From NCBI GenBank assembly GCA_018240525.1, contig JAFEFN010000007.1:186001-250000 (forward strand): 64,000 bases of DNA, in the 5' to 3' direction. The first letter of the stretch is position 1; each line of letters begins with the position of its first letter. Shown here in pieces: positions 1 to 64,000 of this stretch. The notes below the pieces were generated by a model, which was not told the DNA's origin, did not search any database, and saw only the letters and a program-made list of their open reading frames with translations. This DNA comes from Pseudomonadota bacterium. Lineage in GTDB: Bacteria; Pseudomonadota; Gammaproteobacteria; Steroidobacterales; Steroidobacteraceae. Position numbers and translations under genes: made by a program.

Positions 1-729
<729 letters not shown>

Positions 730-733
730 ATCC

Positions 734-1750
734 ATGGCACGCATGAACATGGTGCAGGCCCTGAACTCTGCAATGGACGTGATGCTGGCGCGCGATCCGC
801 GCGTGGTCATCCTCGGCGAGGACGTCGGTTATTTCGGCGGCGTGTTCCGCGCCACCGAGGGACTGCAACGCAAGCACGGCGAGCACCGGGTGTTCGACAC
901 CCCGATCTCCGAGGGCGGCATCATCGCCGCGGCGATCGGCATGGGCGTCAATGGCCTGAAGCCGGTCGCCGAGATCCAGTTCGCCGACTACATCTATCCG
1001 GGCTTTGACCAGGTGGTGAGCGAGCTGGCGCGCCTGCGCTACCGCACCGCCGGGGAGTTCACCGCTCCGGTGACGATCCGCACGCCCTGCGGCGGCGGCA
1101 TCCGGGGAGGCCAGACGCACTCGCAGAGTCCCGAGGCGATCTTCACGCACGTTTCGGGCATCAAGGTCGTGATGCCCTCGAATCCCTACGATGCCAAGGG
1201 ATTGCTGATCAGCGCGATCGAGGGCGAGGATCCGGTGGTGTTCTTCGAGCCGAAGCGCATTTACAACGGCCCTTTCGACGGCGATCCGCACAAGCCGGCG
1301 GTGCCCTGGAGCACCCATCCGCAGGGCGAGGTGCCCGAGGGACACTTCACCGTGCCGCTGAGCAAGGCGGCCATCGTCCGGCCGGGCACCGTGGCTACCA
1401 TACTGACCTACGGCACCATGGTGCACGTGTCGGAGGCCGCCGTGCGGCTGGCCGGCATCGATGCCGAGATCATCGACGTGCGCACCATGGCACCGCTGGA
1501 TATCGACACCGTCTGCACCTCGGTGTGCAGGACGGGGCGCTGTGTCGTCGTGCACGAGGCCACGCTGTTCGGCGGCTACGGTGCGGAACTGGTGGCGAGG
1601 GTGCAGGAGCACTGCTTCTGGAACCTCGAGGCGCCGATCCAGCGCGTGGGCGGCTGGGACACTCCCTACCCGCACGCCTTCGAGTGGGAGTACTTTCCCG
1701 GCCCCGCGCGCGTTGCCGCGGCCCTGACGAAGGTGATGGAGGCTTCGTGA
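734..1750 (+). CDS. bkdA2: Branched-chain 2-oxoacid dehydrogenase E1 beta subunit
   Basis: Pairs with the upstream alpha subunit to form the E1 heterotetramer that decarboxylates branched 2-oxoacids and reductively acylates the E2 lipoyl group. 338 residues, the usual length. The start at 734 is chosen because it gives the family N-terminus MARMNMVQALNSAMD; the frame is open further upstream, but that part overlaps the alpha gene. Visible motifs are VILGEDVGYFGGVFRAT, the FDTPISEGGI segment, the TPCGGGIRGGQTHSQSPEA segment and FFEPKRIYNGPF. Its TGA overlaps the GTG start of the E2 gene, which suggests translational coupling. Confidence 0.95.
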   Translation: MARMNMVQALNSAMDVMLARDPRVVILGEDVGYFGGVFRATEGLQRKHGEHRVFDTPISEGGIIAAAIGMGVNGLKPVAEIQFADYIYPGFDQVVSELARLRYRTAGEFTAPVTIRTPCGGGIRGGQTHSQSPEAIFTHVSGIKVVMPSNPYDAKGLLISAIEGEDPVVFFEPKRIYNGPFDGDPHKPAVPWSTHPQGEVPEGHFTVPLSKAAIVRPGTVATILTYGTMVHVSEAAVRLAGIDAEIIDVRTMAPLDIDTVCTSVCRTGRCVVVHEATLFGGYGAELVARVQEHCFWNLEAPIQRVGGWDTPYPHAFEWEYFPGPARVAAALTKVMEAS

Positions 1751-3009
1751 GCAGATACGTCTTCAAGCTGCCGGATCTTGGTGAGGGCACTGTCCAGGCG
1801 GAGATCGTCGGCTGGCGCGTCAAGCCGGGCGATACCGTGACTGAGGACGAGGTCATCGTCGAGGTGATGACCGAGAAGGCGGCCGTGGAGGTGCCGGCGC
1901 CCGTGAGCGGCCGCGTGCTCTCCACCACCGGTCAGCCCGGCGACATGGTGCCGGTCGGCGCCGAGCTGATCGTGCTCGACACGGGTGCGTCTGCGGGCAC
2001 GCCCGCCGCTCCTGCCGCGGAGCCTGCCGCGCCGGCGGCCGGCCAGCCGCCGCCGCAGGCCGCCCGCTCCGCCAATGGCGCAGGGCCGGCGCGTGCCGCC
2101 TCGCCCGGCCGCATCGCCACCTCGCCGGCCATCCGTCGCCGCGCGCACGAGGCGGGTATCGATCTGCAGCAGGTGCCAGGCTCGGGACCGAACGGGCGCA
2201 TCGTCACCGCCGACCTCGAGGCCTTTGCCGCCCGTCGCGGCCCGGAGTCCACGCCGCTGCGGGCCCCCGCCCGGACCGCCGGCGCCGGCGCGAGTGCCCG
2301 GGCTGCCGGCGCCACCGAGGAGATCAAGGTCATTGGCCTGCGCCGCGTCATCGCCCAGAGGCTGAGCGAGTCCAAGCGCACCATCCCGCACTTCGCCTAC
2401 GTCGAGGAGCTGGACATCACCGAGCTTGAGTCACTGCGCCGCCACCTGAACCGCAAGCCACTGGCCGGCGAAGGTTCGCTGACGTACCTGCCATTCCTCG
2501 CCCTGGCACTGGTGCGGGTGCTGCGGGACTTCCCGCAGTGCAACGCCCACTACGATGCCGAGCGCGGCGTGATCGTGCGCCACGCGGCGGTGCACCTTGG
2601 CGTAGCGACGCAGACCCCGGACGGGCTGAAGGTGCCGGTGGTGCACAACGCCCAGGATCTGGGCCTGTGGCAGCTCGCCGCCCAGATGCGCCGGGTTGCA
2701 GAGGCGGCCCGCAGCAACAAGGCGACGCGCGAGGAGCTGAGCGGCTCGACCATCACCATCACCAGCCTGGGCAAGCTCGGCGGCATCGCCAGCACGCCGA
2801 TCATCAACGCTCCGGAGGTTGCGATCATCGGCGTCAATCGCGCGGTCGAGCGCCCGCTGGTCATCGGCGGCGCGATCGCCGTGCGCCTGACCATGAACCT
2901 GTCTTCGTCCTTCGATCACCGCTTCGTGGATGGCTACGACGCGGCGGCCATGATCCAGGCACTGAAGGAATGCCTGGAGCATCCGGCGACGATCTTCATC
3001 GACGGTTAG
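1747..3009 (+). CDS. bkdB: Branched-chain 2-oxoacid dehydrogenase E2, dihydrolipoamide acyltransferase
   Basis: Core subunit that passes the acyl group from lipoyl-lysine to CoA. 420 residues from a GTG that overlaps the E1 beta stop by 4 bp. Order: one lipoyl domain (residues 1-80, lipoyl lysine K44 in VMTEKAAVEVP), an Ala/Pro-rich linker (81-118), the E1/E3-binding domain (about 120-158, SPAIRRRAHEAG...GPNGRIVTADLE), a second Ala-rich linker, then the trimer-forming catalytic domain with DHRFVDG (H391, D395). No E3 (lipoamide dehydrogenase) gene follows; the next gene is on the other strand, so E3 must come from another locus. Confidence 0.95.
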   Translation: MSRYVFKLPDLGEGTVQAEIVGWRVKPGDTVTEDEVIVEVMTEKAAVEVPAPVSGRVLSTTGQPGDMVPVGAELIVLDTGASAGTPAAPAAEPAAPAAGQPPPQAARSANGAGPARAASPGRIATSPAIRRRAHEAGIDLQQVPGSGPNGRIVTADLEAFAARRGPESTPLRAPARTAGAGASARAAGATEEIKVIGLRRVIAQRLSESKRTIPHFAYVEELDITELESLRRHLNRKPLAGEGSLTYLPFLALALVRVLRDFPQCNAHYDAERGVIVRHAAVHLGVATQTPDGLKVPVVHNAQDLGLWQLAAQMRRVAEAARSNKATREELSGSTITITSLGKLGGIASTPIINAPEVAIIGVNRAVERPLVIGGAIAVRLTMNLSSSFDHRFVDGYDAAAMIQALKECLEHPATIFIDG

Positions 3010-3030
3010 CCCTGCGACGCTGAGCGCACC

Positions 3031-3984
3031 TTAGGGCGCGTGGGCGGTTGCGCCGCGGTACTTCAGCTCGCCCGCATCGACCCGCATCCCCAGCCGGTTC
3101 TGGGGCGGCGGCAGCGGGCAAGTGGCGAAGTCGTTGAGTGCGCAGGGCGGGTTGTAGGCCTTGTTGAAGTCGAGCACCGTGCTGCCCGCCACGGGCATCG
3201 GCGCGTACATGAAGCGCCCGCCGCCGTAGGTCTCATGGCCGCTGGTGGCATCCTGGAACATCACGAACAGCTGCGTATCGCCCGGATTCTCCAGCACCGC
3301 ATCCAGGCGCCACTCGTGGCCAGCCTTGCTGAACACCAGTGCGCCCGGGGCGAGGGCATCGTCCTCCATGCCGAGGATGTTGATGATCTTGATGTGGCGC
3401 GCAGGCTCGTAAGGCTCGAAGCGCGCCGTGACTCTCCAGTCGGTGCTGACCGGGAAATACTCGAGCCCCTTGAAGTCGATGCGGCGCGGGCTGTTGAGGT
3501 CGCGGACCCGCACCCCCAGCCTCCCGGCGCGCTCGATCACGAAGAAACGCAGCGGGCCGCTGGAAACGACCGTGGGCTCGCCCGCCGCATCGGACACCAG
3601 CTCGATCTCGCTGACCGGCGCGCCGTGGTGCGTGATGCCGGCGCCGGGGCGTGCCATGAACTGCACCTTGTGCTCGTGCACGACAAAGGTGCCGGCTTCC
3701 TCCGCCAGGCTCGGATTGTCGAGCACGAGAGCGTTGCCGTCGCCACGGCCGAAGGTGTTGGCCCCATCCTTGAGCCACAGCAGCCCGACCAGCGACAGCC
3801 AGCCGGTGTCCCCGGTGAGCCACTGCAACCGCGCCGCTCGCCACTGCAGCACCTCCGCCTGCTCGGCCGCGAACGCCGCGTCCGGCACGGAGGCGCCTCC
3901 AGGGCGCACCGCCGCCACGCTGAGCGCCAGCCATGCCAGTGCAGCCCCCGCGGCGGCAATGCCGGGACGGTTCCGGCGCATCAC
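3031..3984 (-). CDS. DUF1684 family secreted protein
   Basis: Protein of 317 residues matching the DUF1684 family by its C-terminal signature: GGRFMYAPMPVAGSTVLDFN, then KAYNPPCALNDFATCPLPPP, then NRLGMRVDAGELKY. Residues 8-32 form a hydrophobic, Ala-rich signal-like segment (about 8-28), so export is likely. Trp-rich start of the mature part (WRAARLQWLTGDTGWLSLVGL) is also typical. The biochemical function of the family is not established to my knowledge. It converges on the Bkd operon and lies downstream of the ScfR-type regulator on the same strand with a 15-bp gap, so the two may share a transcript. Confidence 0.85.
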   Translation of the reverse strand: MMRRNRPGIAAAGAALAWLALSVAAVRPGGASVPDAAFAAEQAEVLQWRAARLQWLTGDTGWLSLVGLLWLKDGANTFGRGDGNALVLDNPSLAEEAGTFVVHEHKVQFMARPGAGITHHGAPVSEIELVSDAAGEPTVVSSGPLRFFVIERAGRLGVRVRDLNSPRRIDFKGLEYFPVSTDWRVTARFEPYEPARHIKIINILGMEDDALAPGALVFSKAGHEWRLDAVLENPGDTQLFVMFQDATSGHETYGGGRFMYAPMPVAGSTVLDFNKAYNPPCALNDFATCPLPPPQNRLGMRVDAGELKYRGATAHAP

Positions 3985-3999
3985 CGCGAGCCTACCGCA

Positions 4000-5547
4000 T
4001 CAGCTGTCACGGCCGAGGATCTCCTCGCGCACGTCCGCGATCTCGCGTGCCCGGGAGGGGCGGGCGCCCTCGCAGCGCTCGGCGCGCGGGCAGCGGTTGC
4101 TGCGCGGGCAGATGATGCGCGCCGGCTGCGCGAGCGCATCTGTGATCCAGGCGATGTTCAGCACGTGGGCCACCGCCTCGAGCACCTGCGCGGCGGCCTT
4201 GGGGATGCGCGCCTCGCCGTGGCGATGCAGGCACTCGCGGAAGATGGAATCCACGACCGTGGCACTTTCCACCCCGTTGGTGGCCAATGCCGGGGCAAGG
4301 TCGACGCCCACCGACAGCACGTGCGGGTTGCCGGCCATGTCATGCACTCGGATCGAGTGGCAGCAGTACAGCAGCGAGCGCTCGCCATCGCGCAGGACCG
4401 AGATCTGCGAGCCGCCGCCGACCTGGCTGTCGATCATGCGAAACACCGCCCAGTTCGGGCACGGGTCGCTCACCTGCGCAAGATTTCCCCACGGCAAGGG
4501 AATGCCGTTGCCGCGATAGACGGCCCGCAGGTAGCCGGGTGGGTAGGCATCAAAGAAATGCCAGTAGGGGTACGGGGAGACCTTGGTCATGCGGCGCATG
4601 ATCACTGCGGGGGTCAGTTCGAGCTTGGCGCCGGCCTCGACGCGGTGCCGCTCGCGCGCCAGGAAGCGCCGGAACGGCACGCGCGGCGCGAGCAGCGCAC
4701 CGGCAAAGAAGCTGCACTCGAAGTCGCGCCACGCGTGCAGCACGTCCTGCGCGCTCATGCCGATCGCGCTCGAGCCGCTCTCCGGGCTGCCGCCCATCTC
4801 CCCGCCGGTGGCATGCGGTGACTTCAGGCCATCGCCGCCGTGCAGGACCTTGTGGCCGATGTGCGCGGCCAGGTCGAACTTCAGCCGCGCGGGGTCGGCC
4901 TGCAGCGCCCGGTTGGCATAGACGATGCGGGGGGCCGCGAAGAAGGAGCGCACCATGCTGCGCAGTTCGCGATCCTTGTCGCGCGCCAGCACCGGCTTGC
5001 GGTCGAACCAGCGGATCTCCAGGCCATGGCGCTTGCACAGCCGCATCAGATCGTCCACCGACAGCGGGAAGCGCCGCTCGCTGATGCCGTCGGCAGCGCG
5101 CTCGAGGTCCGGGAAGTCGTTGCGCGACATCTCCTGGTGCGAGCGGATGAGCAGGTGGGCGAACTGGCGCCCGGTGGTGCCGGTCTGCACCAGCAGCTCG
5201 GGGATGGCCGCCTGCAGGAGGTTCTTGGAAAACAGGAACGCGGGCTCGAGCGGCACCCGGGTGGTCGCGCTGCCCGGTGGCGCGGGCTGCAGCGCAAGGT
5301 CGGCGGATTCGTCCAGGAACCAGGTGACGGGCCGCTGGAACACTGCGGCCAGCAGTTCCAGCAGCTCGGGGGAGGGCGTGCGCTTGCCGCTCTCGATCAT
5401 GCTCAGGTAGGAGACCGAGGGGGCGCGTTCGGTGTCGCGCTGGATGCAGCGCACCGAGAGTTCCTCGAGCGTCAGCCCGTTGCGCTTGCGCAGGGCACGC
5501 AGCTTGGCCCCGAGGAAGTGCCCCTTGCGCATCAGTTCCTGCATCAC
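4000..5547 (-). CDS. ScfR/RamB-type transcriptional regulator (XRE HTH plus short-chain acyl sensor domain)
   Basis: Regulator of 515 residues. Residues 10-78 form an XRE-type helix-turn-helix (LGAKLRALRKRNGLTLEELS and SYLSMIESGKRTPSPELLELLAAVF). The middle and C-terminal parts match the ImmA/IrrE-like plus ScfR C-terminal (DUF2083) architecture of RamB and PrpR, regulators of glyoxylate-cycle and propionate genes in actinobacteria. A Cys-rich C-terminal stretch (ICPRSNRCPRAERCEG) could bind a metal or Fe-S cluster, as reported for PrpR (inference). It diverges from aceB, its probable target. The start is GTG at 5547, followed at once by ATG at 5544; AGGGG lies 5-8 bases upstream. Confidence 0.85.
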   Translation of the reverse strand: MMQELMRKGHFLGAKLRALRKRNGLTLEELSVRCIQRDTERAPSVSYLSMIESGKRTPSPELLELLAAVFQRPVTWFLDESADLALQPAPPGSATTRVPLEPAFLFSKNLLQAAIPELLVQTGTTGRQFAHLLIRSHQEMSRNDFPDLERAADGISERRFPLSVDDLMRLCKRHGLEIRWFDRKPVLARDKDRELRSMVRSFFAAPRIVYANRALQADPARLKFDLAAHIGHKVLHGGDGLKSPHATGGEMGGSPESGSSAIGMSAQDVLHAWRDFECSFFAGALLAPRVPFRRFLARERHRVEAGAKLELTPAVIMRRMTKVSPYPYWHFFDAYPPGYLRAVYRGNGIPLPWGNLAQVSDPCPNWAVFRMIDSQVGGGSQISVLRDGERSLLYCCHSIRVHDMAGNPHVLSVGVDLAPALATNGVESATVVDSIFRECLHRHGEARIPKAAAQVLEAVAHVLNIAWITDALAQPARIICPRSNRCPRAERCEGARPSRAREIADVREEILGRDS

Positions 5548-5577
5548 TCGAGCCCCTGCCTGGCGGATCGTGTGAAA

Positions 5578-5590
5578 TTAACAGTGTTAA
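5578..5590. promoter_or_regulatory. Perfect 13-bp palindrome between the ScfR-type regulator and aceB, candidate operator
   Basis: TTAACA-G-TGTTAA is a perfect inverted repeat with 6-bp arms and a 1-bp centre. It sits in a short AT-rich island within the 89-bp divergent intergenic region, 31 bp from the regulator start and 46 bp from the aceB start. Position and symmetry fit an operator for the regulator; binding is inference. Confidence 0.5.
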
Positions 5591-5636
5591 GTTTCTATAG
5601 TCAAATTTCCGTGCCATCGGCCTTAATATCCCCGGC

Positions 5637-7265
5637 ATGAACGCCGCCGAACATGGCCGGGTGCACGCCCGCGACGCTTCGGAGCCGAAGGTCGAGATCA
5701 CCGGCGGGCGCATCGAGCGCTCGGAGGAGGTCCTGACCCCGCTGGCCCTGCAACTGCTGGCCAGCCTGCACCGCCGCTTCAACCCCCGCCGCCTCGAGCT
5801 GCTGCAGGCCCGCGCCCGGCGCCAGCAGCGCCTGGACGCTGGCGAGCTGCCGGACTTCCTGCCTGCCACCGCCGCGGTGCGCGCCGGCGACTGGCGCATC
5901 GCCCCGGTCCCCAGGGACCTGCTCGACCGCCGCGTGGAGATCACCGGTCCGGTCGAGCGCAAGATGATCATCAATGCCCTCAACGCCCCGGTGAAGGCGT
6001 TCATGGCCGACTTCGAGGATTCGCTGTCGCCGACCTGGGAGAACGTCCTGCGCGGCCAGCTGAACCTGGCCGATGCCATCCGCCGCACCATCAGCTTCGA
6101 GGATCCTGTCACCGGCAGGCTGTACCGCCTCAACGAGCGCACGGCGACCCTCATCGTGCGGCCACGCGGCTGGCACCTGCCCGAGAAGCACGTGCGCATC
6201 AACGGTGAGATGGTCTCCGCTGCGCTGTTCGATTTCGCGCTGTTCATCGCCAACAACCACCAGGCGCTGGCCAAGGCGGGCACCGGGCCCTACTTCTACC
6301 TGCCGAAGATGGAGAGCCACCTCGAGGCGCGGCTGTGGAACGAGGTGTTCGTGGCCTCCCAGGAGGCGCTCGGCATTCCGCGGGGAACGATCAAGGCCAC
6401 CGTGCTGATCGAGACCATCCTCGCCGCGTTCGAGATGGATGAGATCCTCTACGAGCTGCGGGAGCACTCGGCCGGACTGAACTGCGGCCGCTGGGATTAC
6501 ATCTTCAGCTTCATCAAGAAGTTCCGGAACCGTGCGGACTTCGTCATGCCCGACCGGGCCTCGGTGACGATGGACAAGCACTTTCTGAAGTCCTACGTGG
6601 AGCTGCTGATCAAGACCTGCCACCGCCGCGGCGCCCATGCCATGGGCGGCATGGCCGCGCAGATCCCGATCCGGGATGACCCGGCGGCCAACGAGGCCGC
6701 GATGGCCCGGGTGCGCGCCGACAAGCTGCGCGAGGCCCGCGCCGGGCATGACGGCACCTGGGTCGCGCACCCCGGCCTGGCGCCGATCGCCATGGAGGCA
6801 TTCGACTCGGTGCTCCAGGGCCGGCCTAACCAGCTCGACGTGGCCCGCGCGGACGTCAACGTCAGCGCCGCGGACCTGGTGCAGCTGCCGCCCGGACAGA
6901 TCACCGAAGGCGGCCTGCGCGCCTGCATCCGGGTGGGCGTGCAGTACCTGGAGGCGTGGCTGCGCGGCAACGGCTGCGTGCCGCTGTACCACCTGATGGA
7001 GGATGCGGCCACCGCCGAGATCTGCCGCGCACAGCTGTGGCAGTGGCTACACCACGGCGCGCGCACCGAGGATGGCCAGCCGGTCACGCTCGCGCGCTTC
7101 GACCGGCTGATGATGGCCGAGCTCGATCGCATCCATGCCGAGGTCGGCGCCGCCCGCCTCACCGAGGGCGTGTTTCCCAGCGCCGCGCGTCTGTTCGAGC
7201 AGATGACCAAGAGCGACACCTTCGATGAGTTCCTGACGCTCCCGGCCTACGAGCTGCTGAGCTGA
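5637..7265 (+). CDS. aceB: Malate synthase A
   Basis: Condenses glyoxylate and acetyl-CoA to malate, the second glyoxylate-shunt enzyme. 542 residues, in the range of isoform A (about 530) rather than isoform G (about 720). Recognised by [72 protein letters not shown], the TWVAHPGL segment and the tail [13 protein letters not shown]. It starts a plus-strand unit with isocitrate lyase 31 bp downstream and is divergent from the ScfR-type regulator. Confidence 0.97.
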
Positions 7266-7296
7266 TCCTTACGAGTTTCGACAAGAGGCGAGATCC

Positions 7297-8595
7297 ATGA
7301 CAGTCAAATCCCTTCCCACGGCCGATGAGCTGCGCCGCAGCTGGAACGAGAGCCCGCGCTGGCGCGGCGTGCAGCGCGGTTACGACGCCGCCGACGTGGT
7401 GCGCCTGCGCGGCACCGTGCCCGTGGAGCACTCGATCGCGCGCCTCACGGCCGAGAAGCTGTGGCGCTACATCAACGAGAAGCCGTTCGTGAACGCACTG
7501 GGGGCACTGACCGGCAACCAGGCCATGCAGCAGGTCAAGGCGGGACTGGACGCCATCTACCTCTCCGGCTGGCAGGTCGCGGGCGATGCCAACCTGTCCG
7601 GGCAGATGTACCCGGACCAGTCGCTCTACCCGGCGGACTCGGTGCCCGCGGTCGTGCGTCGCATCAACAACACGCTGCGCCGCGCCGACGAGATCCACCA
7701 TGCCGAGGGGGACGACAGCATCGACTGGCTCAAGCCCATCGTGGCGGACGCCGAGGCCGGCTTTGGCGGCGTGCTCAATGCCTTCGAGCTGATGAAGCAG
7801 ATGATCGAGGCGGGCGCCGCCGGCGTGCATTTCGAAGACCAGCTCTCTTCGGCCAAGAAGTGCGGCCACATGGGTGGCAAGGTGCTGGTGAGCACGCAGG
7901 AGGCGATTTCCAAGCTCGTGGCCGCCCGCCTGGCCGCGGACGTGTGCAACGTGCCCACGATCCTCGTGGCGCGCACCGATGCGGAGGGCGCCAACCTTCT
8001 GACCTCGGACGTCGACGAGCGCGACCGTGCCTTCATCGACGCGGCGAAGGGGCGCACCTCCGAGGGCTTCTTCTACGTCAAGGCCGGGCTGAAGCAGGCC
8101 ATCGCCCGCGGGCTGGCCTATGCGCCTTACGCCGACCTGGTGTGGTGCGAGACGGCCAAGCCGGATCTCGAGGAGGCGCGCGAGTTCGCCGAGGGCATCC
8201 ACGCCAAGTTCCCCGGCAAGCTGCTGGCCTACAACTGCTCGCCCTCGTTCAACTGGAAGCGCAAGCTCGATGACGGACAGATCGCCCGGTTCCAGAAGGA
8301 GCTGGGTGCCATGGGCTACAAGTTCCAGTTCATCACCCTCGCCGGGTTCCATGCGCTGAACTACTCGATGTTCGAGCTGGCGCGGGGCTACAAGGCGCAG
8401 CAGATGAGCGCCTACGTGAGCCTGCAGCAGGCGGAGTTTGCGGCCGAATCCAGCGGCTACACCGCCACCAAGCACCAGCGCGAGGTCGGCGCCGGCTACT
8501 TCGACGCGGTCACCCAGACCGTCGCCGGTGGCACCTCCTCGATCACCGCCCTCACCGGCAGCACCGAGGAGCAGCAGTTCGAGAAGGTCTCCTAG
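7297..8595 (+). CDS. aceA: Isocitrate lyase
   Basis: Cleaves isocitrate to succinate and glyoxylate, feeding AceB and bypassing the CO2-releasing TCA steps. 432 residues, like the E. coli enzyme. The catalytic motif [11 protein letters not shown] is intact, with nucleophile region K187-K188-C189-G190-H191. Other family landmarks are [25 protein letters not shown] (early substrate region), [21 protein letters not shown] and [12 protein letters not shown]. The start has an AGAGG about 9 bases upstream. A strong hairpin follows the stop and separates it from dctA. Confidence 0.98.
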
Positions 8596-8605
8596 CCCCC
8601 TTCCG

Positions 8606-8635
8606 GTCGCGGGCACGCGCAGGCGTGCCCGCGAC
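8606..8635 (+). terminator. Strong hairpin after aceA, possible terminator or mRNA stabiliser
   Basis: Perfect 13-bp stem GTCGCGGGCACGC / GCGTGCCCGCGAC with a GCAG loop, beginning 11 bp after the aceA stop. No T-run follows, so it may attenuate or protect the 3' end rather than act as a classic intrinsic terminator. dctA starts 56 bp further on. Confidence 0.55.
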
Positions 8636-8691
8636 GCGGTAGGCTTGGCGGCACGGAAGGCCGCTGCAGCGGCCACGACGAGGGGGCCGCA

Positions 8692-10011
8692 ATGCGCCGC
8701 ACCGCCATCTGGCGCACGCTGTATTTCCAGGTTCTGGTCGCCATCGCCCTGGGCATCCTGCTCGGGGCCTGCTGGCCGGAGTTCGCGCAGAAGCTCAAGC
8801 CCCTGGGCGACGGCTTCATCAAGCTCATCCGGCTGCTGATCGCCCCGATCATCTTCTGCACCGTCGTCGCAGGCATCGCGGGCATGGCGAAGCTGCGTGA
8901 CGTTGGCAAGGCCGGCGGCCTGGCGTTGCTGTACTTCGAGGTGCTGAGTACGGTGGCCCTGGTCATCGGCCTGGTGGTGGTGAATTTGGTCAAGCCGGGG
9001 GCCGGTATCAACGCGGATCCGGCCGCGCTCGATACCAATTCCATCCGCCAGTACGTCGACCCTCAGGCGATGCCGGGAGTGACCGAGTTCATCCTCAACA
9101 TCATCCCGGCGACCTTCTTCGGCGCCTTCGCCAACGGCGACGTGCTGCAGGTGCTGCTGCTGGCGGTATTGTTCGGCTTCGCGCTGCACGCCGTCGGCGG
9201 CCGCGACAACCCGGTCTACGGCCTGGTGGAGCGCTTCGGCCAGGTGCTGTTCGTCATCGTCGGCTACGTCATGCGTCTGGCGCCGCTGGGCGCGCTGGGG
9301 GCGATGGCCTTCACGGTGGGCAAGTACGGGACGAAGTCACTGCTCGGACTGGCGCAGCTGATGGGCTGCTTCTACCTGACCTGCATCCTGTTCGTGCTGT
9401 GCGTGCTCGGTCTGATCGCGCGGCTGCACGGCTTCTCGATCCTCGCCTTCATCCGCTACATCCGCGAGGAGCTGTTCATCGTCCTGGGTACTTCCTCCTC
9501 AGAGTCGGTGCTGCCGCGCATGCTGGGCAAGCTGCAGGACCTGGGGGTGCGCAAGCCGATCGTCGGCCTGGTCATCCCGGCGGGATATTCCTTCAACCTC
9601 GATGGCACCGCCATCTACCTGACGATGGCGGCGATCTTCATCGCACAGGCCACCAATACCCCACTCACCCTGGGTCACCAGCTGACCCTCCTGGCGGTAC
9701 TGCTGCTGACTTCCAAGGGCGCGGCCGCCGTGACCGGCAGCGGCTTCATCGTGCTCGCGGCGTCCCTGTCGGCGGTCGGGCACGTGCCCGTGGCGGGGGT
9801 GGCGCTCATACTCGGTGTGGATCGCTTCATGTCAGAGGCGCGCGCACTGACCAACCTCGTCGGCAACGGCGTGGCGACGATCGTGGTCGCCCGGTGGTGC
9901 GGCGAGCTGGACCAGCAGCGCCTGAGGACGGTACTCGCCGCTGGCCACGGAGGGGAGTTGCCCGCGCGCGAGGGCGGCGCGGGCGCAGCTTCCGACGCGC
10001 TCAGAAGTTGA
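8692..10011 (+). CDS. dctA: C4-dicarboxylate:cation symporter, DctA family
   Basis: Inner-membrane carrier of the DAACS family importing succinate, fumarate and malate with protons or Na+. 439 residues with many hydrophobic helices. Family motifs: the N-terminal helix [16 protein letters not shown], the serine-rich re-entrant loop [11 protein letters not shown], the signature [21 protein letters not shown] and the second hairpin [18 protein letters not shown] precedes the ATG. Downstream of aceBA, it would import C4 acids that enter the same pathway. The substrate is inferred; DAACS members also carry glutamate. Confidence 0.88.
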
Positions 10012-10570
10012 GGGTGGCTTCCAGGGCCAGCACCGACGGGTCCCCCTGGGGGCCGTCGAAGCGCTCGTAATCCAGGCGCGCGGCGAAGTGCTCCCACTTG
10101 TATTGCAGGCCCGCCCCCCAGGCGACGCCGGTGCGGTCGTTGTTCGTGTTCAGCGCGGACTCGTTGCACCCCGGGGCACCGCCACAGAGGTTGTATTCGG
10201 TGGTATCGGCCTTGACGCGCGCGGCACCGAGCTTGGCGTAGATGTCGATAAACGGCATGGGCAGGTAGCCCACCGCGTACACCGCGGTTGCGTTGGCCTT
10301 GGTGTCCACGTGCGCGGTGCCCGCGAAGGTGTCGACGCCCTTGCTTCCGAGGTCGGTGTACTCCGCCTCGACGCCGAGGATGCTGAGGGGCCGCCAGCCG
10401 GCCAGCACCTTCCAGGCGGTTGCGTGGCTGTCGATCTGGTAGTAGTCCTGGACCAGTGCGGAGCGGCCGACCCCGGCGCCGGCGTAGAAGCCCAGCAGGT
10501 CAATGGCGAATACCGGGGCACTCAGGGCGAGTGCACCGCACAGGAAAATTACGCGCATCCGTCGCAGCAT
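10001..10570 (-). CDS. Small outer-membrane beta-barrel protein
   Basis: Protein of 189 residues with a signal peptide (about 1-22, cleavage after APVFA) followed by alternating beta-strand segments typical of an 8-stranded OmpA/OmpW-like barrel: [83 protein letters not shown]. It ends with an aromatic residue (LEATLNF), the usual insertion signal for the BAM machinery. Its 3' end overlaps dctA by 11 bp in a convergent arrangement. Function beyond a barrel is not visible. Confidence 0.75.
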
Positions 10571-10594
10571 GCTCAGTTACCTCATTGCGGATAG

Positions 10595-12163
<1,569 letters not shown>

Positions 12164-12246
12164 GGCACGCACTCGTGAAGGGCTGCGAGGGAAGGGCGTG
12201 GATGATAGACCACTTCCGCCGCCACCCGCATACTTCGCCACGACCT

Positions 12247-12864
12247 ATGGCCGTGCAGCTACTTTTCCCTACCCGCATCTACGAGGCGCGACTCTCCCAT
12301 GCGGGCTGGCGTGGCCTGAACGCACGGCTGCAGCGCGAGTGCCGGCAGATGCGCGAGGACGATCTGGCCGGGAGACGCTGGTCCCGGCGCAACTATCCGG
12401 GCGGGTACACCTCCTACGGCTCTGCCCACCGCATGCACCGCTTGTCGCCGAGCTTCGCGGCGCTCGAGCGCATTCTGGACCGCCACGTGGGGAAGTTCGC
12501 CCGTGAACTTGAGTTCGACCTGGACGGGCGCAACCTGGCGATGACCGACTGCTGGGTGAACATCATGGGCCAGGGCGCCGCACACAGCCTGCACCTGCAC
12601 CCGCTCTCCAGCATCAGCGGAACGTACTATGTTGCCGTGCCGCGCGGTGCGCCGGGCCTGAAGTTCGAGGATCCGCGCCTGGAGCGCTTCATGGCTGCGC
12701 CGCCGCGCTCGAGCCGCGCGAGCCGCTCCAATCAACCCTGGGTCACCCTGCCGGCGCAGGCCGGGCAACTGCTGCTCTTTGAAAGCTGGCTGCGCCACGA
12801 GGTGGCACCGCAGGCCTCCGCGGGCGAGCGCATCAGCATCAGCTTCAATTACAGCTGGTTCTGA
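12247..12864 (+). CDS. Putative 2-oxoglutarate-Fe(II) oxygenase (TIGR02466 / PF13759 type)
   Basis: Protein of 205 residues from ATG 12247 (MAVQLLFPTRIYEARL, a typical start for this family); an in-frame ATG at 12175 would overlap the divergent mmsA leader. The family pattern is clear: WVNIMGQGAAHSLHLHPLSS (iron ligand region with HxH), SGTYYVAVPRGAPGLKFEDPR, LLLFESWLRHEVAPQ (distal His) and ISISFNYSWF (2OG-contact region near the C-terminus). Substrate unknown. Divergent from mmsA with an 83-bp spacer. Confidence 0.82.
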   Translation: MAVQLLFPTRIYEARLSHAGWRGLNARLQRECRQMREDDLAGRRWSRRNYPGGYTSYGSAHRMHRLSPSFAALERILDRHVGKFARELEFDLDGRNLAMTDCWVNIMGQGAAHSLHLHPLSSISGTYYVAVPRGAPGLKFEDPRLERFMAAPPRSSRASRSNQPWVTLPAQAGQLLLFESWLRHEVAPQASAGERISISFNYSWF

Positions 12865-12889
12865 GGTCGCGGCCGCCGGGCGTGAATTC

Positions 12890-12919
12890 TTGTAAGTATA
12901 GGATTTTAATCAATATATA
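12890..12919 (+). promoter_or_regulatory. Candidate sigma-70 promoter for the YXWGXW protein
   Basis: TTGTAA (12890-12895), an 18-bp spacer, then TATATA (12914-12919), in an AT-rich patch 70 bp before the start at 12989. It stands out against the GC-rich background. Confidence 0.5.
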
Positions 12920-12988
12920 GCGCTGCTGCGAAGTTCAGCATCCGTTCAGTGCGCTGCGCTCAACGTGTAGGCCATGGAGGTCCCACGT

Positions 12989-14218
12989 ATGCGCAACATC
13001 ATCAGAAGCCTGATTCCCGCTCTGGCCCTCGCGGCGCTGCCGGTCCTTCCGGTCACCGCCAACGCCGGCATCGAGTTCGGCCTTTCGGTGAGCTTCGCGC
13101 CGCCGCCGCTGCCCGTGTATGAGCAGCCGCCCCTTCCGGGGCCGGGCTACCTGTGGGTGCCCGGCTACTGGGGCTGGAACGGATACGACTACTACTGGGT
13201 GCCCGGCACCTGGGCCCTGGCGCCCGTGACAGGCTATCTCTGGACGCCCGGATTCTGGGGCTGGGGCGATGGCGTGTATGTCTGGCACGCCGGCTACTGG
13301 GGCCCTCACGTCGGCTTCTACGGCGGCATCAACTACGGCTTCGGCTACACCGGTGTCGGGTACGAGGGCGGTTACTGGCGCGGCGGTGACTTTTGTTACA
13401 ACCGCGCGGTCAACAACGTCAACAACGTGTACGTCACCAACGTGTACAACCGCACCGTGGTGAACAACGTCTCGATCAACCACACGAGCTTCAATGGTGG
13501 CGTGGGTGGCGTGATGGCGCGGCCGACCAGGACCGATCTGCTGGCCGCCCACGAGCGCCACATCGGGCCGAGCAGCCTGCAGCGCGAGCAGGAAAGCTTC
13601 GCCCGCCGCGATGACTCGCTGCGTGCCTCCGTTAACCACGGCCGGCCGCCGATCGCTGCCACGCCGCGGCCGGCAGCCTTCAATGCACGTGAGGTCGTTG
13701 CGGCACGAGGCGCCCCCTCGCCGCGCCTGCTGCAGACATCGGCACAGTACGGGGATCGTCCGATGCAGGCCGAGCGCGGGAATGGCTTCCAGTACCGCAA
13801 CGATCGTGCTGTACCGCAAGGGCAGGTGAGCGCGCAGTACCGCCCTGAGCGCCCGGTACCTTCACGCCAGGCGAACGCGCCACAGTTCCGCGCGGAGCGG
13901 CCGGTGCAGGCCAGCCAGGTGAATGCGCCGCAGTATCGCAGCCAGCGCCCGGTGCAGGCCGGGCCGGTGAACACCCCGCCTGTCTATCGCGGGCAGACGG
14001 CGGTGCAACCGCTGCAGGTACGGGCGCCGCAGCCCCAGTATGAGCGCCCGGCGCCGGTGTATCAGCCGAGGCCTCCGCAGTACTCCGTCAGCCGCGCTCC
14101 GCAGACGGCGCCCGCTCACCCGGTCAATGCCCCGAGGCCTGCGATGCCGAACGGCCCGTCGCGTCCCCCGATGCAGGTCGGCCAGGCCGGCAACACGCAC
14201 CAGAACCACGGTCATTGA
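12989..14218 (+). CDS. YXWGXW repeat-containing secreted protein with Pro/Gln-rich repeat tail
   Basis: Protein of 409 residues starting at MRNIIRSLIPALALAAL; GGAGG at 12976-12980 selects ATG 12989. A signal peptide ends near ANAG. The next part carries Trp/Tyr repeats of the YXWGXW type (LWVPGYWGWNGYDYYWVPG, LWTPGFWGWGDGVYVW). A central Asn/Val-rich stretch (NNVNNVYVTNVYNRTVVNN) follows. Residues about 270-360 contain imperfect repeats of roughly 17 residues built on QYR.ERPVQA.QVNAPQ. Likely exported and low in structure; function unknown. A hairpin plus T-run terminator follows. Confidence 0.8.
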   Translation: MRNIIRSLIPALALAALPVLPVTANAGIEFGLSVSFAPPPLPVYEQPPLPGPGYLWVPGYWGWNGYDYYWVPGTWALAPVTGYLWTPGFWGWGDGVYVWHAGYWGPHVGFYGGINYGFGYTGVGYEGGYWRGGDFCYNRAVNNVNNVYVTNVYNRTVVNNVSINHTSFNGGVGGVMARPTRTDLLAAHERHIGPSSLQREQESFARRDDSLRASVNHGRPPIAATPRPAAFNAREVVAARGAPSPRLLQTSAQYGDRPMQAERGNGFQYRNDRAVPQGQVSAQYRPERPVPSRQANAPQFRAERPVQASQVNAPQYRSQRPVQAGPVNTPPVYRGQTAVQPLQVRAPQPQYERPAPVYQPRPPQYSVSRAPQTAPAHPVNAPRPAMPNGPSRPPMQVGQAGNTHQNHGH

Positions 14219-14234
14219 GGGTATCCCGATGAAC

Positions 14235-14270
14235 GAGACGGCAAGCGACGGCGCTTGCCGTCTCTCTTTT
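14235..14270 (+). terminator. Intrinsic terminator after the YXWGXW gene
   Basis: Perfect 12-bp stem GAGACGGCAAGC / GCTTGCCGTCTC, loop GACGGC, then TCTTTT. It lies 17 bp after the stop. Confidence 0.85.
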
Positions 14271-14439
14271 GGGCAGCAGCCGCGTACCCGCAGAGCGCGC
14301 AGATGACGCCGGCCGTCAGCAGCCTCGCATCGAAGCTGTGATTGATGGCTGCCGGGTCCTGCCAGGCAAGCTCGACCCGGCGGTGGGTCCGCAGCAGGTG
14401 CGCTGAGCGGACCGACTGAGGTGCGGTACGGGCGCTGCC

Positions 14440-15108
14440 CTACAGCACGCGCCGCAGCCACGCGGCGATGTCGGCGACTTCTGGCGGGTTCACCGAGTGA
14501 GGCATGCTGTAGGTATGCCACTCCACCGCATACCCGGCCGCCTGCAGCTGCCGCTTCGCGTCTTCGCCGAGCTGCGGGGCGACCACCGGATCCTGGTTGC
14601 CGTGACCCAGGAAGATCGGCGTCGCCTGGTTGGCGGCGCTGCGCTCCGCGGCGAGGCGCTGTCCGCCCAGCAGCAGGTAACAAGACAGGCCCATGATCCC
14701 GGCGAGCTTTTCCGGATAGCGGGGTCCGGCGTACAGCGCCATGGCGCCCCCCTGCGAGAACCCGGCCAGCACGATGCGGCCGGTGGGGACGCCGCGCTCG
14801 TTTTCGCGCCGGATCAGAGCGCCGATGGCTTCCTGTGAGGCGCGTATGCCGGTTTCATCCTCCGCCGTCCGCCGATCGAGCGCGGCGATGTCGTACCAGG
14901 CACGCATCCGATATCCGCCGTTGAGCGTCACCGGTCGCACGGGCGCGTGCGGGAATACGAAGCGCAGCGCCCGCTCGTCCGGACGCACCAGCTCCGGCAC
15001 GATCGGCTCAAAGTCATGGCCGTCCGCACCCAGGCCGTGCAGCCAGATGACGCAGCCGGTGGGTGCACGACCTGTCTCGACCTCGACTGCATCGCCCGGC
15101 ACGCCCAT
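14440..15108 (-). CDS. Carboxylesterase / lysophospholipase-like alpha/beta hydrolase
   Basis: Cytosolic serine hydrolase of 222 residues in the phospholipase/carboxylesterase family (EstB, APT1-like). N-terminal VIWLHGLGADGHDFEPIVPEL forms the oxyanion-hole region; the nucleophile elbow is GFSQGGAMALY; the acid is the Asp in GHGNQDPVV; the base is the His in YSMPHSV. FPHAPVRPVTLNGGYRMRAWYDI is the usual family segment. Divergent from the lytic transglycosylase gene. Natural substrate unknown. The 169 bp beyond its 3' end, up to the YXWGXW terminator, hold nothing I can support. Confidence 0.9.
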   Translation of the reverse strand: MGVPGDAVEVETGRAPTGCVIWLHGLGADGHDFEPIVPELVRPDERALRFVFPHAPVRPVTLNGGYRMRAWYDIAALDRRTAEDETGIRASQEAIGALIRRENERGVPTGRIVLAGFSQGGAMALYAGPRYPEKLAGIMGLSCYLLLGGQRLAAERSAANQATPIFLGHGNQDPVVAPQLGEDAKRQLQAAGYAVEWHTYSMPHSVNPPEVADIAAWLRRVL

Positions 15109-15177
15109 TTATCCTTCTCCGTTTCCCGACATGCATGGTAGTGCAGTAGCGGTGGTGACGTCAGAGAGGAACGAATA

Positions 15178-15993
15178 ATGGCACGGCAGCGCCGCGGTGC
15201 CACCCGGCGCGCCCGCCCGCGCGCCCGCGTCCAGCCGCGGCGCGGGCGCGGCACGCGCACGAAGGCGCCGATGGCGGCGAGCCTGGTACTGTACGGGCTC
15301 GTGGCGCTGATTGCGGTCGCCGCGGCAGATCTCGCGTACCAGGTCGTGCGCAAGCCGACGGAGCTGTTCTTCCCGCTGAGCGGGGTGCTTTACAAGACGC
15401 CCGCCGCGACCTGGCGCGCGTATGGCCCGCTGTTCAGGCGCAACTCGACCGAGCTCATCGATGCGCCGCTGCTGGCCGCGCTGGCACAGGTGGAGGGCTC
15501 GGGGAACCCCCTGGTGCGCACGTACTGGCGCTGGTCCTGGTCGGCGCACCTGCTCGATATCTACCGACCCGCCTCGAGCGCGGTCGGGATGTACCAGATC
15601 ACCGACTCCACCTTCGCCGAGGCCAGCCCCTACTGCATCCACCACCACCAGCTGGTGCACGCCGGGCCTTGGGATGACTGGCACTCCTGCTGGTTCAACC
15701 GGCTGTATCTGCGCATCGTTCCGGCGGATGCGGTGGAGCTGACTGCGGCGTACCTGGAACTGAAGGTGTCGGCGATCCTCGCGCATGCCGGTCGCCACAC
15801 CCCGATGCAGGTACGGCACCTGGCGGCGGTGGTGCACCTGTGTGGCGCGGGGGCCGCGGCGGCCTACGCGCACCGCGGCTTCCAGTTCAGCGCCGGACAG
15901 CGGTGCGGGGATCATGACCCGCGTGAGTACCTCGCCAGGGTCGACGCGGCGCGCGCCGAGTTCCTCAGGCTGGCCGAGGACGATGCCCCTTAG
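15178..15993 (+). CDS. Membrane-anchored lytic transglycosylase (SLT fold)
   Basis: Protein of 271 residues. A very Arg-rich cytoplasmic start (1-30) is followed by one transmembrane helix (about 33-55, ASLVLYGLVALIAVAAADLAY) and a periplasmic SLT-type domain: LLAALAQVEGSGNPLV holds the likely catalytic Glu, and SSAVGMYQITDSTF is the GLMQ-like motif. The C-terminal LAAVVHLCGAGAA...HRGF matches the AYNAG region of the fold. It would cleave peptidoglycan glycan strands. GAGAGGA precedes the ATG. Its stop overlaps the convergent FKBP gene. Confidence 0.75.
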   Translation: MARQRRGATRRARPRARVQPRRGRGTRTKAPMAASLVLYGLVALIAVAAADLAYQVVRKPTELFFPLSGVLYKTPAATWRAYGPLFRRNSTELIDAPLLAALAQVEGSGNPLVRTYWRWSWSAHLLDIYRPASSAVGMYQITDSTFAEASPYCIHHHQLVHAGPWDDWHSCWFNRLYLRIVPADAVELTAAYLELKVSAILAHAGRHTPMQVRHLAAVVHLCGAGAAAAYAHRGFQFSAGQRCGDHDPREYLARVDAARAEFLRLAEDDAP

Positions 15994-16472
15994 TGATGGT
16001 GGCCGCCCGGACCGTGTACATGCCCGTGCGAGAGTTCCTCGGCCGTGGCTGGACGCACCTCGGCGACCTCGACCTCGAAGTTGAGGTGCTGCCCGGCCAG
16101 TGGGTGGTTGCCGTCGAGGGTTACCATGTCGCCCGACACGTGGCTCACGGTGACCGCGCGCACGCCTCCCTGGGTCTGCGCCTGCAGGCGCATGCCGACC
16201 GTGATCTTGGGAATTCCCTTGAGCGCGCGCCGCGGCACCTTCTGGATCAGTGCCTTGTCGTACTCGCCGTAGCCGTCGGCCGGGGGGATCTTCACCTGCA
16301 GCTTGTCGCCGGGATTCTTGCCGGTGAGTTCACGCTCGAGGCCGGTGATCAGGTTGCCGTGGCCGTGCAGATAGGTCAGTGGCTCGCCCTCCGCAGAGCT
16401 GTCGAGCACTTCGCCCGCATCGTTCTTGAGGGTGTAGTGGATGCTGACGACCTGGTCCTGCTCGATGCTCAT
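15990..16472 (-). CDS. FKBP-type peptidyl-prolyl isomerase, SlyD-like with His-rich tail
   Basis: 160 residues starting at MSIEQDQVVSIHYTLKNDAG; AAGGAT lies just upstream of ATG 16472, and the longer frame to 16760 has no matching N-terminus. SlyD features: DSSAEGEPLTYLHGHGNLITGLERELTGKNPGD, an inserted chaperone flap (ADGYGEYDKALIQKVPRRAL...), then VTLDGNHPLAGQHLNFEVEV. The C-terminus HGHVHGPGGHHH suggests metal (Ni) binding, shorter than in E. coli SlyD. A prolyl isomerase and chaperone role is expected. It converges on the transglycosylase gene, overlapping by 4 bp. Confidence 0.92.
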   Translation of the reverse strand: MSIEQDQVVSIHYTLKNDAGEVLDSSAEGEPLTYLHGHGNLITGLERELTGKNPGDKLQVKIPPADGYGEYDKALIQKVPRRALKGIPKITVGMRLQAQTQGGVRAVTVSHVSGDMVTLDGNHPLAGQHLNFEVEVAEVRPATAEELSHGHVHGPGGHHH

Positions 16473-16632
16473 GTGATCCTTGTAAAGCCGGTTGGAGCGC
16501 CGGTGACTGCCCGGGGCGCTGGAACGTGACTGCGGCCGTTTTTGGCACGCAACGGATGGAACGCAAGGATAACATTGCGGGCGGCTGCGACCCAACGTGC
16601 GGACACCGCGGCGACAGGAAGCGGAGCTGCGC

Positions 16633-18795
16633 GTGAGATACACCACCTTGGCGACCTGCATCGCGTTGCTGTCGGCCACCCGCCTGGCCGCCGGCGCCCA
16701 GCCGGCCCTTAACCCCGCGAGGTCATCCATGGCCGACAACCCCTTTGCCCGTGCCAGCACGCTGGCCTTCGAGCTGCCGCCGTTTGATCGGATCCACGAT
16801 GCCGACTACCTGCCTGCGTACGAGGCGGGCATGGCCGAGCAGATGCGTGAGGTCGCCGCCATCGCGCACGATCCGCATGCGCCCACGTTCGAGAACACGA
16901 TCGTCGCGCTGGAACGCTCAGGCCAGCTGCTGCACAGGGTGGAGGCAGTGTTCGGACGGCTGAACGCGTGCAACACGAACCCCGTGATGCAGGCCTTGGA
17001 TACCGAGCTGGCCCCCCGGCTGGCGGCGCATGCCGACGCCGTCCAGCTGGACCCCGCGCTGTGGGCGCGAGTGGACGCACTGTACGGCAAGCGTGCCTCA
17101 CTGCACCTGGGACCCGAGCAGCTGCAGCTGCTGGAGCGCTACCACACCGAGATGGTGCGCGACGGCGCTCGATTGACTGGGGCGCAGAAGGTGCAGCTGC
17201 GCGAGCTGAACGCACAGATGTCGCGGCTGCGCACGCGCTTCAAGCAGAACGTGCTCAGGGCCACGGCCGATGCCGCCGTGGTCGTGGACAGCGTGGCGGA
17301 ACTGGATGGACTCTCCGCGACGCAGATCGGGGCAGCGCGGCAGGCCGCGGCTGCCCGCGGCCTGGAAGGTAAGTGGGTGATCGCGCTGCAGAATACGACC
17401 AACCAGCCGGTTCTGGCCCACCTCAACAACCGCGCGCTGCGCGAGCGCATCTACAGAGCCTCGGTCAACCGCGGCACGGGCGGTGCCACGGACAACAGCG
17501 ACGTCATCGCGCAGCTGGTGAGGCTGCGCGCCGAGCGTGCGGCGCTCCTCGGCTATCCGGACCATGCCGCCTACCAGCTGGCGGACGAGTCGGCCGGCAC
17601 TGCGCAGGCCGTGCAGGCGATGATCAGCCAGGTGGCGCCGGCGGCTCTGGCACGGGCCCGCGCGGAAGCGACCGACATTCAGGCCCTCATCGACGCGCAG
17701 GCGAAAGCGGCCGGGACTCCCACCTTTGCCCCGGAGCCATGGGACTGGCTCTTCTACGCCGAGCAGGTGCGCGCGCAGCGCTACAGCTTCGACCAGACCG
17801 CCGTGGCTCCGTACCTCGAGCTCGATCGTGTATTGCGCGATGGCGTGTTCTACGCGGCGACCCAGCTCTACGGCATCACATTCACGGAGCGACATGATCT
17901 GCCGGTATACCAGCCGGACGTGCGCGTATTCGAGGTCCGCGACACGGATGGCGCGCCACTGGCCTTGTTTCTGGCGGACTACTTTGCGCGCGACAACAAG
18001 CAGGGCGGCGCATGGATGGCCTCGTACGTGCTGCAGTCGCGTCTGCTCGGGCGCAAGCCGGTGGTGGCGAATCACCTGAACATCGCCAAGCCGCCGCCCG
18101 GCCAGCCGGTGTTGCTGACCTTCGAGGAAGTGACGACGATGTTCCACGAGTTCGGCCATGCGTTGCACGCCATGCTCTCGGACGTGCAGTACCCGAAGCT
18201 CTCCGGCACGCAGGTGCCGCGTGACTTCGTCGAGTATCCCTCGCAATACAACGAGATGTGGGCCCGCGAGCCGGCGGTGGTCGCCCACTATGCGCACCAT
18301 TACCAGAGCGGCGAGCCGATGCCCGCGGCCCTGCTGGCCAAGGTGCTCGAGGCACAGCACTTCAACCAGGGTTACGCAACGACCGAGTACCTGGCCGCGG
18401 CGCAGCTGGACCAGTCCTGGCATGCGCTCGGCGCCGCCGAGTCGCCTCCGGGACCGGGCGTTGCCGAGTTCGAGAGGTCGGCCCTGCACAGGAGCGGACT
18501 CGACTATGCGCCGGTGCCGCCCCGATATCACTCGAGTTACTTTTCCCACATCTTCTCGAACGACTACTCGGCCGGCTATTACGCCTACCTGTGGAGCGAG
18601 GTGCTGGCGCGCGACACCGGGGAGTGGTTCCACGCGCATGGCGGCCTGACGCGGGCGAACGGGCAGGCCCTGCGTACGCGTGTGCTGTCACGCGGGCGCA
18701 GCGAGGACCCGCAGGTGCTGTTCCGCAACTTCTACGGCGGCGATCCCAGGATCGGTCCGCTGCTCGAGTATCGGGGCCTGGCGGGCGGTGGCTAG
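16633..18795 (+). CDS. dcp: M3 family peptidyl-dipeptidase (Dcp-like), exported
   Basis: Zinc metallopeptidase of about 720 residues. The M3 motif HEFGH is at residues 505-509 (TMFHEFGHALHAMLSD), and the third ligand region is the PSQYNEMW segment. GTG 16633 is preferred because GGAAGCGGAG precedes it and it gives a signal peptide ([23 protein letters not shown]), placing the enzyme in the periplasm; ATG 16597 in frame is an alternative. Expected to remove C-terminal dipeptides from peptides. The 160 bp before it form the divergent promoter region with the FKBP gene. Confidence 0.9.
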   Translation: MRYTTLATCIALLSATRLAAGAQPALNPARSSMADNPFARASTLAFELPPFDRIHDADYLPAYEAGMAEQMREVAAIAHDPHAPTFENTIVALERSGQLLHRVEAVFGRLNACNTNPVMQALDTELAPRLAAHADAVQLDPALWARVDALYGKRASLHLGPEQLQLLERYHTEMVRDGARLTGAQKVQLRELNAQMSRLRTRFKQNVLRATADAAVVVDSVAELDGLSATQIGAARQAAAARGLEGKWVIALQNTTNQPVLAHLNNRALRERIYRASVNRGTGGATDNSDVIAQLVRLRAERAALLGYPDHAAYQLADESAGTAQAVQAMISQVAPAALARARAEATDIQALIDAQAKAAGTPTFAPEPWDWLFYAEQVRAQRYSFDQTAVAPYLELDRVLRDGVFYAATQLYGITFTERHDLPVYQPDVRVFEVRDTDGAPLALFLADYFARDNKQGGAWMASYVLQSRLLGRKPVVANHLNIAKPPPGQPVLLTFEEVTTMFHEFGHALHAMLSDVQYPKLSGTQVPRDFVEYPSQYNEMWAREPAVVAHYAHHYQSGEPMPAALLAKVLEAQHFNQGYATTEYLAAAQLDQSWHALGAAESPPGPGVAEFERSALHRSGLDYAPVPPRYHSSYFSHIFSNDYSAGYYAYLWSEVLARDTGEWFHAHGGLTRANGQALRTRVLSRGRSEDPQVLFRNFYGGDPRIGPLLEYRGLAGGG

Positions 18796-19784
18796 CCGGG
18801 AACGAGGGCGACCGCATCGCGGCGCGCGCGGTCGGTGGCGGCGATCAGGCGCGTGAAGTTCTCCAGCAGGGGCAGCTCGAGTCGCAGCTCGCGAGCCTTG
18901 CTGCAGGCGTAGCCCAGGGTCTCGTTCACCTCGAGCGGCCGACCGGCCTCGATGTCCTGCAACGACGACATCCGGTGTGCCGGCGCGTTCAGACGATATT
19001 GCGCGCCGGCGGCGGTGACGATGGCGACCGCCTCGGCCTCGCTGCCCGCGCAGATGCTGGCCGTGGGCAGGATCGCCCGGTCACTGACCGGGATCTCCAG
19101 CGCGCGCGCGAGCTGGCCCATCTCGCGCACGAGGCGCACCAGCAGCAGCGCGGAATCCGGGTCGGCGAGGAATTTCCAGGTCACGGCGCGGGTGCTGACC
19201 GACAGTGCCATGAGCCCGACCCACGAGCAGAACTTGGACCACTCCAGCACCAGGATCTCCGGCGTGGCTGCCGCGCGCACCCCCGCGCTGTCCAGGGCGG
19301 TCGCGATCCGGCGGGCACGCGTGCTGTCCCCGCCACCCAGTTCCCCGACGAAGATGTTCACGTTGCGGGTGAAAAGCACCGCCCCGTCCGGCAGCACCTC
19401 GCCGCTGGTGTCGGCGAGTGCCCCGAGCACGCGCTCGCGGCCGAAGGTCTGCGCCAGGATCTCATTCTTGAGGGGGCCGTTCTGGATGGACAGGGTGACG
19501 CCGAAGCGCGCCTGCGCCAGCGCCTGCAGGGCCTGCGCGGTCCCCGGGGTCTTGGTGGCGACGATGAGCGTCTCGGCTCCGGCAAACTCCGAGGCGTCCG
19601 GCACCGTGGTCACTGCGGTGTTGAATTCCGCCAGACCGCGCACCGTGATGCCATGGCGTTCGAGGTGCGCCGCACGCGAGCCACGCGCCAGCATCGCCAC
19701 CGAATGACCGGCACGCGCCAGGTGGCCGCCGACGATCGAGCCCATCGCCCCCGCGCCCAGCACGGCAAATTCGAACTGCGCCAT
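18792..19784 (-). CDS. Ketopantoate reductase family protein (ApbA/PanE-like)
   Basis: NAD(P)-dependent reductase of 330 residues. The N-terminal Rossmann motif is FAVLGAGAMGSIVGGHLARAG; the ApbA pattern continues with VATKTPGTAQALQAL and SIQNGPLKNEILA. The C-terminal helical domain has EWSKFCSWVG (catalytic Lys) and HRMSSLQDIEAGRPLEVNE, close to the family signature S(S/M)xxDxxxGRxTEixxxxG. No pan genes are nearby, so it may reduce another 2-oxo acid; a role in pantothenate synthesis is not shown. Its end overlaps the dcp stop by 4 bp, convergently. 18 bp upstream is the glutathione peroxidase gene, co-directional. Confidence 0.85.
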   Translation of the reverse strand: MAQFEFAVLGAGAMGSIVGGHLARAGHSVAMLARGSRAAHLERHGITVRGLAEFNTAVTTVPDASEFAGAETLIVATKTPGTAQALQALAQARFGVTLSIQNGPLKNEILAQTFGRERVLGALADTSGEVLPDGAVLFTRNVNIFVGELGGGDSTRARRIATALDSAGVRAAATPEILVLEWSKFCSWVGLMALSVSTRAVTWKFLADPDSALLLVRLVREMGQLARALEIPVSDRAILPTASICAGSEAEAVAIVTAAGAQYRLNAPAHRMSSLQDIEAGRPLEVNETLGYACSKARELRLELPLLENFTRLIAATDRARRDAVALVPG

Positions 19785-19802
19785 CTCGCGTCTCGCCGGC
19801 GC

Positions 19803-20282
19803 TTACAGCGCCTCGGCGATGTCCTGCATCAGTCCCCGGTCCTGCGGCGTCGTGCCCGGCGGGTAGCGGTGCAGCACCTTGCCGTCGCGCCCGATGAGGA
19901 ATTTTTCGAAATTCCAGGTGATATCGCCCGGGAAGCCGTTGGCCTCGGACGTCAGGAACCGGTAGACCGCGCTGCGCCCGTCGCCGTTGACGTCGAGCTT
20001 CTCGCTCAGCGGGAAGCTCACCCCGTAGGTGGTGCGGCAGAAGCTGACGATCTCCTCGGCACTGCCGGGCTCCTGCCCCGCAAACTGGTTGCAGGGGAAG
20101 CCCACGACCGAGAAATTCTGGTCGGCCAGATCACGTTGCAGCTCCTCGAGCCCTTCGTACTGCGGCGTCAGGCCGCAGCGACTGGCGACGTTGACCGCCA
20201 GGGTCACCTTGCCGCGCAGGCCACCGAGCAGGTCCGGGGTGCCGTCGATCTTCTTCACCGCAATGTCGTAGAAGCTGCCCAT
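19803..20282 (-). CDS. Glutathione peroxidase family (thiol peroxidase type)
   Basis: 159 residues from ATG 20282 (MGSFYDIAVKKIDGTPDLL), the standard start; the frame continues upstream into the promoter of the divergent ferritin-like gene. Catalytic triad/tetrad regions are present: NVASRCGLTPQY (peroxidatic Cys, not selenocysteine), VGFPCNQFAGQEP (Gln and second Cys), and WNFEKFLIGRDG (Trp, Asn). It reduces hydroperoxides, probably with thioredoxin, as the second Cys suggests. Next to a ferritin-like gene, an oxidative-stress pairing is plausible. Confidence 0.95.
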   Translation of the reverse strand: MGSFYDIAVKKIDGTPDLLGGLRGKVTLAVNVASRCGLTPQYEGLEELQRDLADQNFSVVGFPCNQFAGQEPGSAEEIVSFCRTTYGVSFPLSEKLDVNGDGRSAVYRFLTSEANGFPGDITWNFEKFLIGRDGKVLHRYPPGTTPQDRGLMQDIAEAL

Positions 20283-20370
20283 GTACTGCCCTTCGTGCCG
20301 GAGGTGAAGATGTACGATACACCCGTCTGGGCTTACCATCCGCACCCCGGTTGCACGCAGGAGAAGGTCA

Positions 20371-20826
20371 ATGGCCTCACAGCTGAGCAAGGCGGAGTCG
20401 ACCCAGGTCGTCGAGATCCTCAACCGCATCCTGGAGCTCGAGCTGTCCGGGCTGGTGCGGTACCTGCACTACAGTTTCATGGTGTTCGGGCACAACCGCA
20501 TCCCGATCGTCGCCTGGCTGCGCAGCCAGGCGGTCGAGTCGCAGGCACACGCGGTACGCGCCGGCGAACTCATCACGGCGCTCGGCGGCCACCCCTCCCT
20601 GAAGATCGGTGCGCTGCTGGAGACCCACAAGCACAACGTGGATGAGATCCTGCGCGAGGCCCTCGCGCACGAGGAGGAGGGCGTGGCGCAGTACCACAAA
20701 CTTCTCGAGCTGGTCGCAGGGCGCAACGTCATGCTGGAGGAGTACGCACGCACCCAGATCGCCGCAGAGGACATGCACCTCGCCGACCTGGGCAAGATGC
20801 TGCGCAAGCCGGGCTCCATCGCCTGA
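20371..20826 (+). CDS. Bacterioferritin-like / ferritin-like di-iron protein
   Basis: Four-helix protein of 151 residues. Helix A has LNRILELELSGLVRYLHYSFMVFG, helix B has VESQAHAVRAGELITALGG, and helices C-D carry LREALAHEEEGVAQYHKLLELV and YARTQIAAEDMHLADLGKML. The spaced Glu/His residues fit a ferroxidase site (E..., ExxH, E..., ExxH). It resembles bacterioferritins and Dps-like proteins more than encapsulated ferritins. Role in iron storage or detoxification is inference. AGGAGAAGG precedes the ATG. Divergent from glutathione peroxidase. Confidence 0.8.
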   Translation: MASQLSKAESTQVVEILNRILELELSGLVRYLHYSFMVFGHNRIPIVAWLRSQAVESQAHAVRAGELITALGGHPSLKIGALLETHKHNVDEILREALAHEEEGVAQYHKLLELVAGRNVMLEEYARTQIAAEDMHLADLGKMLRKPGSIA

Positions 20827-20987
20827 GCGGCGCGCCGCCCTCTCCCGAAAGATGGAGGCGCGGCGGGCGGGGCAGGGCGCGTGTCGTGTTCGCGTGATTC
20901 CGTGTCGGAACGTGCGGTGCTTCACATCAAAGCAATGCGCGCTGCGTAGACTGCGCGCCCCTGACAAACCACATGGAATCCACGGTC

Positions 20988-21095
20988 ATGGAATTGATCA
21001 TCTGCTCGCTGGCTGTGGCCGGACTTCTGCTCGTGGGACACCTGGGCGTCCTGGTCCGCAATCGCCTGCTGTCTGCCTTCGGGATCGCCCCCTAG
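20988..21095 (+). CDS. Micro-protein of 35 residues, single transmembrane helix
   Basis: Short frame MELIICSLAVAGLLLVGHLG followed by 15 more residues with two Arg and an Asn just after the helix. An in-frame ATG at 20973 would add MESTV; 20988 is preferred because it aligns without gaps to the micro-protein at 34155. There is no strong ribosome binding site (GGAA at 20976-20979). Low support alone; the match to a second copy raises it. Confidence 0.45.
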   Translation: MELIICSLAVAGLLLVGHLGVLVRNRLLSAFGIAP

Positions 21096-21138
21096 CCGCA
21101 CCGTTCTCGCCGCCGGCCGCCGGGGTTATGCTGCGGCG

Positions 21139-21960
21139 GTGAGGATCTACGCGGTAACCAATATCAAGGGTGGCGTCGGCAAGACCACCACCGCGGTGAA
21201 CCTCGCCTACCTGTGCGCGGCCGGCGGTGTGCGCACGCTCCTGTGGGATTTGGATTCCCAGGGGGGCGCGACCTACCTGCTGCACGGGGAGCCCAAGGAG
21301 AGCGCCAGTGCAAAGCGCCTGGTGGCCGGCAAGCGCGAGCTGCCGGAGCTGGTGGCGCCGACCGCGCATGCCGGGCTGGACCTGCTGCCCGCCGACTTCT
21401 CCTACCGCAACTTCGCGGTGCGGCTGGCCGAGCGGCGCCACCCGGCCGAGCGGCTGCTGAAGATGAGCCGTTCGTTGCGCGAGACGTATGGCGCCTTGTT
21501 CCTGGACTGCCCGGCGGGCATCTCCCTGCTCTCGGAGAGCGTGCTGCGCGCGGCCGACGTGGTCATCGTGCCGCTGGTGCCGACGCCGCTGTCGCTGCGC
21601 ATGCTGCGCGAGCTGTACCGGTTCGTGGCCGAGGAGGGCTGGACGGACCTGCGGCTGCTCCCCTTCTTTTCGATGGTCGATGCTCGTCGCGCCCTGCACC
21701 GGGAGCTGATGGACGCCGCGCGCGCAGAGTTCCCGCAGATCCTCGCCACGGAGGTTCCCTATCGCAGCGAGATCGAGCGCATGAGCGTGCGACGGGCGCC
21801 GCTGCCGGCCGGCGCTGCGAACAACGCGGCGGCACGCCTCTACCAGCAGCTGTGGCGCGAGGTCGGCGCGGCGCAGGATCCGCCGGCGACAGTGGTGGCA
21901 GAAGTGCGCGAAATGTTCCCGGGACAGACGGTCCTCGACACCCCCGCCGGGCAGATGTAA
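21139..21960 (+). CDS. Orphan ParA/MinD-type ATPase
   Basis: P-loop ATPase of 273 residues from GTG 21139. Deviant Walker A NIKGGVGKTTTAVNLA at residues 8-23, switch/Walker A' region LLWDLDSQGGATYLL, and Walker B FLDCPAGISLLSE are intact. There is no ParB gene or parS-like cluster beside it. ParA-like proteins of this size position chromosomes, plasmids, chemoreceptors or polar complexes; the cargo here is unknown. The 233 bp before the next gene hold nothing I can name. Confidence 0.85.
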   Translation: MRIYAVTNIKGGVGKTTTAVNLAYLCAAGGVRTLLWDLDSQGGATYLLHGEPKESASAKRLVAGKRELPELVAPTAHAGLDLLPADFSYRNFAVRLAERRHPAERLLKMSRSLRETYGALFLDCPAGISLLSESVLRAADVVIVPLVPTPLSLRMLRELYRFVAEEGWTDLRLLPFFSMVDARRALHRELMDAARAEFPQILATEVPYRSEIERMSVRRAPLPAGAANNAAARLYQQLWREVGAAQDPPATVVAEVREMFPGQTVLDTPAGQM

Positions 21961-22193
21961 CAACGTGTGCATGCGCCGCGGGGCGCGATTATGCCCTCGC
22001 GCTGTTGGGTGTCGGCCCGGTGCGCCCGCGCGCGTTTGCGGACTCAGGTCAGGCCGCTTATGTCTCCTACGTCGTTGATCTGCGACGGCGGCGACGAGTA
22101 CCAACTCACGCTAAGATAGTTGGCTACAGCAGGGATCATCCGTGCGCGGCCGCGCGCGGATCCCACAAGGAATACGGGGAACACGTCGGGCCC

Positions 22194-25016
22194 ATGTTGA
22201 CTGCGATAGCGAGACTTGCGCGCCACCGTGCCGTGGCCGCTCGATGGCTGTTCCTTGGCATGATTCTCGGGCTTCCCGCCTGCGGCGGTGGCGGCGGCGG
22301 CGGGTCCGACCCGCCACCCCCGCCCCCACCGGTGCTGGCGGTCGCGACCGAGGCGCTGCCGGATGCCCAGGTGGGCACGGCCTACAGTTCGACGCTGACA
22401 GCCACCGGCGGAACACTTCCCTATAGCTGGAGCATCAGCAGCGGCGCCTTGCCCCCGGGATTGTCCCTGGATGGCTCGACGGGCGCGATCAGCGGTACGC
22501 CGACCACCGCCATCACGGCCGCGCCGCTGACGGTGACGGTGCACGACGCGGGCAACCCGGCACAGAGCAGCAGCGGCAACCTCACCCTGAACGTCATCCC
22601 TTCGGGGATCCTGGTGCTCACCAACTACCTGCCGGACGGCCAGGTCGGTACCAGCTACAGCGCGGCGCTCAGCGCCAAGGGCGGCGTCACTCCCTACACC
22701 TGGCAGCTCACCAGTGGCACCTTGCCTGCGGGCCTGCAGCTCGATGGCGCCGCGGGCATGATCACGGGCACGCCCACCAGCAACGTCAAGGCCACGCCGC
22801 TTGCGTTCAAGGTCACCGACAGTTCGAGCCCGACAGGCTCGGCAATGACCGCCGGACTCGCCCTGACGATCTCCGCGCCGCCGCTGCTCATCAGCACGAC
22901 GCTGCTGCCGGATGGGCAGACCGGCACCCCCTACAACACCACGCTCGCCGCCACCGGCGGCACCGGCGCGGTCAGCTGGGCCGTCACGACCGGCACCCTG
23001 CCGGCCGGACTGCACCTGAATGCGGCCACGGGCCTGATCTCGGGCACCCCGACCGCCTCGGGTCCTGCGGTGCCGCTGACCGTCACCGCCTCCGATTCCG
23101 GATCGCCGGTCCAGAAGGTGAGTGCCGCGTACACGCTGACCGTCAACCCTTCCGGCATTTCGGTGGACGTGACGCCGCGGCGCGCGGCGCTCACCGTGAC
23201 GCAGGCGCTGACCCTGTCCGCGGTCACCAATGATCCCGGCGGAGTGACCTGGAGCGTCAGCCCGGCCGGCGGCAGCTTCAGTCCTGCGGCCAGCACGAAC
23301 GGCGCCAATGTGACCTTCACCGCACCGGGCAGTGCCGGTGTCTACACCGTCACGGCGACCAGCGTCACCGACACCACCCGCAGCGCCTCGATCCCGGTGG
23401 CCGTGACGGACCTTGCCGGCGTGTACACCTACCACAACGACCTGGCCCGCACGGGTGCCAACACGCGCGAATTCGCCCTGACCGCCGCCAGCGTCAACGT
23501 CAGCACGTTCGGCAAGCTGTTCTCGTGCACGGTCGACGGGGCCATCTACGCCCAGCCGCTGTGGGTGGCGAACCTGACCGTCAACGGTTCGCCCCACAAC
23601 GTCGTCTTCGTGGCCACCGCGCACGACAGCCTGTATGCCTTCGACGCCGATGCCGCCAGCTGCAACCTGCTGTGGGCGGTGAGCCTCATCGATGCGGCGC
23701 ACGGGGGCAGCGGCACGGAGACCACCGTGCCCGCGGGGCCCTCCGGCACGGGCAACCTCGTCGGCGCGGGCTACGGCGACATCTCGCCCGAGGTCGGGGT
23801 CATCGGCACGCCGGTGATCGACCCGGCGACCAGCACGCTCTACGTCATCTCCAAGTCGGTGAGCGCCGACCAGACCGTGTTCTACCAGCGCCTGCACGCC
23901 ATCGACCTTGCGACCGGGTCCGAGAAGTCGGCCGGATCGCCGCTCACCATCTCCGCAACGTTCTCCAACAACCTCGGCGGGACGGTGAGCTTCAGCCCCC
24001 GCATGCAGAACCAGCGCGCCGGCCTGGCGCTGTCGGGCGGCAAGATCTGGGCGGCCTGGGGGGCGCACGAGGACGTCGATCCCTGGTTCGGCTGGGTGAT
24101 GGGCTTCACCTACAGCAACGGCAACTTCGCGCAGGTGGCGGTATTCAACACCGCCCCGAACGCCGGTCGCGCGGGCATCTGGATGAGCGGCGGGGCGCCG
24201 TCCTTCGATGCCAGCGGCAACCTGTACGTCATCACCGGCAACGGCACCGCCCAGACCACGAGTGCGCCCCCGTTTGACTACGGGGACTCGTTCCTGCAGC
24301 TCAACCCCGCCTCGGGCAACATGAACGTGAATTCCTACTTCACGCCGGCGAATGCCTCCACGCTGGCCACCAACGACGGCGACTTCGGCGCCGGCGGTGC
24401 GGCGCTGCTGCTGAACCTCGCCGCCGGCTCGCCGGCCCACCTGGCCATCGGCGCTGGCAAGGACGGCGCGCTCTACGTGCTGAACGGCGACAACCTGGGC
24501 GGCACCGGGCAGCCCTACCAGTCGATCACCATCGGCGCCTCGAACTTCTCCACGGGCGCCTTCTGGAACAATACGCTGTACATCTCGCCGGTGAACACGC
24601 CGCTGCTGGCGTATACGTTCGACCCGACGGCGAAGCTGTTCAGTCCGACGCTGGCCATGCAGTCGGACCCGAACTTCAAGTTCGGCTTCCCGGGGGCGAC
24701 GGCATCGATTTCCGCCAGCAGCGCGAGCACCGATGGCATCGTCTGGGCGATCAACTCCAGCGCCTACTGCACGGCGCAGTCAGGCGCCTGCGGGCCCGCC
24801 CAGCTGTTCGCGTTCTCGGCCGCTGCGCTGGGCACGACGCTGTGGAACAGCACCACCATCGGCTCGGACGCGGCGGGGAACGCGGTGAAGTTCACGGTGC
24901 CGACGGTGGCGAACGGCAAGGTGTACGTCGGGACGCGCGGGGACAATCGCGGCGACCCCTCAGGATCGACCGCCAAGGCCGGCGAACTGGACGTCTACGG
25001 CCTGAAGCCCAACTAG
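22194..25016 (+). CDS. Lipoprotein with He_PIG Ig-like repeats and PQQ-like beta-propeller
   Basis: 940 residues from ATG 22194. The start RWLFLGMILGLPACGGGG is a lipoprotein signal with lipobox LPAC, followed by Gly and Pro runs. Three putative-Ig (He_PIG) repeats of about 88 residues follow, each with the pattern LPDGQ.GT.Y...L.A.GG..PY.W....GTLP.GL.LD...G.I.GTP. A further Ig-like segment (DVTPRRAALTV...) leads to a propeller-like C-terminal half with PQQ-enzyme-type repeats (LYAFDADAASCNLLW, KDGALYVLNGDNLGG, GKVYVGTRGD). Predicted outer-membrane or surface-anchored binding protein; no catalytic residues recognised. Confidence 0.75.
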   Translation: MLTAIARLARHRAVAARWLFLGMILGLPACGGGGGGGSDPPPPPPPVLAVATEALPDAQVGTAYSSTLTATGGTLPYSWSISSGALPPGLSLDGSTGAISGTPTTAITAAPLTVTVHDAGNPAQSSSGNLTLNVIPSGILVLTNYLPDGQVGTSYSAALSAKGGVTPYTWQLTSGTLPAGLQLDGAAGMITGTPTSNVKATPLAFKVTDSSSPTGSAMTAGLALTISAPPLLISTTLLPDGQTGTPYNTTLAATGGTGAVSWAVTTGTLPAGLHLNAATGLISGTPTASGPAVPLTVTASDSGSPVQKVSAAYTLTVNPSGISVDVTPRRAALTVTQALTLSAVTNDPGGVTWSVSPAGGSFSPAASTNGANVTFTAPGSAGVYTVTATSVTDTTRSASIPVAVTDLAGVYTYHNDLARTGANTREFALTAASVNVSTFGKLFSCTVDGAIYAQPLWVANLTVNGSPHNVVFVATAHDSLYAFDADAASCNLLWAVSLIDAAHGGSGTETTVPAGPSGTGNLVGAGYGDISPEVGVIGTPVIDPATSTLYVISKSVSADQTVFYQRLHAIDLATGSEKSAGSPLTISATFSNNLGGTVSFSPRMQNQRAGLALSGGKIWAAWGAHEDVDPWFGWVMGFTYSNGNFAQVAVFNTAPNAGRAGIWMSGGAPSFDASGNLYVITGNGTAQTTSAPPFDYGDSFLQLNPASGNMNVNSYFTPANASTLATNDGDFGAGGAALLLNLAAGSPAHLAIGAGKDGALYVLNGDNLGGTGQPYQSITIGASNFSTGAFWNNTLYISPVNTPLLAYTFDPTAKLFSPTLAMQSDPNFKFGFPGATASISASSASTDGIVWAINSSAYCTAQSGACGPAQLFAFSAAALGTTLWNSTTIGSDAAGNAVKFTVPTVANGKVYVGTRGDNRGDPSGSTAKAGELDVYGLKPN

Positions 25017-25022
25017 CGCACT

Positions 25023-26009
25023 TCAGGAAACCGTGCCCGCCCCGAGCGCCGCGGGCGCCGGGATCTCCTCGACGGCATAGCCGGCGGCGATCCAGGCGTC
25101 CAGCCCGCCATACAGGGGCCGCACGCGCCGGAACCCATGGCTCATCAGCAGCCGCGCGGCCTGCGCCGCGGAGGCCTCGTTGGGGCAGGTGCAGTACAGG
25201 ATGATGTCGCGGTCGCGCGGCAGCCGGGCCATCTGCTCACCGACCTGCTGCACCGGCAGATGCAAGGCACCGGGGATGCGGCGCAGCTCCATCGACTGGG
25301 CGGTCGGTGAGCGCACGTCGAGCACCACCGGTGCGGCGCCGGACTTCATGTGCTCGTAGAGCTCGTCCACGCTGATGCGCGCCATGTTGAGCGCGGTGTA
25401 GAAGCGCCAGCGCTGCCACCACTTGTAGGCGATGTAGCACAGCAGCAGCCCCAGGATGACTGCGAGCGCCGCACCGCCCAGGGCCGCCACGTGCGGCAGC
25501 AGCTGCTCGATCTGCCGGCGCAGCAGCACGCCGCCGAGCAAGGCGGCGCCCACCCATAGCAGCGCGCTCAGGCAGCTGAAGAACACGAAGCGCGCCGACC
25601 CCATGCCGGTCGCCCCCGCCAGCGGCGGAGCCACCAGGGACAGCCCAGGAATGAACTTCGCGAAGATGAGCAGCTTGGAACCCCAGCGCTCGAACTTCCC
25701 CTGCGTGTCGTTGACGCAGGTGTCCGGGGTGAGCGAGATGCGGCACAAAAGCTTCAGCACGCGGCTGCCGAACAACCGCCCGGCGACGTACCAGCTGCTG
25801 TCGGCCAACACGCAGGCGCACACCGCCAGCCCGTAGACGCCCGCGGCGGAGAGACGGCCGTCGGCGGCCAGCGCACCGCCGACCACCAGGGTGGGCACGG
25901 CCGGCAGCGGCAGGCCGAGCTGGTCGCACAGCACGTTGACGAAGATGACGCCCAGGCCGATGGGGTTGTCCACCCGCGGATCTTGCCCCGCCCGGGCCGG
26001 ACGGGACAA
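25023..26009 (-). CDS. DedA/VTT membrane protein fused to a rhodanese domain
   Basis: 328 residues. Residues 15-205 form a DedA (SNARE-associated/VTT) domain with several membrane segments and the family stretch FAKFIPGLSLVAPPLAGATGM. A basic linker (YKWWQRWRFY) leads to a cytoplasmic rhodanese domain (about 210-315): VVLDVRSPTAQSMELRRIPGALHLP and active-site loop ILYCTCPNEASA with C273 and C275. DedA proteins act in membrane potential or lipid scrambling; rhodanese domains carry persulfide. The combination recurs in proteobacteria, but its role is unclear. It converges on the propeller lipoprotein gene. Confidence 0.9.
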   Translation of the reverse strand: MSRPARAGQDPRVDNPIGLGVIFVNVLCDQLGLPLPAVPTLVVGGALAADGRLSAAGVYGLAVCACVLADSSWYVAGRLFGSRVLKLLCRISLTPDTCVNDTQGKFERWGSKLLIFAKFIPGLSLVAPPLAGATGMGSARFVFFSCLSALLWVGAALLGGVLLRRQIEQLLPHVAALGGAALAVILGLLLCYIAYKWWQRWRFYTALNMARISVDELYEHMKSGAAPVVLDVRSPTAQSMELRRIPGALHLPVQQVGEQMARLPRDRDIILYCTCPNEASAAQAARLLMSHGFRRVRPLYGGLDAWIAAGYAVEEIPAPAALGAGTVS

Positions 26010-26025
26010 GAATCATCCGGTCAGT

Positions 26026-26550
26026 TCAGCCGGGATACTTTGTGAAGAGGGCGGCGACCGCCTCGTTGATGCGCTTGTCCGCCTCACCGCCGTCCACCCC
26101 GTTCAGGCTCTGGTCGACGGAGGCGTGCCACATCGGCTGGCGGCTCTTCGCATCGTACAGGTCGATGGCAATGATCCCTTCGCGGTAGACGTACGGGCCG
26201 TACCAGCCCCAGCCGTAACCCCAGCCGTAGCCGTAGGGCCACGCGCCGTCCACGATGTAATTCTCACCGATGCCGTAGCCGACCAGGCAGTCGGCCTCGC
26301 TGCCCGGGGCCTGTACGGGTGCGGACAGGTGGGCGGCGATCGCCGTGCGCAGCCGCTCCTCGTTCAGGGGGTTGGCGATGCTGTTGCGCAGGGGGCTCGA
26401 GCCGCGGAACGAGCCTGCCCAGGCATAACTGCCACAATGGACGCTCTTGATCAGGGCGTGGTTCACGTCGGACTTCACCGAGAGCGCGCAGCCACACAGC
26501 AGCAGGGCGAGCAAGGCGGTGATGCGGGTGCGGATGGCGGACTGGCTCAT
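26026..26550 (-). CDS. DUF4136 family lipoprotein
   Basis: 174 residues with a lipoprotein signal (ITALLALLLCGCALSV, lipobox LCGC) and the DUF4136 pattern: VNHALIKSVHCGSYAWAG, ADCLVGYGIGENY, an aromatic Gly/Tyr/Trp run (YGYGWGYGWGWYG), then YREGIIAIDLYDAKSRQPMWHASVDQ and INEAVAALFTKYPG. Periplasmic, membrane-anchored; no known biochemical activity. 16 bp upstream of the DedA-rhodanese start on the same strand, so probably co-transcribed. Confidence 0.85.
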   Translation of the reverse strand: MSQSAIRTRITALLALLLCGCALSVKSDVNHALIKSVHCGSYAWAGSFRGSSPLRNSIANPLNEERLRTAIAAHLSAPVQAPGSEADCLVGYGIGENYIVDGAWPYGYGWGYGWGWYGPYVYREGIIAIDLYDAKSRQPMWHASVDQSLNGVDGGEADKRINEAVAALFTKYPG

Positions 26551-26651
26551 GGGCGGACCTCTGCGGCACGCATGCCGGAGAATGCGCGGGCCTGCATGTT
26601 AACGCGTCGTGCCGACTGCGGTTGACCCAGGCCGCCCGGATGCCCCGCGCC

Positions 26652-27512
26652 CTAGAACGGGTCGCCCAGGACGATGCGCCACCCGCTCAGGCTGCCGGCA
26701 TCGCGCCAGCCAATGCCGATCCGGGGCACGGGAAGGCCCCAGATCTGCGGGGTGGGGTTGGTGCCGAACATCAGGCCCGCCTCGTACTGCAGGGTGCGCG
26801 TGCTGATCCCGGTCGCCGGGCCGGAGGGGGAGTCGGAGTAGATGTCGATCATGCCGTACACCCCGATTTCCGCCCGCCGGTCGTGGAAGGGCGCGCCGAC
26901 CACGTGGCGCAGCTCCACGCCGTTGCGCCAGCGGGTGAAGGCATCGTCCGGGAGTGGCACCGTGGTGCCGTCGGACAGGGTGGTCGACTCGTGCGTGTAG
27001 TGCACGCCCGCCCGCAGCAGCTCCGAGCGCCACATGCCGGCGCCGTCGAAGATGCTGAAGCGGTGGTCACTGCGCAGGCCGATGCTGTAGATGATCGCGT
27101 TCAGTGCCGTGGTGGAGCTGTAGGTGCCGCCGGCCTTGACGTAGGGGTAGACGTGCCAGTCCTCTTTGATCCAGAAATCCAGTTGCACACCCGGCTCGAA
27201 GCTCAGGGCCCCGACGTTGCGGGGGAGCTGGAATTCCAGCAGGTCGCTCGACTTGTAGTTGAAGAACCCCACCGTCACCGGGAAGATCAGCTTGATGCCG
27301 GGGCGCGCGCCGGGGTAGGGCGTATCGCGCAGCGAGTGGTTCGGCGTCAGCTGGTAAACTTGCAGCGTATGGCCGTGCAGCTCGTAGATGCCCGAGCCCA
27401 GCTCGGTGGCGAAGGCGAAGTTGGCGTAGGAAGCGTCGCTGTCGGCGCCGCTGGCGGTGGCGGCCCTGAGCAGTGCCGCGGCGCACAGCGCTGTCAACTT
27501 GGGTAGGCGCAA
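26652..27512 (-). CDS. Predicted outer-membrane beta-barrel protein
   Basis: 286 residues with a TTG start at 27512, preceded by GGAACG at a usable distance. This gives a signal peptide (LPKLTALCAAALLRAATASGA). An in-frame ATG at 27614 exists but adds a Cys/Arg-rich segment unlike a signal peptide and reaches nearly to the divergent peptidase gene. The mature part has amphipathic strand pairs (KLIFPVTVGFFNYKSSDLLEF, WHVYPYVKAGGTYSS, FDGAGMWRSELLRAGVHYTHES, AEIGVYGMIDIYSD) and ends in Phe. No named family recognised. Start choice is uncertain. Confidence 0.6.
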   Translation of the reverse strand: MRLPKLTALCAAALLRAATASGADSDASYANFAFATELGSGIYELHGHTLQVYQLTPNHSLRDTPYPGARPGIKLIFPVTVGFFNYKSSDLLEFQLPRNVGALSFEPGVQLDFWIKEDWHVYPYVKAGGTYSSTTALNAIIYSIGLRSDHRFSIFDGAGMWRSELLRAGVHYTHESTTLSDGTTVPLPDDAFTRWRNGVELRHVVGAPFHDRRAEIGVYGMIDIYSDSPSGPATGISTRTLQYEAGLMFGTNPTPQIWGLPVPRIGIGWRDAGSLSGWRIVLGDPF

Positions 27513-27632
27513 GGGTTCGTTCCAGTGAAGGGGAAGTCTAGCAGGTAGGCAAGCCACGCAGCGGCGGGACTCGACCGGCGCGCGTGCGAACAAGGACGGC
27601 AGCACCGCGCGCATGCGCTGACAGGAGTCACC

Positions 27633-29159
27633 ATGAACCCCACATCCGCTTCCGGCACGCCCGCCCCGCGCCGGCAGCTGCATTACCTGGGACCGCACAC
27701 CGGCACCGCGCCGATGGATGTCACGCTGGTGCTGCGGCGCGCGCACCAGGTCAGCCCGGCGATGCCCGCATGGCCTGCCCGGCCCGCGCTCACGCGCGGG
27801 GACTTCGCCCGCCAGTGCGGGGCAGATCCCGGCGATCTGGAGCGGCTGCGGCAATTCGCCCATCGCCACGGGCTGTCCGAGACCGGCGCAGATCCCGGGC
27901 GGCGGGTCCTGCACCTGCGCGGCACGCCGCAGCAGCTGGAACGTGCCTTCGGCGTCAGCCTCGGCAGCTACGGCCGCAACGACGGCCCGCCGGCGTACGT
28001 CGGCTGCACGCACCCGGGGGCGCTGCCGCCGGAGGCGATCGCCGTGCTCGGGCTGGACACCCGGCCCGTGGCGCAGACTCACTTCCGCAGGCCGCGCGCG
28101 ACCCCGTCGATCACCTATACCCCGCCGCAGCTTGGCGCCCTGTACGCTTTTCCCGCGGGCACCGATGGCGCGGGACAGACGGTCGGCATCATCGAACTCG
28201 GCGGCGGTTTCCGTGCGCAGGACCTGACGCAGTACTTCCGCGGCCTGGGACTTACGCGGCCGCCGAGCGTCATCGCGGTCAGCGTTGCCGGCGGCAAGAA
28301 CGAGCCCGGCGGCGATGCCGACGGGGAGGTCATGCTGGACATCGAGGTCATCGGGGCGCTCGCCCCCGCGGCTAGCATCGTCGTGTATTTCGCACCCAAC
28401 ACCGACCGGGGCTTCTACGAGGCGATCTCGCAGGCCGCGCACGATGCGTCGCACCGCCCCGGGGTGATCTCGATCAGCTGGGGCGGCCCGGAAGACAGCT
28501 GGAGCGACTCGGCGCGCACGGCGATGAGCAGCGCGCTCGAGGACGCCGCGGCGCTCGGCGTGAGCGTCACGGTCGCCTGCGGCGACAGCGGCTCCGGCGA
28601 CGGTGAGTCCGACGGCCAGCCGCACGTGGATTTCCCCGCATCGAGCCCGTATGCGCTGGCCTGCGGCGGCACGCGCCTCACCGCCGCCAACGGCGTGATC
28701 AGCGCGGAAGTGGTCTGGAACGAGAGCGCCGCCGGGGAGGGTGCGACCGGGGGCGGGGTGAGCGCCAAGTTCGCGCAGCCGAGCTGGCAGCAGGCGGCCC
28801 GGGTGCCGAAGAATCCCGCGGGCGGCGCCGGGCGCGGCGTGCCCGATGTCGCCGGCAACGCGGACCCGATGACCGGCTACCAGGTCCTCGTGGACGGACG
28901 GCCCCAGGTGATCGGCGGCACGAGCGCGGTGGCGCCGCTGTGGGCCGCGCTACTGGCGCGCTGCAACCAGAAACTGGCCCGGCCGGTGGGGGACGTGCAC
29001 GCGGCGCTGTACCAGCTCGGCACGCGCGCGTGCCGCGACATCGTCAGCGGCAACAACGGGGCGTACGCGGCGAGGCCCGGCTGGGATGCCTGCACCGGGC
29101 TCGGTTCGCCCAACGGCGAGGCGCTGCTCGCGGGCCTGGCGGCGCTGAAAGCCGGGTAG
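27633..29159 (+). CDS. S53 family peptidase (sedolisin/kumamolisin type)
   Basis: 508 residues. An N-terminal pro-kumamolisin activation domain (about 12-140, with VTLVLRRAH, RLRQFAHRHGLS and LERAFGVSLGSY) precedes the catalytic domain. The Glu-Asp-Ser set is present: E232 and D236 in GEVMLDIEV, S431 in GGTSAVAPLWAALLAR; the oxyanion Asp is D318 in ACGDSGSGDG. Acid-active endopeptidase expected. No clear signal peptide is visible (the start is Pro/Ser/Thr-rich), which is common in bacterial kumamolisins. AGGAG precedes the ATG. Confidence 0.92.
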   Translation: MNPTSASGTPAPRRQLHYLGPHTGTAPMDVTLVLRRAHQVSPAMPAWPARPALTRGDFARQCGADPGDLERLRQFAHRHGLSETGADPGRRVLHLRGTPQQLERAFGVSLGSYGRNDGPPAYVGCTHPGALPPEAIAVLGLDTRPVAQTHFRRPRATPSITYTPPQLGALYAFPAGTDGAGQTVGIIELGGGFRAQDLTQYFRGLGLTRPPSVIAVSVAGGKNEPGGDADGEVMLDIEVIGALAPAASIVVYFAPNTDRGFYEAISQAAHDASHRPGVISISWGGPEDSWSDSARTAMSSALEDAAALGVSVTVACGDSGSGDGESDGQPHVDFPASSPYALACGGTRLTAANGVISAEVVWNESAAGEGATGGGVSAKFAQPSWQQAARVPKNPAGGAGRGVPDVAGNADPMTGYQVLVDGRPQVIGGTSAVAPLWAALLARCNQKLARPVGDVHAALYQLGTRACRDIVSGNNGAYAARPGWDACTGLGSPNGEALLAGLAALKAG

Positions 29160-29188
29160 CCTTCAACGCCGCCGCCATTCCCTTAGGT

Positions 29189-31705
29189 TCAGTGCACCGA
29201 GCGGCGCACACGGCGCAGCCGCGTGGCCGCCGCCGCCGACAGCGCGAGCAGGGCGATCAGGTCGACCACGCCACCGCCGCCACCCCCGCCACCCCCGCCG
29301 CCGCTGGTCACGGTGAGCGTCTGGCTCTCCTGCGCACTGCTGCTGCTGCCGCCGCCGCCGTTGACGCAGGTGATGGTGTACGTATAGCTGCCGGCCGCGG
29401 ACGGGGTGACCTGCAGCGAGCCGCTGGTGGCCACGGTCCCCGGGTTCGGCCAGCTGCCCGAGGTCGTGCAGCTGGTCGCGTTGGTGCTGCTCCAGGTGAG
29501 CATCGATGAGGCTCCGAGGCTGACCGTCGTCGGGGCCAGGCCGAGGTTGACGGTGACCGCCCCGCCGCCGCCGGACCCGGCGGCCGTGATCGCCGCACCT
29601 GCCTGGATGAACCCGTAGCCGGACACGGCGGCGCTGTTGGAGTCCTTCAGCGCCGCGGTCGTGGTGCGCATGGCCGAGTAGATCTGCGCCGGCGTGAGCG
29701 CCGGATTGTTCTGCAGCATCAGTGCGGCGACGGCCGCGACGTGCGGGGTGGCCGCCGAGGTGCCGAAGAACTGCGGGTAGTTCCCCTGGTTGGTGCAGTT
29801 CGGATCGGTGTCGGTGGTGGTGAACCCCAGGAAGGTGTTGCTGCCGCCATCGGGTCCTGCGATATCGGGCTTCTGGCGCATCTGCGGCGTGGCCAGCGGC
29901 GCGCCGTTCGTGTCGAAGAGGATCGGGTCCCCGCCCGTGGCCGAGTAGCTGTTGAGATAGTTCGCGTTGGCACCGCAGTTGACGGTGTTGTACCAGTAGG
30001 CCGCGCCCACGGCCATCGCACCGCTCGCCGAGGGGTGGCCCTGCAAGGTCCCCCCGGTGGCCGCAACCGTGCCGCTGTAGGTGACCCCGGCGCCGTTGTC
30101 GTCGATGGCCACCTTGACGCGCGTGGGGGTGCGCCCGGCCACGTGTCCCACCTGGATCTTGATGGTCTGCTGCGTACTGCAGCTGTGCGCGGTGTAGCCC
30201 GTCGGACAGTTGTTCAGGTTCGGGGTGGCGTTGGCCGGATAGCCGATGATCAGGATCTGGTACGGATCCACGCCGGTATTGTTCGCTCCGGTGCAGATCT
30301 GGGTGCCGTTGGTGAGGTTGCCGATGTTGCCGCTGTCGGGCGCGTCGGGATTCTGCGGACCCCATACCAGGCCGTTGTGATCGCTCGTGAGGCACAGGTC
30401 CATCCGGCTGGTGGCGCCGCCGCTGGTCGGCGCGCCGGTCACGAAGGGGTCGTCCCACTGCAGGATCACCGCCAGGTATTCGCCCGGCACCAGCGCCGGT
30501 ACGACGACGTCCAGCGTGTTCACGGTGGTCGCGCCGGTGGCATCGAAGTTCAGCAGCATCTCCCCGGACGGGCTGGTCGAGGCGGTCGGGAACGACGGGG
30601 TAGTGTTGTCGTAGCCGTTGCTGCCGCTGTTGCCGGCGGCCGAGAAGTAGGCGACGCCCTGCGCGTTCACCGCGTTGACGGCCTGCGCCACGAGGCCATC
30701 CTGGAAGAACGGCTCGTCGAAGTAGCCCACGTCGTCGGCGATCACCATGGCGCCGGCGTTGGCAAGGTCGTGGATGCCCTGCGCGAAGTCAGCCTCGCTG
30801 ACCGAGGCGGTGCGGAAGGCGAGGCCCGCGCCCGGCGCGACGTCGTGCACGATCTGCAGCATCGCGCGCCCCTCGTCGCTGTCGGGCAGGAAGTAGGGTG
30901 CGAAGCCCAGGCAGGTCCCGGCGGTCGTGCCGGCACCGCCCTCCTTGAGGACGCTGACGCCGCTGGGCAGGTCACCGCTCGAGACATCGGTCGTCGCGCT
31001 GGCGGTGAAGCCATTGGAGGCGTAGCCACTGTCGCCGCTGGCGGGAACGCCGGACCCCGCCTGGGCGTAGACGTCGTAGCAGTCGTAGCTGTCGGAGAGG
31101 ATGCCGACGGTGACCCCGGTTCCGGTCAGCCCGGTGCTGGTGCGCGCCGCCGCGCTGCCCTGGGCAATATCGCCCTGGCTGGTGACCGCCCCGGACCGCG
31201 CCCGCCACATCGCGGCGCGCACCGAGGTGAGCTGCGGCAGCGCCGCCGCATCATTGAGAGAGGCCACCGGCAGCCATCCGCCGACATCGTTCAGGTACAC
31301 GGTCGCATGCTGCATGCCCAGGCGGGTCAGCGCCGCCTTGAGCTGTTGCGGATCCCCGCGTGTCACCGCATCCACGGCCACGTAGGCGGTGCCTGTCTCG
31401 GGCGACACCATGAAATGGGCCGCGGGGTTCAGCGCGCGCAGGTCCGCAAGCGCGGTGCCCTGACGGATCAGGGTGGTATGGCGCGCCAGGTCCGCGAGCG
31501 CGGCATCGAACTTGCCACCCACGCCGCTGCGCACCTGTGCGGCGCTGCGGCCGCCGAAGGCCACGAGCCGCGCGGTCGGTGCGCCCCGGACGGGGGCCGC
31601 TGCCGTGTGGGGGCTGTGCACGGCAGAGGTCGCGGCCGAAGTGCCGACGATCGCGGCGACCGTCAACAGGCTGACCGCGAGGCGAGTGGATGTAATCCGT
31701 TTCAT
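29189..31705 (-). CDS. Secreted S8/S53-like serine peptidase with Gly-rich membrane-anchor tail
   Basis: 838 residues. Signal peptide 1-28, a propeptide-like region to about 165, then a subtilisin-like fold: Asp D205 in VTVGILSDSYDCY, nucleophile S650 in FGTSAATPHVAAVAALML. The usual HGT motif is missing; its place holds DSDEGRAMLQIVHDVAPGA with E278, as in S53-like proteins with a Glu/Asp/Ser set. After the catalytic domain comes a Thr/Ser-rich Ig-like region with a Cys pair (SCTTSGSWPNP...ITCVNGGGG), then an unbroken run of at least ten Gly, one hydrophobic helix and an Arg-rich end (TRLRRVRRSVH), resembling a GlyGly-CTERM signal. Convergent with the S53 gene. Confidence 0.85.
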   Translation of the reverse strand: MKRITSTRLAVSLLTVAAIVGTSAATSAVHSPHTAAAPVRGAPTARLVAFGGRSAAQVRSGVGGKFDAALADLARHTTLIRQGTALADLRALNPAAHFMVSPETGTAYVAVDAVTRGDPQQLKAALTRLGMQHATVYLNDVGGWLPVASLNDAAALPQLTSVRAAMWRARSGAVTSQGDIAQGSAAARTSTGLTGTGVTVGILSDSYDCYDVYAQAGSGVPASGDSGYASNGFTASATTDVSSGDLPSGVSVLKEGGAGTTAGTCLGFAPYFLPDSDEGRAMLQIVHDVAPGAGLAFRTASVSEADFAQGIHDLANAGAMVIADDVGYFDEPFFQDGLVAQAVNAVNAQGVAYFSAAGNSGSNGYDNTTPSFPTASTSPSGEMLLNFDATGATTVNTLDVVVPALVPGEYLAVILQWDDPFVTGAPTSGGATSRMDLCLTSDHNGLVWGPQNPDAPDSGNIGNLTNGTQICTGANNTGVDPYQILIIGYPANATPNLNNCPTGYTAHSCSTQQTIKIQVGHVAGRTPTRVKVAIDDNGAGVTYSGTVAATGGTLQGHPSASGAMAVGAAYWYNTVNCGANANYLNSYSATGGDPILFDTNGAPLATPQMRQKPDIAGPDGGSNTFLGFTTTDTDPNCTNQGNYPQFFGTSAATPHVAAVAALMLQNNPALTPAQIYSAMRTTTAALKDSNSAAVSGYGFIQAGAAITAAGSGGGGAVTVNLGLAPTTVSLGASSMLTWSSTNATSCTTSGSWPNPGTVATSGSLQVTPSAAGSYTYTITCVNGGGGSSSSAQESQTLTVTSGGGGGGGGGGGVVDLIALLALSAAAATRLRRVRRSVH

Positions 31706-31976
31706 TGCAGGCTCCGTTTGTCACGTGCGCGCCGTCAACAGCGCGAAAGGATTCCCCAGGATGTTACTTAATACCGCAGCGCTCGCGGCGGCCGCGTGCC
31801 GCGCTGAAGTGCGCCGTTCCCCGTGATCCGAGCATGGACCGGCGCGGGTGCATTGATGAGACGAATCTTAAGACATCGCCCGGCCGGGTGCTCGGGATTT
31901 GCCGTCTTTACCAGCGCTTTATAACACTTCCGGACAACTGCGCCCCGGCGGCGCGCACCGTCCGCCCTGTCGCCAA

Positions 31977-32684
31977 TCAGGAACGACTCGTACGTCCGGG
32001 CTGCAGGAGGCCAGCGAGCCTCGCCACCTCGTCGAAGCCGGCGAGGAGTGCTTCGGGTGCGCCGCCGCCTGAGCGAATGCGCCCGTCATAACCGTAACTG
32101 ACCGCGACCGCGCGGCAGCCGGCGGCGCGTGCCGCCTGAAGGTCGACGGTGGAGTCCCCCACGTACAGCATCTGCGGCGGCTCGATGCCCAGGCGGCCGC
32201 AGGCCCGCAGCAGCATTGCAGGACCGGGCTTGCGATCCTCGCGCGTGCGCGTGCCAATCGTGAACTCGAAATAGCCCTCGAGGGCGGCCTCGCGCATCAG
32301 CGGCTGCGCGAGGGTCTCGTCCTTGTTGGTGATACAGCACAAGGACAGACCGGCGTCCGCAAGGGTGCGCAGCGTGGGGATCACCTCCGGGTAGATGCGG
32401 CTGCGGCTGAACAAGCGCCGCGCATACATGCCCTTGAACAGCGTCAGTGCCTCGCGCACCGAGGGCTCGGGCGCATGCGGCCTGCGGCCGGCGGCGAGCG
32501 CACGCTCCACGAGGGATTCGGCACCGTCGCCCACCAGCGTGCGGATCATCTCTTCGCTCAGCTGCGCGTGATGCAGCCGGGCGAGCATGCCGTTGAGGGC
32601 GGTGCCGAGGTCCGGCAGCGTGTCGATGAGCGTGCCATCCAGGTCGAAGCCGACCGCGCGGATTTCCGCCAGGGACTCGGTCAC
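31977..32684 (-). CDS. gph: HAD-family phosphoglycolate phosphatase-like enzyme
   Basis: 235 residues with all HAD motifs: I FDLDGTLIDTLPDL (nucleophile Asp), II CCITNKDETL, III DRKPGPAMLLRACGRLGI and IV YVGDSTVDLQAARAAGC. The cap domain type and length fit Gph, which clears 2-phosphoglycolate, but PPase or nucleotide substrates are possible. There is a 292-bp interval between its stop and the start codon region of the S8-like gene, AT-richer than the surroundings; it likely holds that gene's promoter, though I cannot pick a site. Confidence 0.85.
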   Translation of the reverse strand: MTESLAEIRAVGFDLDGTLIDTLPDLGTALNGMLARLHHAQLSEEMIRTLVGDGAESLVERALAAGRRPHAPEPSVREALTLFKGMYARRLFSRSRIYPEVIPTLRTLADAGLSLCCITNKDETLAQPLMREAALEGYFEFTIGTRTREDRKPGPAMLLRACGRLGIEPPQMLYVGDSTVDLQAARAAGCRAVAVSYGYDGRIRSGGGAPEALLAGFDEVARLAGLLQPGRTSRS

Positions 32685-32724
32685 TCAGGCCGCCTTTGCA
32701 GGCAGGGTGCGTGCGGCGCGGCGC

Positions 32725-32982
32725 TCAGGACGTCGCAGCCACGGGGGCCTTGCGCCGCTGCGCCAGTGCATAGACGCCGATGCCGATCCACACGACGTTC
32801 ATGACCGCCGAGGGGAAGGCGTGGTTCCAGCCGCTGTTGATGACGAACCCTGCGGCACCGAGGATGTTCATGAGGTGATAGGCGGCCGAGTCCGAGCGCA
32901 TCCTGCCCGCGGACAGCAGGGCGTAGGCGCCGAGGATGAGTGCTGCGCCGGTCCAGCCGATGACTTCGATGGTGAACTTCAT
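32725..32982 (-). CDS. Small membrane protein, CBU_0592-like
   Basis: 85 residues from ATG 32982 (MKFTIEVIGWTGAALILGAY), with GAGGATCT directly before it. Three membrane segments: WTGAALILGAYALLSAG, AYHLMNILGAAGFVINSG and SAVMNVVWIGIGVYALA, the last two linked by a short WNHAFP loop. The pattern matches the CBU_0592 family of small proteins (from memory). Function unknown. It sits 40 bp upstream of gph on the same strand. Confidence 0.75.
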   Translation of the reverse strand: MKFTIEVIGWTGAALILGAYALLSAGRMRSDSAAYHLMNILGAAGFVINSGWNHAFPSAVMNVVWIGIGVYALAQRRKAPVAATS

Positions 32983-33047
32983 AGATCCTCTGCGCCAGGG
33001 TCGCAGCACAGGCGGCCTCCGCCGGCCGTGCTCCGCTCAAGGGGCAA

Positions 33048-33980
33048 CTATACCGTGCGTGGTATGCCCGCTGTTCCCAATGCGCACTCGAGTGCCCGAT
33101 CCCAGCCGGTCGCCTCGGCAGCCGCGCGGTAGGTGCTCTGCAGGAATGCCAGCAGCAGTGCATCCGGATCCGAGGCACCGCGGACGACTTCGTAGGGCAG
33201 CAGGAACTCGCCCAGCTGGGTGTCGAAGACCGCCTCGCGCGGTTCCACCTGCGAGCGCCGGAAGCCATCGGTGGTCGGGTATGCGTACGAATAGAAGCAG
33301 GGATAGTCGACGCCGCCACCGCCGGGCCAGAACCCGGCACTGCTCACCTCGTGGGAGTACGCCTCGCGCATGACGGCCGGGGAGACTCCCGGCACCTTGC
33401 CGGGAAAGGGTGGCGCGCTGCGGCCGGAAAAGCGCGTGACGGCCAGATCGAAGCTTCCCCAGAAAAAGTGCACCGGGCTGGATTTGCCGAGGAAGCCGGT
33501 GCGGAACTGCTTGAAGACCCGATCGACCCGCAGGAGCACCTGCCAGAGACGCTGTGCCTGCTCCCCGTTGTAGTCCCGGCGGGCGGTGTCCTGGCTGAAG
33601 CGCGCGGCACCGGCGATCTCGCAGGGCAACTCGTCCACGCTCACCGGCACGCCGAGGGTGGTCAGGGTCTGCATCACCGCGGCGTAGAACTCGGCGACCG
33701 ATTGTGCACGCAGGCGCACATCGCCGCTCCTGCCGGTGCTGGTCTGCACATGCAGCGCCTGGCGCCGGAAGTCGAACTCGAGTTCGAAGAAGGACTCGTC
33801 GTGCGCGATCAGCGAGCTCGTCAGGCCCCGCGCGGTCAGGTACAGCGGCACGTGCCAGCTGTGATTGAGCCAGGGGGTGCGGCGGAGCCGGATCTTCCCC
33901 ACCACCTGGCTCCACAGGCGCAGCGCCTCGAAGGTTTCGCATCCCTCGGAGTAGGAAAGCTCGGGCCAGCCGGTCGTCAT
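33048..33980 (-). CDS. DUF5996 family protein
   Basis: 310 residues. Family landmarks are WPELSYSEGCETFEALRLWSQVVGKIRL, the HSWHVPLYLTARGLTS segment, FELEFDFRRQALHV and, in the second half, SPVHFFWGSFDLAVTRFSGR and SHEVSSAGFWPGGG..YPCFYSYAYPTTDGF. No signal peptide or membrane helix. No activity is known to me for the family. It lies upstream of the small membrane protein with a 65-bp gap on the same strand. Confidence 0.85.
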   Translation of the reverse strand: MTTGWPELSYSEGCETFEALRLWSQVVGKIRLRRTPWLNHSWHVPLYLTARGLTSSLIAHDESFFELEFDFRRQALHVQTSTGRSGDVRLRAQSVAEFYAAVMQTLTTLGVPVSVDELPCEIAGAARFSQDTARRDYNGEQAQRLWQVLLRVDRVFKQFRTGFLGKSSPVHFFWGSFDLAVTRFSGRSAPPFPGKVPGVSPAVMREAYSHEVSSAGFWPGGGGVDYPCFYSYAYPTTDGFRRSQVEPREAVFDTQLGEFLLPYEVVRGASDPDALLLAFLQSTYRAAAEATGWDRALECALGTAGIPRTV

Positions 33981-34094
33981 GGGCTAAATGTTCGCCTTTG
34001 CAATCCCCCCTTATCAATAGAGCACCGGTGCTCCTCCTGCTGAGGCGGCCGAGACTCTGACGGGGCCGCCACGGTGCCTCACCGGAGGGCTGTG

Positions 34095-34112
34095 GGGCGG
34101 AAGGTACCGCCC
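34095..34112 (+). other. Short hairpin in the leader of the 34155 micro-protein
   Basis: GGGCGG-AAGGTA-CCGCCC, 6-bp perfect stem and 6-nt loop, ending 42 bp before the ATG at 34155. A perfect 14-bp palindrome GAGCACCGGTGCTC lies further upstream (34020-34033), in the promoter region of the divergent DUF5996 gene. Confidence 0.4.
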
Positions 34113-34154
34113 TAAAGTTAGCCAGCCCGAAGTACCTGTCCTGAATGGTGATTT

Positions 34155-34250
34155 ATGGAATTCCTGCTCATCGATGTCGGCGCAACGCTGGTGCTGCTGG
34201 TCGGCTACCTGTCGGTCGTCTTCTGGAGCGATCTCGCCCGCTCGGTCTAG
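34155..34250 (+). CDS. Micro-protein of 31 residues, single transmembrane helix
   Basis: Frame MEFLLIDVGATLVLLVGYLS followed by 11 residues to a TAG. GGTGA lies 4 bases before the ATG. One hydrophobic helix spans nearly the whole chain. It aligns without gaps to the micro-protein at 20988, sharing ME at the start, LLVG, the L two residues later, V21 and L27. A GC hairpin follows its stop by 11 bp. Small by any gene finder; both context and similarity argue it is real. Confidence 0.5.
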   Translation: MEFLLIDVGATLVLLVGYLSVVFWSDLARSV

Positions 34251-34261
34251 CCCCCGGGAGA

Positions 34262-34281
34262 GGCCTGGCGTGAGCCAGGCC
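34262..34281 (+). terminator. Hairpin after the 34155 micro-protein
   Basis: GGCCTGGC-GTGA-GCCAGGCC, perfect 8-bp stem and tetraloop, beginning 11 bp after the micro-protein stop. No T-run follows, so termination is only suggested. The rest of the interval up to 34448 holds nothing clear. Confidence 0.4.
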
Positions 34282-34448
34282 GGCGAGCCGACGCAGGAGC
34301 CACCCCGCCCCGTCCCCCCTGCCCGCCGCATATCGCCCCACCGCCGATTTCCGCTAGGCTTGCTGGAGTGCGGCAGGTTGCATGCCTGCGTCAGGCCAAG
34401 CGAACGACGGGACGACATGCCACAGATCTACAGCCGGGGATGCCCCTG

Positions 34449-35561
34449 ATGGCACGCCCGCTGCGACCGACACTGATCCGCTTCGGCCGCTTCGGCGACA
34501 TGGTGATGCTGACCGCACTGGCCACCGCACTGCATCACCGCTTCGGCGCCCCGTGCCAAGTCGTGGGAGCCGGTCCGTGGAATCGCGACGTCTTCCGCGC
34601 GCACCCCGACGTCAGCCGCGCCTGGTCGCTCCCGCGCCACCTGCCGTTCGCGCTGACGCCGGCGTGGCCGCAGGTGCTGGTGGCGTTGCACCGCACGCAC
34701 CCCGCGCCGATTTACGTGTGCGAACCGCACGATCGCCAGCTTGCGCGGGTGAAGCGGCTGCTCAGGAGCGGCGGCATCGCCACCTCCCGCTGCCTCTTCA
34801 TCACCGAGCTGCCCCCCCTTCCGGCTGAACACTGCATCGATCGGCTTCTGCGCTTCGGCAGCCAGACGCCGGCCTCGGTCCGTGCGCTGACTTCCGCAGG
34901 TCCCGCGCTGGATTCCCGGCCCTATGCTCCGTGCCTGCGGGTACTGCCCGAGGAGCGGGCCGCCCGCGATGCCTGGCTGGCAGGCAAGGGCTGGCTCGCA
35001 GACGAACTCGTCCTCGTCCAGGCCGGAAATTTCCGCAGCATGAGCGGCAACCACGAAAGCGCGCAGCGCAAGGCCGCCGACGACAAGGCCTGGCCGGCGG
35101 CCCGGTGGGCGGCACTGCTTAGGGAGGTGCAGGCGCGCCTGCCGCGCGCCCGCATACTCCTGTGCGGGGCCGCAAGCGAGGTGCCGATGCTCGAAGAGCT
35201 GCGCATGCAGGTCGGGCTGGAGCGCGTGGCCGTGGTCGCCCCGCCGCTGCGTGCGCTCTTCGCCCTGTGCGAGGCGGCGCACAGCATGATCTCCGTCGAT
35301 ACCGGGCCTGCGCACGCAGCGGCCGCGTTGGGCGTGCCGCTGGTCGTGCTGTACGGCGCCGAATCGCCGGCGTACTGGTTGCCGCGCGGGCCTGCCAGCA
35401 CACCCGTGACCGGGCTCGGCGGGCCGCCGCGCTCGACGCGGGTCGATCAGCTTTCCGTCGGGGAGGTGTTCGATGCCTGGAGCGCACTGCCGGCCCGGCA
35501 CGATCGCGAGGTTGCCACGGAGGCGCCCGCGCTCGCAGCCCGCACGGCGCACTCAGCCTGA
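34449..35561 (+). CDS. Glycosyltransferase family 9 (heptosyltransferase-like)
   Basis: 370 residues from ATG 34449 (MARPLRPTLIRFGRFGDMVMLTALATALHHRF), with GGGGA about 9 bases upstream; ATG 34440 and 34368 are alternatives. The N-terminal RFGRFGDMVMLTA loop and the C-terminal MISVDTGPAHAAAALGVPLVVLYGAESPAYWLPRG are the GT9 signatures; DTGP-H binds the ADP-sugar. Family members add heptose to lipopolysaccharide core. No other lipopolysaccharide genes are adjacent, so the acceptor is unknown. Confidence 0.85.
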   Translation: MARPLRPTLIRFGRFGDMVMLTALATALHHRFGAPCQVVGAGPWNRDVFRAHPDVSRAWSLPRHLPFALTPAWPQVLVALHRTHPAPIYVCEPHDRQLARVKRLLRSGGIATSRCLFITELPPLPAEHCIDRLLRFGSQTPASVRALTSAGPALDSRPYAPCLRVLPEERAARDAWLAGKGWLADELVLVQAGNFRSMSGNHESAQRKAADDKAWPAARWAALLREVQARLPRARILLCGAASEVPMLEELRMQVGLERVAVVAPPLRALFALCEAAHSMISVDTGPAHAAAALGVPLVVLYGAESPAYWLPRGPASTPVTGLGGPPRSTRVDQLSVGEVFDAWSALPARHDREVATEAPALAARTAHSA

Positions 35562-35599
35562 GGACGGTGGGACGCCGGGTCAGCCCGCCGCGACGGGCG

Positions 35600-35836
35600 C
35601 TACAACCACTTGTGCAGCAGCCAGCCGAGCATTGCGCAGGCCACACACGCGATCAGCGGATCGATGCTCGCGTCTAAGCGCTGTCCCCAGCTGCGCGGCA
35701 GCGCGATCTTGAGAGCCCCGCGGCAGTGCTGGGCACGCTGTCGCGAGATGCGTTTCTCCTCAGCGCGCATGCGGGCATCCTGCCGGGTGGCTCCCATCGC
35801 AGCCCCGAAGGCCATGCCGACGCGCTTGAGGTCCAT
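35600..35836 (-). CDS. Hypothetical small protein with C-terminal membrane helix
   Basis: 78 residues from ATG 35836 (MDLKRVGMAFGAAMGATRQD), or 100 residues from 35902. A basic central part (RMRAEEKRISRQRAQHCRG) precedes one C-terminal hydrophobic helix (PLIACVACAMLGWLLHKWL), a tail-anchor layout. No family recognised and the start has only a weak binding site. It is convergent with the glycosyltransferase gene. Confidence 0.4.
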   Translation of the reverse strand: MDLKRVGMAFGAAMGATRQDARMRAEEKRISRQRAQHCRGALKIALPRSWGQRLDASIDPLIACVACAMLGWLLHKWL

Positions 35837-36188
35837 GGCACCGATACTGCCGCTTAGCGTGTGTGGCAAACGCTCGACCGCATCACGGAAAGATCGCGGC
35901 ATCCGATCGCGATCGCACCGCGCATCCAGTGCATCCTGGACTGCGCAGTTCAGGTGTTACTTAATGCGCGTCGCGGGCCATGGCGAGCGGGCATGAAAGT
36001 AACCGATCATCACGAGCGCCCGGTGCTGGCACGGGGCTTGCCGAGTTGTGCTCGCCTACCGCCATGAGCCACGGGCGCAAACCGGGGCTGCGGCCGAGCG
36101 TCGCAACGGCCGCGACCGCCGCCGCCTCGTGCATTCGCCTGGCGGCCCGCACCGGCAGCGCTCCGGCACCGGCCGCAGCGAGGCGGGC
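35837..36188. other. Intergenic stretch without a supported gene
   Basis: About 350 bp between the hypothetical gene and the SnoaL-like gene. Short frames here are Arg/Ala-rich and look like frame shadows. No hairpin or promoter I would defend; it probably carries the divergent promoters. Confidence 0.5.
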
Positions 36189-36608
36189 ATGACAGATCCG
36201 GTCGCGGTCGTCCGCAGTCTGGTGGCGCGCATCAATGGCAGCGACTGGGCCGGGGTGCATGCGCTGCTGCACGCGAACTTTCGCCGCCACAGCATGGCCG
36301 CCGGTGGCCGTGGCGAGGAGACCGCAGAGGAATTCGTGTGCTTCCTGCAGGAAGAACACGTTGCATACCCCGATGCGCACGAGGTTCTGCTGGATGCGTT
36401 CGCGGCCGGCGCTCAGGTGGCTGCCCGGCATCAGTTCACCGGCACGCAGCTAGGACCCCTCGGTGCCCATCCGCCCACCGGCAGGACGGTCCGCTCCACT
36501 TACCTTGCCATCTACCGCATCGAGGATGGCCGAATCCGCGAAGCGTGGGCGGAATGGGACAATCTTGCCGACCTGCGCCAGCTCGGGCACCTGCCGGAGG
36601 CGGGCTGA
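36189..36608 (+). CDS. SnoaL-like / NTF2-fold protein (ester cyclase type)
   Basis: 139 residues from ATG 36189 (MTDPVAVVRSLVARINGSDWAG), with GAGG 5 bases upstream; the longer frame to 36048 is Arg-rich and unlikely. The fold pattern is VRSLVARINGSDWAGVHALLHANFRRHSM, then VLLDAFAAGAQVAARHQFTGTQLG and TYLAIYRIEDGRIREAWAEWDNLADLRQLG, matching SnoaL-type cyclases. Such proteins range from enzymes to binding proteins. Substrate unknown. Confidence 0.8.
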   Translation: MTDPVAVVRSLVARINGSDWAGVHALLHANFRRHSMAAGGRGEETAEEFVCFLQEEHVAYPDAHEVLLDAFAAGAQVAARHQFTGTQLGPLGAHPPTGRTVRSTYLAIYRIEDGRIREAWAEWDNLADLRQLGHLPEAG

Positions 36609-36660
36609 GCGCCACGGCGGATAGCTGACCTTCGCGCTGCGCTGCCGACGGGCAACGTGC

Positions 36661-38241
36661 CTAGAATCCCAGCTGCGCGAGCGCCTGCACAAGGCGCGTG
36701 CGCATGGCCTCGTGCCGGATGGGAAAGGCGCGCACGAAGTCCTGGCGGGTGAGCCGGCCGTTGCGCTCGCGGACGTTGGCGGCCCAGGCGGCGGCACGCG
36801 GCTGATCGCCCTTCAGACCGTGTGCGGCGCTTGCGATCATGGCGATGAGCACGTGCGCGCCCGGAGAGCGTGCCGCGCGCTCCGCCCAGGCCGCCGCCTC
36901 GGCATCCTCCTCGACGGCGATGTGGGTCAGGGCCCGAGTGCCCAGCATGGCGTAGTGCAGCGGGTCCAGCGGGCTGAGCCGCATCGCCAGATCCAGGTTC
37001 CGGCGGCTCGCCGCGGGCTGTCCGACCATGACCTCGCTCCAGGCGCGCGCGTAGATACCCTGCGCGTAGTGCGGGCTGATGCTGGTGGCGCGCTCGAGCC
37101 AGACCAGGCTGCTGTCCAGGTCCCCGTCCAGCCAGAACGTGCGACCCATCGTGAAGTTCACGAACGGATCCATGGGATCGAGTTCCAGTCCGCGCTCGGC
37201 GAAGCGACGCGCGGCCTTCGCATGCATGGCCGTGTCGTCGGAGTAGCGCATGAAGGCAGTCTGGAAATGCATGAAGGACAGGCCGGCATGGGCGCGCGCA
37301 AAGTGCGGGTCCAGGGTGATCGCCCGCTCAAACAGGGCGGTCGCAGCGGCGTTGTCGACCTGGTTGAAGCGGTACATATGCTGCATGCCCAGGTGATAGG
37401 CCGCCCAGGCATCCAGGCTGTCGGTCACCCGCGTGCGCGCGATCCCCGCCTCGTGGATGGGTATGCGGATGTCGAGTGCGACCAGCACGTTGGAGCGGAT
37501 CTGCTCGCGCATGCGGTGGATCTCGGCCAGGCTGCCCTCGAAGCGCTCCGCCCACACGATGCCGCCGTCGGCAGTGTCGACCAGCTCGACGGTGACCACC
37601 AGCGCCCGATCGGTGACCTCGACGCTGCCGCCCAGGATGTAGCGCACCTGCAGCATGCGCCCGGCATCCTGCGCGGCGGCCTCGGTGCTGCTGAGGCGAA
37701 AGGAAGAACCGCGGGCGGTGACCAGCAGCCAGCGCAGGCAGGACAGCTCGGTGATCAGTTCCGCGGGAATCGCGATTGCGAGGGGCGCCAGGCGACCGCC
37801 GTTGCCGACTTGCCGGAAAGGCAGCACGGCGATGGATGGCCTGCCGTCGCGCGCGGCATCCAGTTCGGCACGGTTGTCGGCCGGGGACACGCCAGCGTCG
37901 CCGGCCGTGCCTGCCGCTGCCCGCGAACTCCCCGAGACCCTCACCTCGGCGACGAACCGGAAGCCCTTGCCGTGGATTGTCTTGATGAAGTGCTGGGACT
38001 TGCCGTCGTCCCCCAGCGCCTGGCGGGCTGACTTGATCCGGCTGGACACGGCGGCATCCGAGACGACGCGCCCGTCCCAGACCTTCTCGATGATCTCGTC
38101 CTTGGAGACCAGCCGGTCGCGGTTTTCGACGAGCAGGGCGAGCAGCGCGAACACCTGGGGCTCGAGCGCGCAGTCCTTCCCGCCTGACCGCAGCTCGTAG
38201 GCCCCGAGATCGAGCTCATGCACACCGAACCGGTAGATCAT
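36661..38241 (-). CDS. Winged-helix regulator with FlgO-like and TPR domains
   Basis: 526 residues from ATG 38241 (MIYRFGVHELDLGAYELRSGG); the longer frame to 38391 lacks family features. Residues 1-98 form an OmpR/ToxR-type winged helix (ALEPQVFALLALLVENRDRLVSKDEIIEKVW, then SSRIKSARQALGDDG and IHGKGFRFVAEV). Residues 130-270 resemble the FlgO-like part of adenylate-cyclase-type regulators (PSIAVLPFRQVGNGG...LGGSVEVTDRALVVTVELVD). TPR-type repeats fill the C-terminus (AAATALFERAITLDPHFARAHA; SSLVWLERATSISPHYAQG). No membrane helix is evident. Divergent from the tautomerase gene. Confidence 0.88.
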   Translation of the reverse strand: MIYRFGVHELDLGAYELRSGGKDCALEPQVFALLALLVENRDRLVSKDEIIEKVWDGRVVSDAAVSSRIKSARQALGDDGKSQHFIKTIHGKGFRFVAEVRVSGSSRAAAGTAGDAGVSPADNRAELDAARDGRPSIAVLPFRQVGNGGRLAPLAIAIPAELITELSCLRWLLVTARGSSFRLSSTEAAAQDAGRMLQVRYILGGSVEVTDRALVVTVELVDTADGGIVWAERFEGSLAEIHRMREQIRSNVLVALDIRIPIHEAGIARTRVTDSLDAWAAYHLGMQHMYRFNQVDNAAATALFERAITLDPHFARAHAGLSFMHFQTAFMRYSDDTAMHAKAARRFAERGLELDPMDPFVNFTMGRTFWLDGDLDSSLVWLERATSISPHYAQGIYARAWSEVMVGQPAASRRNLDLAMRLSPLDPLHYAMLGTRALTHIAVEEDAEAAAWAERAARSPGAHVLIAMIASAAHGLKGDQPRAAAWAANVRERNGRLTRQDFVRAFPIRHEAMRTRLVQALAQLGF

Positions 38242-38390
38242 CGGCGCAGAATAACCCCCGGCCCGGCAACAACCTAGGCGTCTACAGAAAGTCTCCAGGG
38301 GATCTGCAAGCTTCGGGCGAGGGCTCATGAGAGCGTACACGCACCGGACCGCGGAATAACCTGCGGCCGACGCACAGCAAGGAGATTTCA

Positions 38391-38615
38391 ATGCCTCTCG
38401 TGACGATCGACCTGATCAAAGATGTGTTCTCCCCGAATCAGAAGAAGGAACTGATCGCCAAGGTCACCGAAGCGATGGTGGCGGTGGAGGGCGAGAACAT
38501 GCGTCCGGTCACCTGGGTACGGATCAACGAGTTCGAGAGTGGCGACTGGGCCATCGGCGGCAAGGCACTGCGGACCGCTGACGTGCAAGCGTTGGCTGCG
38601 GGCAAGGCAGCCTGA
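38391..38615 (+). CDS. 4-oxalocrotonate tautomerase family enzyme
   Basis: 74 residues. After Met removal the chain starts with Pro, the catalytic general base of the family ([29 protein letters not shown]). [22 protein letters not shown] matches the second half of the fold. Expected to isomerise small enols or dehalogenate; substrate not evident. The sequence AAGGAGA is 5 bases before the ATG. Divergent from the winged-helix TPR regulator, which may control it. Confidence 0.9.
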
Positions 38616-38621
38616 CCGGCA

Positions 38622-38648
38622 GGGGACGGCGCCGCGGGCGCCGTCCCC
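38622..38648 (+). terminator. Hairpin after the tautomerase gene
   Basis: Perfect 12-bp stem GGGGACGGCGCC / GGCGCCGTCCCC with a GCG loop, starting 7 bp after the stop. Only a weak T-rich stretch (GGTTTGATGT) follows. Confidence 0.6.
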
Positions 38649-38965
38649 TCACTGCGGTTTGATGTCTTGCCCGTGAAACGGGCGGCGTGCGCGGCTCTAG
38701 CCCGCGACAGGAGACGGCATGGCTTCTCGATCGCCCTGTTACGCCGGATGACGCCTGCCGCGCCCTGGATCGAGGGGCTGCGGTTCGTCCTTTGGGCTGC
38801 TGGTCATTACAGGGGGCTGCGGCGGCTCGTCGGGCCTTTCCAACCCACGCAGATCGCGCGACTGTCCCGGCAGCCGCGCTTGGGCGCATGATGCTGGCCA
38901 GCACGCTGCATGTGGGTGGCTCGCTGCTCACGGCTGCTGATCGCCTCCACTCCGGGAGTCCAGTC
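38649..38965. other. Intergenic stretch upstream of the DUF190 gene
   Basis: 317 bp without a supported gene. The short frames lack family matches or good start signals. DUF190 genes are often next to the fluoride channel crcB, so I looked for a crcB remnant and a fluoride riboswitch; neither is recognisable. Confidence 0.5.
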
Positions 38966-39292
38966 ATGACCGGCTACCAAGTCAGCTTTTACACCACTCT
39001 GAGCCGCCGGGTGCACGGCAGGCTAGCGCGCGATTGGCTCGTTGATCTGGCGCGCGAGCTAGGCATCCAGGGCGCGACCGTACTCGCCGGCGTGGAGGGA
39101 TATGGTCACCACGGACGCATCCATGCTGCGCACTTTTTCGAGCTCGCCGATGAGCCGATCGTCCTGATCATGGTGGTCAGCGAGGAGCACAAGGACCTCC
39201 TGTTCTCGCGCTTGCGCGCGGCCGCCTGCAACTTCTTCTACACCGTTCAGGCCGTGGAGTTCGGCATGACCGGCGGCCCGGCCACGGGCTAG
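38966..39292 (+). CDS. DUF190 family protein (PII-like fold)
   Basis: 108 residues from ATG 38966 (MTGYQVSFYTTLSRRVHGR); GGGAG lies 8 bases upstream. The DUF190 signature is DWLVDLARELGIQGATVLAGVEGYGHHGRIH, then ELADEPIVLIMVVSEEH. The upstream frame to 38687 is not family-like and is left out. DUF190 proteins have a ferredoxin-like, PII-related fold and often accompany CrcB; a nucleotide-sensing role is inference. Confidence 0.85.
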   Translation: MTGYQVSFYTTLSRRVHGRLARDWLVDLARELGIQGATVLAGVEGYGHHGRIHAAHFFELADEPIVLIMVVSEEHKDLLFSRLRAAACNFFYTVQAVEFGMTGGPATG

Positions 39293-39308
39293 ACGCCCGA
39301 CCGAGGGC

Positions 39309-41003
39309 TCAGCCGCCCGCGCTCAGCTCGTACACCGAATCGGACAGCGGGGTGCCCCGTTCCGCGGGCGCAGGCAGCATGTCGGCCTCCACCAGCGCGA
39401 AGGGTATCGTCGCGGCGTCGTTCATGTGCGCGAAGAACGCGCCGATATCGACGGGCTTCCCCGCCAGCTGCTGTGCGCGGGAGTAGTCGCTGATCAGTCG
39501 CTCGAACTGCATCTTGCCGGTGATGTAGCTGCTGCCGTACCCGGGCTGGCGCAGGTAGAGCAGTTGTTCGAAGGCCACCAGCGGACTGGCCGGATCTGAC
39601 CAGCCCCGCGGGGTCCACTGGGCGTGGAAGCGCCCGGCCTGCTCCAGGGTCATCTCGTTGGACTGCACGTACAGCGATGCCAGGCCCCGCGCGGCGCGGT
39701 TGGCCAGCATGATCCACACGATCTCGCGCCCCCGCGGATGCTTGTCGTACAGGCCGGCCTGCATCAACGTCTCCTCCATGGCCGTCGCCAGGCCCTCGGA
39801 GCGGCTATCGAACATGTTGGACAGTGCCGGCAGGCGCCGGATCGCGCTGTGGTTCGGCTCTTCCTTCATGCGCGCCAGCTCGATCCAGTGGTAGTCGTGG
39901 CTGAACAGACCCAGCGGCTCGCGCGCGATCGTCTGCTCGAAGAAATTGCGCTTCCCGGGCGGAACGAACTGCGGCACCTGCTGCGCCAGCGCGTCGCGGA
40001 AGTACGGACGATCCGGCACGATCCCCGAGCGGACGAGAAATTCGGTGAATTCCGCCATCCGCGCCTCCACCAGCGCGCGCCAGGCGTCCGGCGTATCAGC
40101 CGGCAGCAGCGGTGGCAGGTCGCGATTGTGCAATTCCTCGAGCGCCAGGCCCGCCCGGGCACGCTCCAGTTCGCGGCGCAACAGCGTGACCTGCTGGTCC
40201 CAGTCGTAGGGCACCAGGTGCACGTTCTGCTCGTACCAGGTGTAGTTCTCCTTGCCAACTCCGGAGGGGCCCGTCTTCTTCGGTGCCTCGGACTCGATCC
40301 AGGCGATGAAGGCGTCCGTCGCCTGCCGTGCCCGTGTCACGGCCGAGTGCAGTGTCTTGTCCGCACCGGCGAGGCTTGCATGCTTGGGGCCTTCCAGCGT
40401 ACGCATGACGAGCGTCCCGGCCGCAAGTCTCGCCAGCACCTCGCTCTGCTCGTGCCAGGTGCCCGTGCTGTACACCCACAGGTCGTGCGCGTTGCTGTCG
40501 CGCAGGTTGAGCCTGGCCTGCTCCAGCAGCGCGGGAATAGCACCCAGCTGGCACGCGAGGCGGCGCTGGTCCGCCTTTGGGAGCGGATAGGAATATTGAA
40601 ACAGGTCGATCGCCGGGGCCGCGGTCACGCCTTCATGCTGTGGCACGTCGCTGCGCTCGCCGAAAACGGTGGCATAGAAAGAGGGATCGCGCGCCCAGGG
40701 TTGGCGGACCCGGAGGTCGAAGTCCAGGCCGCTCATTTCCGCCTCGATGAGGCGCCGGTCAACCCGCTGAGCCGCAGTCCAGCCCTGGGTGGTCAGCGCG
40801 CGCACTTTGTCGCGGTAGCCCGGCAGGCCAGCCGCCTTCGCCGCCATCGCCACTGCGCTGTAGTCCGGGACGCAGTCATGGATCGCGGGGGCTTCGAACC
40901 TGCGCCAGTCCTGGGCCAGCTGCACGAGCGAGTCGTAGCCGCTGATGTCGGCGGTCGCGGCGCCCGTCATCAGGATGCCGATGAGGCCGAGCCATGAGCG
41001 CAT
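39309..41003 (-). CDS. DUF885 family protein with a degenerate active site
   Basis: 564 residues with a signal peptide (MRSWLGLIGILMTGAATADI). The DUF885 fold is seen in the C-terminal half: FDSRSEGLATAMEETLMQAGLYDKHPRGREIVW matches the EGW-type helix, and QSNEMTLEQAGRF and PGYGSSYITGKMQFERL follow as in the family. The usual HExxPGHH zinc motif is not intact; the aligned region reads MKEEPNHSAIRRL. It may be non-catalytic or use another metal set. It follows the TonB receptor on the same strand with a 90-bp gap, so it may serve the same uptake system. Confidence 0.8.
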   Translation of the reverse strand: MRSWLGLIGILMTGAATADISGYDSLVQLAQDWRRFEAPAIHDCVPDYSAVAMAAKAAGLPGYRDKVRALTTQGWTAAQRVDRRLIEAEMSGLDFDLRVRQPWARDPSFYATVFGERSDVPQHEGVTAAPAIDLFQYSYPLPKADQRRLACQLGAIPALLEQARLNLRDSNAHDLWVYSTGTWHEQSEVLARLAAGTLVMRTLEGPKHASLAGADKTLHSAVTRARQATDAFIAWIESEAPKKTGPSGVGKENYTWYEQNVHLVPYDWDQQVTLLRRELERARAGLALEELHNRDLPPLLPADTPDAWRALVEARMAEFTEFLVRSGIVPDRPYFRDALAQQVPQFVPPGKRNFFEQTIAREPLGLFSHDYHWIELARMKEEPNHSAIRRLPALSNMFDSRSEGLATAMEETLMQAGLYDKHPRGREIVWIMLANRAARGLASLYVQSNEMTLEQAGRFHAQWTPRGWSDPASPLVAFEQLLYLRQPGYGSSYITGKMQFERLISDYSRAQQLAGKPVDIGAFFAHMNDAATIPFALVEADMLPAPAERGTPLSDSVYELSAGG

Positions 41004-41093
41004 GGGTGTTTCCTTGTTGTACCGGCGGAGCCAGCCTCTCAGAGGCGGGCCGCGGCAAGAATAGCAGCCCGCGGCACGGATCTGGCGATGGCC

Positions 41094-44000
41094 TCAGAAG
41101 GTGGCGCGGGCCGCCATGAAGAAGCCGCGGCCCAGGACGTCGTACGTGGGGAACGTATTGAGGTTGCCAGCCTGGTAAGAGGCCTCCTGCGGAATCAGCG
41201 GCGGGTCCTTGTCGAATACGTTGGTGACCCCCAGGCGGAACTGAAAGTGTGCGCCCGCCTGCCATACGCCCGTCAGGTCAAGGTAACTGACGCTGCCGAG
41301 GTGCCTCAGCAGCGGATCGTAGAATCCGGCCTCCTGACCCAGCAGCAGCTCCTGCGTGGAGTTGTTGTCGTACTGGGTGGCGCCGATGAAGCGCCACTGC
41401 GCCGAAAGCTGCAGGTGCGACGGCATCTCCCACGTCACCCGGAGGATGTGCCGCCAGCGTGCATTCACAGAGCCGTTGAGGCAGGTATTGCCGAACAGAC
41501 CCGCGCAGTCGTAGCTCGGTGCGCTGCGGTAGGGCGTGGTGGTGTTGTGCTCCAGCCAGTTGCCGTTCAGGCCGGCCACCAGTGCACCCCAGCGTCCCAG
41601 CGCCATGCGGTAGTTGCCCTGCACGTCGATGCCGGAGACCAGCGCGGTGCCGGTGTTGACCGCCGAGCGCAGGATATAGCCCCCGCCCGCCGGGTTCGCA
41701 GCGCTCAGGGCGCCGGCAGACGTGCGCACGATCTGGCTGCACAACGCCGGGTCGCCGGTGAGCAGGCAGCGCTGCAGCGTGACCAGCTCGGGCACGGTAC
41801 CGATGGTACCCTCGAGGTGAATGCGGAAGTAATCGACGCTCGCGCTGAATCCGGGCAGCGCAGTCGGCGTGATAGTCACGCCCAGGGACCAGGTGTCGGC
41901 GGTCTCGGGCGCCAGCGCCGCATTTCCCCCAGTGACGACTCCGCAATTATTCCCACATTGCAGGACCGTGTTGGTCCCGCCGTAGGCCGGACCGAATCCG
42001 TTGCCATACTGTGCGGCAGTCACCCCGGTATGCATGCACGCGGCCAGGCTGGCGGCTGCATGGGTGGCGCCCCCGTCAGTCGGGGCGCACGGGTCGTACT
42101 CGATCGCGTCTGACACGTCGTACGTGTGCGGGGTGTAGAGCTCGACGAGATTCGGCGCGCGCACCACCCGGTCGTAGGAGCTGCGCAACCGCACGTCGGC
42201 AATGGGTGCGAACTGCACATCGAAGCGGTAGGTGTTGGTAGAGCCCGCTGTCGAATAGGCCGAGTAACGATAGCCGGCACCCGCGGTGAGATCCTTCAGG
42301 TACGCGCGGTCCTGGGCGATGGGCACGCGGACCTCCAGGAAGGCCTCGTTGACCGAGACCTGTCGGTCGATGGCGGGGGGCGGCGGCCCGAAGGCTGACA
42401 GCGTGTCCGTCTGTTCCAGGAAGTCCGCGGAAAAATTCAGGGTCTGCGCGCGATGCTCGATGCCGAGATTCAGCGCCGTGCCCTCGTGTGCCCACGGCGA
42501 GATCAGCCCGTAATGCCCCAGCTGCCCGGTCACGTCGGCATGCAAGATCTGCTCGGAGTTGGACCCGCTCTCGGTTCCCTGCACGTTCAGGTAGGCAAGC
42601 TGCTGTGGGGTGACTGCCCCGCTCTGGAAGATGTCGTACGGGACACAGTCGCCCCCGATGATGCAGCGCGGCTGGCCCGAGGCATCCGTGGTGACCTGGA
42701 GCGCGCTGTCGACCGAGACGATGTTGAGGTAGTTCTGGTGCGTTTCGTGCAGCGTGGTCCGGTAGTACTGTCCGTAGGCATCGTAGGCCCACGCCGCGCC
42801 CAGCTCGCCGTCCACGCCGAGCACGGCGCGGTAGTTGCGGTGTTCGAAAGTAGACGCGCGGCCCGATCCTTCGATGTTGCGACGGCCGATGTCGAGGTGC
42901 GCGCTCACGCTGCCGGGATTGGCACGGTCCGCCGCGATCTCGGCCGGCGTACACAGGATGCCTGCTTCCTGGGCGCTGAGCAGCGGGTTGCTGCAGTTCA
43001 CCCGGTAGGTGCCATCCGGTGTCAGCGGGTTGTTGCTCAGGAACAGCCCATCGGGACCTAGCTGATGTGCGGTCTCGTCCTGCATGAAGCTGAACTCCAT
43101 GTAGGGCCGCGCCGCCGAACTGACTTCCCAATGCGCCAGCGCACCGGTCTGGTAGCGCTTATCCTGACGCTGCAGGGTGTAGTAGCTGCCGGGGTTGGAA
43201 CGTGGCGGTGGCACCGACCCGGCGGCCGGCCACGGAACGAACTCATGGCCGACGACCGCATAGCGTCCGCTGTTGGTGACGAAGAGATTCGATTGCGGAG
43301 TCAGGATGCACGTCAGCCCGGGCTCGTCAGGGACCCCGTCGAGCACATTGCTGCTCACGGCTGTGCAGGCCGAGTAATCCCGGTCCCAGCCGTATACCGG
43401 ATCCTGGGACTGATAGACGAAATAGCCCGTGAGATGGCCCCTGCCGCCGGCGAGCTCGGTCCCGGCAAGCACCGAGACGGCACGCCGGAAGCCATCGATC
43501 TGCGTGCCTGTGGGCGCGGGGATGTCCGCGGCGCGTTCTACGCCCTGGATGTAGTCGTTGTGCTGCGTGTGCTGAGCGAATCCATACTGGCCATCGACCT
43601 GAATGCCCTGCAGCTCGTCCTTGAGGATGAAGTTGACCACGCCGGCAATCGCATCGGAGCCGTAGGTCGCCGATGCGCCGCCGGTCAGCACCTCGATGCG
43701 CTCGACCATCGCCAGAGGGATCTGGTCCAGGTCCGGCGCCTGGTTGGGGTTGGTCGTGTTGGGGTCGCCGACGCCAAGGCGCCGCCCGTTGATGAGCACG
43801 ACCGTGCGCTGTGGGCCCAACCCCCGCAGGTCGGCGGTGGCGAAGCCGCCGGCAGAATTCCTGGGATTGGGAAACGTGCCTTGGTCCGCACCTGCGCTGA
43901 TCGTCATCTGCGGAAGGTTGCTGAGGACGTCACTGGCATCGGCGTGCCCGAGCAGTTCGATGTCCTGCGCGGTCACTACCTGCATTGGGCTGCTGGCCGA

Positions 44001-44441
44001 GATGTTCGGCGGAATCGGGATCCGCGATCCGGTGATCATCACTTCCGGCAACGGGAGCGGGGGCTCGGCTGATGTGGATGCCTGCGATGGCGGCGGAGCA
44101 GCGAAGATCCGCACGCTGTGTGCCGTGAGGAGTGCAAACTGCAGGCCCGTTCCCTGCAGCAGCCGGCTGAGCGCCTCCGTGGCACTGAGTCCCGCGGCGG
44201 CACCGGGGGATTTTCGACCTTCCACGTCCCCTGACACGTAGGCGAGGTCCAGTCCGGTCTGGCGCGTAAGCTCGCTCAGCGCCGAGGCCAGAGGCTGCGC
44301 GGGGATTTCCCGGGTGAGCCGTGCGTTCGCGGTGTCCTGCGCCAGCGCTGCGGACATGCACCAGAGCGACAGCGGAATGCCGGCAAGCAGCCCACGGAGG
44401 GCATTCGCCGCGCGGGAGGCGGCCCGAGCGAAGGGATGCAA
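41094..44441 (-). CDS. TonB-dependent receptor with STN signalling domain
   Basis: 1115 residues. A long basic start leads to a signal peptide (GLLAGIPLSLWCMSAALAQ). Residues about 40-105 form an STN domain (FecI/FecR surface-signalling type), with LSELTRQTGLDLAYVSGDVEG and LSRLLQGTGLQFALL. The plug (about 130-260) has VMITGSRI, DVLSNLPQM, DLRGLGPQRTVVLINGRRL and VERIEVLTGGASATYGSDAIAGVVNFIL. A large barrel follows, ending in FMAARATF. The start codon is TTG at 44441 by frame; I found no better one. The genes upstream are fecR and fecI, so surface signalling is expected. Ligand unknown; a siderophore or carbohydrate is possible. Confidence 0.93.
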   Translation of the reverse strand: MHPFARAASRAANALRGLLAGIPLSLWCMSAALAQDTANARLTREIPAQPLASALSELTRQTGLDLAYVSGDVEGRKSPGAAAGLSATEALSRLLQGTGLQFALLTAHSVRIFAAPPPSQASTSAEPPLPLPEVMITGSRIPIPPNISASSPMQVVTAQDIELLGHADASDVLSNLPQMTISAGADQGTFPNPRNSAGGFATADLRGLGPQRTVVLINGRRLGVGDPNTTNPNQAPDLDQIPLAMVERIEVLTGGASATYGSDAIAGVVNFILKDELQGIQVDGQYGFAQHTQHNDYIQGVERAADIPAPTGTQIDGFRRAVSVLAGTELAGGRGHLTGYFVYQSQDPVYGWDRDYSACTAVSSNVLDGVPDEPGLTCILTPQSNLFVTNSGRYAVVGHEFVPWPAAGSVPPPRSNPGSYYTLQRQDKRYQTGALAHWEVSSAARPYMEFSFMQDETAHQLGPDGLFLSNNPLTPDGTYRVNCSNPLLSAQEAGILCTPAEIAADRANPGSVSAHLDIGRRNIEGSGRASTFEHRNYRAVLGVDGELGAAWAYDAYGQYYRTTLHETHQNYLNIVSVDSALQVTTDASGQPRCIIGGDCVPYDIFQSGAVTPQQLAYLNVQGTESGSNSEQILHADVTGQLGHYGLISPWAHEGTALNLGIEHRAQTLNFSADFLEQTDTLSAFGPPPPAIDRQVSVNEAFLEVRVPIAQDRAYLKDLTAGAGYRYSAYSTAGSTNTYRFDVQFAPIADVRLRSSYDRVVRAPNLVELYTPHTYDVSDAIEYDPCAPTDGGATHAAASLAACMHTGVTAAQYGNGFGPAYGGTNTVLQCGNNCGVVTGGNAALAPETADTWSLGVTITPTALPGFSASVDYFRIHLEGTIGTVPELVTLQRCLLTGDPALCSQIVRTSAGALSAANPAGGGYILRSAVNTGTALVSGIDVQGNYRMALGRWGALVAGLNGNWLEHNTTTPYRSAPSYDCAGLFGNTCLNGSVNARWRHILRVTWEMPSHLQLSAQWRFIGATQYDNNSTQELLLGQEAGFYDPLLRHLGSVSYLDLTGVWQAGAHFQFRLGVTNVFDKDPPLIPQEASYQAGNLNTFPTYDVLGRGFFMAARATF

Positions 44442-44540
44442 GCGAACCGTGCTCGGCTTAATGAGCCCGACTTTCCGGTACGCACACTACGCAATCTGAC
44501 ATGCGCAAGCGCTCAACCTAACTGCCTGCCGCAGCATAGC

Positions 44541-45629
44541 TTATTTCCGCGAGACGCGGATCTGCGAGGCGGTGACCTCCACCCGGACGCCGTCCAGGCT
44601 GCGCAGAAATGCCACGATCTCCTCGGGGTCATCTGTCGAGAAGACGCCACTGACCTTCAGATCTCGCAGCGCCGGAGAGGTGATCTCGATCGGCTTGGGG
44701 GCATAGCGGTTGAATTCGGCCGCAACCAGGCCCAGCGGTTCGTGGTCGAAGCTGATTTGGCGACGGAGCCACGCAGTGGTGTGCTCGGGGTCGACGTTGG
44801 CGAGGGCAGGCGGCCAGTGATCCGCCTCGACGCGCACCTGCTGGTTAGCTGCCAGGATCACCGGTGCCCACACACGCGGTTGCGCCGAGCCGTGGGATTG
44901 CATCTGCTCGGCGGTCGGCGCGACGGACACTTTTCCCTCGCTCACCGTCACAACCGTTGAGTCTGTGTACAGCCGAACGTCAAAGCGGGTCCCGAGGTCG
45001 ATGACTTCCGCCCGTCCGGCGAGCACCCGGAAGCTTCGCTGCGGTTCGTGAACAACCTCCAGGGCCGCTTCGCCGGCGTCGAGAATGATCAGGCGCTGGT
45101 TAGCGTCGTAGTGTGCGGTAACCTCGCTGTCCGTGTTCAGGTGCAATACGGAGTTGTCGGGCAGGGTGAACGTGCGCACTTCCCCATGCCCGGTCCGGAA
45201 GTTCAGCGCCTGCGCCGGCGGTCCCGACATTTCCCGGTGGCCACCCCAGAGTCTGGGCCACTGCTGCAGTCCCCCGATCGCCGCTGCGAGTACCAAAGCG
45301 GCAAGCGCTGCAGTCTGCCAGCGCCGCTGTGGTCGGCGGCCATCCGGTACCGGGAGAGGGAACCAGGCCGACCGGGCAGGGCTTTGATCTTCACCGCGGG
45401 CGCGCGCCAGTAGGCTGTCCACGGAAAATTCCGGGGTGGCGGCCAAGCTTTGCAGGTCGCGCGCGACCGCAGCAACTCCAAGGAATTCTTCCACGTGCGC
45501 CGGCGAACCCTGCAGCCAGGTCACGAAGGTGGCGGACTGTCCGGGATCCAGGGGCGCCTGGTCGTTCAGTGCGAACCACTCGCTCGCCTGCTGCGCGATC
45601 GCGGTGCGGACTTGTTCGTCCTTGGTCAT
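44541..45629 (-). CDS. fecR: FecR-family anti-sigma regulator
   Basis: 362 residues. The N-terminal cytoplasmic part (1-100, DUF4880-type: ASEWFALNDQAPLDPGQSATFVTWLQGSPAHVEEFLG) binds the sigma factor. One membrane helix (about 105-124, TAALAALVLAAAIGGL) is followed by a periplasmic FecR domain: RTFTLPDNSVLHLNTDSEVTAHY, GEAALEVVHEPQRSFRVLAGRAEVIDLGTRFDVR, then an STN-like C-terminal part. It passes the receptor signal to the sigma factor. 4 bp from the sigma gene. Confidence 0.95.
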   Translation of the reverse strand: MTKDEQVRTAIAQQASEWFALNDQAPLDPGQSATFVTWLQGSPAHVEEFLGVAAVARDLQSLAATPEFSVDSLLARARGEDQSPARSAWFPLPVPDGRRPQRRWQTAALAALVLAAAIGGLQQWPRLWGGHREMSGPPAQALNFRTGHGEVRTFTLPDNSVLHLNTDSEVTAHYDANQRLIILDAGEAALEVVHEPQRSFRVLAGRAEVIDLGTRFDVRLYTDSTVVTVSEGKVSVAPTAEQMQSHGSAQPRVWAPVILAANQQVRVEADHWPPALANVDPEHTTAWLRRQISFDHEPLGLVAAEFNRYAPKPIEITSPALRDLKVSGVFSTDDPEEIVAFLRSLDGVRVEVTASQIRVSRK

Positions 45630-45633
45630 GAGT

Positions 45634-46155
45634 TCATCCCAGTCGCGCCATGCGGCGCCGGCAATGAGTCAGGGCCTGGGTCACGTACTTCCTTGCCATC
45701 TGGGGGGAAACGCCGAGCTTGCTCGCTACTTCCCGGTACGACAGTTCATGCGTAAAGCGCAGTAGAACCGCGGCCTGGCATTTCGGGCTCAGTTGCCTGA
45801 GCACCGCTTGGAGCCGTGCGCCGCGCTGCGCCAGATCGAGTTCCCCGTCGAAGCCGGGCAATACGCCGAGCTGCTCTTCTGGCGGCTCGTCCTCGATGTC
45901 GACGCGGGTCCCACGCCGTCGGTCTAGCACGGCATGTTCCTTTACGAGGTTATTCGCGACCGTATACAGATACAGGACCGGGTCGCGGATGGCCGTCTGA
46001 TCGCGGATGCGTAGCATCCGCAGGTACACCTCCTGGGCAAGGTCCGCGGCATCGGACTTGCCGCGCAGGCGACGCTGGAAGAACGCCTGCAGGGCACCGC
46101 GGTGCTCGGTGAACAGACGTTCGACCAGGGTTGGCTTTGGGTCCGCCGCAGACAC
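45634..46155 (-). CDS. fecI: ECF sigma factor, FecI-like
   Basis: 173 residues from GTG 46155. Region 2 (LFTEHRGALQAFFQRRLRGKSDAADLAQEVYLRMLRI...DPVLYLYTVANNLVKEH) and region 4 (LSPKCQAAVLLRFTHELSYREVASKLGVSPQMARKYVTQAL) are complete. It is the first gene of the fecI-fecR-receptor unit and should direct transcription of the receptor gene. Its start lies just after a perfect inverted repeat containing the ribosome binding site (46157-46175), which may regulate its translation. No better start codon is in frame. Confidence 0.95.
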   Translation of the reverse strand: MSAADPKPTLVERLFTEHRGALQAFFQRRLRGKSDAADLAQEVYLRMLRIRDQTAIRDPVLYLYTVANNLVKEHAVLDRRRGTRVDIEDEPPEEQLGVLPGFDGELDLAQRGARLQAVLRQLSPKCQAAVLLRFTHELSYREVASKLGVSPQMARKYVTQALTHCRRRMARLG

Positions 46156-46156
46156 G

Positions 46157-46196
46157 GTAAGGAGATCCTCCTTACGAATATGAGTCCCACGGACTC
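46157..46196 (-). promoter_or_regulatory. Tandem inverted repeats burying the fecI ribosome binding site
   Basis: On the transcribed strand, GTAAGGAG-GAT-CTCCTTAC (46175-46157) is a perfect 8-bp hairpin that contains the Shine-Dalgarno AAGGAGG and ends 1 base before the GTG. Directly upstream is a second repeat, GAGTCC-GTG-GGACTC (46196-46182), with 6-bp arms. The pair could be a translational switch, a DNA operator, or both. Confidence 0.6.
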
Positions 46197-46248
46197 AAAA
46201 TGACAACCAGAACGTGGCCACGAAGGCGAGACCGCGGGACCTGTGCCG

Positions 46249-46300
46249 CCCGGCATCCGCCGTGGCGCTCCCAGTTGGGGGCACCACGGCGGATGCCGGG
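46249..46300. terminator. Perfect 17-bp stem between the 46314 gene and fecI
   Basis: CCCGGCATCCGCCGTGG (46249-46265) and CCACGGCGGATGCCGGG (46284-46300) are exact inverse complements around an 18-nt centre that itself pairs weakly (CTCCC/GGGGG). It starts 13 bp past the stop of the minus-strand gene at 46314. It could end that transcript, though no T-run follows. Confidence 0.55.
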
Positions 46301-46313
46301 TCCGCGGCCGCCT

Positions 46314-46928
46314 TTAGTCCGGCTTGACCCGTTTGGCCATCACCGTCCCGGTCCCGCCGGCAACCTTGACGCTTTCGTCAAACGGATTCGCGGGGCTGAC
46401 GGAGTAGACGCCCGCGGTGTAGGTCCCCGTGAATGAATTTCCCGTCGCGTCCAGGTGGACGATCGCGTGGAAGTGGACACGGACACCGAATCCTGCGCCC
46501 GGGGCGATCCACCCCATGGCAATGTGGTTCAGCGTATAGGTGGACGGCCCGACCTTGCGCCACGCGCCCTGGCAGACATCCCCGGTCTGCGGGTCCTGCG
46601 CGCCCGAGAACATCAGCTCGGTCCCATCAGAGTGCCACGCTTGCGTTCCCCAGTCGGGTGCAAAGCCTGTCATGCGGAACTGCCAGAGACCGACGATGGA
46701 CGGTCCCTCGTCCTCGTCGATGACCGGCAGCAGCGCCGCTCCTGCCTCAGGCTGGTACACGGCCGGAACGAATTGCCCAGTGCCTGCAGCCCCCGCCAGT
46801 TTCTTCGGCACCAGGCTGTCGAGGTTCATGCATGCCGCGCCCGCCTGCATGCAGGCGGTGAGCCCGAGGACCGCCAACGCGCTCGCTAGCTTCCCGCCCC
46901 CTAGCCACCTCATTGCTGAATTGATCAT
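46314..46928 (-). CDS. Secreted hypothetical protein, possibly lipocalin-like
   Basis: 204 residues with a signal sequence and possible lipobox (ALAVLGLTACMQAGAAC). The mature part reads SIVGLWQFRMTGFAPDWGTQAWHSDGTELMFSG, then GDVCQGAWRKVGPSTYTLNHIAMGW and RVHFHAIVHLDATGNSFTGTYTAGVYS, a strand pattern like small lipocalin-type barrels (GxW start). I cannot name the family. It lies upstream of fecI on the same strand with a strong hairpin between. The 288 bp beyond its start hold nothing I recognise. Confidence 0.7.
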   Translation of the reverse strand: MINSAMRWLGGGKLASALAVLGLTACMQAGAACMNLDSLVPKKLAGAAGTGQFVPAVYQPEAGAALLPVIDEDEGPSIVGLWQFRMTGFAPDWGTQAWHSDGTELMFSGAQDPQTGDVCQGAWRKVGPSTYTLNHIAMGWIAPGAGFGVRVHFHAIVHLDATGNSFTGTYTAGVYSVSPANPFDESVKVAGGTGTVMAKRVKPD

Positions 46929-47216
46929 GACGACTGTCCCTCTGGTTGATTTTTGTGTTGCTCGCGGACGCGACCGGTAGCCGGTTTCTGCGCGTCTTAC
47001 CCATACGAGTGTCGTCGGCTCGGATTGACAACCTCGGGTTGCGGACCGCCCCTGGGCAGAGAGGGGGCAAACGCGTGCGGATGAAATCAGTGGTGTTTAT
47101 TTCGCTGCACCGCCACTCGTTGGTGTGAAGAGGGGATTTCCGGGCACTGACCTGCGGGCAGCGACGGGAACCCGCGCAGGTATCAACAACAAGGTTCTGG
47201 GAGGGCAGGTACCGGT

Positions 47217-48818
47217 ATGAACACGTCTCGCAGTCGGGCTTCCAGGTTCGTCGTCGTGCTCGCGCTGATCGCATCGGCGGGAGCGGGTGTCCAGGCATGG
47301 GCCGCGGGTCCTGCCCCGACGCTGCGCGCTGCCCCGAGCGGCGTGCACGGGTTTCCATTCCGCACCTCCACGCTGAACCTGGCCGGTGCCGGTTACGTCG
47401 AACAGGAATTCCTGTTGTCGGGCACGGCGCAGGCTTACGTGCCGGTTGCCCCGCTGGGGTCGGATGGGCGCTGGAACGTCACCGCCAATCCTGGCGTGAC
47501 TGCACCCTACGTCACGCGGATCTTGGTGCGCAGGCCGACCGACCCCGCACGGTTCAATGGAACGGTGGTGGTCGAATGGAACAACGCAAGCGGCGGCTCC
47601 GACACGCAGTCGGACTGGCTCTACATGCACGAAGAAATCCTGCGGCAAGGCTACGCATATATCGGCGTGACGGCTCAGTACGTGGGCGTGCAGACTCTGC
47701 TGGCGTGGGAGGGCGGGCCCGGCTCGCGCTATGCGAGCTTGTTTCATCCCGGCGATTCTTTCGCCTACGACATCTTTTCCCAGGCCGGCGCGGTCGTGCT
47801 GCACGGACGCCCGGGCGACCCACGTGCGCTGGGAGAGTTGACGGGCCGCGTCAGTGCGGTGCTGGCAACCGGCTTCTCTCAGTCGGCGGCCTGGCTCACT
47901 ACCTACTTCAATGCCATCCACCGGCTGGGGCCGGTGTACAACGCGTTCCTGATACACGACGCGGGCTTCGACGCACCCCTATCCCTGGACGTGGCCTCGT
48001 TCGCCACCGGTGACCCACCGCCGGGTGGCGTGCCGGCGACGCCGTTCATCGACACGCCTTATCCGTTGCAGCTGCGAGACGATCAAAGCCAGCCAGCCCT
48101 CATCGTGCTGTCGGAATTCGGGTTATCGGACGACGGCAACGCAGCGGCCCGTACGTTCCACCTGCAACCTGACTCAGGCCACATCCGCGTCTGGGAGTTT
48201 GCCGGTGCGCCGCATCTGGAAAGCGGATGGTTCCGCGATCTCGTTGCGGACGACCGCAAGACGTACCCGGGCACCGCGCTCGATCCGTGCGACGGGCCGC
48301 CGGGTATCCCGAGCATCGTGCACGCCCCGGGCGTGCGCGCAGCGGTCACTGCACTGAGCCTGTGGGCCCGCGGGGCCTCCGCGCCGCGTCCAGCGCCGCG
48401 TATGAGCCTGCAGGTGCCCAGCCCGCCCGACGACTTCGACCAATCAGTGGTCTTCAACCGCGACGCCAAGACGCAGCTGGTCCGCGGCGGCATTCGCCTG
48501 CCCGCGGTGACCGTGCCGGTCGCGACCCTCAACGGCAATCGCGAGGATTTCGACTGGTCGATCCTCGGGCCCGGCGGCCAGTGTGTCTTCGTTGGCGTCT
48601 ACGACCCGTGGGATCACGATTCGGATCTGTGGGACGGGCAGGCGGGAGTCGACCCATCGACTACGCCCGAGCCGGACCTCCAGGTGCTCTATCCGACGCA
48701 CCAGAACTACGTCGAGCGCGTGTCGGCGTCCGCCCTGCAGTCGGTGGTGAATGGGTACCTTCGACCCGCAGATGGCGTGCAGCTGGCACTGGATGCCGTA
48801 CACGCGGCCGTGCCGTAG
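47217..48818 (+). CDS. Secreted alpha/beta-hydrolase domain protein (PF20091-like)
   Basis: 533 residues. Signal peptide 1-30 (FVVVLALIASAGAGVQAWAAG). The alpha/beta-hydrolase pattern is VTRILVRRPTDPARFNGTVVVEWNNASGG, GYAYIGVTAQYVGV, the nucleophile elbow ATGFSQSAAWL and a later HIRVWEFAGAPHLESG (candidate His). Proteins of this type are large periplasmic hydrolases of unknown substrate, often near TonB receptors. Start ATG with GGGAGGGCA upstream. A functional link to the nearby receptor is inference. Confidence 0.8.
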   Translation: MNTSRSRASRFVVVLALIASAGAGVQAWAAGPAPTLRAAPSGVHGFPFRTSTLNLAGAGYVEQEFLLSGTAQAYVPVAPLGSDGRWNVTANPGVTAPYVTRILVRRPTDPARFNGTVVVEWNNASGGSDTQSDWLYMHEEILRQGYAYIGVTAQYVGVQTLLAWEGGPGSRYASLFHPGDSFAYDIFSQAGAVVLHGRPGDPRALGELTGRVSAVLATGFSQSAAWLTTYFNAIHRLGPVYNAFLIHDAGFDAPLSLDVASFATGDPPPGGVPATPFIDTPYPLQLRDDQSQPALIVLSEFGLSDDGNAAARTFHLQPDSGHIRVWEFAGAPHLESGWFRDLVADDRKTYPGTALDPCDGPPGIPSIVHAPGVRAAVTALSLWARGASAPRPAPRMSLQVPSPPDDFDQSVVFNRDAKTQLVRGGIRLPAVTVPVATLNGNREDFDWSILGPGGQCVFVGVYDPWDHDSDLWDGQAGVDPSTTPEPDLQVLYPTHQNYVERVSASALQSVVNGYLRPADGVQLALDAVHAAVP

Positions 48819-48910
48819 GAAGCTTGCGCGGGCAGCGCCGTGGCCTGGTCGTGGCGCTGCCCGGCGTCTTCAGACCCGCGCGGGCACGCTTGGGTCCGGG
48901 CCGCGCCGAC

Positions 48911-49627
48911 TCAGGGTGTCACGTCCTTGCCGCGAACGAGATCCAGCCGATCCCGCAGCTCGTCGGCCCAGCTGCGCATCATGCGATCGGCCGCAGCCCG
49001 GTTGGTCACGCTGCTGGAACGCTGCCCGTAACGATTCGGATCCACCCGGCCGTCGAGGACGCGCGCCAGCAGCGTGTTCGACGTCGAGTCGATCAGCTCC
49101 AGATACAGGGTCATTGCACCGGACGATTCGACGTACACGGAGCTGCTGCCCGGAGCCATGATGTCCGGCGCGTTCACCTGGATGTTGATCAGCCCGGGTC
49201 GCAGCACCAGCGCGTCCGGGCCCGCCGAGTCGGTCACCTGGTAACGGCCGCCCTTCTGGATCTCCTCCGTGAAGATCTTCCTGAACTGACTTTGCAGCCC
49301 CGCCTTCGCGCGCTCGAGATCGCTGTCCTTGATCTTGCGCGACGGGTCGCGCTGGTCGCGGTTGTATCTCTTGACCCAGTCCTTCGAGAACTCGACGTAG
49401 CAGTCGAGGATGGCGACCTTCTTGTATTGCGTGAATGTCGCGCCCGGCCTGACGTAGGCGAGCCTCTGGTTCGTCTGCTTATAAAGGTGCAGGCCGTCGG
49501 AGGTGACCTCGGGCGGTGGCTCCGCGGCCCACAGGCGCGCTGGAAACAAAGCGGTGGCCACGCACAACGCGGCGGCGGCGAAGAGTACGAGCCTGGCGGC
49601 CGGCGATCTGGTCAGTGAATTGTCCAC
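48911..49627 (-). CDS. DUF3313 family exported protein
   Basis: 238 residues with a signal peptide (LVLFAAAALCVATALFPARLWA, no clear lipobox Cys). DUF3313 features: GLHLYKQTNQRLAYVRPGATFTQYKKVAILDCYVEFSKDWVKRYNRDQ, then FTEEIQKGGRYQVTDSAGPDALVLRPGLINIQVNAPD and ESSGAMTLYLELIDSTSNTLLARVLDGR. Periplasmic, no known activity. Convergent with the hydrolase gene. Confidence 0.85.
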   Translation of the reverse strand: MDNSLTRSPAARLVLFAAAALCVATALFPARLWAAEPPPEVTSDGLHLYKQTNQRLAYVRPGATFTQYKKVAILDCYVEFSKDWVKRYNRDQRDPSRKIKDSDLERAKAGLQSQFRKIFTEEIQKGGRYQVTDSAGPDALVLRPGLINIQVNAPDIMAPGSSSVYVESSGAMTLYLELIDSTSNTLLARVLDGRVDPNRYGQRSSSVTNRAAADRMMRSWADELRDRLDLVRGKDVTP

Positions 49628-49703
49628 AGGACCCCCATTGAAAGTTCAGACGCTACCGGAGACGGCGCATCGGTAGCCGGTCTAAAAATTCTAATGGATT
49701 CAA

Positions 49704-49780
<77 letters not shown>

Positions 49781-49879
49781 AGTCGGCGGACCCGGCGCTC
49801 CGGAAACGGGTCGGCGGCGGGCCGCGCAGTGTACTCAAAGCGGCCCGCCGCGTCCAAATTCCCGTGTCCTGGGCGGCCT

Positions 49880-51190
49880 TTAGCTGCCGGACTTCTGCAG
49901 GACCACCTTGCCCAGGTGCATGACGAACAGCGGGTGCTCGGTCGCATGGATGTCCTCGAGCACGTTGCCGGGGACGGCGACGATGTCGGCCACCTTGCCG
50001 ACCTCGAGCGTACCGACCTCGGCATCGAGTCCGAGCAGCTTGGCCGCATCGCGCGTCCCGGCCAGCAGCGCCGCCTTCGTCGTCATGCCCGCCCCGGTCA
50101 TGAGGGCGAATTCCATGCCGTTCATGCCGTGCGGGAAGACGCCCGAGTCGGTGCCGAAGGCAATCGGGACCCCCACGCGCAGCGCGGTCTTGAACATCTT
50201 GTCGGCGGCGGCCGAGGCGGCGCGCGCCTTGGCGGCGATCTGTGGCGGGAACGTGTCCACCTGCTTCATCACCCACCAGATCGCCATGCGGGTCGGTACG
50301 AGATAGACCCCCTTGGCCTTCATCATCTTCAGGGTGTCTTCGGTGAGGAAGCTGCCGTGCTCGATGGAATCGACGCCAGCGGCGATCGCCAGGCGTGCCG
50401 CGGTGTCCCCATGGCAGTGCGCCGCCACCTTGCGGCCCCGGTTGTGGGCCTCGGTCACGATGGCCGCAAGCTCATCCGGGGTGAGCTGCGGATCGTCGAC
50501 GCGGTCGGACTCGGACAGCACGCCGCCGCTGGCGGAGATCTTGATGACGTCCGCGCCCCACTTCATCTGGTAGCGAACCGCTTCGCGGCACTGGTCCGCT
50601 CCGGTGCAGATGCCCTCGATCGGCCCCTCGGGCTTCACCCGCTCGGGCGGGATCGCGAAGTCGTCGAAGTGGCCGCCGGGCGAGCCGATGCCGTGCGCGG
50701 CGGTGATCATGCGCGGTCCCTCGGTGACCCCGGCGTTGATGGCATTGCGCAGGCTGATGTCCACGAAGTCATCCGCGCCGACGTTGCGGATGGTGGTGAA
50801 CCCGGCCTCGAGCGTGCGGCGCGCGTACATCGCTCCGTACAGCGCCTGTTCGGCCGGGAAGCGCATGATGCGGTGGTACACCCCGAGGTAGTAGCTCGGC
50901 TCGAACTCGGCCGTGACGTGCGTGTGCGCGTCGATGAACCCGGGCAGGAGTGTCGCGTTGCCCAGGTCGATCACGCGCGCGCCCGCCGGTACCGCGCCGC
51001 CGACCGAGACGATCTTGCCGCCGCTGACGATCACCACGGCCCCGTCCTTGAGGTTGCCGCTGCTGGAGTCGAATACGTGCGCGGCCTTCAGCGCGATGGT
51101 TTCAGGGGCATCGGCGGCGAACACCGCTGATGAGGTCGCCGAGAGCACGATGGCCGCGGATGCGAGGGCTATGTGGATTGAGGTTTTCAT
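49880..51190 (-). CDS. Exported amidohydrolase (M38 / prolidase-like)
   Basis: 436 residues from ATG 51190 (MKTSIHIALASAAIVLSATSSAVFAA, a signal peptide), with GGAACCGAACC upstream; an in-frame start at 51211 adds MSSWNRT. All metal-site motifs are present: FIDAHTHV, K in VIKISASGGV, AHCHGD, IEHGSF and FGTDSG. The family includes imidazolonepropionase-like enzymes and Xaa-Pro dipeptidases; substrate not evident. Metal-dependent, periplasmic hydrolysis is expected. The 173 bp towards ispB hold only weak repeats. Confidence 0.9.
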   Translation of the reverse strand: MKTSIHIALASAAIVLSATSSAVFAADAPETIALKAAHVFDSSSGNLKDGAVVIVSGGKIVSVGGAVPAGARVIDLGNATLLPGFIDAHTHVTAEFEPSYYLGVYHRIMRFPAEQALYGAMYARRTLEAGFTTIRNVGADDFVDISLRNAINAGVTEGPRMITAAHGIGSPGGHFDDFAIPPERVKPEGPIEGICTGADQCREAVRYQMKWGADVIKISASGGVLSESDRVDDPQLTPDELAAIVTEAHNRGRKVAAHCHGDTAARLAIAAGVDSIEHGSFLTEDTLKMMKAKGVYLVPTRMAIWWVMKQVDTFPPQIAAKARAASAAADKMFKTALRVGVPIAFGTDSGVFPHGMNGMEFALMTGAGMTTKAALLAGTRDAAKLLGLDAEVGTLEVGKVADIVAVPGNVLEDIHATEHPLFVMHLGKVVLQKSGS

Positions 51191-51363
51191 GGTTCGGTTC
51201 CAGGAGGACAAGCCGCGCAGTGTAGGGGTGCGTTGCCCCGGCAGGCAATTGCGTGCGGGCCCGCTGTATGGTTATTCGCGCGAGAGGTAACGGCCGGCAC
51301 CTGCGGCTATTCGTGTTGGCGGGCCAGCCGGGTTCGGGAACCCCCGCTGATGCTTAAGGAACC

Positions 51364-52332
51364 TCAGGTGGTGTGCTCGACCGCGAAGCGGGCGAGCGCG
51401 GCAAGCCCGCTGCGGTATTTCGAGTCGGGCAAGGCTTCCAGCGCCCGCAGCGCCAGCGCGCACTGCTCGCGCGCCAGCGCCAGCGTGTAGTCCAGTCCGC
51501 CGGTGGCGTCGATGGCGGCGATCACCGGTTCCAGCTGCGCCAGCCCGCCGCGGCGGATTGCCTCGCGAATCGCCTCGCGCTGCGACTCGCTGCCGTGCCT
51601 CAGCGCATGGATCACCGGCAGCGTCGGCTTGCCCTCGGCCAGGTCATCGCCGAGGTTCTTGCCGCGCTCGCTCGGGTTGGAGCGGTAGTCGAGGACATCG
51701 TCGACCAGCTGGTAGGCGGTGCCGAGGTGGCGGCCGTAGTCGGCGAGCGCCTGGCGCACCGCGGGGGTGACGCCGGACAGGACTGCCGCGACTTCCGCAC
51801 CCGCCTCGAACAGCTTGGCGGTCTTGCGGTAGATCACTTCCAGGTAGCGCTGCTCGGTGGTGTCCGGGTCGCGGGCGTTCATCAGCTGCAGCACCTCACC
51901 CTCGGCGATCACGTTGGTGGCAAGGGCCATGATCTCCATGACCGGCTGCTGGGCGATCGCCGCCATCATCTGGAAGGCCCGCGAGTAGACGAAGTCCCCG
52001 ACCAGCACGCTCGCCTGATTGCCGAACACGCGGTTGGCCGTGTCGCGACCGCGTCGCAGCGAGGAGCCGTCCACGACGTCATCGTGAAGGAGGGTGGCCG
52101 TGTGCACGAACTCGATGAAGGCGGCGGCCTCGATGTGCGCCTGGCCCTGGATCCCGGCGGCCCGCGCGCACAGCACCACCAGCATTGGACGCAGGCGCTT
52201 GCCGCCCCCGGAGATGATGTGCTCGGCGATCTGGTCCACCAGGGGAACCGCGCTTTTCAGGCGCGCACGGATCACCGAGTTGACGGACTCGAGGTCTGCC
52301 TGCACCAGGGCGCGAATCTCTTGCAGGGTCAT
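51364..52332 (-). CDS. ispB: Octaprenyl diphosphate synthase
   Basis: 322 residues. Makes the long isoprenoid chain of ubiquinone. Both Asp-rich motifs are present: LLHDDVVDGSSLRRG and YQLVDDVLDYRSNPSERGKNLGDDLAEGKPTLP. GGKRLRP near the N-terminus binds diphosphate. Divergent from rplU, the same arrangement as in E. coli, which supports the assignment. Chain length (C40 or other) cannot be read from sequence. Confidence 0.93.
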   Translation of the reverse strand: MTLQEIRALVQADLESVNSVIRARLKSAVPLVDQIAEHIISGGGKRLRPMLVVLCARAAGIQGQAHIEAAAFIEFVHTATLLHDDVVDGSSLRRGRDTANRVFGNQASVLVGDFVYSRAFQMMAAIAQQPVMEIMALATNVIAEGEVLQLMNARDPDTTEQRYLEVIYRKTAKLFEAGAEVAAVLSGVTPAVRQALADYGRHLGTAYQLVDDVLDYRSNPSERGKNLGDDLAEGKPTLPVIHALRHGSESQREAIREAIRRGGLAQLEPVIAAIDATGGLDYTLALAREQCALALRALEALPDSKYRSGLAALARFAVEHTT

Positions 52333-52483
52333 TCGTGGGCAGTCAGGTTCAAGGGCAGATCGGGCCTCCGGGAAGGGCCCCGCATCCTAGCCGACCCCGC
52401 CGCTTTGGAGAAATGCCGGCTGGCCGGCCCCAGGACCCCCCGAATCCCTCCTAAGTCCCTGTCCATGCTCGGGAAAAGGCTGT

Positions 52484-52512
52484 TTGACCCGGACCGGGTG
52501 CGCCAGTAGAAT
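52484..52512 (+). promoter_or_regulatory. Sigma-70 promoter of rplU-rpmA
   Basis: TTGACC (52484-52489), exact 17-bp spacer, TAGAAT (52507-52512), 38 bp before the rplU ATG. Close to consensus and in the expected place. Confidence 0.85.
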
Positions 52513-52550
52513 GCGCGGCCTTTCCGTCACCAGCCTCCTTATATACGACC

Positions 52551-52865
52551 ATGTACGCAGTCATCGCCACCGGCGGCAAACAGTATCGAGTGATGAAGGA
52601 CGGCGTGCTGCGCGTGGAGAAGCTCGACGCGGAGCCGGGCGCTACCGTCGAGTTCGGCGAGGTGCTCCTCGTGGGCGAGGGTGCCGAGGTCAAGATCGGC
52701 AAGCCGATGCTCAAGGGCGGCAAGGTCCTGGCGACGGTCGTGCGCCACGGGCAGGGACCGAAGGTCTCGGTCGTGAAGTTCAAGCGCCGCGCACACTACC
52801 TGCGCCAGAAGAACCACCGTCAGTTGTTCACTGAGGTGAAGGTCACGGACATCAGCGCAGGCTGA
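52551..52865 (+). CDS. rplU: Ribosomal protein L21
   Basis: 104 residues: MYAVIATGGKQYRVMKDGVLRVEKL, VLLVGEGAEVKIGKPML and HYLRQKNHRQLFTEVKVTDI are standard for L21, which binds 23S rRNA. The leader lacks a Shine-Dalgarno (it reads CCTCCTTATATACGACC before the ATG). Transcribed with rpmA. Confidence 0.99.
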   Translation: MYAVIATGGKQYRVMKDGVLRVEKLDAEPGATVEFGEVLLVGEGAEVKIGKPMLKGGKVLATVVRHGQGPKVSVVKFKRRAHYLRQKNHRQLFTEVKVTDISAG

Positions 52866-52889
52866 TCATTTCAAAGGACTCTTGCAGAC

Positions 52890-53153
52890 ATGGCACATAA
52901 AAAGGCAGGCGGCAGTACCAAGAACGGCCGCGATTCGCACTCCAAACGACTGGGCGTGAAGCGCTTCGGTGGCGAGCAGGTGCTGGCCGGCAACATCCTC
53001 ATCCGCCAGCGCGGCACGCCGGTGCGCGCCGGCGAGGGTGTCGGCATGGGCACCGACCACACGCTGTTCGCCAAGGTCAGCGGCCGGGTGCAGTTCAGCA
53101 CCAAGGGCGCCGAGCAGCGCACCTACGTGAGCGTCGTGCCCGATAAGGCCTAA
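52890..53153 (+). CDS. rpmA: Ribosomal protein L27
   Basis: 87 residues beginning [22 protein letters not shown], with the N-terminal tail that reaches the peptidyl-transferase centre. There is no cleavable Firmicutes-type N-terminal extension. 24 bp after rplU, followed by a strong terminator. Confidence 0.99.
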
Positions 53154-53180
53154 CACCGGCCGCGCACCGCAGCTTTCGCG

Positions 53181-53211
53181 AAAACCCCGGCCCGAGCCGG
53201 GGTTTTTGTTT
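53181..53211 (+). terminator. Intrinsic terminator after rpmA
   Basis: AAAACCCCGGC-CCGA-GCCGGGGTTTT plus TTG: 11-bp perfect stem, tetraloop and T-tract, 27 bp after the stop. Confidence 0.93.
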
Positions 53212-53240
53212 GCAGCGACCGTTTGCGCTAGGGTCATGTC

Positions 53241-54314
53241 ATGAAGTTTGTCGACGAGGCAAGAACGAAGGTGCAGGCCGGCAGCGGCGGGCGCGGCAGC
53301 GCCAGCTTCCGGCGCGAGAAGTTCGTGCCTTTCGGCGGCCCGGACGGCGGGGACGGCGGCAAGGGCGGGGACGTGTACCTGCGGGCGAAGAGCGGCATCA
53401 ACACCCTGGCCGACTTTCGCATCGAGCGCACCTACAAAGCCGGTCACGGCGAGCCCGGCGGTTCCAACGACTGCACCGGCCATGGCGGCGCGGATGTCTA
53501 CGTGCCGGTGCCGATCGGCACGGTGGTGCGGGATGCGGACACCGAGGAGGTCCTGGGCGACCTCACGCGGGACGGGCAGGAACTCCTGGTCGCGCGCGGC
53601 GGCAAGGGCGGCTGGGGCAACCAGCGCTTCAAGTCCAGCACCAACCGCACGCCGCGCCAGTTCGGCCCGGGGCTCCCGGGGGAGAAGCGTTCGCTCGCGT
53701 TCGAACTGAAGGTGATCGCAGACGTCGGGCTGCTGGGGCTGCCCAATGCCGGCAAGTCGACACTGATCCGCGCGGTCTCGGCCGCCCGTCCCAAGGTCGC
53801 GGACTATCCCTTCACGACGCTGTACCCGAACCTGGGCGTGGTGGACGTGGGTCAGCACCGCAGCTTCGTCATGGCCGACATTCCCGGGCTCATCGAGGGC
53901 GCCGCGGAGGGGGCGGGCCTCGGCATCCGCTTCCTCAAGCACCTGCAGCGCACGCGCGTGCTGCTGCACCTGGTGGACATCGCCCCGCCGGACCCGGAAG
54001 CGGACCCGGTCCGGGACGCACGCGCGATCGTCGCGGAGCTGAAGAAGTTCAGCCAGGAACTCGCTGCCAAGCCGCGCTGGCTGGTGATCAACAAGGCAGA
54101 CCTGCTGCCCCGGGCGGAGGCGGAAAAGAAGGCGCGCGCCATCGTGCGCGCCCTGCGCCACCGGGGGCCCCATTTCCTGATCTCGGGGGCGACCGGGGAG
54201 GGCACCGCGGAGCTGTGCCAGGCGGTGATGGGCTTCCTCGAGGAGTCCGAGCGCAGCGCGCGCGCAGAGGCCACGGCCGGCGTGGCGGCATCAGGGTCGG
54301 AGCAGGTTTCCTAA
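53241..54314 (+). CDS. obgE: Obg family GTPase
   Basis: 357 residues. Gly-rich Obg fold (1-158: [33 protein letters not shown]), then the G domain: G1 [12 protein letters not shown]2 with DYPFTT, G3 [15 protein letters not shown]4 NKAD, G5 SGAT. No C-terminal OCT domain, as usual in Gammaproteobacteria. Essential GTPase acting in 50S assembly and stress signalling. Downstream of rplU-rpmA as in most bacteria, but with its own start after the terminator. Confidence 0.98.
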
Positions 54315-54324
54315 GGCCGATGCC

Positions 54325-54346
54325 GAGGCCGCCGGGCGGCGGCCTC
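54325..54346. terminator. Hairpin between convergent obgE and rpsT
   Basis: GAGGCCGCC-GGGC-GGCGGCCTC, 9-bp perfect stem, placed 11 bp from obgE's stop and 9 bp from the end of rpsT. It could act in both directions; T-runs are absent. Confidence 0.5.
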
Positions 54347-54354
54347 GCCGCGGC

Positions 54355-54618
54355 TTACTGCATCGCGCGGATGCGCGCGGACAGCCGGCTCTTGTGACGG
54401 GCGGCCTTGTTGCGGTGAATGATCTGCTTGCTCACCAGGGAATCGATCACCGGGACCGCCTTCTGGTAGCTCTTCTTCGCGGCTTCCTTGTCCCCGCCGG
54501 CCACCGCGGTCGTCACCTCGCGCACGGCCGTGCGCATGCGCGAACGCAGTGCCACGTTGCGGGTACGGTGCTTCTCGGCCTGGCGGGCAGCCTTCTCGGC
54601 GGACTTGGTATTAGCCAC
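54355..54618 (-). CDS. rpsT: Ribosomal protein S20
   Basis: 87 residues. The correct start is GTG at 54618 (ANTKSAEKAARQAEKHRTRN follows it, as in all S20), with GGAG 6 bases upstream; the ATG at 54642 adds a non-family MFGYTGDF. A non-ATG start is also seen in E. coli rpsT, where it contributes to autoregulation; the same may hold here (inference). Divergent from ribF. Confidence 0.97.
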   Translation of the reverse strand: MANTKSAEKAARQAEKHRTRNVALRSRMRTAVREVTTAVAGGDKEAAKKSYQKAVPVIDSLVSKQIIHRNKAARHKSRLSARIRAMQ

Positions 54619-54780
54619 GAAATCTCCGGTATATCCAAACACCCCGGTTCGCGGGGGCCGGTAGTTTCCGTATCGGACCCCGGCTTGTCAACGCGCGGAT
54701 GCTTTACGGAAGCCCGCGCCGCCCCCACACTTCCCTGCACGGGTCGCCGCAGGTCCCGGCCAGGGCGTCCCGATTACTTT

Positions 54781-54792
54781 ATTAATATTAAT
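54781..54792. promoter_or_regulatory. AT-rich palindrome in the rpsT-ribF divergent region
   Basis: ATTAATATTAAT is a perfect 12-bp palindrome 14 bp before the ribF ATG, in an AT-rich island (54775-54806) unusual for this GC-rich sequence. It could be part of the ribF promoter; no -35/-10 pair is certain. Confidence 0.4.
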
Positions 54793-54806
54793 CAATAGCT
54801 TATAGA

Positions 54807-55733
54807 ATGCGTCTCATACGCGGATTCGCCGGGATGCGCGGACTCGGCCGCAGCTGCGTGACCATCGGATCCTTCGACGGTCTGCACCTGGGCCATCAGG
54901 CGCTGCTCGGGCGCCTGGCGCAGCACGGCGCCGCGGAGGGGCTGCCCACGGTGCTGCTGACCTTCGAGCCCCTGCCGCGCGAGTACCTGCAGCCGCAGGA
55001 CCCGCCGGCAAGGCTCACCTCGCTCCGCGAGCGCTGCCACATCCTTGCGCCCGGGCCGCTGGATTACCTGTGCGTGCTGCGCTTCGGCGAGGCATTGCGT
55101 AATCTTTCGGCCGGCGATTTCGCGGCGCTCCTCGCAGGCGAGCTCGGGGCCCGCACGGTCGTGGTCGGGCATGACTTCCGCTTCGGCCGCAACGGGGCGG
55201 CCACGGCCGAGGTGCTGGCCGCCGCGGGCCGGCGCCTCGGTTTCGACGTCGACGTGCTGGCGCCGGTGCAGTCGGGCGGGGAGCGCATCAGCAGCAGTGC
55301 CGTGCGTGCCGCCCTGGCGGGCGGCGACTTCGCGGCGGCGCGCCGCGCGCTCGGGCGAGGCTGGTCGATGTGCGGCCGGGTGGTGCCCGGTGAGCGGCTC
55401 GGCCGCACGCTGGGCTTTCCGACGGCGAACCTCGCGCTGGAGCGCGTGCGCGCGCCGGTGCACGGCGTGTTCGCCGTGCGCGTCCGTGGCGCCGCCCCGG
55501 GGACGCGCCCCGGGGTGGCGAGCCTGGGCACCCGGCCGACGGTGGCCGGCACGCGGCCGCTGCTGGAAGCGCACGTGTTTGATTTTGACGGCGACCTGTA
55601 CGGTCGCCAGATCGAAGTGGAATTCGCAGCGAAGCTGCGCGATGAGCAACACTTCGCCTCCCTCGAGGCGCTGACCGAGCAGATGCACCGCGACGCCAGC
55701 CAGGCCCGGCGCATCCTCGCTGACACTGAATAG
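54807..55733 (+). CDS. ribF: Bifunctional riboflavin kinase / FAD synthetase
   Basis: 308 residues. The start at 54807 gives MRLIRGFAGM, which matches the conserved MKLIRG start. FAD synthetase domain: SCVTIGSFDGLHLGHQALL and GHDFRFGRNGAA; riboflavin kinase domain: GRTLGFPTANLAL, HGVFAVRV, VASLGTRPTV and EAHVFDFDGDLYG. Makes FMN and FAD. No murJ gene lies between rpsT and ribF, unlike in many Gammaproteobacteria. 3 bp before ileS. Confidence 0.97.
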   Translation: MRLIRGFAGMRGLGRSCVTIGSFDGLHLGHQALLGRLAQHGAAEGLPTVLLTFEPLPREYLQPQDPPARLTSLRERCHILAPGPLDYLCVLRFGEALRNLSAGDFAALLAGELGARTVVVGHDFRFGRNGAATAEVLAAAGRRLGFDVDVLAPVQSGGERISSSAVRAALAGGDFAAARRALGRGWSMCGRVVPGERLGRTLGFPTANLALERVRAPVHGVFAVRVRGAAPGTRPGVASLGTRPTVAGTRPLLEAHVFDFDGDLYGRQIEVEFAAKLRDEQHFASLEALTEQMHRDASQARRILADTE

Positions 55734-55736
55734 GAT

Positions 55737-58559
55737 ATGGCCGACTACAAACATACGATCAACCTGCCGCAGACGGACTTCCCGATGAAGGCAGACCTGT
55801 CACAGCGGGAACCCGCCGCGGTGCGCGCCTGGGACGAGCGCGGCACCTATGCGAAGCTGCGCGAGCTGGCCCGCGGACGGCCGCGCTTCGTGCTGCACGA
55901 TGGCCCGCCGTATGCGAACGGCTCCATTCATCTTGGCCACGCGGTCAACAAGATCCTCAAGGACATCGTCGTCAAGTCCCGCTCGCTGGACGGCTTCGAT
56001 TCGCCGTACATCCCCGGCTGGGACTGCCACGGCCTGCCGATCGAACTGCAGGTCGAGAAGAAACACGGGCGGCCGGGCCAGAAGCTCGACGCACGTGCTT
56101 TCCGCGCCGCCTGCCGTGCCTACGCGCAGGAGCAGATCGACCTGCAGCGTCTGGACTTCAAGCGCCTGGGGATCCTCGGCGACTGGGAGCGGCCGTACCT
56201 GACCATGGCGCCGGGCTACGAGGCGCAGCAGCTGCGCGCCTTCGGCCACATCATCAGGAACGGCCACCTCTACAAGGGCGTGAAGCCCGTGCACTGGTGC
56301 CTCGACTGCCGCTCGGCGCTGGCCGAGGCGGAAGTGGAGTACGAGGACAAGACCTCGACCGCGATCGACGTCGGCTTCCGCGTGGTGGACAACCAGGACC
56401 TGGCGCGGCGCATGCAGCTCGGCGGCCCGGCGCTGGGCCCGACCCCGGTCGACCTGGTCATCTGGACCACGACGCCCTGGACGCTGCCGGCGAATCAGGC
56501 CGTGACCCTGCGCGGAGAGTTCTCCTATGTCCTGGCCGAGGCGCACACGGCAGCCGGGAGCCGGCGCTTCATCGTCGCCGCCGACCTGCTGGCGGACTGC
56601 ACGCAGCGCTTCGGCATGCGTGATGCGCGGGTGCTGGGCAGCTGCGAGGGCCGCGCCCTCGAGGGCCTGAGTCTGCGCCACCCCCTCGAGGAGCGCACGG
56701 TGCCGGTGATCCTCGGCGAGCACGTCACGCTCGATGCCGGCACCGGGGCGGTGCACACCGCTCCGGGTCACGGCCTCGAGGACTTCGCGGTCGGCAAGGT
56801 CTACGGGCTGGCGGTGGTCAACCCGGTCGGCAACGACGGCCGCTTCCTCGCCGGGACGCCCCTCGTGGCCGGCCTGCGGGTGGAGGAGGCGAATCCTGTG
56901 CTGGTGGCAGCGCTCGCCGCCAACGGCCAGCTGCTGCACCAGGAGCCGCTGCGCCACTCCTACCCGCACTGCTGGCGGCACAAGACCCCGGTGATCTTCC
57001 GCGCCACGCCGCAGTGGTTCATCAGCATGGAGGCCGCCGCGCTGCGCGAGCACACCCTGCGCGACATCAAGGGCGTGCAGTTCACGCCTGCCTGGGGCGA
57101 GCAGCGCATCGCCGGCATGATCGAGACGCGCCCGGACTGGTGCATCTCGCGCCAGCGCACCTGGGGCGTGCCCATCCCGCTGTTCGTCCACAAGCACACA
57201 GGCGAGCTGCACCCGCGCACCCAGGAGCTCATCCTCGAGGTCGCAGCCCTGGTCGAGCAGGAGGGCATCGATGCCTGGTTTGCGCGCAGCGCGCAGGATT
57301 TCCTCGGTGCGGAAGCCGACGCGTACGACAAGGTCACCGACGTCATGGACGTGTGGGCCGACTCGGGCATGTCCTTCGAGTGCGTCGGCACGGCGCGCCC
57401 GGAGATCGCCGCGCCGGTGGAGCTGTACCTCGAGGGCTCCGACCAGCACCGCGGCTGGTTCCACAGCTCGCTGCTCATGTCCGAAGCGCTCTACGAGCGC
57501 GCGCCCTACAAGGCCGTCCTCACCCATGGCTTCACGGTGGACGAGAACGGCCGCAAGATGTCCAAGTCCCTCGGCAACGTCATCCTGCCGCAGAAGGTCG
57601 TGAACAGCCTCGGCGCGGACGTGCTGCGCCTGTGGATCGCGGCGACCGACTATGCCAACGAGATCTCCGTCTCGGACGAGATCTTAAAGCGCATGGCCGA
57701 CTCCTACCGGCGCATGCGCAACACGCTGCGCTTCCTGCTCGGCAACCTGCACGGCTTCGACCCGGCGCGTGATGCCCTCGACCCGCCTCAGATGGTGGCG
57801 CTGGACCGCTGGGTGCTCGCGCGCACCCAGGCCCTGCAGGCGGAAGTCACCGAGGCCTACCGTCGCTACGCCTTCCACCTCATCTACCAGAAGGTGCATA
57901 ACTTCTGCAGCGTCGACCTCGGCGGGTTCTACCTGGACGTGATCAAGGACCGCATGTACACCACGCCCGCGGCCGGCGCGGCGCGCCGCTCGGCGCAGAC
58001 CGCGATGTACCACATCGCCGAGTGCATGGTGCGCTGGCTGGCGCCGATCCTGTCCTTCACCGCCGAGGAGGCCTGGCGCTACCTGCCCGGCAGCCGCGGT
58101 GACTCGGTGTTCCATGAGCTCTGGCACGTGCCCCCGGCGCTGCCCGCGGAAACGATCGACTGGGACGCGCTCGTGAGGTTGCGCAGCGACGTCACGCGCG
58201 AGCTGGAGAAGCTGCGCGACGCGGGCACCATCGGGGCGCCACTGGATGCGAAGGTCGATGTCTACTGCAACTCCCGCGAATACCCGCGCTTCTCCGCCCT
58301 GGGCAAGGAGCTGCGCTTCCTGCTGATCACCTCGCACGCGCACGTGCACGAGGTGAGCGCCGCACCCCCAGGGGCGGTGCCGGCCCTCAATACCGGCAGC
58401 GACGGGGTGTGGATCGCGGTCGCCGCCACCGAGGACCCCAAGTGCGTGCGCTGCTGGCACCGCCGCGCGGACGTGGGCAGCGATGCGCGCCATCCGCAGC
58501 TGTGCGGCCGGTGTGCCGGCAATGTCGAGGGCCCGGGGGAAGCGAGGCAGTACGTATGA
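55737..58559 (+). CDS. ileS: Isoleucyl-tRNA synthetase
   Basis: 940 residues, class I synthetase. HIGH-type motif [17 protein letters not shown] motif [11 protein letters not shown], the CP1 editing domain ([25 protein letters not shown]) and a C-terminal zinc ribbon ([12 protein letters not shown]...HPQLCGRC). The C-terminal zinc domain places it in the bacterial (ileS1) type, sensitive to mupirocin. Its TGA overlaps the lspA ATG (ATGA). Confidence 0.99.
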
Positions 58560-59086
58560 GCGCCGGCCCCGGTGCCGCCGGGTCGGTGCGCGCCGCGGCG
58601 AGCGGCTGGCGCTGGCTGCCGCTGACCGTCGCCGTCATCGCCCTCGACCAGCTGGCGAAGAGCTGGATCGTGCACCACTTCACCCTGTTCGAGCGTGTGC
58701 GGGTGCTGCCGGTGCTGGACATCATCCTCACCTACAACACCGGGGCCGCCTTCAGCTTCCTCTCCGAGGCCTCCGGCTGGCAGCGGTGGCTCTTCGTCGC
58801 CCTGGCCGTGGGGATCAGCGGACTGCTCATCGCATGGATGCGCCGGCTGCGCGCCGGCAGCCAGGACCTGCTCGCCTGCGGGCTGGCGCTGATCGTCGGC
58901 GGGGCGCTGGGCAACCTCATCGACCGGGTGCTGCACGGGCGCGTGGTGGACTTCATCCTCGCGCACTGGGGTGCGCACATGTTTCCGGCCTTCAACGTGG
59001 CGGACTCCGCCATCACCGTGGGTGCGGGCCTGGTGATACTCGATGCGCTGCTCGAGAGCCGCGCGCGCTCCGGGGTGCCGCGGTGA
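58556..59086 (+). CDS. lspA: Lipoprotein signal peptidase II
   Basis: 176 residues from ATG 58556, overlapping the ileS stop. Four membrane helices, the catalytic Asp pair in [16 protein letters not shown] and [13 protein letters not shown], and the conserved [11 protein letters not shown] and NTGAAFSFL. Cleaves prolipoproteins after diacylglycerol transfer. Ends by overlap with the GTG start of ispH. Confidence 0.97.
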
Positions 59087-60036
59087 AGGTCCTGCTCGCC
59101 AACCCGCGCGGCTTCTGCGCCGGCGTCGACCGCGCCATCGACATCGTGGAGCGTGCGGTGGAGTTCTTCGGGCCGCCGATCTACGTGCGGCACGAGGTGG
59201 TGCACAACCGCCACGTCGTCGAGCGCCTGCGCGATCTCGGCGCGGTGTTCGTGGACGAGCTGGCCGAGGTACCCGACGGGGCGACCGTGATCTTCTCGGC
59301 GCACGGGGTGTCGAGTGCGGTGGAGGAGGAGGCACGCGGCAGGGCGCTGACGGTCTTCAACGCCACCTGCCCGCTGGTCACCAAGGTGCACATGGAGGTG
59401 CAGCGCTATGCCCGCGAGGGTCGCGACGTGCTCCTCATCGGCCACGCCGGGCATCCGGAGGTCGAGGGCACCATGGGGCGTTTCGATGCGCGCGCCGGCG
59501 GCAAGATCCACCTGGTGGAGAGCGTGGCCGACGTGGCCGGACTGCAGGTGCGCGATCCGCAGCGCCTGGCCTTCGTCACCCAGACGACCCTGTCGGTGGA
59601 TGACACGGCCGAGGTGGTCGCGGCACTGCGCGCACGCTTCCCGACCCTGGCCGCTCCGCGGCGCGAGGACATCTGCTACGCCACCCAGAACCGCCAGGAC
59701 GCGGTGAAGCAGCTGCTCGGGCAGTGCGACGTGCTGCTCGTGGTCGGCTCGCGCACCAGCTCCAACTCCAACCGGCTGCGCGAGCTCGCCGACCGGGTCG
59801 GGGTTCCGGGCTACCTCGTCGATGGACCGGGGGACCTCAGGGCCGAGTGGTTTGCCGGCAAGCAGGCGGTCGGGGTCACCGCCGGGGCCTCCGCCCCGGA
59901 GCTGCTGGTGCGCCAGGTGGTCGAGCAGCTGCGCGCCTGGGGCGGGGAGGCGCCGGCCGAGCTCGCCGGGCGGGAGGAGCACGTCGTGTTCACGCTGCCA
60001 CGCGAGCTGCGGCGCCCCTCAGAAAAACCCGTGTAG
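59083..60036 (+). CDS. ispH: 4-hydroxy-3-methylbut-2-enyl diphosphate reductase
   Basis: 317 residues from GTG 59083, overlapping lspA by 4 bp. Last step of the MEP pathway, using a [4Fe-4S] cluster held by the Cys in [18 protein letters not shown] and [10 protein letters not shown]; the Glu/His set ([23 protein letters not shown]) is intact. In many relatives fkpB lies between lspA and ispH; it is absent here. Its end overlaps the convergent barrel gene by 18 bp. Confidence 0.98.
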
Positions 60037-61110
60037 CTCGATGAAGTACAGCTTCAGGTGCTGGGCATCGGCCTGCGGGATGCCGTCGTTGTAGCGAAAG
60101 CCGCCGCGGATCTGCAGGAACTGGATCGGCGTGTACTCGTACACCAGGCTGTAGCGGGTCTGCTGGTCGTTGGCGACGTGGCGGTTCGGGTCCAGGTACT
60201 CCGCGGTCAGCTTGATGTTGTGGCCCCGCGCGGGTGAGTAATTCGCCTCGATGAGGCCGGCGAGCTGCTTCTGGCCATCCGGCGGCACGCTCTTGTCGTC
60301 GATGACTTCCGCCTGGCCGAGCCAGGCGATCGGCCCGGTCTTCAGCCCGGCGAACGCCGCGTAGGCGGTGCGGCTGCCGCTCGGGTCCGAGTCGTTGATG
60401 TTGGCGGCGAGCCCGAGCCGCCAGCGAGCCTCCACGTACGAGGCCTGCAGGCTGGTCTGCTTGCCGTTGCCGTTGGTGCTGCCGCCGGCGGTGCCGTTGC
60501 TCACGGCCAGCTGGGCATCCCAGTGGCCCTTTTCCCAGCCGAACTCCACGCCCTTGTCCGGGGTGGCCATGCTGATGCCACTGGTGGTGAGCACGAACGC
60601 GCTCTGGTCCTGCAGGCGCAGCCCGAACGGCAGGTACATCTGCCCGGCCTTCACGTACCAGCTGTGGTCGGCCGACCAGAACATGCCCCAGGCTTCGCGG
60701 TTGAGTGCCCCGCCGGGGGCCACCTGCTCGTCGACGTAGACCAGCAGCCGCTCCGGGATCACGTTCGCCGACAGGTACACCCGGGTCTGCTCCAGGTCGA
60801 AGGAGTTGGTGGTGGCGGTGTGCGGCACCTGCTGCACGGTGCCCTGGAAGCGCAGGTCGCCGCCCAGGGAGATGAAGCGGTTCAGCTGGCCCGTCCAGGT
60901 GTCGGTGCCGGTGTCCAGGTGCTGCGCGGGCAGCTGCGACTGCGCAAAGACCTCGCCGAAGACGGTGCGTTGACCGCCGCCGCTCGGGTTGACGTGGCAC
61001 TGGCCGCACTTGAGGCCGTTGGCGACCGCGAGATAGGGCTCGGCGTGCGCCGTGGCGGCCAGCAGCAGGCCCAGCAGGCCGAGCAGGGGCCTCGTGTGGC
61101 GCAGGCTCAC
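60019..61110 (-). CDS. Outer-membrane barrel with N-terminal haem c motif (monohaem-porin fusion)
   Basis: 363 residues. Signal peptide 1-23 ([15 protein letters not shown]). Just after it, C35-G-Q-C38-H39 in [22 protein letters not shown] is a CxxCH haem c site. Residues about 70-363 are porin-like strands ([69 protein letters not shown]) ending in HGFF. The architecture recalls Cyc2, the iron-oxidising fused cytochrome-porin, but the haem segment differs. It overlaps by 4 bp the upstream gene for a CVHCH lipoprotein, suggesting a shared electron-transfer task. Function is inference. Confidence 0.8.
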
Positions 61111-61949
61111 GGGCGGTCCTCGACCGTGAACTCGCTGCTCTGCGCCTGCTGCAGGGCGCGCGCATCCACGTCCGCCGGGACCAGGCCGCCACCGGCGCCG
61201 ATGCTGAGGCGGTACTGTCCGGGCGCCAGTCCCTGGCGCGGCGTGACGAGCACGGTCGAGGGATTGCCGCGCGCCAGGCTCAGCGTCACACCGCCGGGGA
61301 CCTCCTGCAGCCCCTCGGGCAGCACGCGCTCGAGGCGCAGGGTGGATTCATTCATGAGGCTCATGTCAGGTTCACTGCTGAATGCGACGACGATCGGCCG
61401 GCTGCCCGCGTGCACGCGGGCACCGTCGGCCGGCGAGAGCGTCGTCACCGCGAAGGAGGCGGAGGTGCCCGAGGCGCTCGGCGACTGCGCCCCGTTCGTG
61501 ATCCACTGCCGGATGACCGCGATCGTGGACTGCGGCAGGTACGGTCCGCCGAAGGGCATGCGCGCGCCGGTGATGCCGGCGCTGCCCTCGAGCTTCTGGA
61601 CGAGGTAGCTGCTGTCCGGATCACCCGGGTTCACGCGCTGGAGCGAGGGCTGCTCGGCGCTCGCCACGCCCACCAGCAGCGCGTAGCTGTGCGCCTCGTC
61701 CAGCTGCAGCCCTTCCGGAGCCGAGGCCCCGCTGTGGCAGTGCACGCAGATCGGCGTGAAGACATTTTCCTGGATGGACTTGAAGTCCGCGGTCAGCGTG
61801 GTCGGAGGGGCACCGCCGCCCGCACCGACCGGGTTACCGTTGGCATCCAGACCCTGGCCATTGCCGGCGCAAGCGCCCAGCAGGCTCGCCAGCACCGGGG
61901 CGGCGATTGCGCCGGCCCGGCTGAGCTTGATCGTGTTTGGTGTTGGCAC
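61107..61949 (-). CDS. Lipoprotein cytochrome c-like protein with Ig-like domain
   Basis: 280 residues from GTG 61949. Lipobox SLLGAC with Cys at 27. A Gly-rich linker is followed by a planctomycete-type cytochrome c-like domain (about 52-150): CVHCH at C68-H72, then QLDEAHSYALLVG...RVNPGDPDSSYLVQKLEG and ARMPFGG with a possible Met ligand at 131, then IRQWITNGA. The C-terminal part (about 160-270) resembles a Big_5-type Ig domain (SPADGARVHAGSRPIVVAFSS...GQYRLSIGAGG). The start has no obvious ribosome site. Its ATGA overlap with the barrel gene implies a two-gene operon. Confidence 0.8.
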   Translation of the reverse strand: MPTPNTIKLSRAGAIAAPVLASLLGACAGNGQGLDANGNPVGAGGGAPPTTLTADFKSIQENVFTPICVHCHSGASAPEGLQLDEAHSYALLVGVASAEQPSLQRVNPGDPDSSYLVQKLEGSAGITGARMPFGGPYLPQSTIAVIRQWITNGAQSPSASGTSASFAVTTLSPADGARVHAGSRPIVVAFSSEPDMSLMNESTLRLERVLPEGLQEVPGGVTLSLARGNPSTVLVTPRQGLAPGQYRLSIGAGGGLVPADVDARALQQAQSSEFTVEDRP

Positions 61950-62043
61950 GCGCGTAGGTGCGGGCGTGCCGGGGGAAAAGTTTCCGTTCCCGCGGGATTT
62001 TTTTATCGGCCGCGGCTCGAACCCGCCGGCGCGCCGGCCACAC

Positions 62044-63027
62044 TTACCCCGTGCGCCCGCCGCGACTGCGTGAGGCTGCGAGCGGAAGCTCCGCGGGGCG
62101 TGCGCTGCGCTGGTACAGCGGTTTCTTCAGCTTCCAGCGCTTGTGCGACCAGGGCCAGTCGGCCGGCGCGGCGCGGATCTGCGCCTCGACCTGGCGCACG
62201 TAGCGCTCGGTGAGCTCGCCCGGGGCGAGGCTCTCGCCCGGCTCGCACAGGGGCGCCAGGTCCATCTCATAGTAGCCGCGCGCCAGGCGGCGGAAGCGCA
62301 TGAAGTAGACCGGGAGGTGGCTGGCGCGCGAGATCTCCTCCGGACCCATGTAGAAGGCGGTGTCGCGGTTGAGGAAGCGCGTCCAGTGCTTAAACTCGCT
62401 GGTGGTCGGCTCCTGGTCGGCGACCATGGCGACACAGCGCACCACGTCGCGGCGCATGATGATGTCGGCGAGCAGCTGCTTGGCGGGGATCATGCGGCTG
62501 CCGAAGCGGCCGCGGATCTTCTTCATCTCGCGCTCCGCCAGAGGGTCGGTGAAGGGCTTGTAGGCCGCATCCACCGGGTAGCCCAGTTCCAGCGACAGCG
62601 CGAGCAGCATCCATTCCCAGTTGCACTGGTGGGCCGCCACCAGCATCACCGACTGCCCCTGGGCGAGGACCCGCCGGGCGAGCTCGAGGTTGTGCACGCG
62701 CACGCGCCGGCGCAGCTCGGCCGCGGACATGGAGGCGGACTTGACCACCTCCGCCAGCATGTCCGCGAAGCCGCGGTAGTAGTCGCGCATCGTGGCGCGC
62801 AGCTGCGCCTCGGTGAACTCGGGGAAGGCGCGCGTGAGGTTCTCGCGCACCACCTGTGGGCGGTAGGGAAAGAATCGGTAGGCGAGGATGCCGACGAGGC
62901 TCGAGACCAGGTACAGCACCCGCAGCGGCAGCCGCGACAGCGCCCGTCCCCACCAGGCGACCGCCGGCGGGTCGTAGCTGGCGGCTACTTCGGGTTGTGC
63001 ATCAGGTTCCCGATCCTCGGTCGCCAT
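62044..63027 (-). CDS. Lysophospholipid/lipid A acyltransferase (LpxL/HtrB family)
   Basis: 327 residues. One N-terminal membrane segment (LPLRVLYLVSSLVGILAYRFFPYR) and VVRENLTRAFPEFTEAQL are typical of LpxL/HtrB. The HX4E catalytic motif is AAHQCNWEW. Later motifs: GSRMIPAKQLLADI, VAMVADQEP. It probably adds the secondary acyl chain to lipid A. 10 bp downstream of the RND pump gene, with which it shares a strand. The 94 bp to the cytochrome gene contain a GC palindrome (62025-62038) and an A/T run. Confidence 0.9.
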   Translation of the reverse strand: MATEDREPDAQPEVAASYDPPAVAWWGRALSRLPLRVLYLVSSLVGILAYRFFPYRPQVVRENLTRAFPEFTEAQLRATMRDYYRGFADMLAEVVKSASMSAAELRRRVRVHNLELARRVLAQGQSVMLVAAHQCNWEWMLLALSLELGYPVDAAYKPFTDPLAEREMKKIRGRFGSRMIPAKQLLADIIMRRDVVRCVAMVADQEPTTSEFKHWTRFLNRDTAFYMGPEEISRASHLPVYFMRFRRLARGYYEMDLAPLCEPGESLAPGELTERYVRQVEAQIRAAPADWPWSHKRWKLKKPLYQRSARPAELPLAASRSRGGRTG

Positions 63028-63037
63028 GGCGCATGGT

Positions 63038-64000
63038 TCAGTTGACGGGGTGCGGCTGTGGCCGGGCAGTCGCGGGCCGAGAGTTGAGCACGCGCCCGAA
63101 TTTCGGCGCCAGCCACTGCTCGATGTCGTCGATCACCGTGAACAGCGCCGGCACGATCACCAGCGTGAGGGCGGTCGAGGTGATGAGCCCGCCGATCACC
63201 GCGATCGCCATCGGCTTGCGCAGCGAGGAGTCACCGCCGAGGCCCACGGCCACCGGCAGCATGCCGGCGATCATCGCCACGGTGGTCATGACGATCGGTC
63301 GCGCGCGCTTGTGGGTGGCCTCGATGATGGCGGTCAGGCGGTCCCGGCCTGCGCGCATCTCCTCGATGGCGAAGTCCACCAGCAGGATGGCGTTCTTGGC
63401 GACGATGCCCATCAGCATAAGCAGCCCGATCATAGCGCCCAGCGACATCGGATTGCCCGTGATCAAAAGCGCAGCCACCGCTCCGCCAAAGGAGAGAAGC
63501 AGCGAGGAGAGGATCGTGATCGGCTGGAACACCCGCGCAAACAGCAGCACCAGCACCGCAAACACCATCAGGATGCCGGTGATCATGGCCAGGAAGAAGT
63601 TGGCCATGAGCTCGAGCATGTACTTGGCCTGGCCGACATCGACCTGGTGCACGCCCTGGGGCAGGTTCTTAAGCGCGGGCAGCGCGTTGACCTTGTCCAT
63701 GGCGGTGCCGAGCTGCACGCCGTTGAGGTCGGCCACGATCGACAGGCGCCGCGCCTGGTTGTAGCGGCGCACGCGGGTCGGCCCCTCGCCGAAGCTGATG
63801 TCGGCCACCGCCTTCAGGGGCACCGCGGCGCCGCTCGCGGTCGGCACCGGCAGGTTCTCCAGCGTCGACAGGTCCTTGCGGCTGTCCTCGCTCAGGGAGA
63901 CGCGGATCGGTACCTGCCGGTCGGACAGGGAGAACTTGGCGCTGTTCTGGTCCAGGTCGCCCATGGTGGCGATGCGGATGGTGTCGCTGAGCGCGGCCAC
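63038..64000 (-). CDS. RND-family efflux transporter, C-terminal part (cut by the window edge)
   Basis: Frame open to base 64000; the visible 320 residues are the C-terminal third of an AcrB/HAE-type pump. VPLKAVADISFGEGPTRVRRYNQAR is the end of the second periplasmic domain; TM helices follow with the family stretch ITGNPMSLGAMIGLLMLMGIVAKNAILLVDFAIEEMRAG and RARPIVMTTVAMIAGMLPVAVGLGGDSSLRKPMAIAVIGG. Exports drugs or other compounds with a fusion protein and outer-membrane channel; the partners would lie beyond the right edge. Confidence 0.95.
   Translation of the reverse strand: MAALSDTIRIATMGDLDQNSAKFSLSDRQVPIRVSLSEDSRKDLSTLENLPVPTASGAAVPLKAVADISFGEGPTRVRRYNQARRLSIVADLNGVQLGTAMDKVNALPALKNLPQGVHQVDVGQAKYMLELMANFFLAMITGILMVFAVLVLLFARVFQPITILSSLLLSFGGAVAALLITGNPMSLGAMIGLLMLMGIVAKNAILLVDFAIEEMRAGRDRLTAIIEATHKRARPIVMTTVAMIAGMLPVAVGLGGDSSLRKPMAIAVIGGLITSTALTLVIVPALFTVIDDIEQWLAPKFGRVLNSRPATARPQPHPVN

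Follow-up and report, generated by a model that had tools for sequence, protein, structure and literature searches.

Small membrane proteins of about 30 residues, such as KdpF, CydX, AcrZ and MgtS, tune a larger membrane protein. YohP, of 27 residues, is a stress-linked small membrane protein (PMC7549839), and the discovery of small membrane proteins is the subject of PMC10903887; the papers found on small proteins are general catalogues, and judged by titles and abstract openings none of them describes the family reported here. The two micro-proteins that we call A and B resemble KdpF, CydX, AcrZ, MgtS and YohP in size, in having one predicted transmembrane helix and in being encoded by an apparently stand-alone, regulated gene. 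However, no sequence relation to any of these proteins was detected, and the A/B family has one to three paralogs per genome and at least two promoter types. Small single-pass membrane proteins are already known as a kind, and what is new is the A/B family itself. Comparison with related genomes shows that A and B belong to what appears to be a genus-restricted, dispersed micro-gene family under purifying selection, most of whose members carry the same promoter plan.

Both frames lie on the plus strand of the window, the stretch of 64,000 nt that was analysed. The gene of micro-protein A (20988..21095, 35 residues, MELIICSLAVAGLLLVGHLGVLVRNRLLSAFGIAP) is flanked by a ferritin-like gene (20371-20826) on the left and by a ParA-like gene (21139-21960) on the right. 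For micro-protein B (34155..34250, 31 residues, MEFLLIDVGATLVLLVGYLSVVFWSDLARSV) the flanking genes are a DUF5996 gene (33048-33980, minus strand) on the left and a glycosyltransferase-9 gene on the right (Pfam assignments); the stop codon is counted in both sets of coordinates. The first-pass annotation had described the two as a pair of frames of 35 and 31 residues in separate intergenic regions, and its coordinates and lengths were confirmed. The ungapped alignment of A and B over 31 positions was recounted and contains nine identities, M1, E2, L14, L15, V16, G17, L19, V21 and L27 (positions by eye), which cover the ME start, the LLVG stretch and the three single residues L19, V21 and L27 that had been reported as shared.

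On its own, the resemblance between A and B is weak evidence. The A/B score was matched by 15 of 200,000 composition-preserving shuffles, and within the window 752 pairs of small frames reach the A/B score minus 15 or more, some of them scoring clearly higher. The two best-scoring pairs lie antisense to a repeat-rich gene at ~22.3-25.0 kb. A chance resemblance of hydrophobic frames, with no gene family behind it, would account for a pair whose score other frames of the same window match or exceed, and this caveat had been raised when the pair was first described. It stands for the pair taken alone. Chance itself is already refuted by the homologs, the synteny, the pN/pS values and the promoter plan given below, and we leave it practically no probability: the A/B resemblance is more than chance because the frames are conserved in relatives, are under purifying selection and share their promoter anatomy. 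As a separate observation, the repeat-rich long gene (22281-25016 in the window) looks Ig-like by eye, and its antisense frames are alike one another.

Members of the family across one genus

Single-sequence searches with A and with B covered 60 genomes, including that of the window. With A as the query, frames were found in G015, G027, G001 and G034 at E-values of 2e-6 to 4e-5, and with B in G031, G019 and G034 at 1e-8 to 2e-7; one frame of G033 was a weak match for A (E 0.2) as well as for B (E 0.0075). A family profile was built stepwise, from 17, then 35, then 42 members. A tBLASTn search for further copies had been proposed in the first-pass annotation; here the profile, at E<=2.3e-6, located 45 places spread over 24 genomes, every one of them in the window's genus, of which 58 species were examined. 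The window's own genome (G000) contains exactly two copies by profile, A and B, both in the window, and the 23 other positive genomes contain one to three copies each. At E<=2.3e-6 no member was found in the remaining 34 of the 58 species, several of whose genomes are less than 80% complete. Note that the profile E-values mostly follow from construction, since the profiles contain members from these genomes; the independent evidence for the family is the single-sequence searches, the selection and the synteny.

In the rest of the taxonomic family (217 genomes minus the 58 of the genus) the 42-member profile found nothing under E=0.009. An earlier profile, run on 200 genomes of the family, had given matches in other genera at E 0.0013 (G086) and 0.006 (G152 and G204), inside frames of 170-512 residues. 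Among 369 sampled genomes of the class, the window's own genome was the sole positive at E<=0.001, and B used as the query had no match among plasmids and phages. Weak single-query matches inside long frames were left out of the family, as were L017, after inspection, and members below 23 bits, among which is the MQFLLFDV type found in G021 and G028; the property table of 42 members also leaves out newer rows at 22 bits or less. The family varies more than one would judge from the A/B pair, with lengths of 27 to 81 residues and a median of 31 in the 42 members. The MQFLLFDV type carries a -10 box and looks real.

The A site has the order glutathione peroxidase, ferritin, micro-gene, ParA. Among 15 ParA loci examined, the micro-gene occupies a ferritin-ParA gap of 311-336 bp in G000, G231, G034, G001, G237 and G236; the G236 copy has decayed in its promoter and in its central His, with the frame still open. 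In G027 the micro-gene also follows ferritin, and the ParA there matches only in part. The ferritin-ParA gap of G009, G016, G028 and G017 measures 14-52 bp and has no member inside, and for G019, G031, G033 and G010 the search next to ParA turned up no ferritin. Among metagenome-assembled genomes of uncultured Proteobacteria/Gammaproteobacteria, the A gene precedes ParA in JANYBG010000152.1 and JAFEDU010000002.1 and is absent there in JAFAPI010000093.1. Frame-breaking changes had been named as what would speak against the micro-proteins, and the A frame is open in every A-site copy collected, the one in G001 being shorter and stopping at 28 residues. The ParA tree, in whose input the ParA stops were written X, was poorly resolved as to gain or loss of the A unit at this site. 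As for B, the G231 copy is 90% identical, with a pN/pS of 0.13, and its upstream DNA is alike by eye (the start of the neighbouring gene and an upstream box).

The reading frames were also compared for selection. Nine hand-picked pairs of close copies gave a pooled pN/pS of 0.20 (Fisher p=5e-22), with 82.3 changes over 226.8 synonymous sites vs 42.7 over 583.2 non-synonymous sites, and with 28, 17 and 80 changes at codon positions 1, 2 and 3, respectively; three of the nine pairs taken singly have p>0.05. In the pairs L001/L098 and L003/L173 both members follow ferritin, and in L021/L085 the upstream DNA is common to the two (by eye). The A orthologs pooled gave a pN/pS of 0.44, with dS near saturation in many pairs; values over 0.75 came from four very close pairs, of which one reached 2.06 on six changes. 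Judged from the pooled close copies, purifying selection is acting on the amino acids of the micro-proteins, which is the outcome of the dN/dS check suggested for them.

A TATGCT box is often seen ~8-14 nt 5' of the ParA-like start codon (21120-21140 in the window; also L156, L157, L158, L160, L162, L163 and L164), and its closeness to the start suggests a leaderless ParA transcript. The ParA start lies 43 nt past the stop of A, a distance that would suit regulatory leader peptides or attenuators acting on the downstream genes, ParA after A and the glycosyltransferase after B. However, downstream genes differ between copies and are convergent in some, such as L075; a terminator-like hairpin follows 8 of 42 copies under a loose folding criterion; and the selection acts on amino acids. 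A stricter scan found no plus-strand terminator at A or B. By eye, the TATGCT box of ParA is moreover present with or without a micro-gene upstream (without in G009 and G031), though it is not seen in G016, G028 and G017, where ParA closely follows ferritin. We consider leader peptides very unlikely. Across the copies, no constant neighbour gene was found as a candidate partner.

The predicted membrane peptide and the known families

A and B were each modelled as one helix spanning residues 2-30 (mean pLDDT 96 and 89, respectively), and these models, made from single sequences, show helical propensity, not membrane insertion. In the 42 members the best 19-residue Kyte-Doolittle mean ranges from 1.65 to 2.85. 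The first ten residues are net acidic in 41 of the 42 and contain Lys or Arg in none, and the C-terminal part is net basic in 28; some members have long basic tails, bringing the total up to 81 residues. Position 2 is recurrently Glu or Asp; most non-A members have an Asp or Glu near position 7, and many members have Gly-His or Gly-Tyr at positions 17-18. According to the positive-inside rule, the basic end of a membrane helix stays inside, and the charge pattern favours a predicted N-out/C-in orientation, most clearly in the A-type. The first-pass annotation had suggested a family of single-helix membrane micro-proteins that gene finders would pass over; conservation, the pooled pN/pS and the helix models bear out the family and its single helix, with translation and membrane location as predictions. 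A sub-group of the form MEILLID-GALA.FL...VYWH (L037, L038, L090, L174 and L175) has mostly longer tails and lacks both shared operators at the usual offset.

The family had no significant match in Pfam, NCBIfam, PHROGs, PADLOC or the sequences of solved structures. When 35 members were compared with Pfam and NCBIfam, the best E-values were 0.018 (DUF1427) and 0.034 (CcmD), and the KdpF model had no match among them at E<=1 in either library, in searches where the HMMER filters drop many weak matches. Genes kdpABC do not flank A or B, whose neighbours are the ferritin, ParA, DUF5996 and glycosyltransferase-9 genes, and Rfam has no match at either locus. The best match among solved structures was a chain length determinant protein (E 0.63). 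A match to the CD3 delta transmembrane segment with its Asp (E 1.4) was taken as convergence.

Toxins of type I toxin-antitoxin systems, membrane-depolarising peptides that are freed when silencing by an antisense RNA ends, deserve comparison because the Ldr and other type I toxins (PF13940) are likewise small and hydrophobic and have several chromosomal copies. The size, hydrophobicity and dispersed copies of the micro-proteins fit such toxins, and so does the presence or absence of the micro-gene at one and the same site. In two members a C-terminal FWHDL stretch resembles Ldr, and Ldr_toxin is the best Pfam match of two of the 35 (E=0.038 at best); its 14.4 bits, however, fall below the curated cut-off of 27. 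A terminator-like hairpin with a T-rich tail, on the minus strand within the A leader (20984-20972; shuffle mean 0.1), gives slight support to an opposing transcript of the kind that a type I system would have. In many type I systems the toxin mRNA has a long leader, or its ribosome site is sequestered (PMC4147584), whereas the predicted leaders of the micro-genes are ~30 nt and the three that were folded are no more stable than their shuffled versions (z +0.6 to +0.8). No promoter-like site, including one on the opposite strand, was found on either strand of A or B, in a scan that also misses the presumed sense promoters, and PADLOC finds nothing. The short unstructured leaders, the empty promoter scan of both strands and the weak Ldr match make the toxin reading the less likely one, and we rate it as unlikely.

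A shared promoter plan with two operators

The promoter plan shared by the micro-genes is new in this analysis. A -10-like box of the TA-A-T type precedes 32 of the 35 members, vs a mean of 3.6 and a maximum of 9 in mononucleotide shuffles, and the median distance from this box to the start codon is 33 nt. Located 34-36 nt upstream of the box is an operator of one of two kinds. The first, the CRP-like site GTG-N7-TCAC, is exact in 5 of the 11 A-type members and within one mismatch in 10 of the 11 (0/24 in the others), and the second, CTC-N4-GAG, is exact in 8 of the 24 non-A members and within one mismatch in 13 (0/11 in the A-type). Both operators together, within one mismatch, occur in none of the 35. 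In the shuffles the mean operator counts are <=0.51, and 0.06 for the CRP-like site in the A-type, a contrast that is flattering, since the 35 sequences used for the counts had also served to define the motifs, the offset and the groups.

At A, the CRP-like operator GTGCGGTGCTTCAC (20912..20925, plus strand) lies 35 nt upstream of the -10 box, with its centre near -41, and the -10 box TAGACT (20947..20952, plus strand) is followed by a GC-rich discriminator, the start codon being 35 nt on. At B, the CTC-N4-GAG operator CTCACCGGAG (34078..34087, plus strand) is offset by an equal distance to the CRP-like operator at A, and the -10-like box TAAAGT (34113..34118, plus strand) has its start codon 36 nt on. 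No sigma-70 consensus promoter was found at the A or B locus on either strand, which fits an activator-dependent promoter and is not positive proof of one.

The A group was drawn by eye with the upstream DNA in view, and L006 and L101 were placed in it after theirs had been seen; when these two are left out, the CRP-like site is present in 8 of 9 A-type members and in 2 of 26 others. Nine MELI-type copies all follow ferritin and so count as one locus. Beyond this MELI-type locus the CRP-like site is found at two loci only, L006 and L101, the latter with its apparent ortholog L170. Among 12 newer rows, an operator within one mismatch is present in three (L170, L173 and L172), each of them closely related to earlier members, and a -10 box of equal strength in six. 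The promoter is missing in L038, L090, L177 and L179. The two operators, mutually exclusive at one promoter position in the 35 members, offer a natural experiment in how the control of a micro-protein changes.

CRP, an exopolysaccharide gene and a candidate role

Class II CRP-dependent promoters have the activator site centred near -41.5. If transcription of the micro-genes starts ~7 bases past the -10 box, both operators would be centred near -41, which is the class II position. The A-type promoters resemble class II promoters in carrying GTG-N7-TCAC 34-36 nt upstream of the -10 box and in the presence of a CRP homolog. The homolog encoded in the window's own genome is a close one, which matches catabolite gene activator chains of solved structure at E 2e-75 and is equally close to Vfr, and the genome has two further Crp-family places, one of them below the cut-off. 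The stretch GCSREMAGRVLK of the homolog, which we take to be the recognition helix, corresponds to GCSRETVGRILK in the catabolite gene activator. In contrast to the TGTGA of class II CRP promoters, the left half-site in many A-type copies is CGTGC, and CRP binding may for this reason be weaker there. From their upstream sequences, some of the micro-genes appear to be under activation by CRP, the cAMP receptor protein.

The exact A-type promoter plan was found at nine sites in seven chosen genomes, vs one in the reversed control. Of the nine, four belong to micro-genes (in G000, G001, G231 and G238) and five precede a TIGR03013 gene for an exopolysaccharide glycosyltransferase (XrtA/PEP-CTERM system glycosyltransferase), one each in G034, G000, G001, G197 and G238. 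The five full-length products score 558-579 bits vs a cut-off of 393. In the window's own genome the exact plan is present at two sites only, micro-gene A and the exopolysaccharide glycosyltransferase. The micro-genes of G034, G197 and G010 deviate from the exact plan by mismatches or a one-base change in spacing. The TIGR03013 genes (L195, L196, L197, L199 and L200) have a near-perfect class II CRP promoter, TGTGA-N6-TCACA followed by TACACT.

Control of the CRP type, common to the micro-genes and the exopolysaccharide gene, would suit a community trait, and the products could on this ground be secreted or surface signals, pheromone- or bacteriocin-like, and not partners of a membrane complex. 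However, an acidic N-terminus without Lys or Arg is unlike a cleavable signal peptide, and no constant exporter or peptidase adjoins the micro-genes, a transporter-like gene by L080 and a penicillin-amidase-like gene by L068 (both named by eye) being single cases; we regard secreted signals as quite unlikely.

We think it probable, though by no means firmly so, that A and B are regulated single-pass inner-membrane micro-proteins that tune a larger membrane complex, with the A-type activated by CRP and other members under a different activator; tuning is the likeliest role by analogy with the characterised proteins of this size. Each micro-gene would be a stand-alone gene that is readily translated, and its product a single-pass helix in the inner membrane with the acidic N-terminus outside and the polar or basic C-terminus inside. 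For the A-type genes the activator would be CRP-cAMP bound at a class II site, and for many other members a different activator at the same position. The least certain steps are that the conserved middle of the helix (often L-L-x-G-H/Y-L) and its N-terminal Asp or Glu pack against a larger membrane protein or complex, and that the helix would tune the activity or stability of this partner when the regulator is active. The paralogs may represent one device in several versions, each under a different signal.

Since the exact plan is common to the exopolysaccharide glycosyltransferase, a partner is best sought first in the exopolysaccharide or envelope machinery. A bolder version, for which we see a small chance, is that scaffold and core promoter have been copied together to many intergenic positions within the genus, with the activator site swapped between CRP and at least one more regulator, giving signal-specific tuners of one membrane machine. 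If this were true, the machine would plausibly be exopolysaccharide or envelope machinery, and the copies would form a small modular regulatory family of ~300-bp promoter-plus-gene units. More generally, membrane proteins of 30 residues that are unmatched in the libraries searched can be established as genes by genome comparison, even in uncultured bacteria. The predicted regulator, CRP, together with one exopolysaccharide glycosyltransferase gene on the same plan, provides a handle that is seldom available for such proteins.

Finally, many non-A genes carry, farther upstream, a box of the form TGCAATCCCyCy-AAT-GTA; the one at B (TGCAATCCCCCCTTATCAATA, 33999..34019, plus strand) is of the kind seen before many B-type copies. 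The pattern has one match at <=2 mismatches in the window's own genome and six in the seven chosen genomes, with none in the reversed control; five of the six lie at micro-genes that supplied the pattern, so that the box is nearly private to them. A FixJ-type regulator was considered as the reader of the CCCC-AAT-GTA box and set aside: its relatives occur in 48 of the 58 genomes of the genus (E<=1e-30), with micro-genes or not, which makes the link only a lead. The B-type genes of G034, G221 and G233 each have a FixJ-type response regulator gene and a histidine kinase gene next to them in divergent orientation (L064:1012-3302, L086 and L084). The sixth match of the upstream box (L105, G010:C15:25064) lies just before a gene that by eye resembles glutamate-cysteine ligase.
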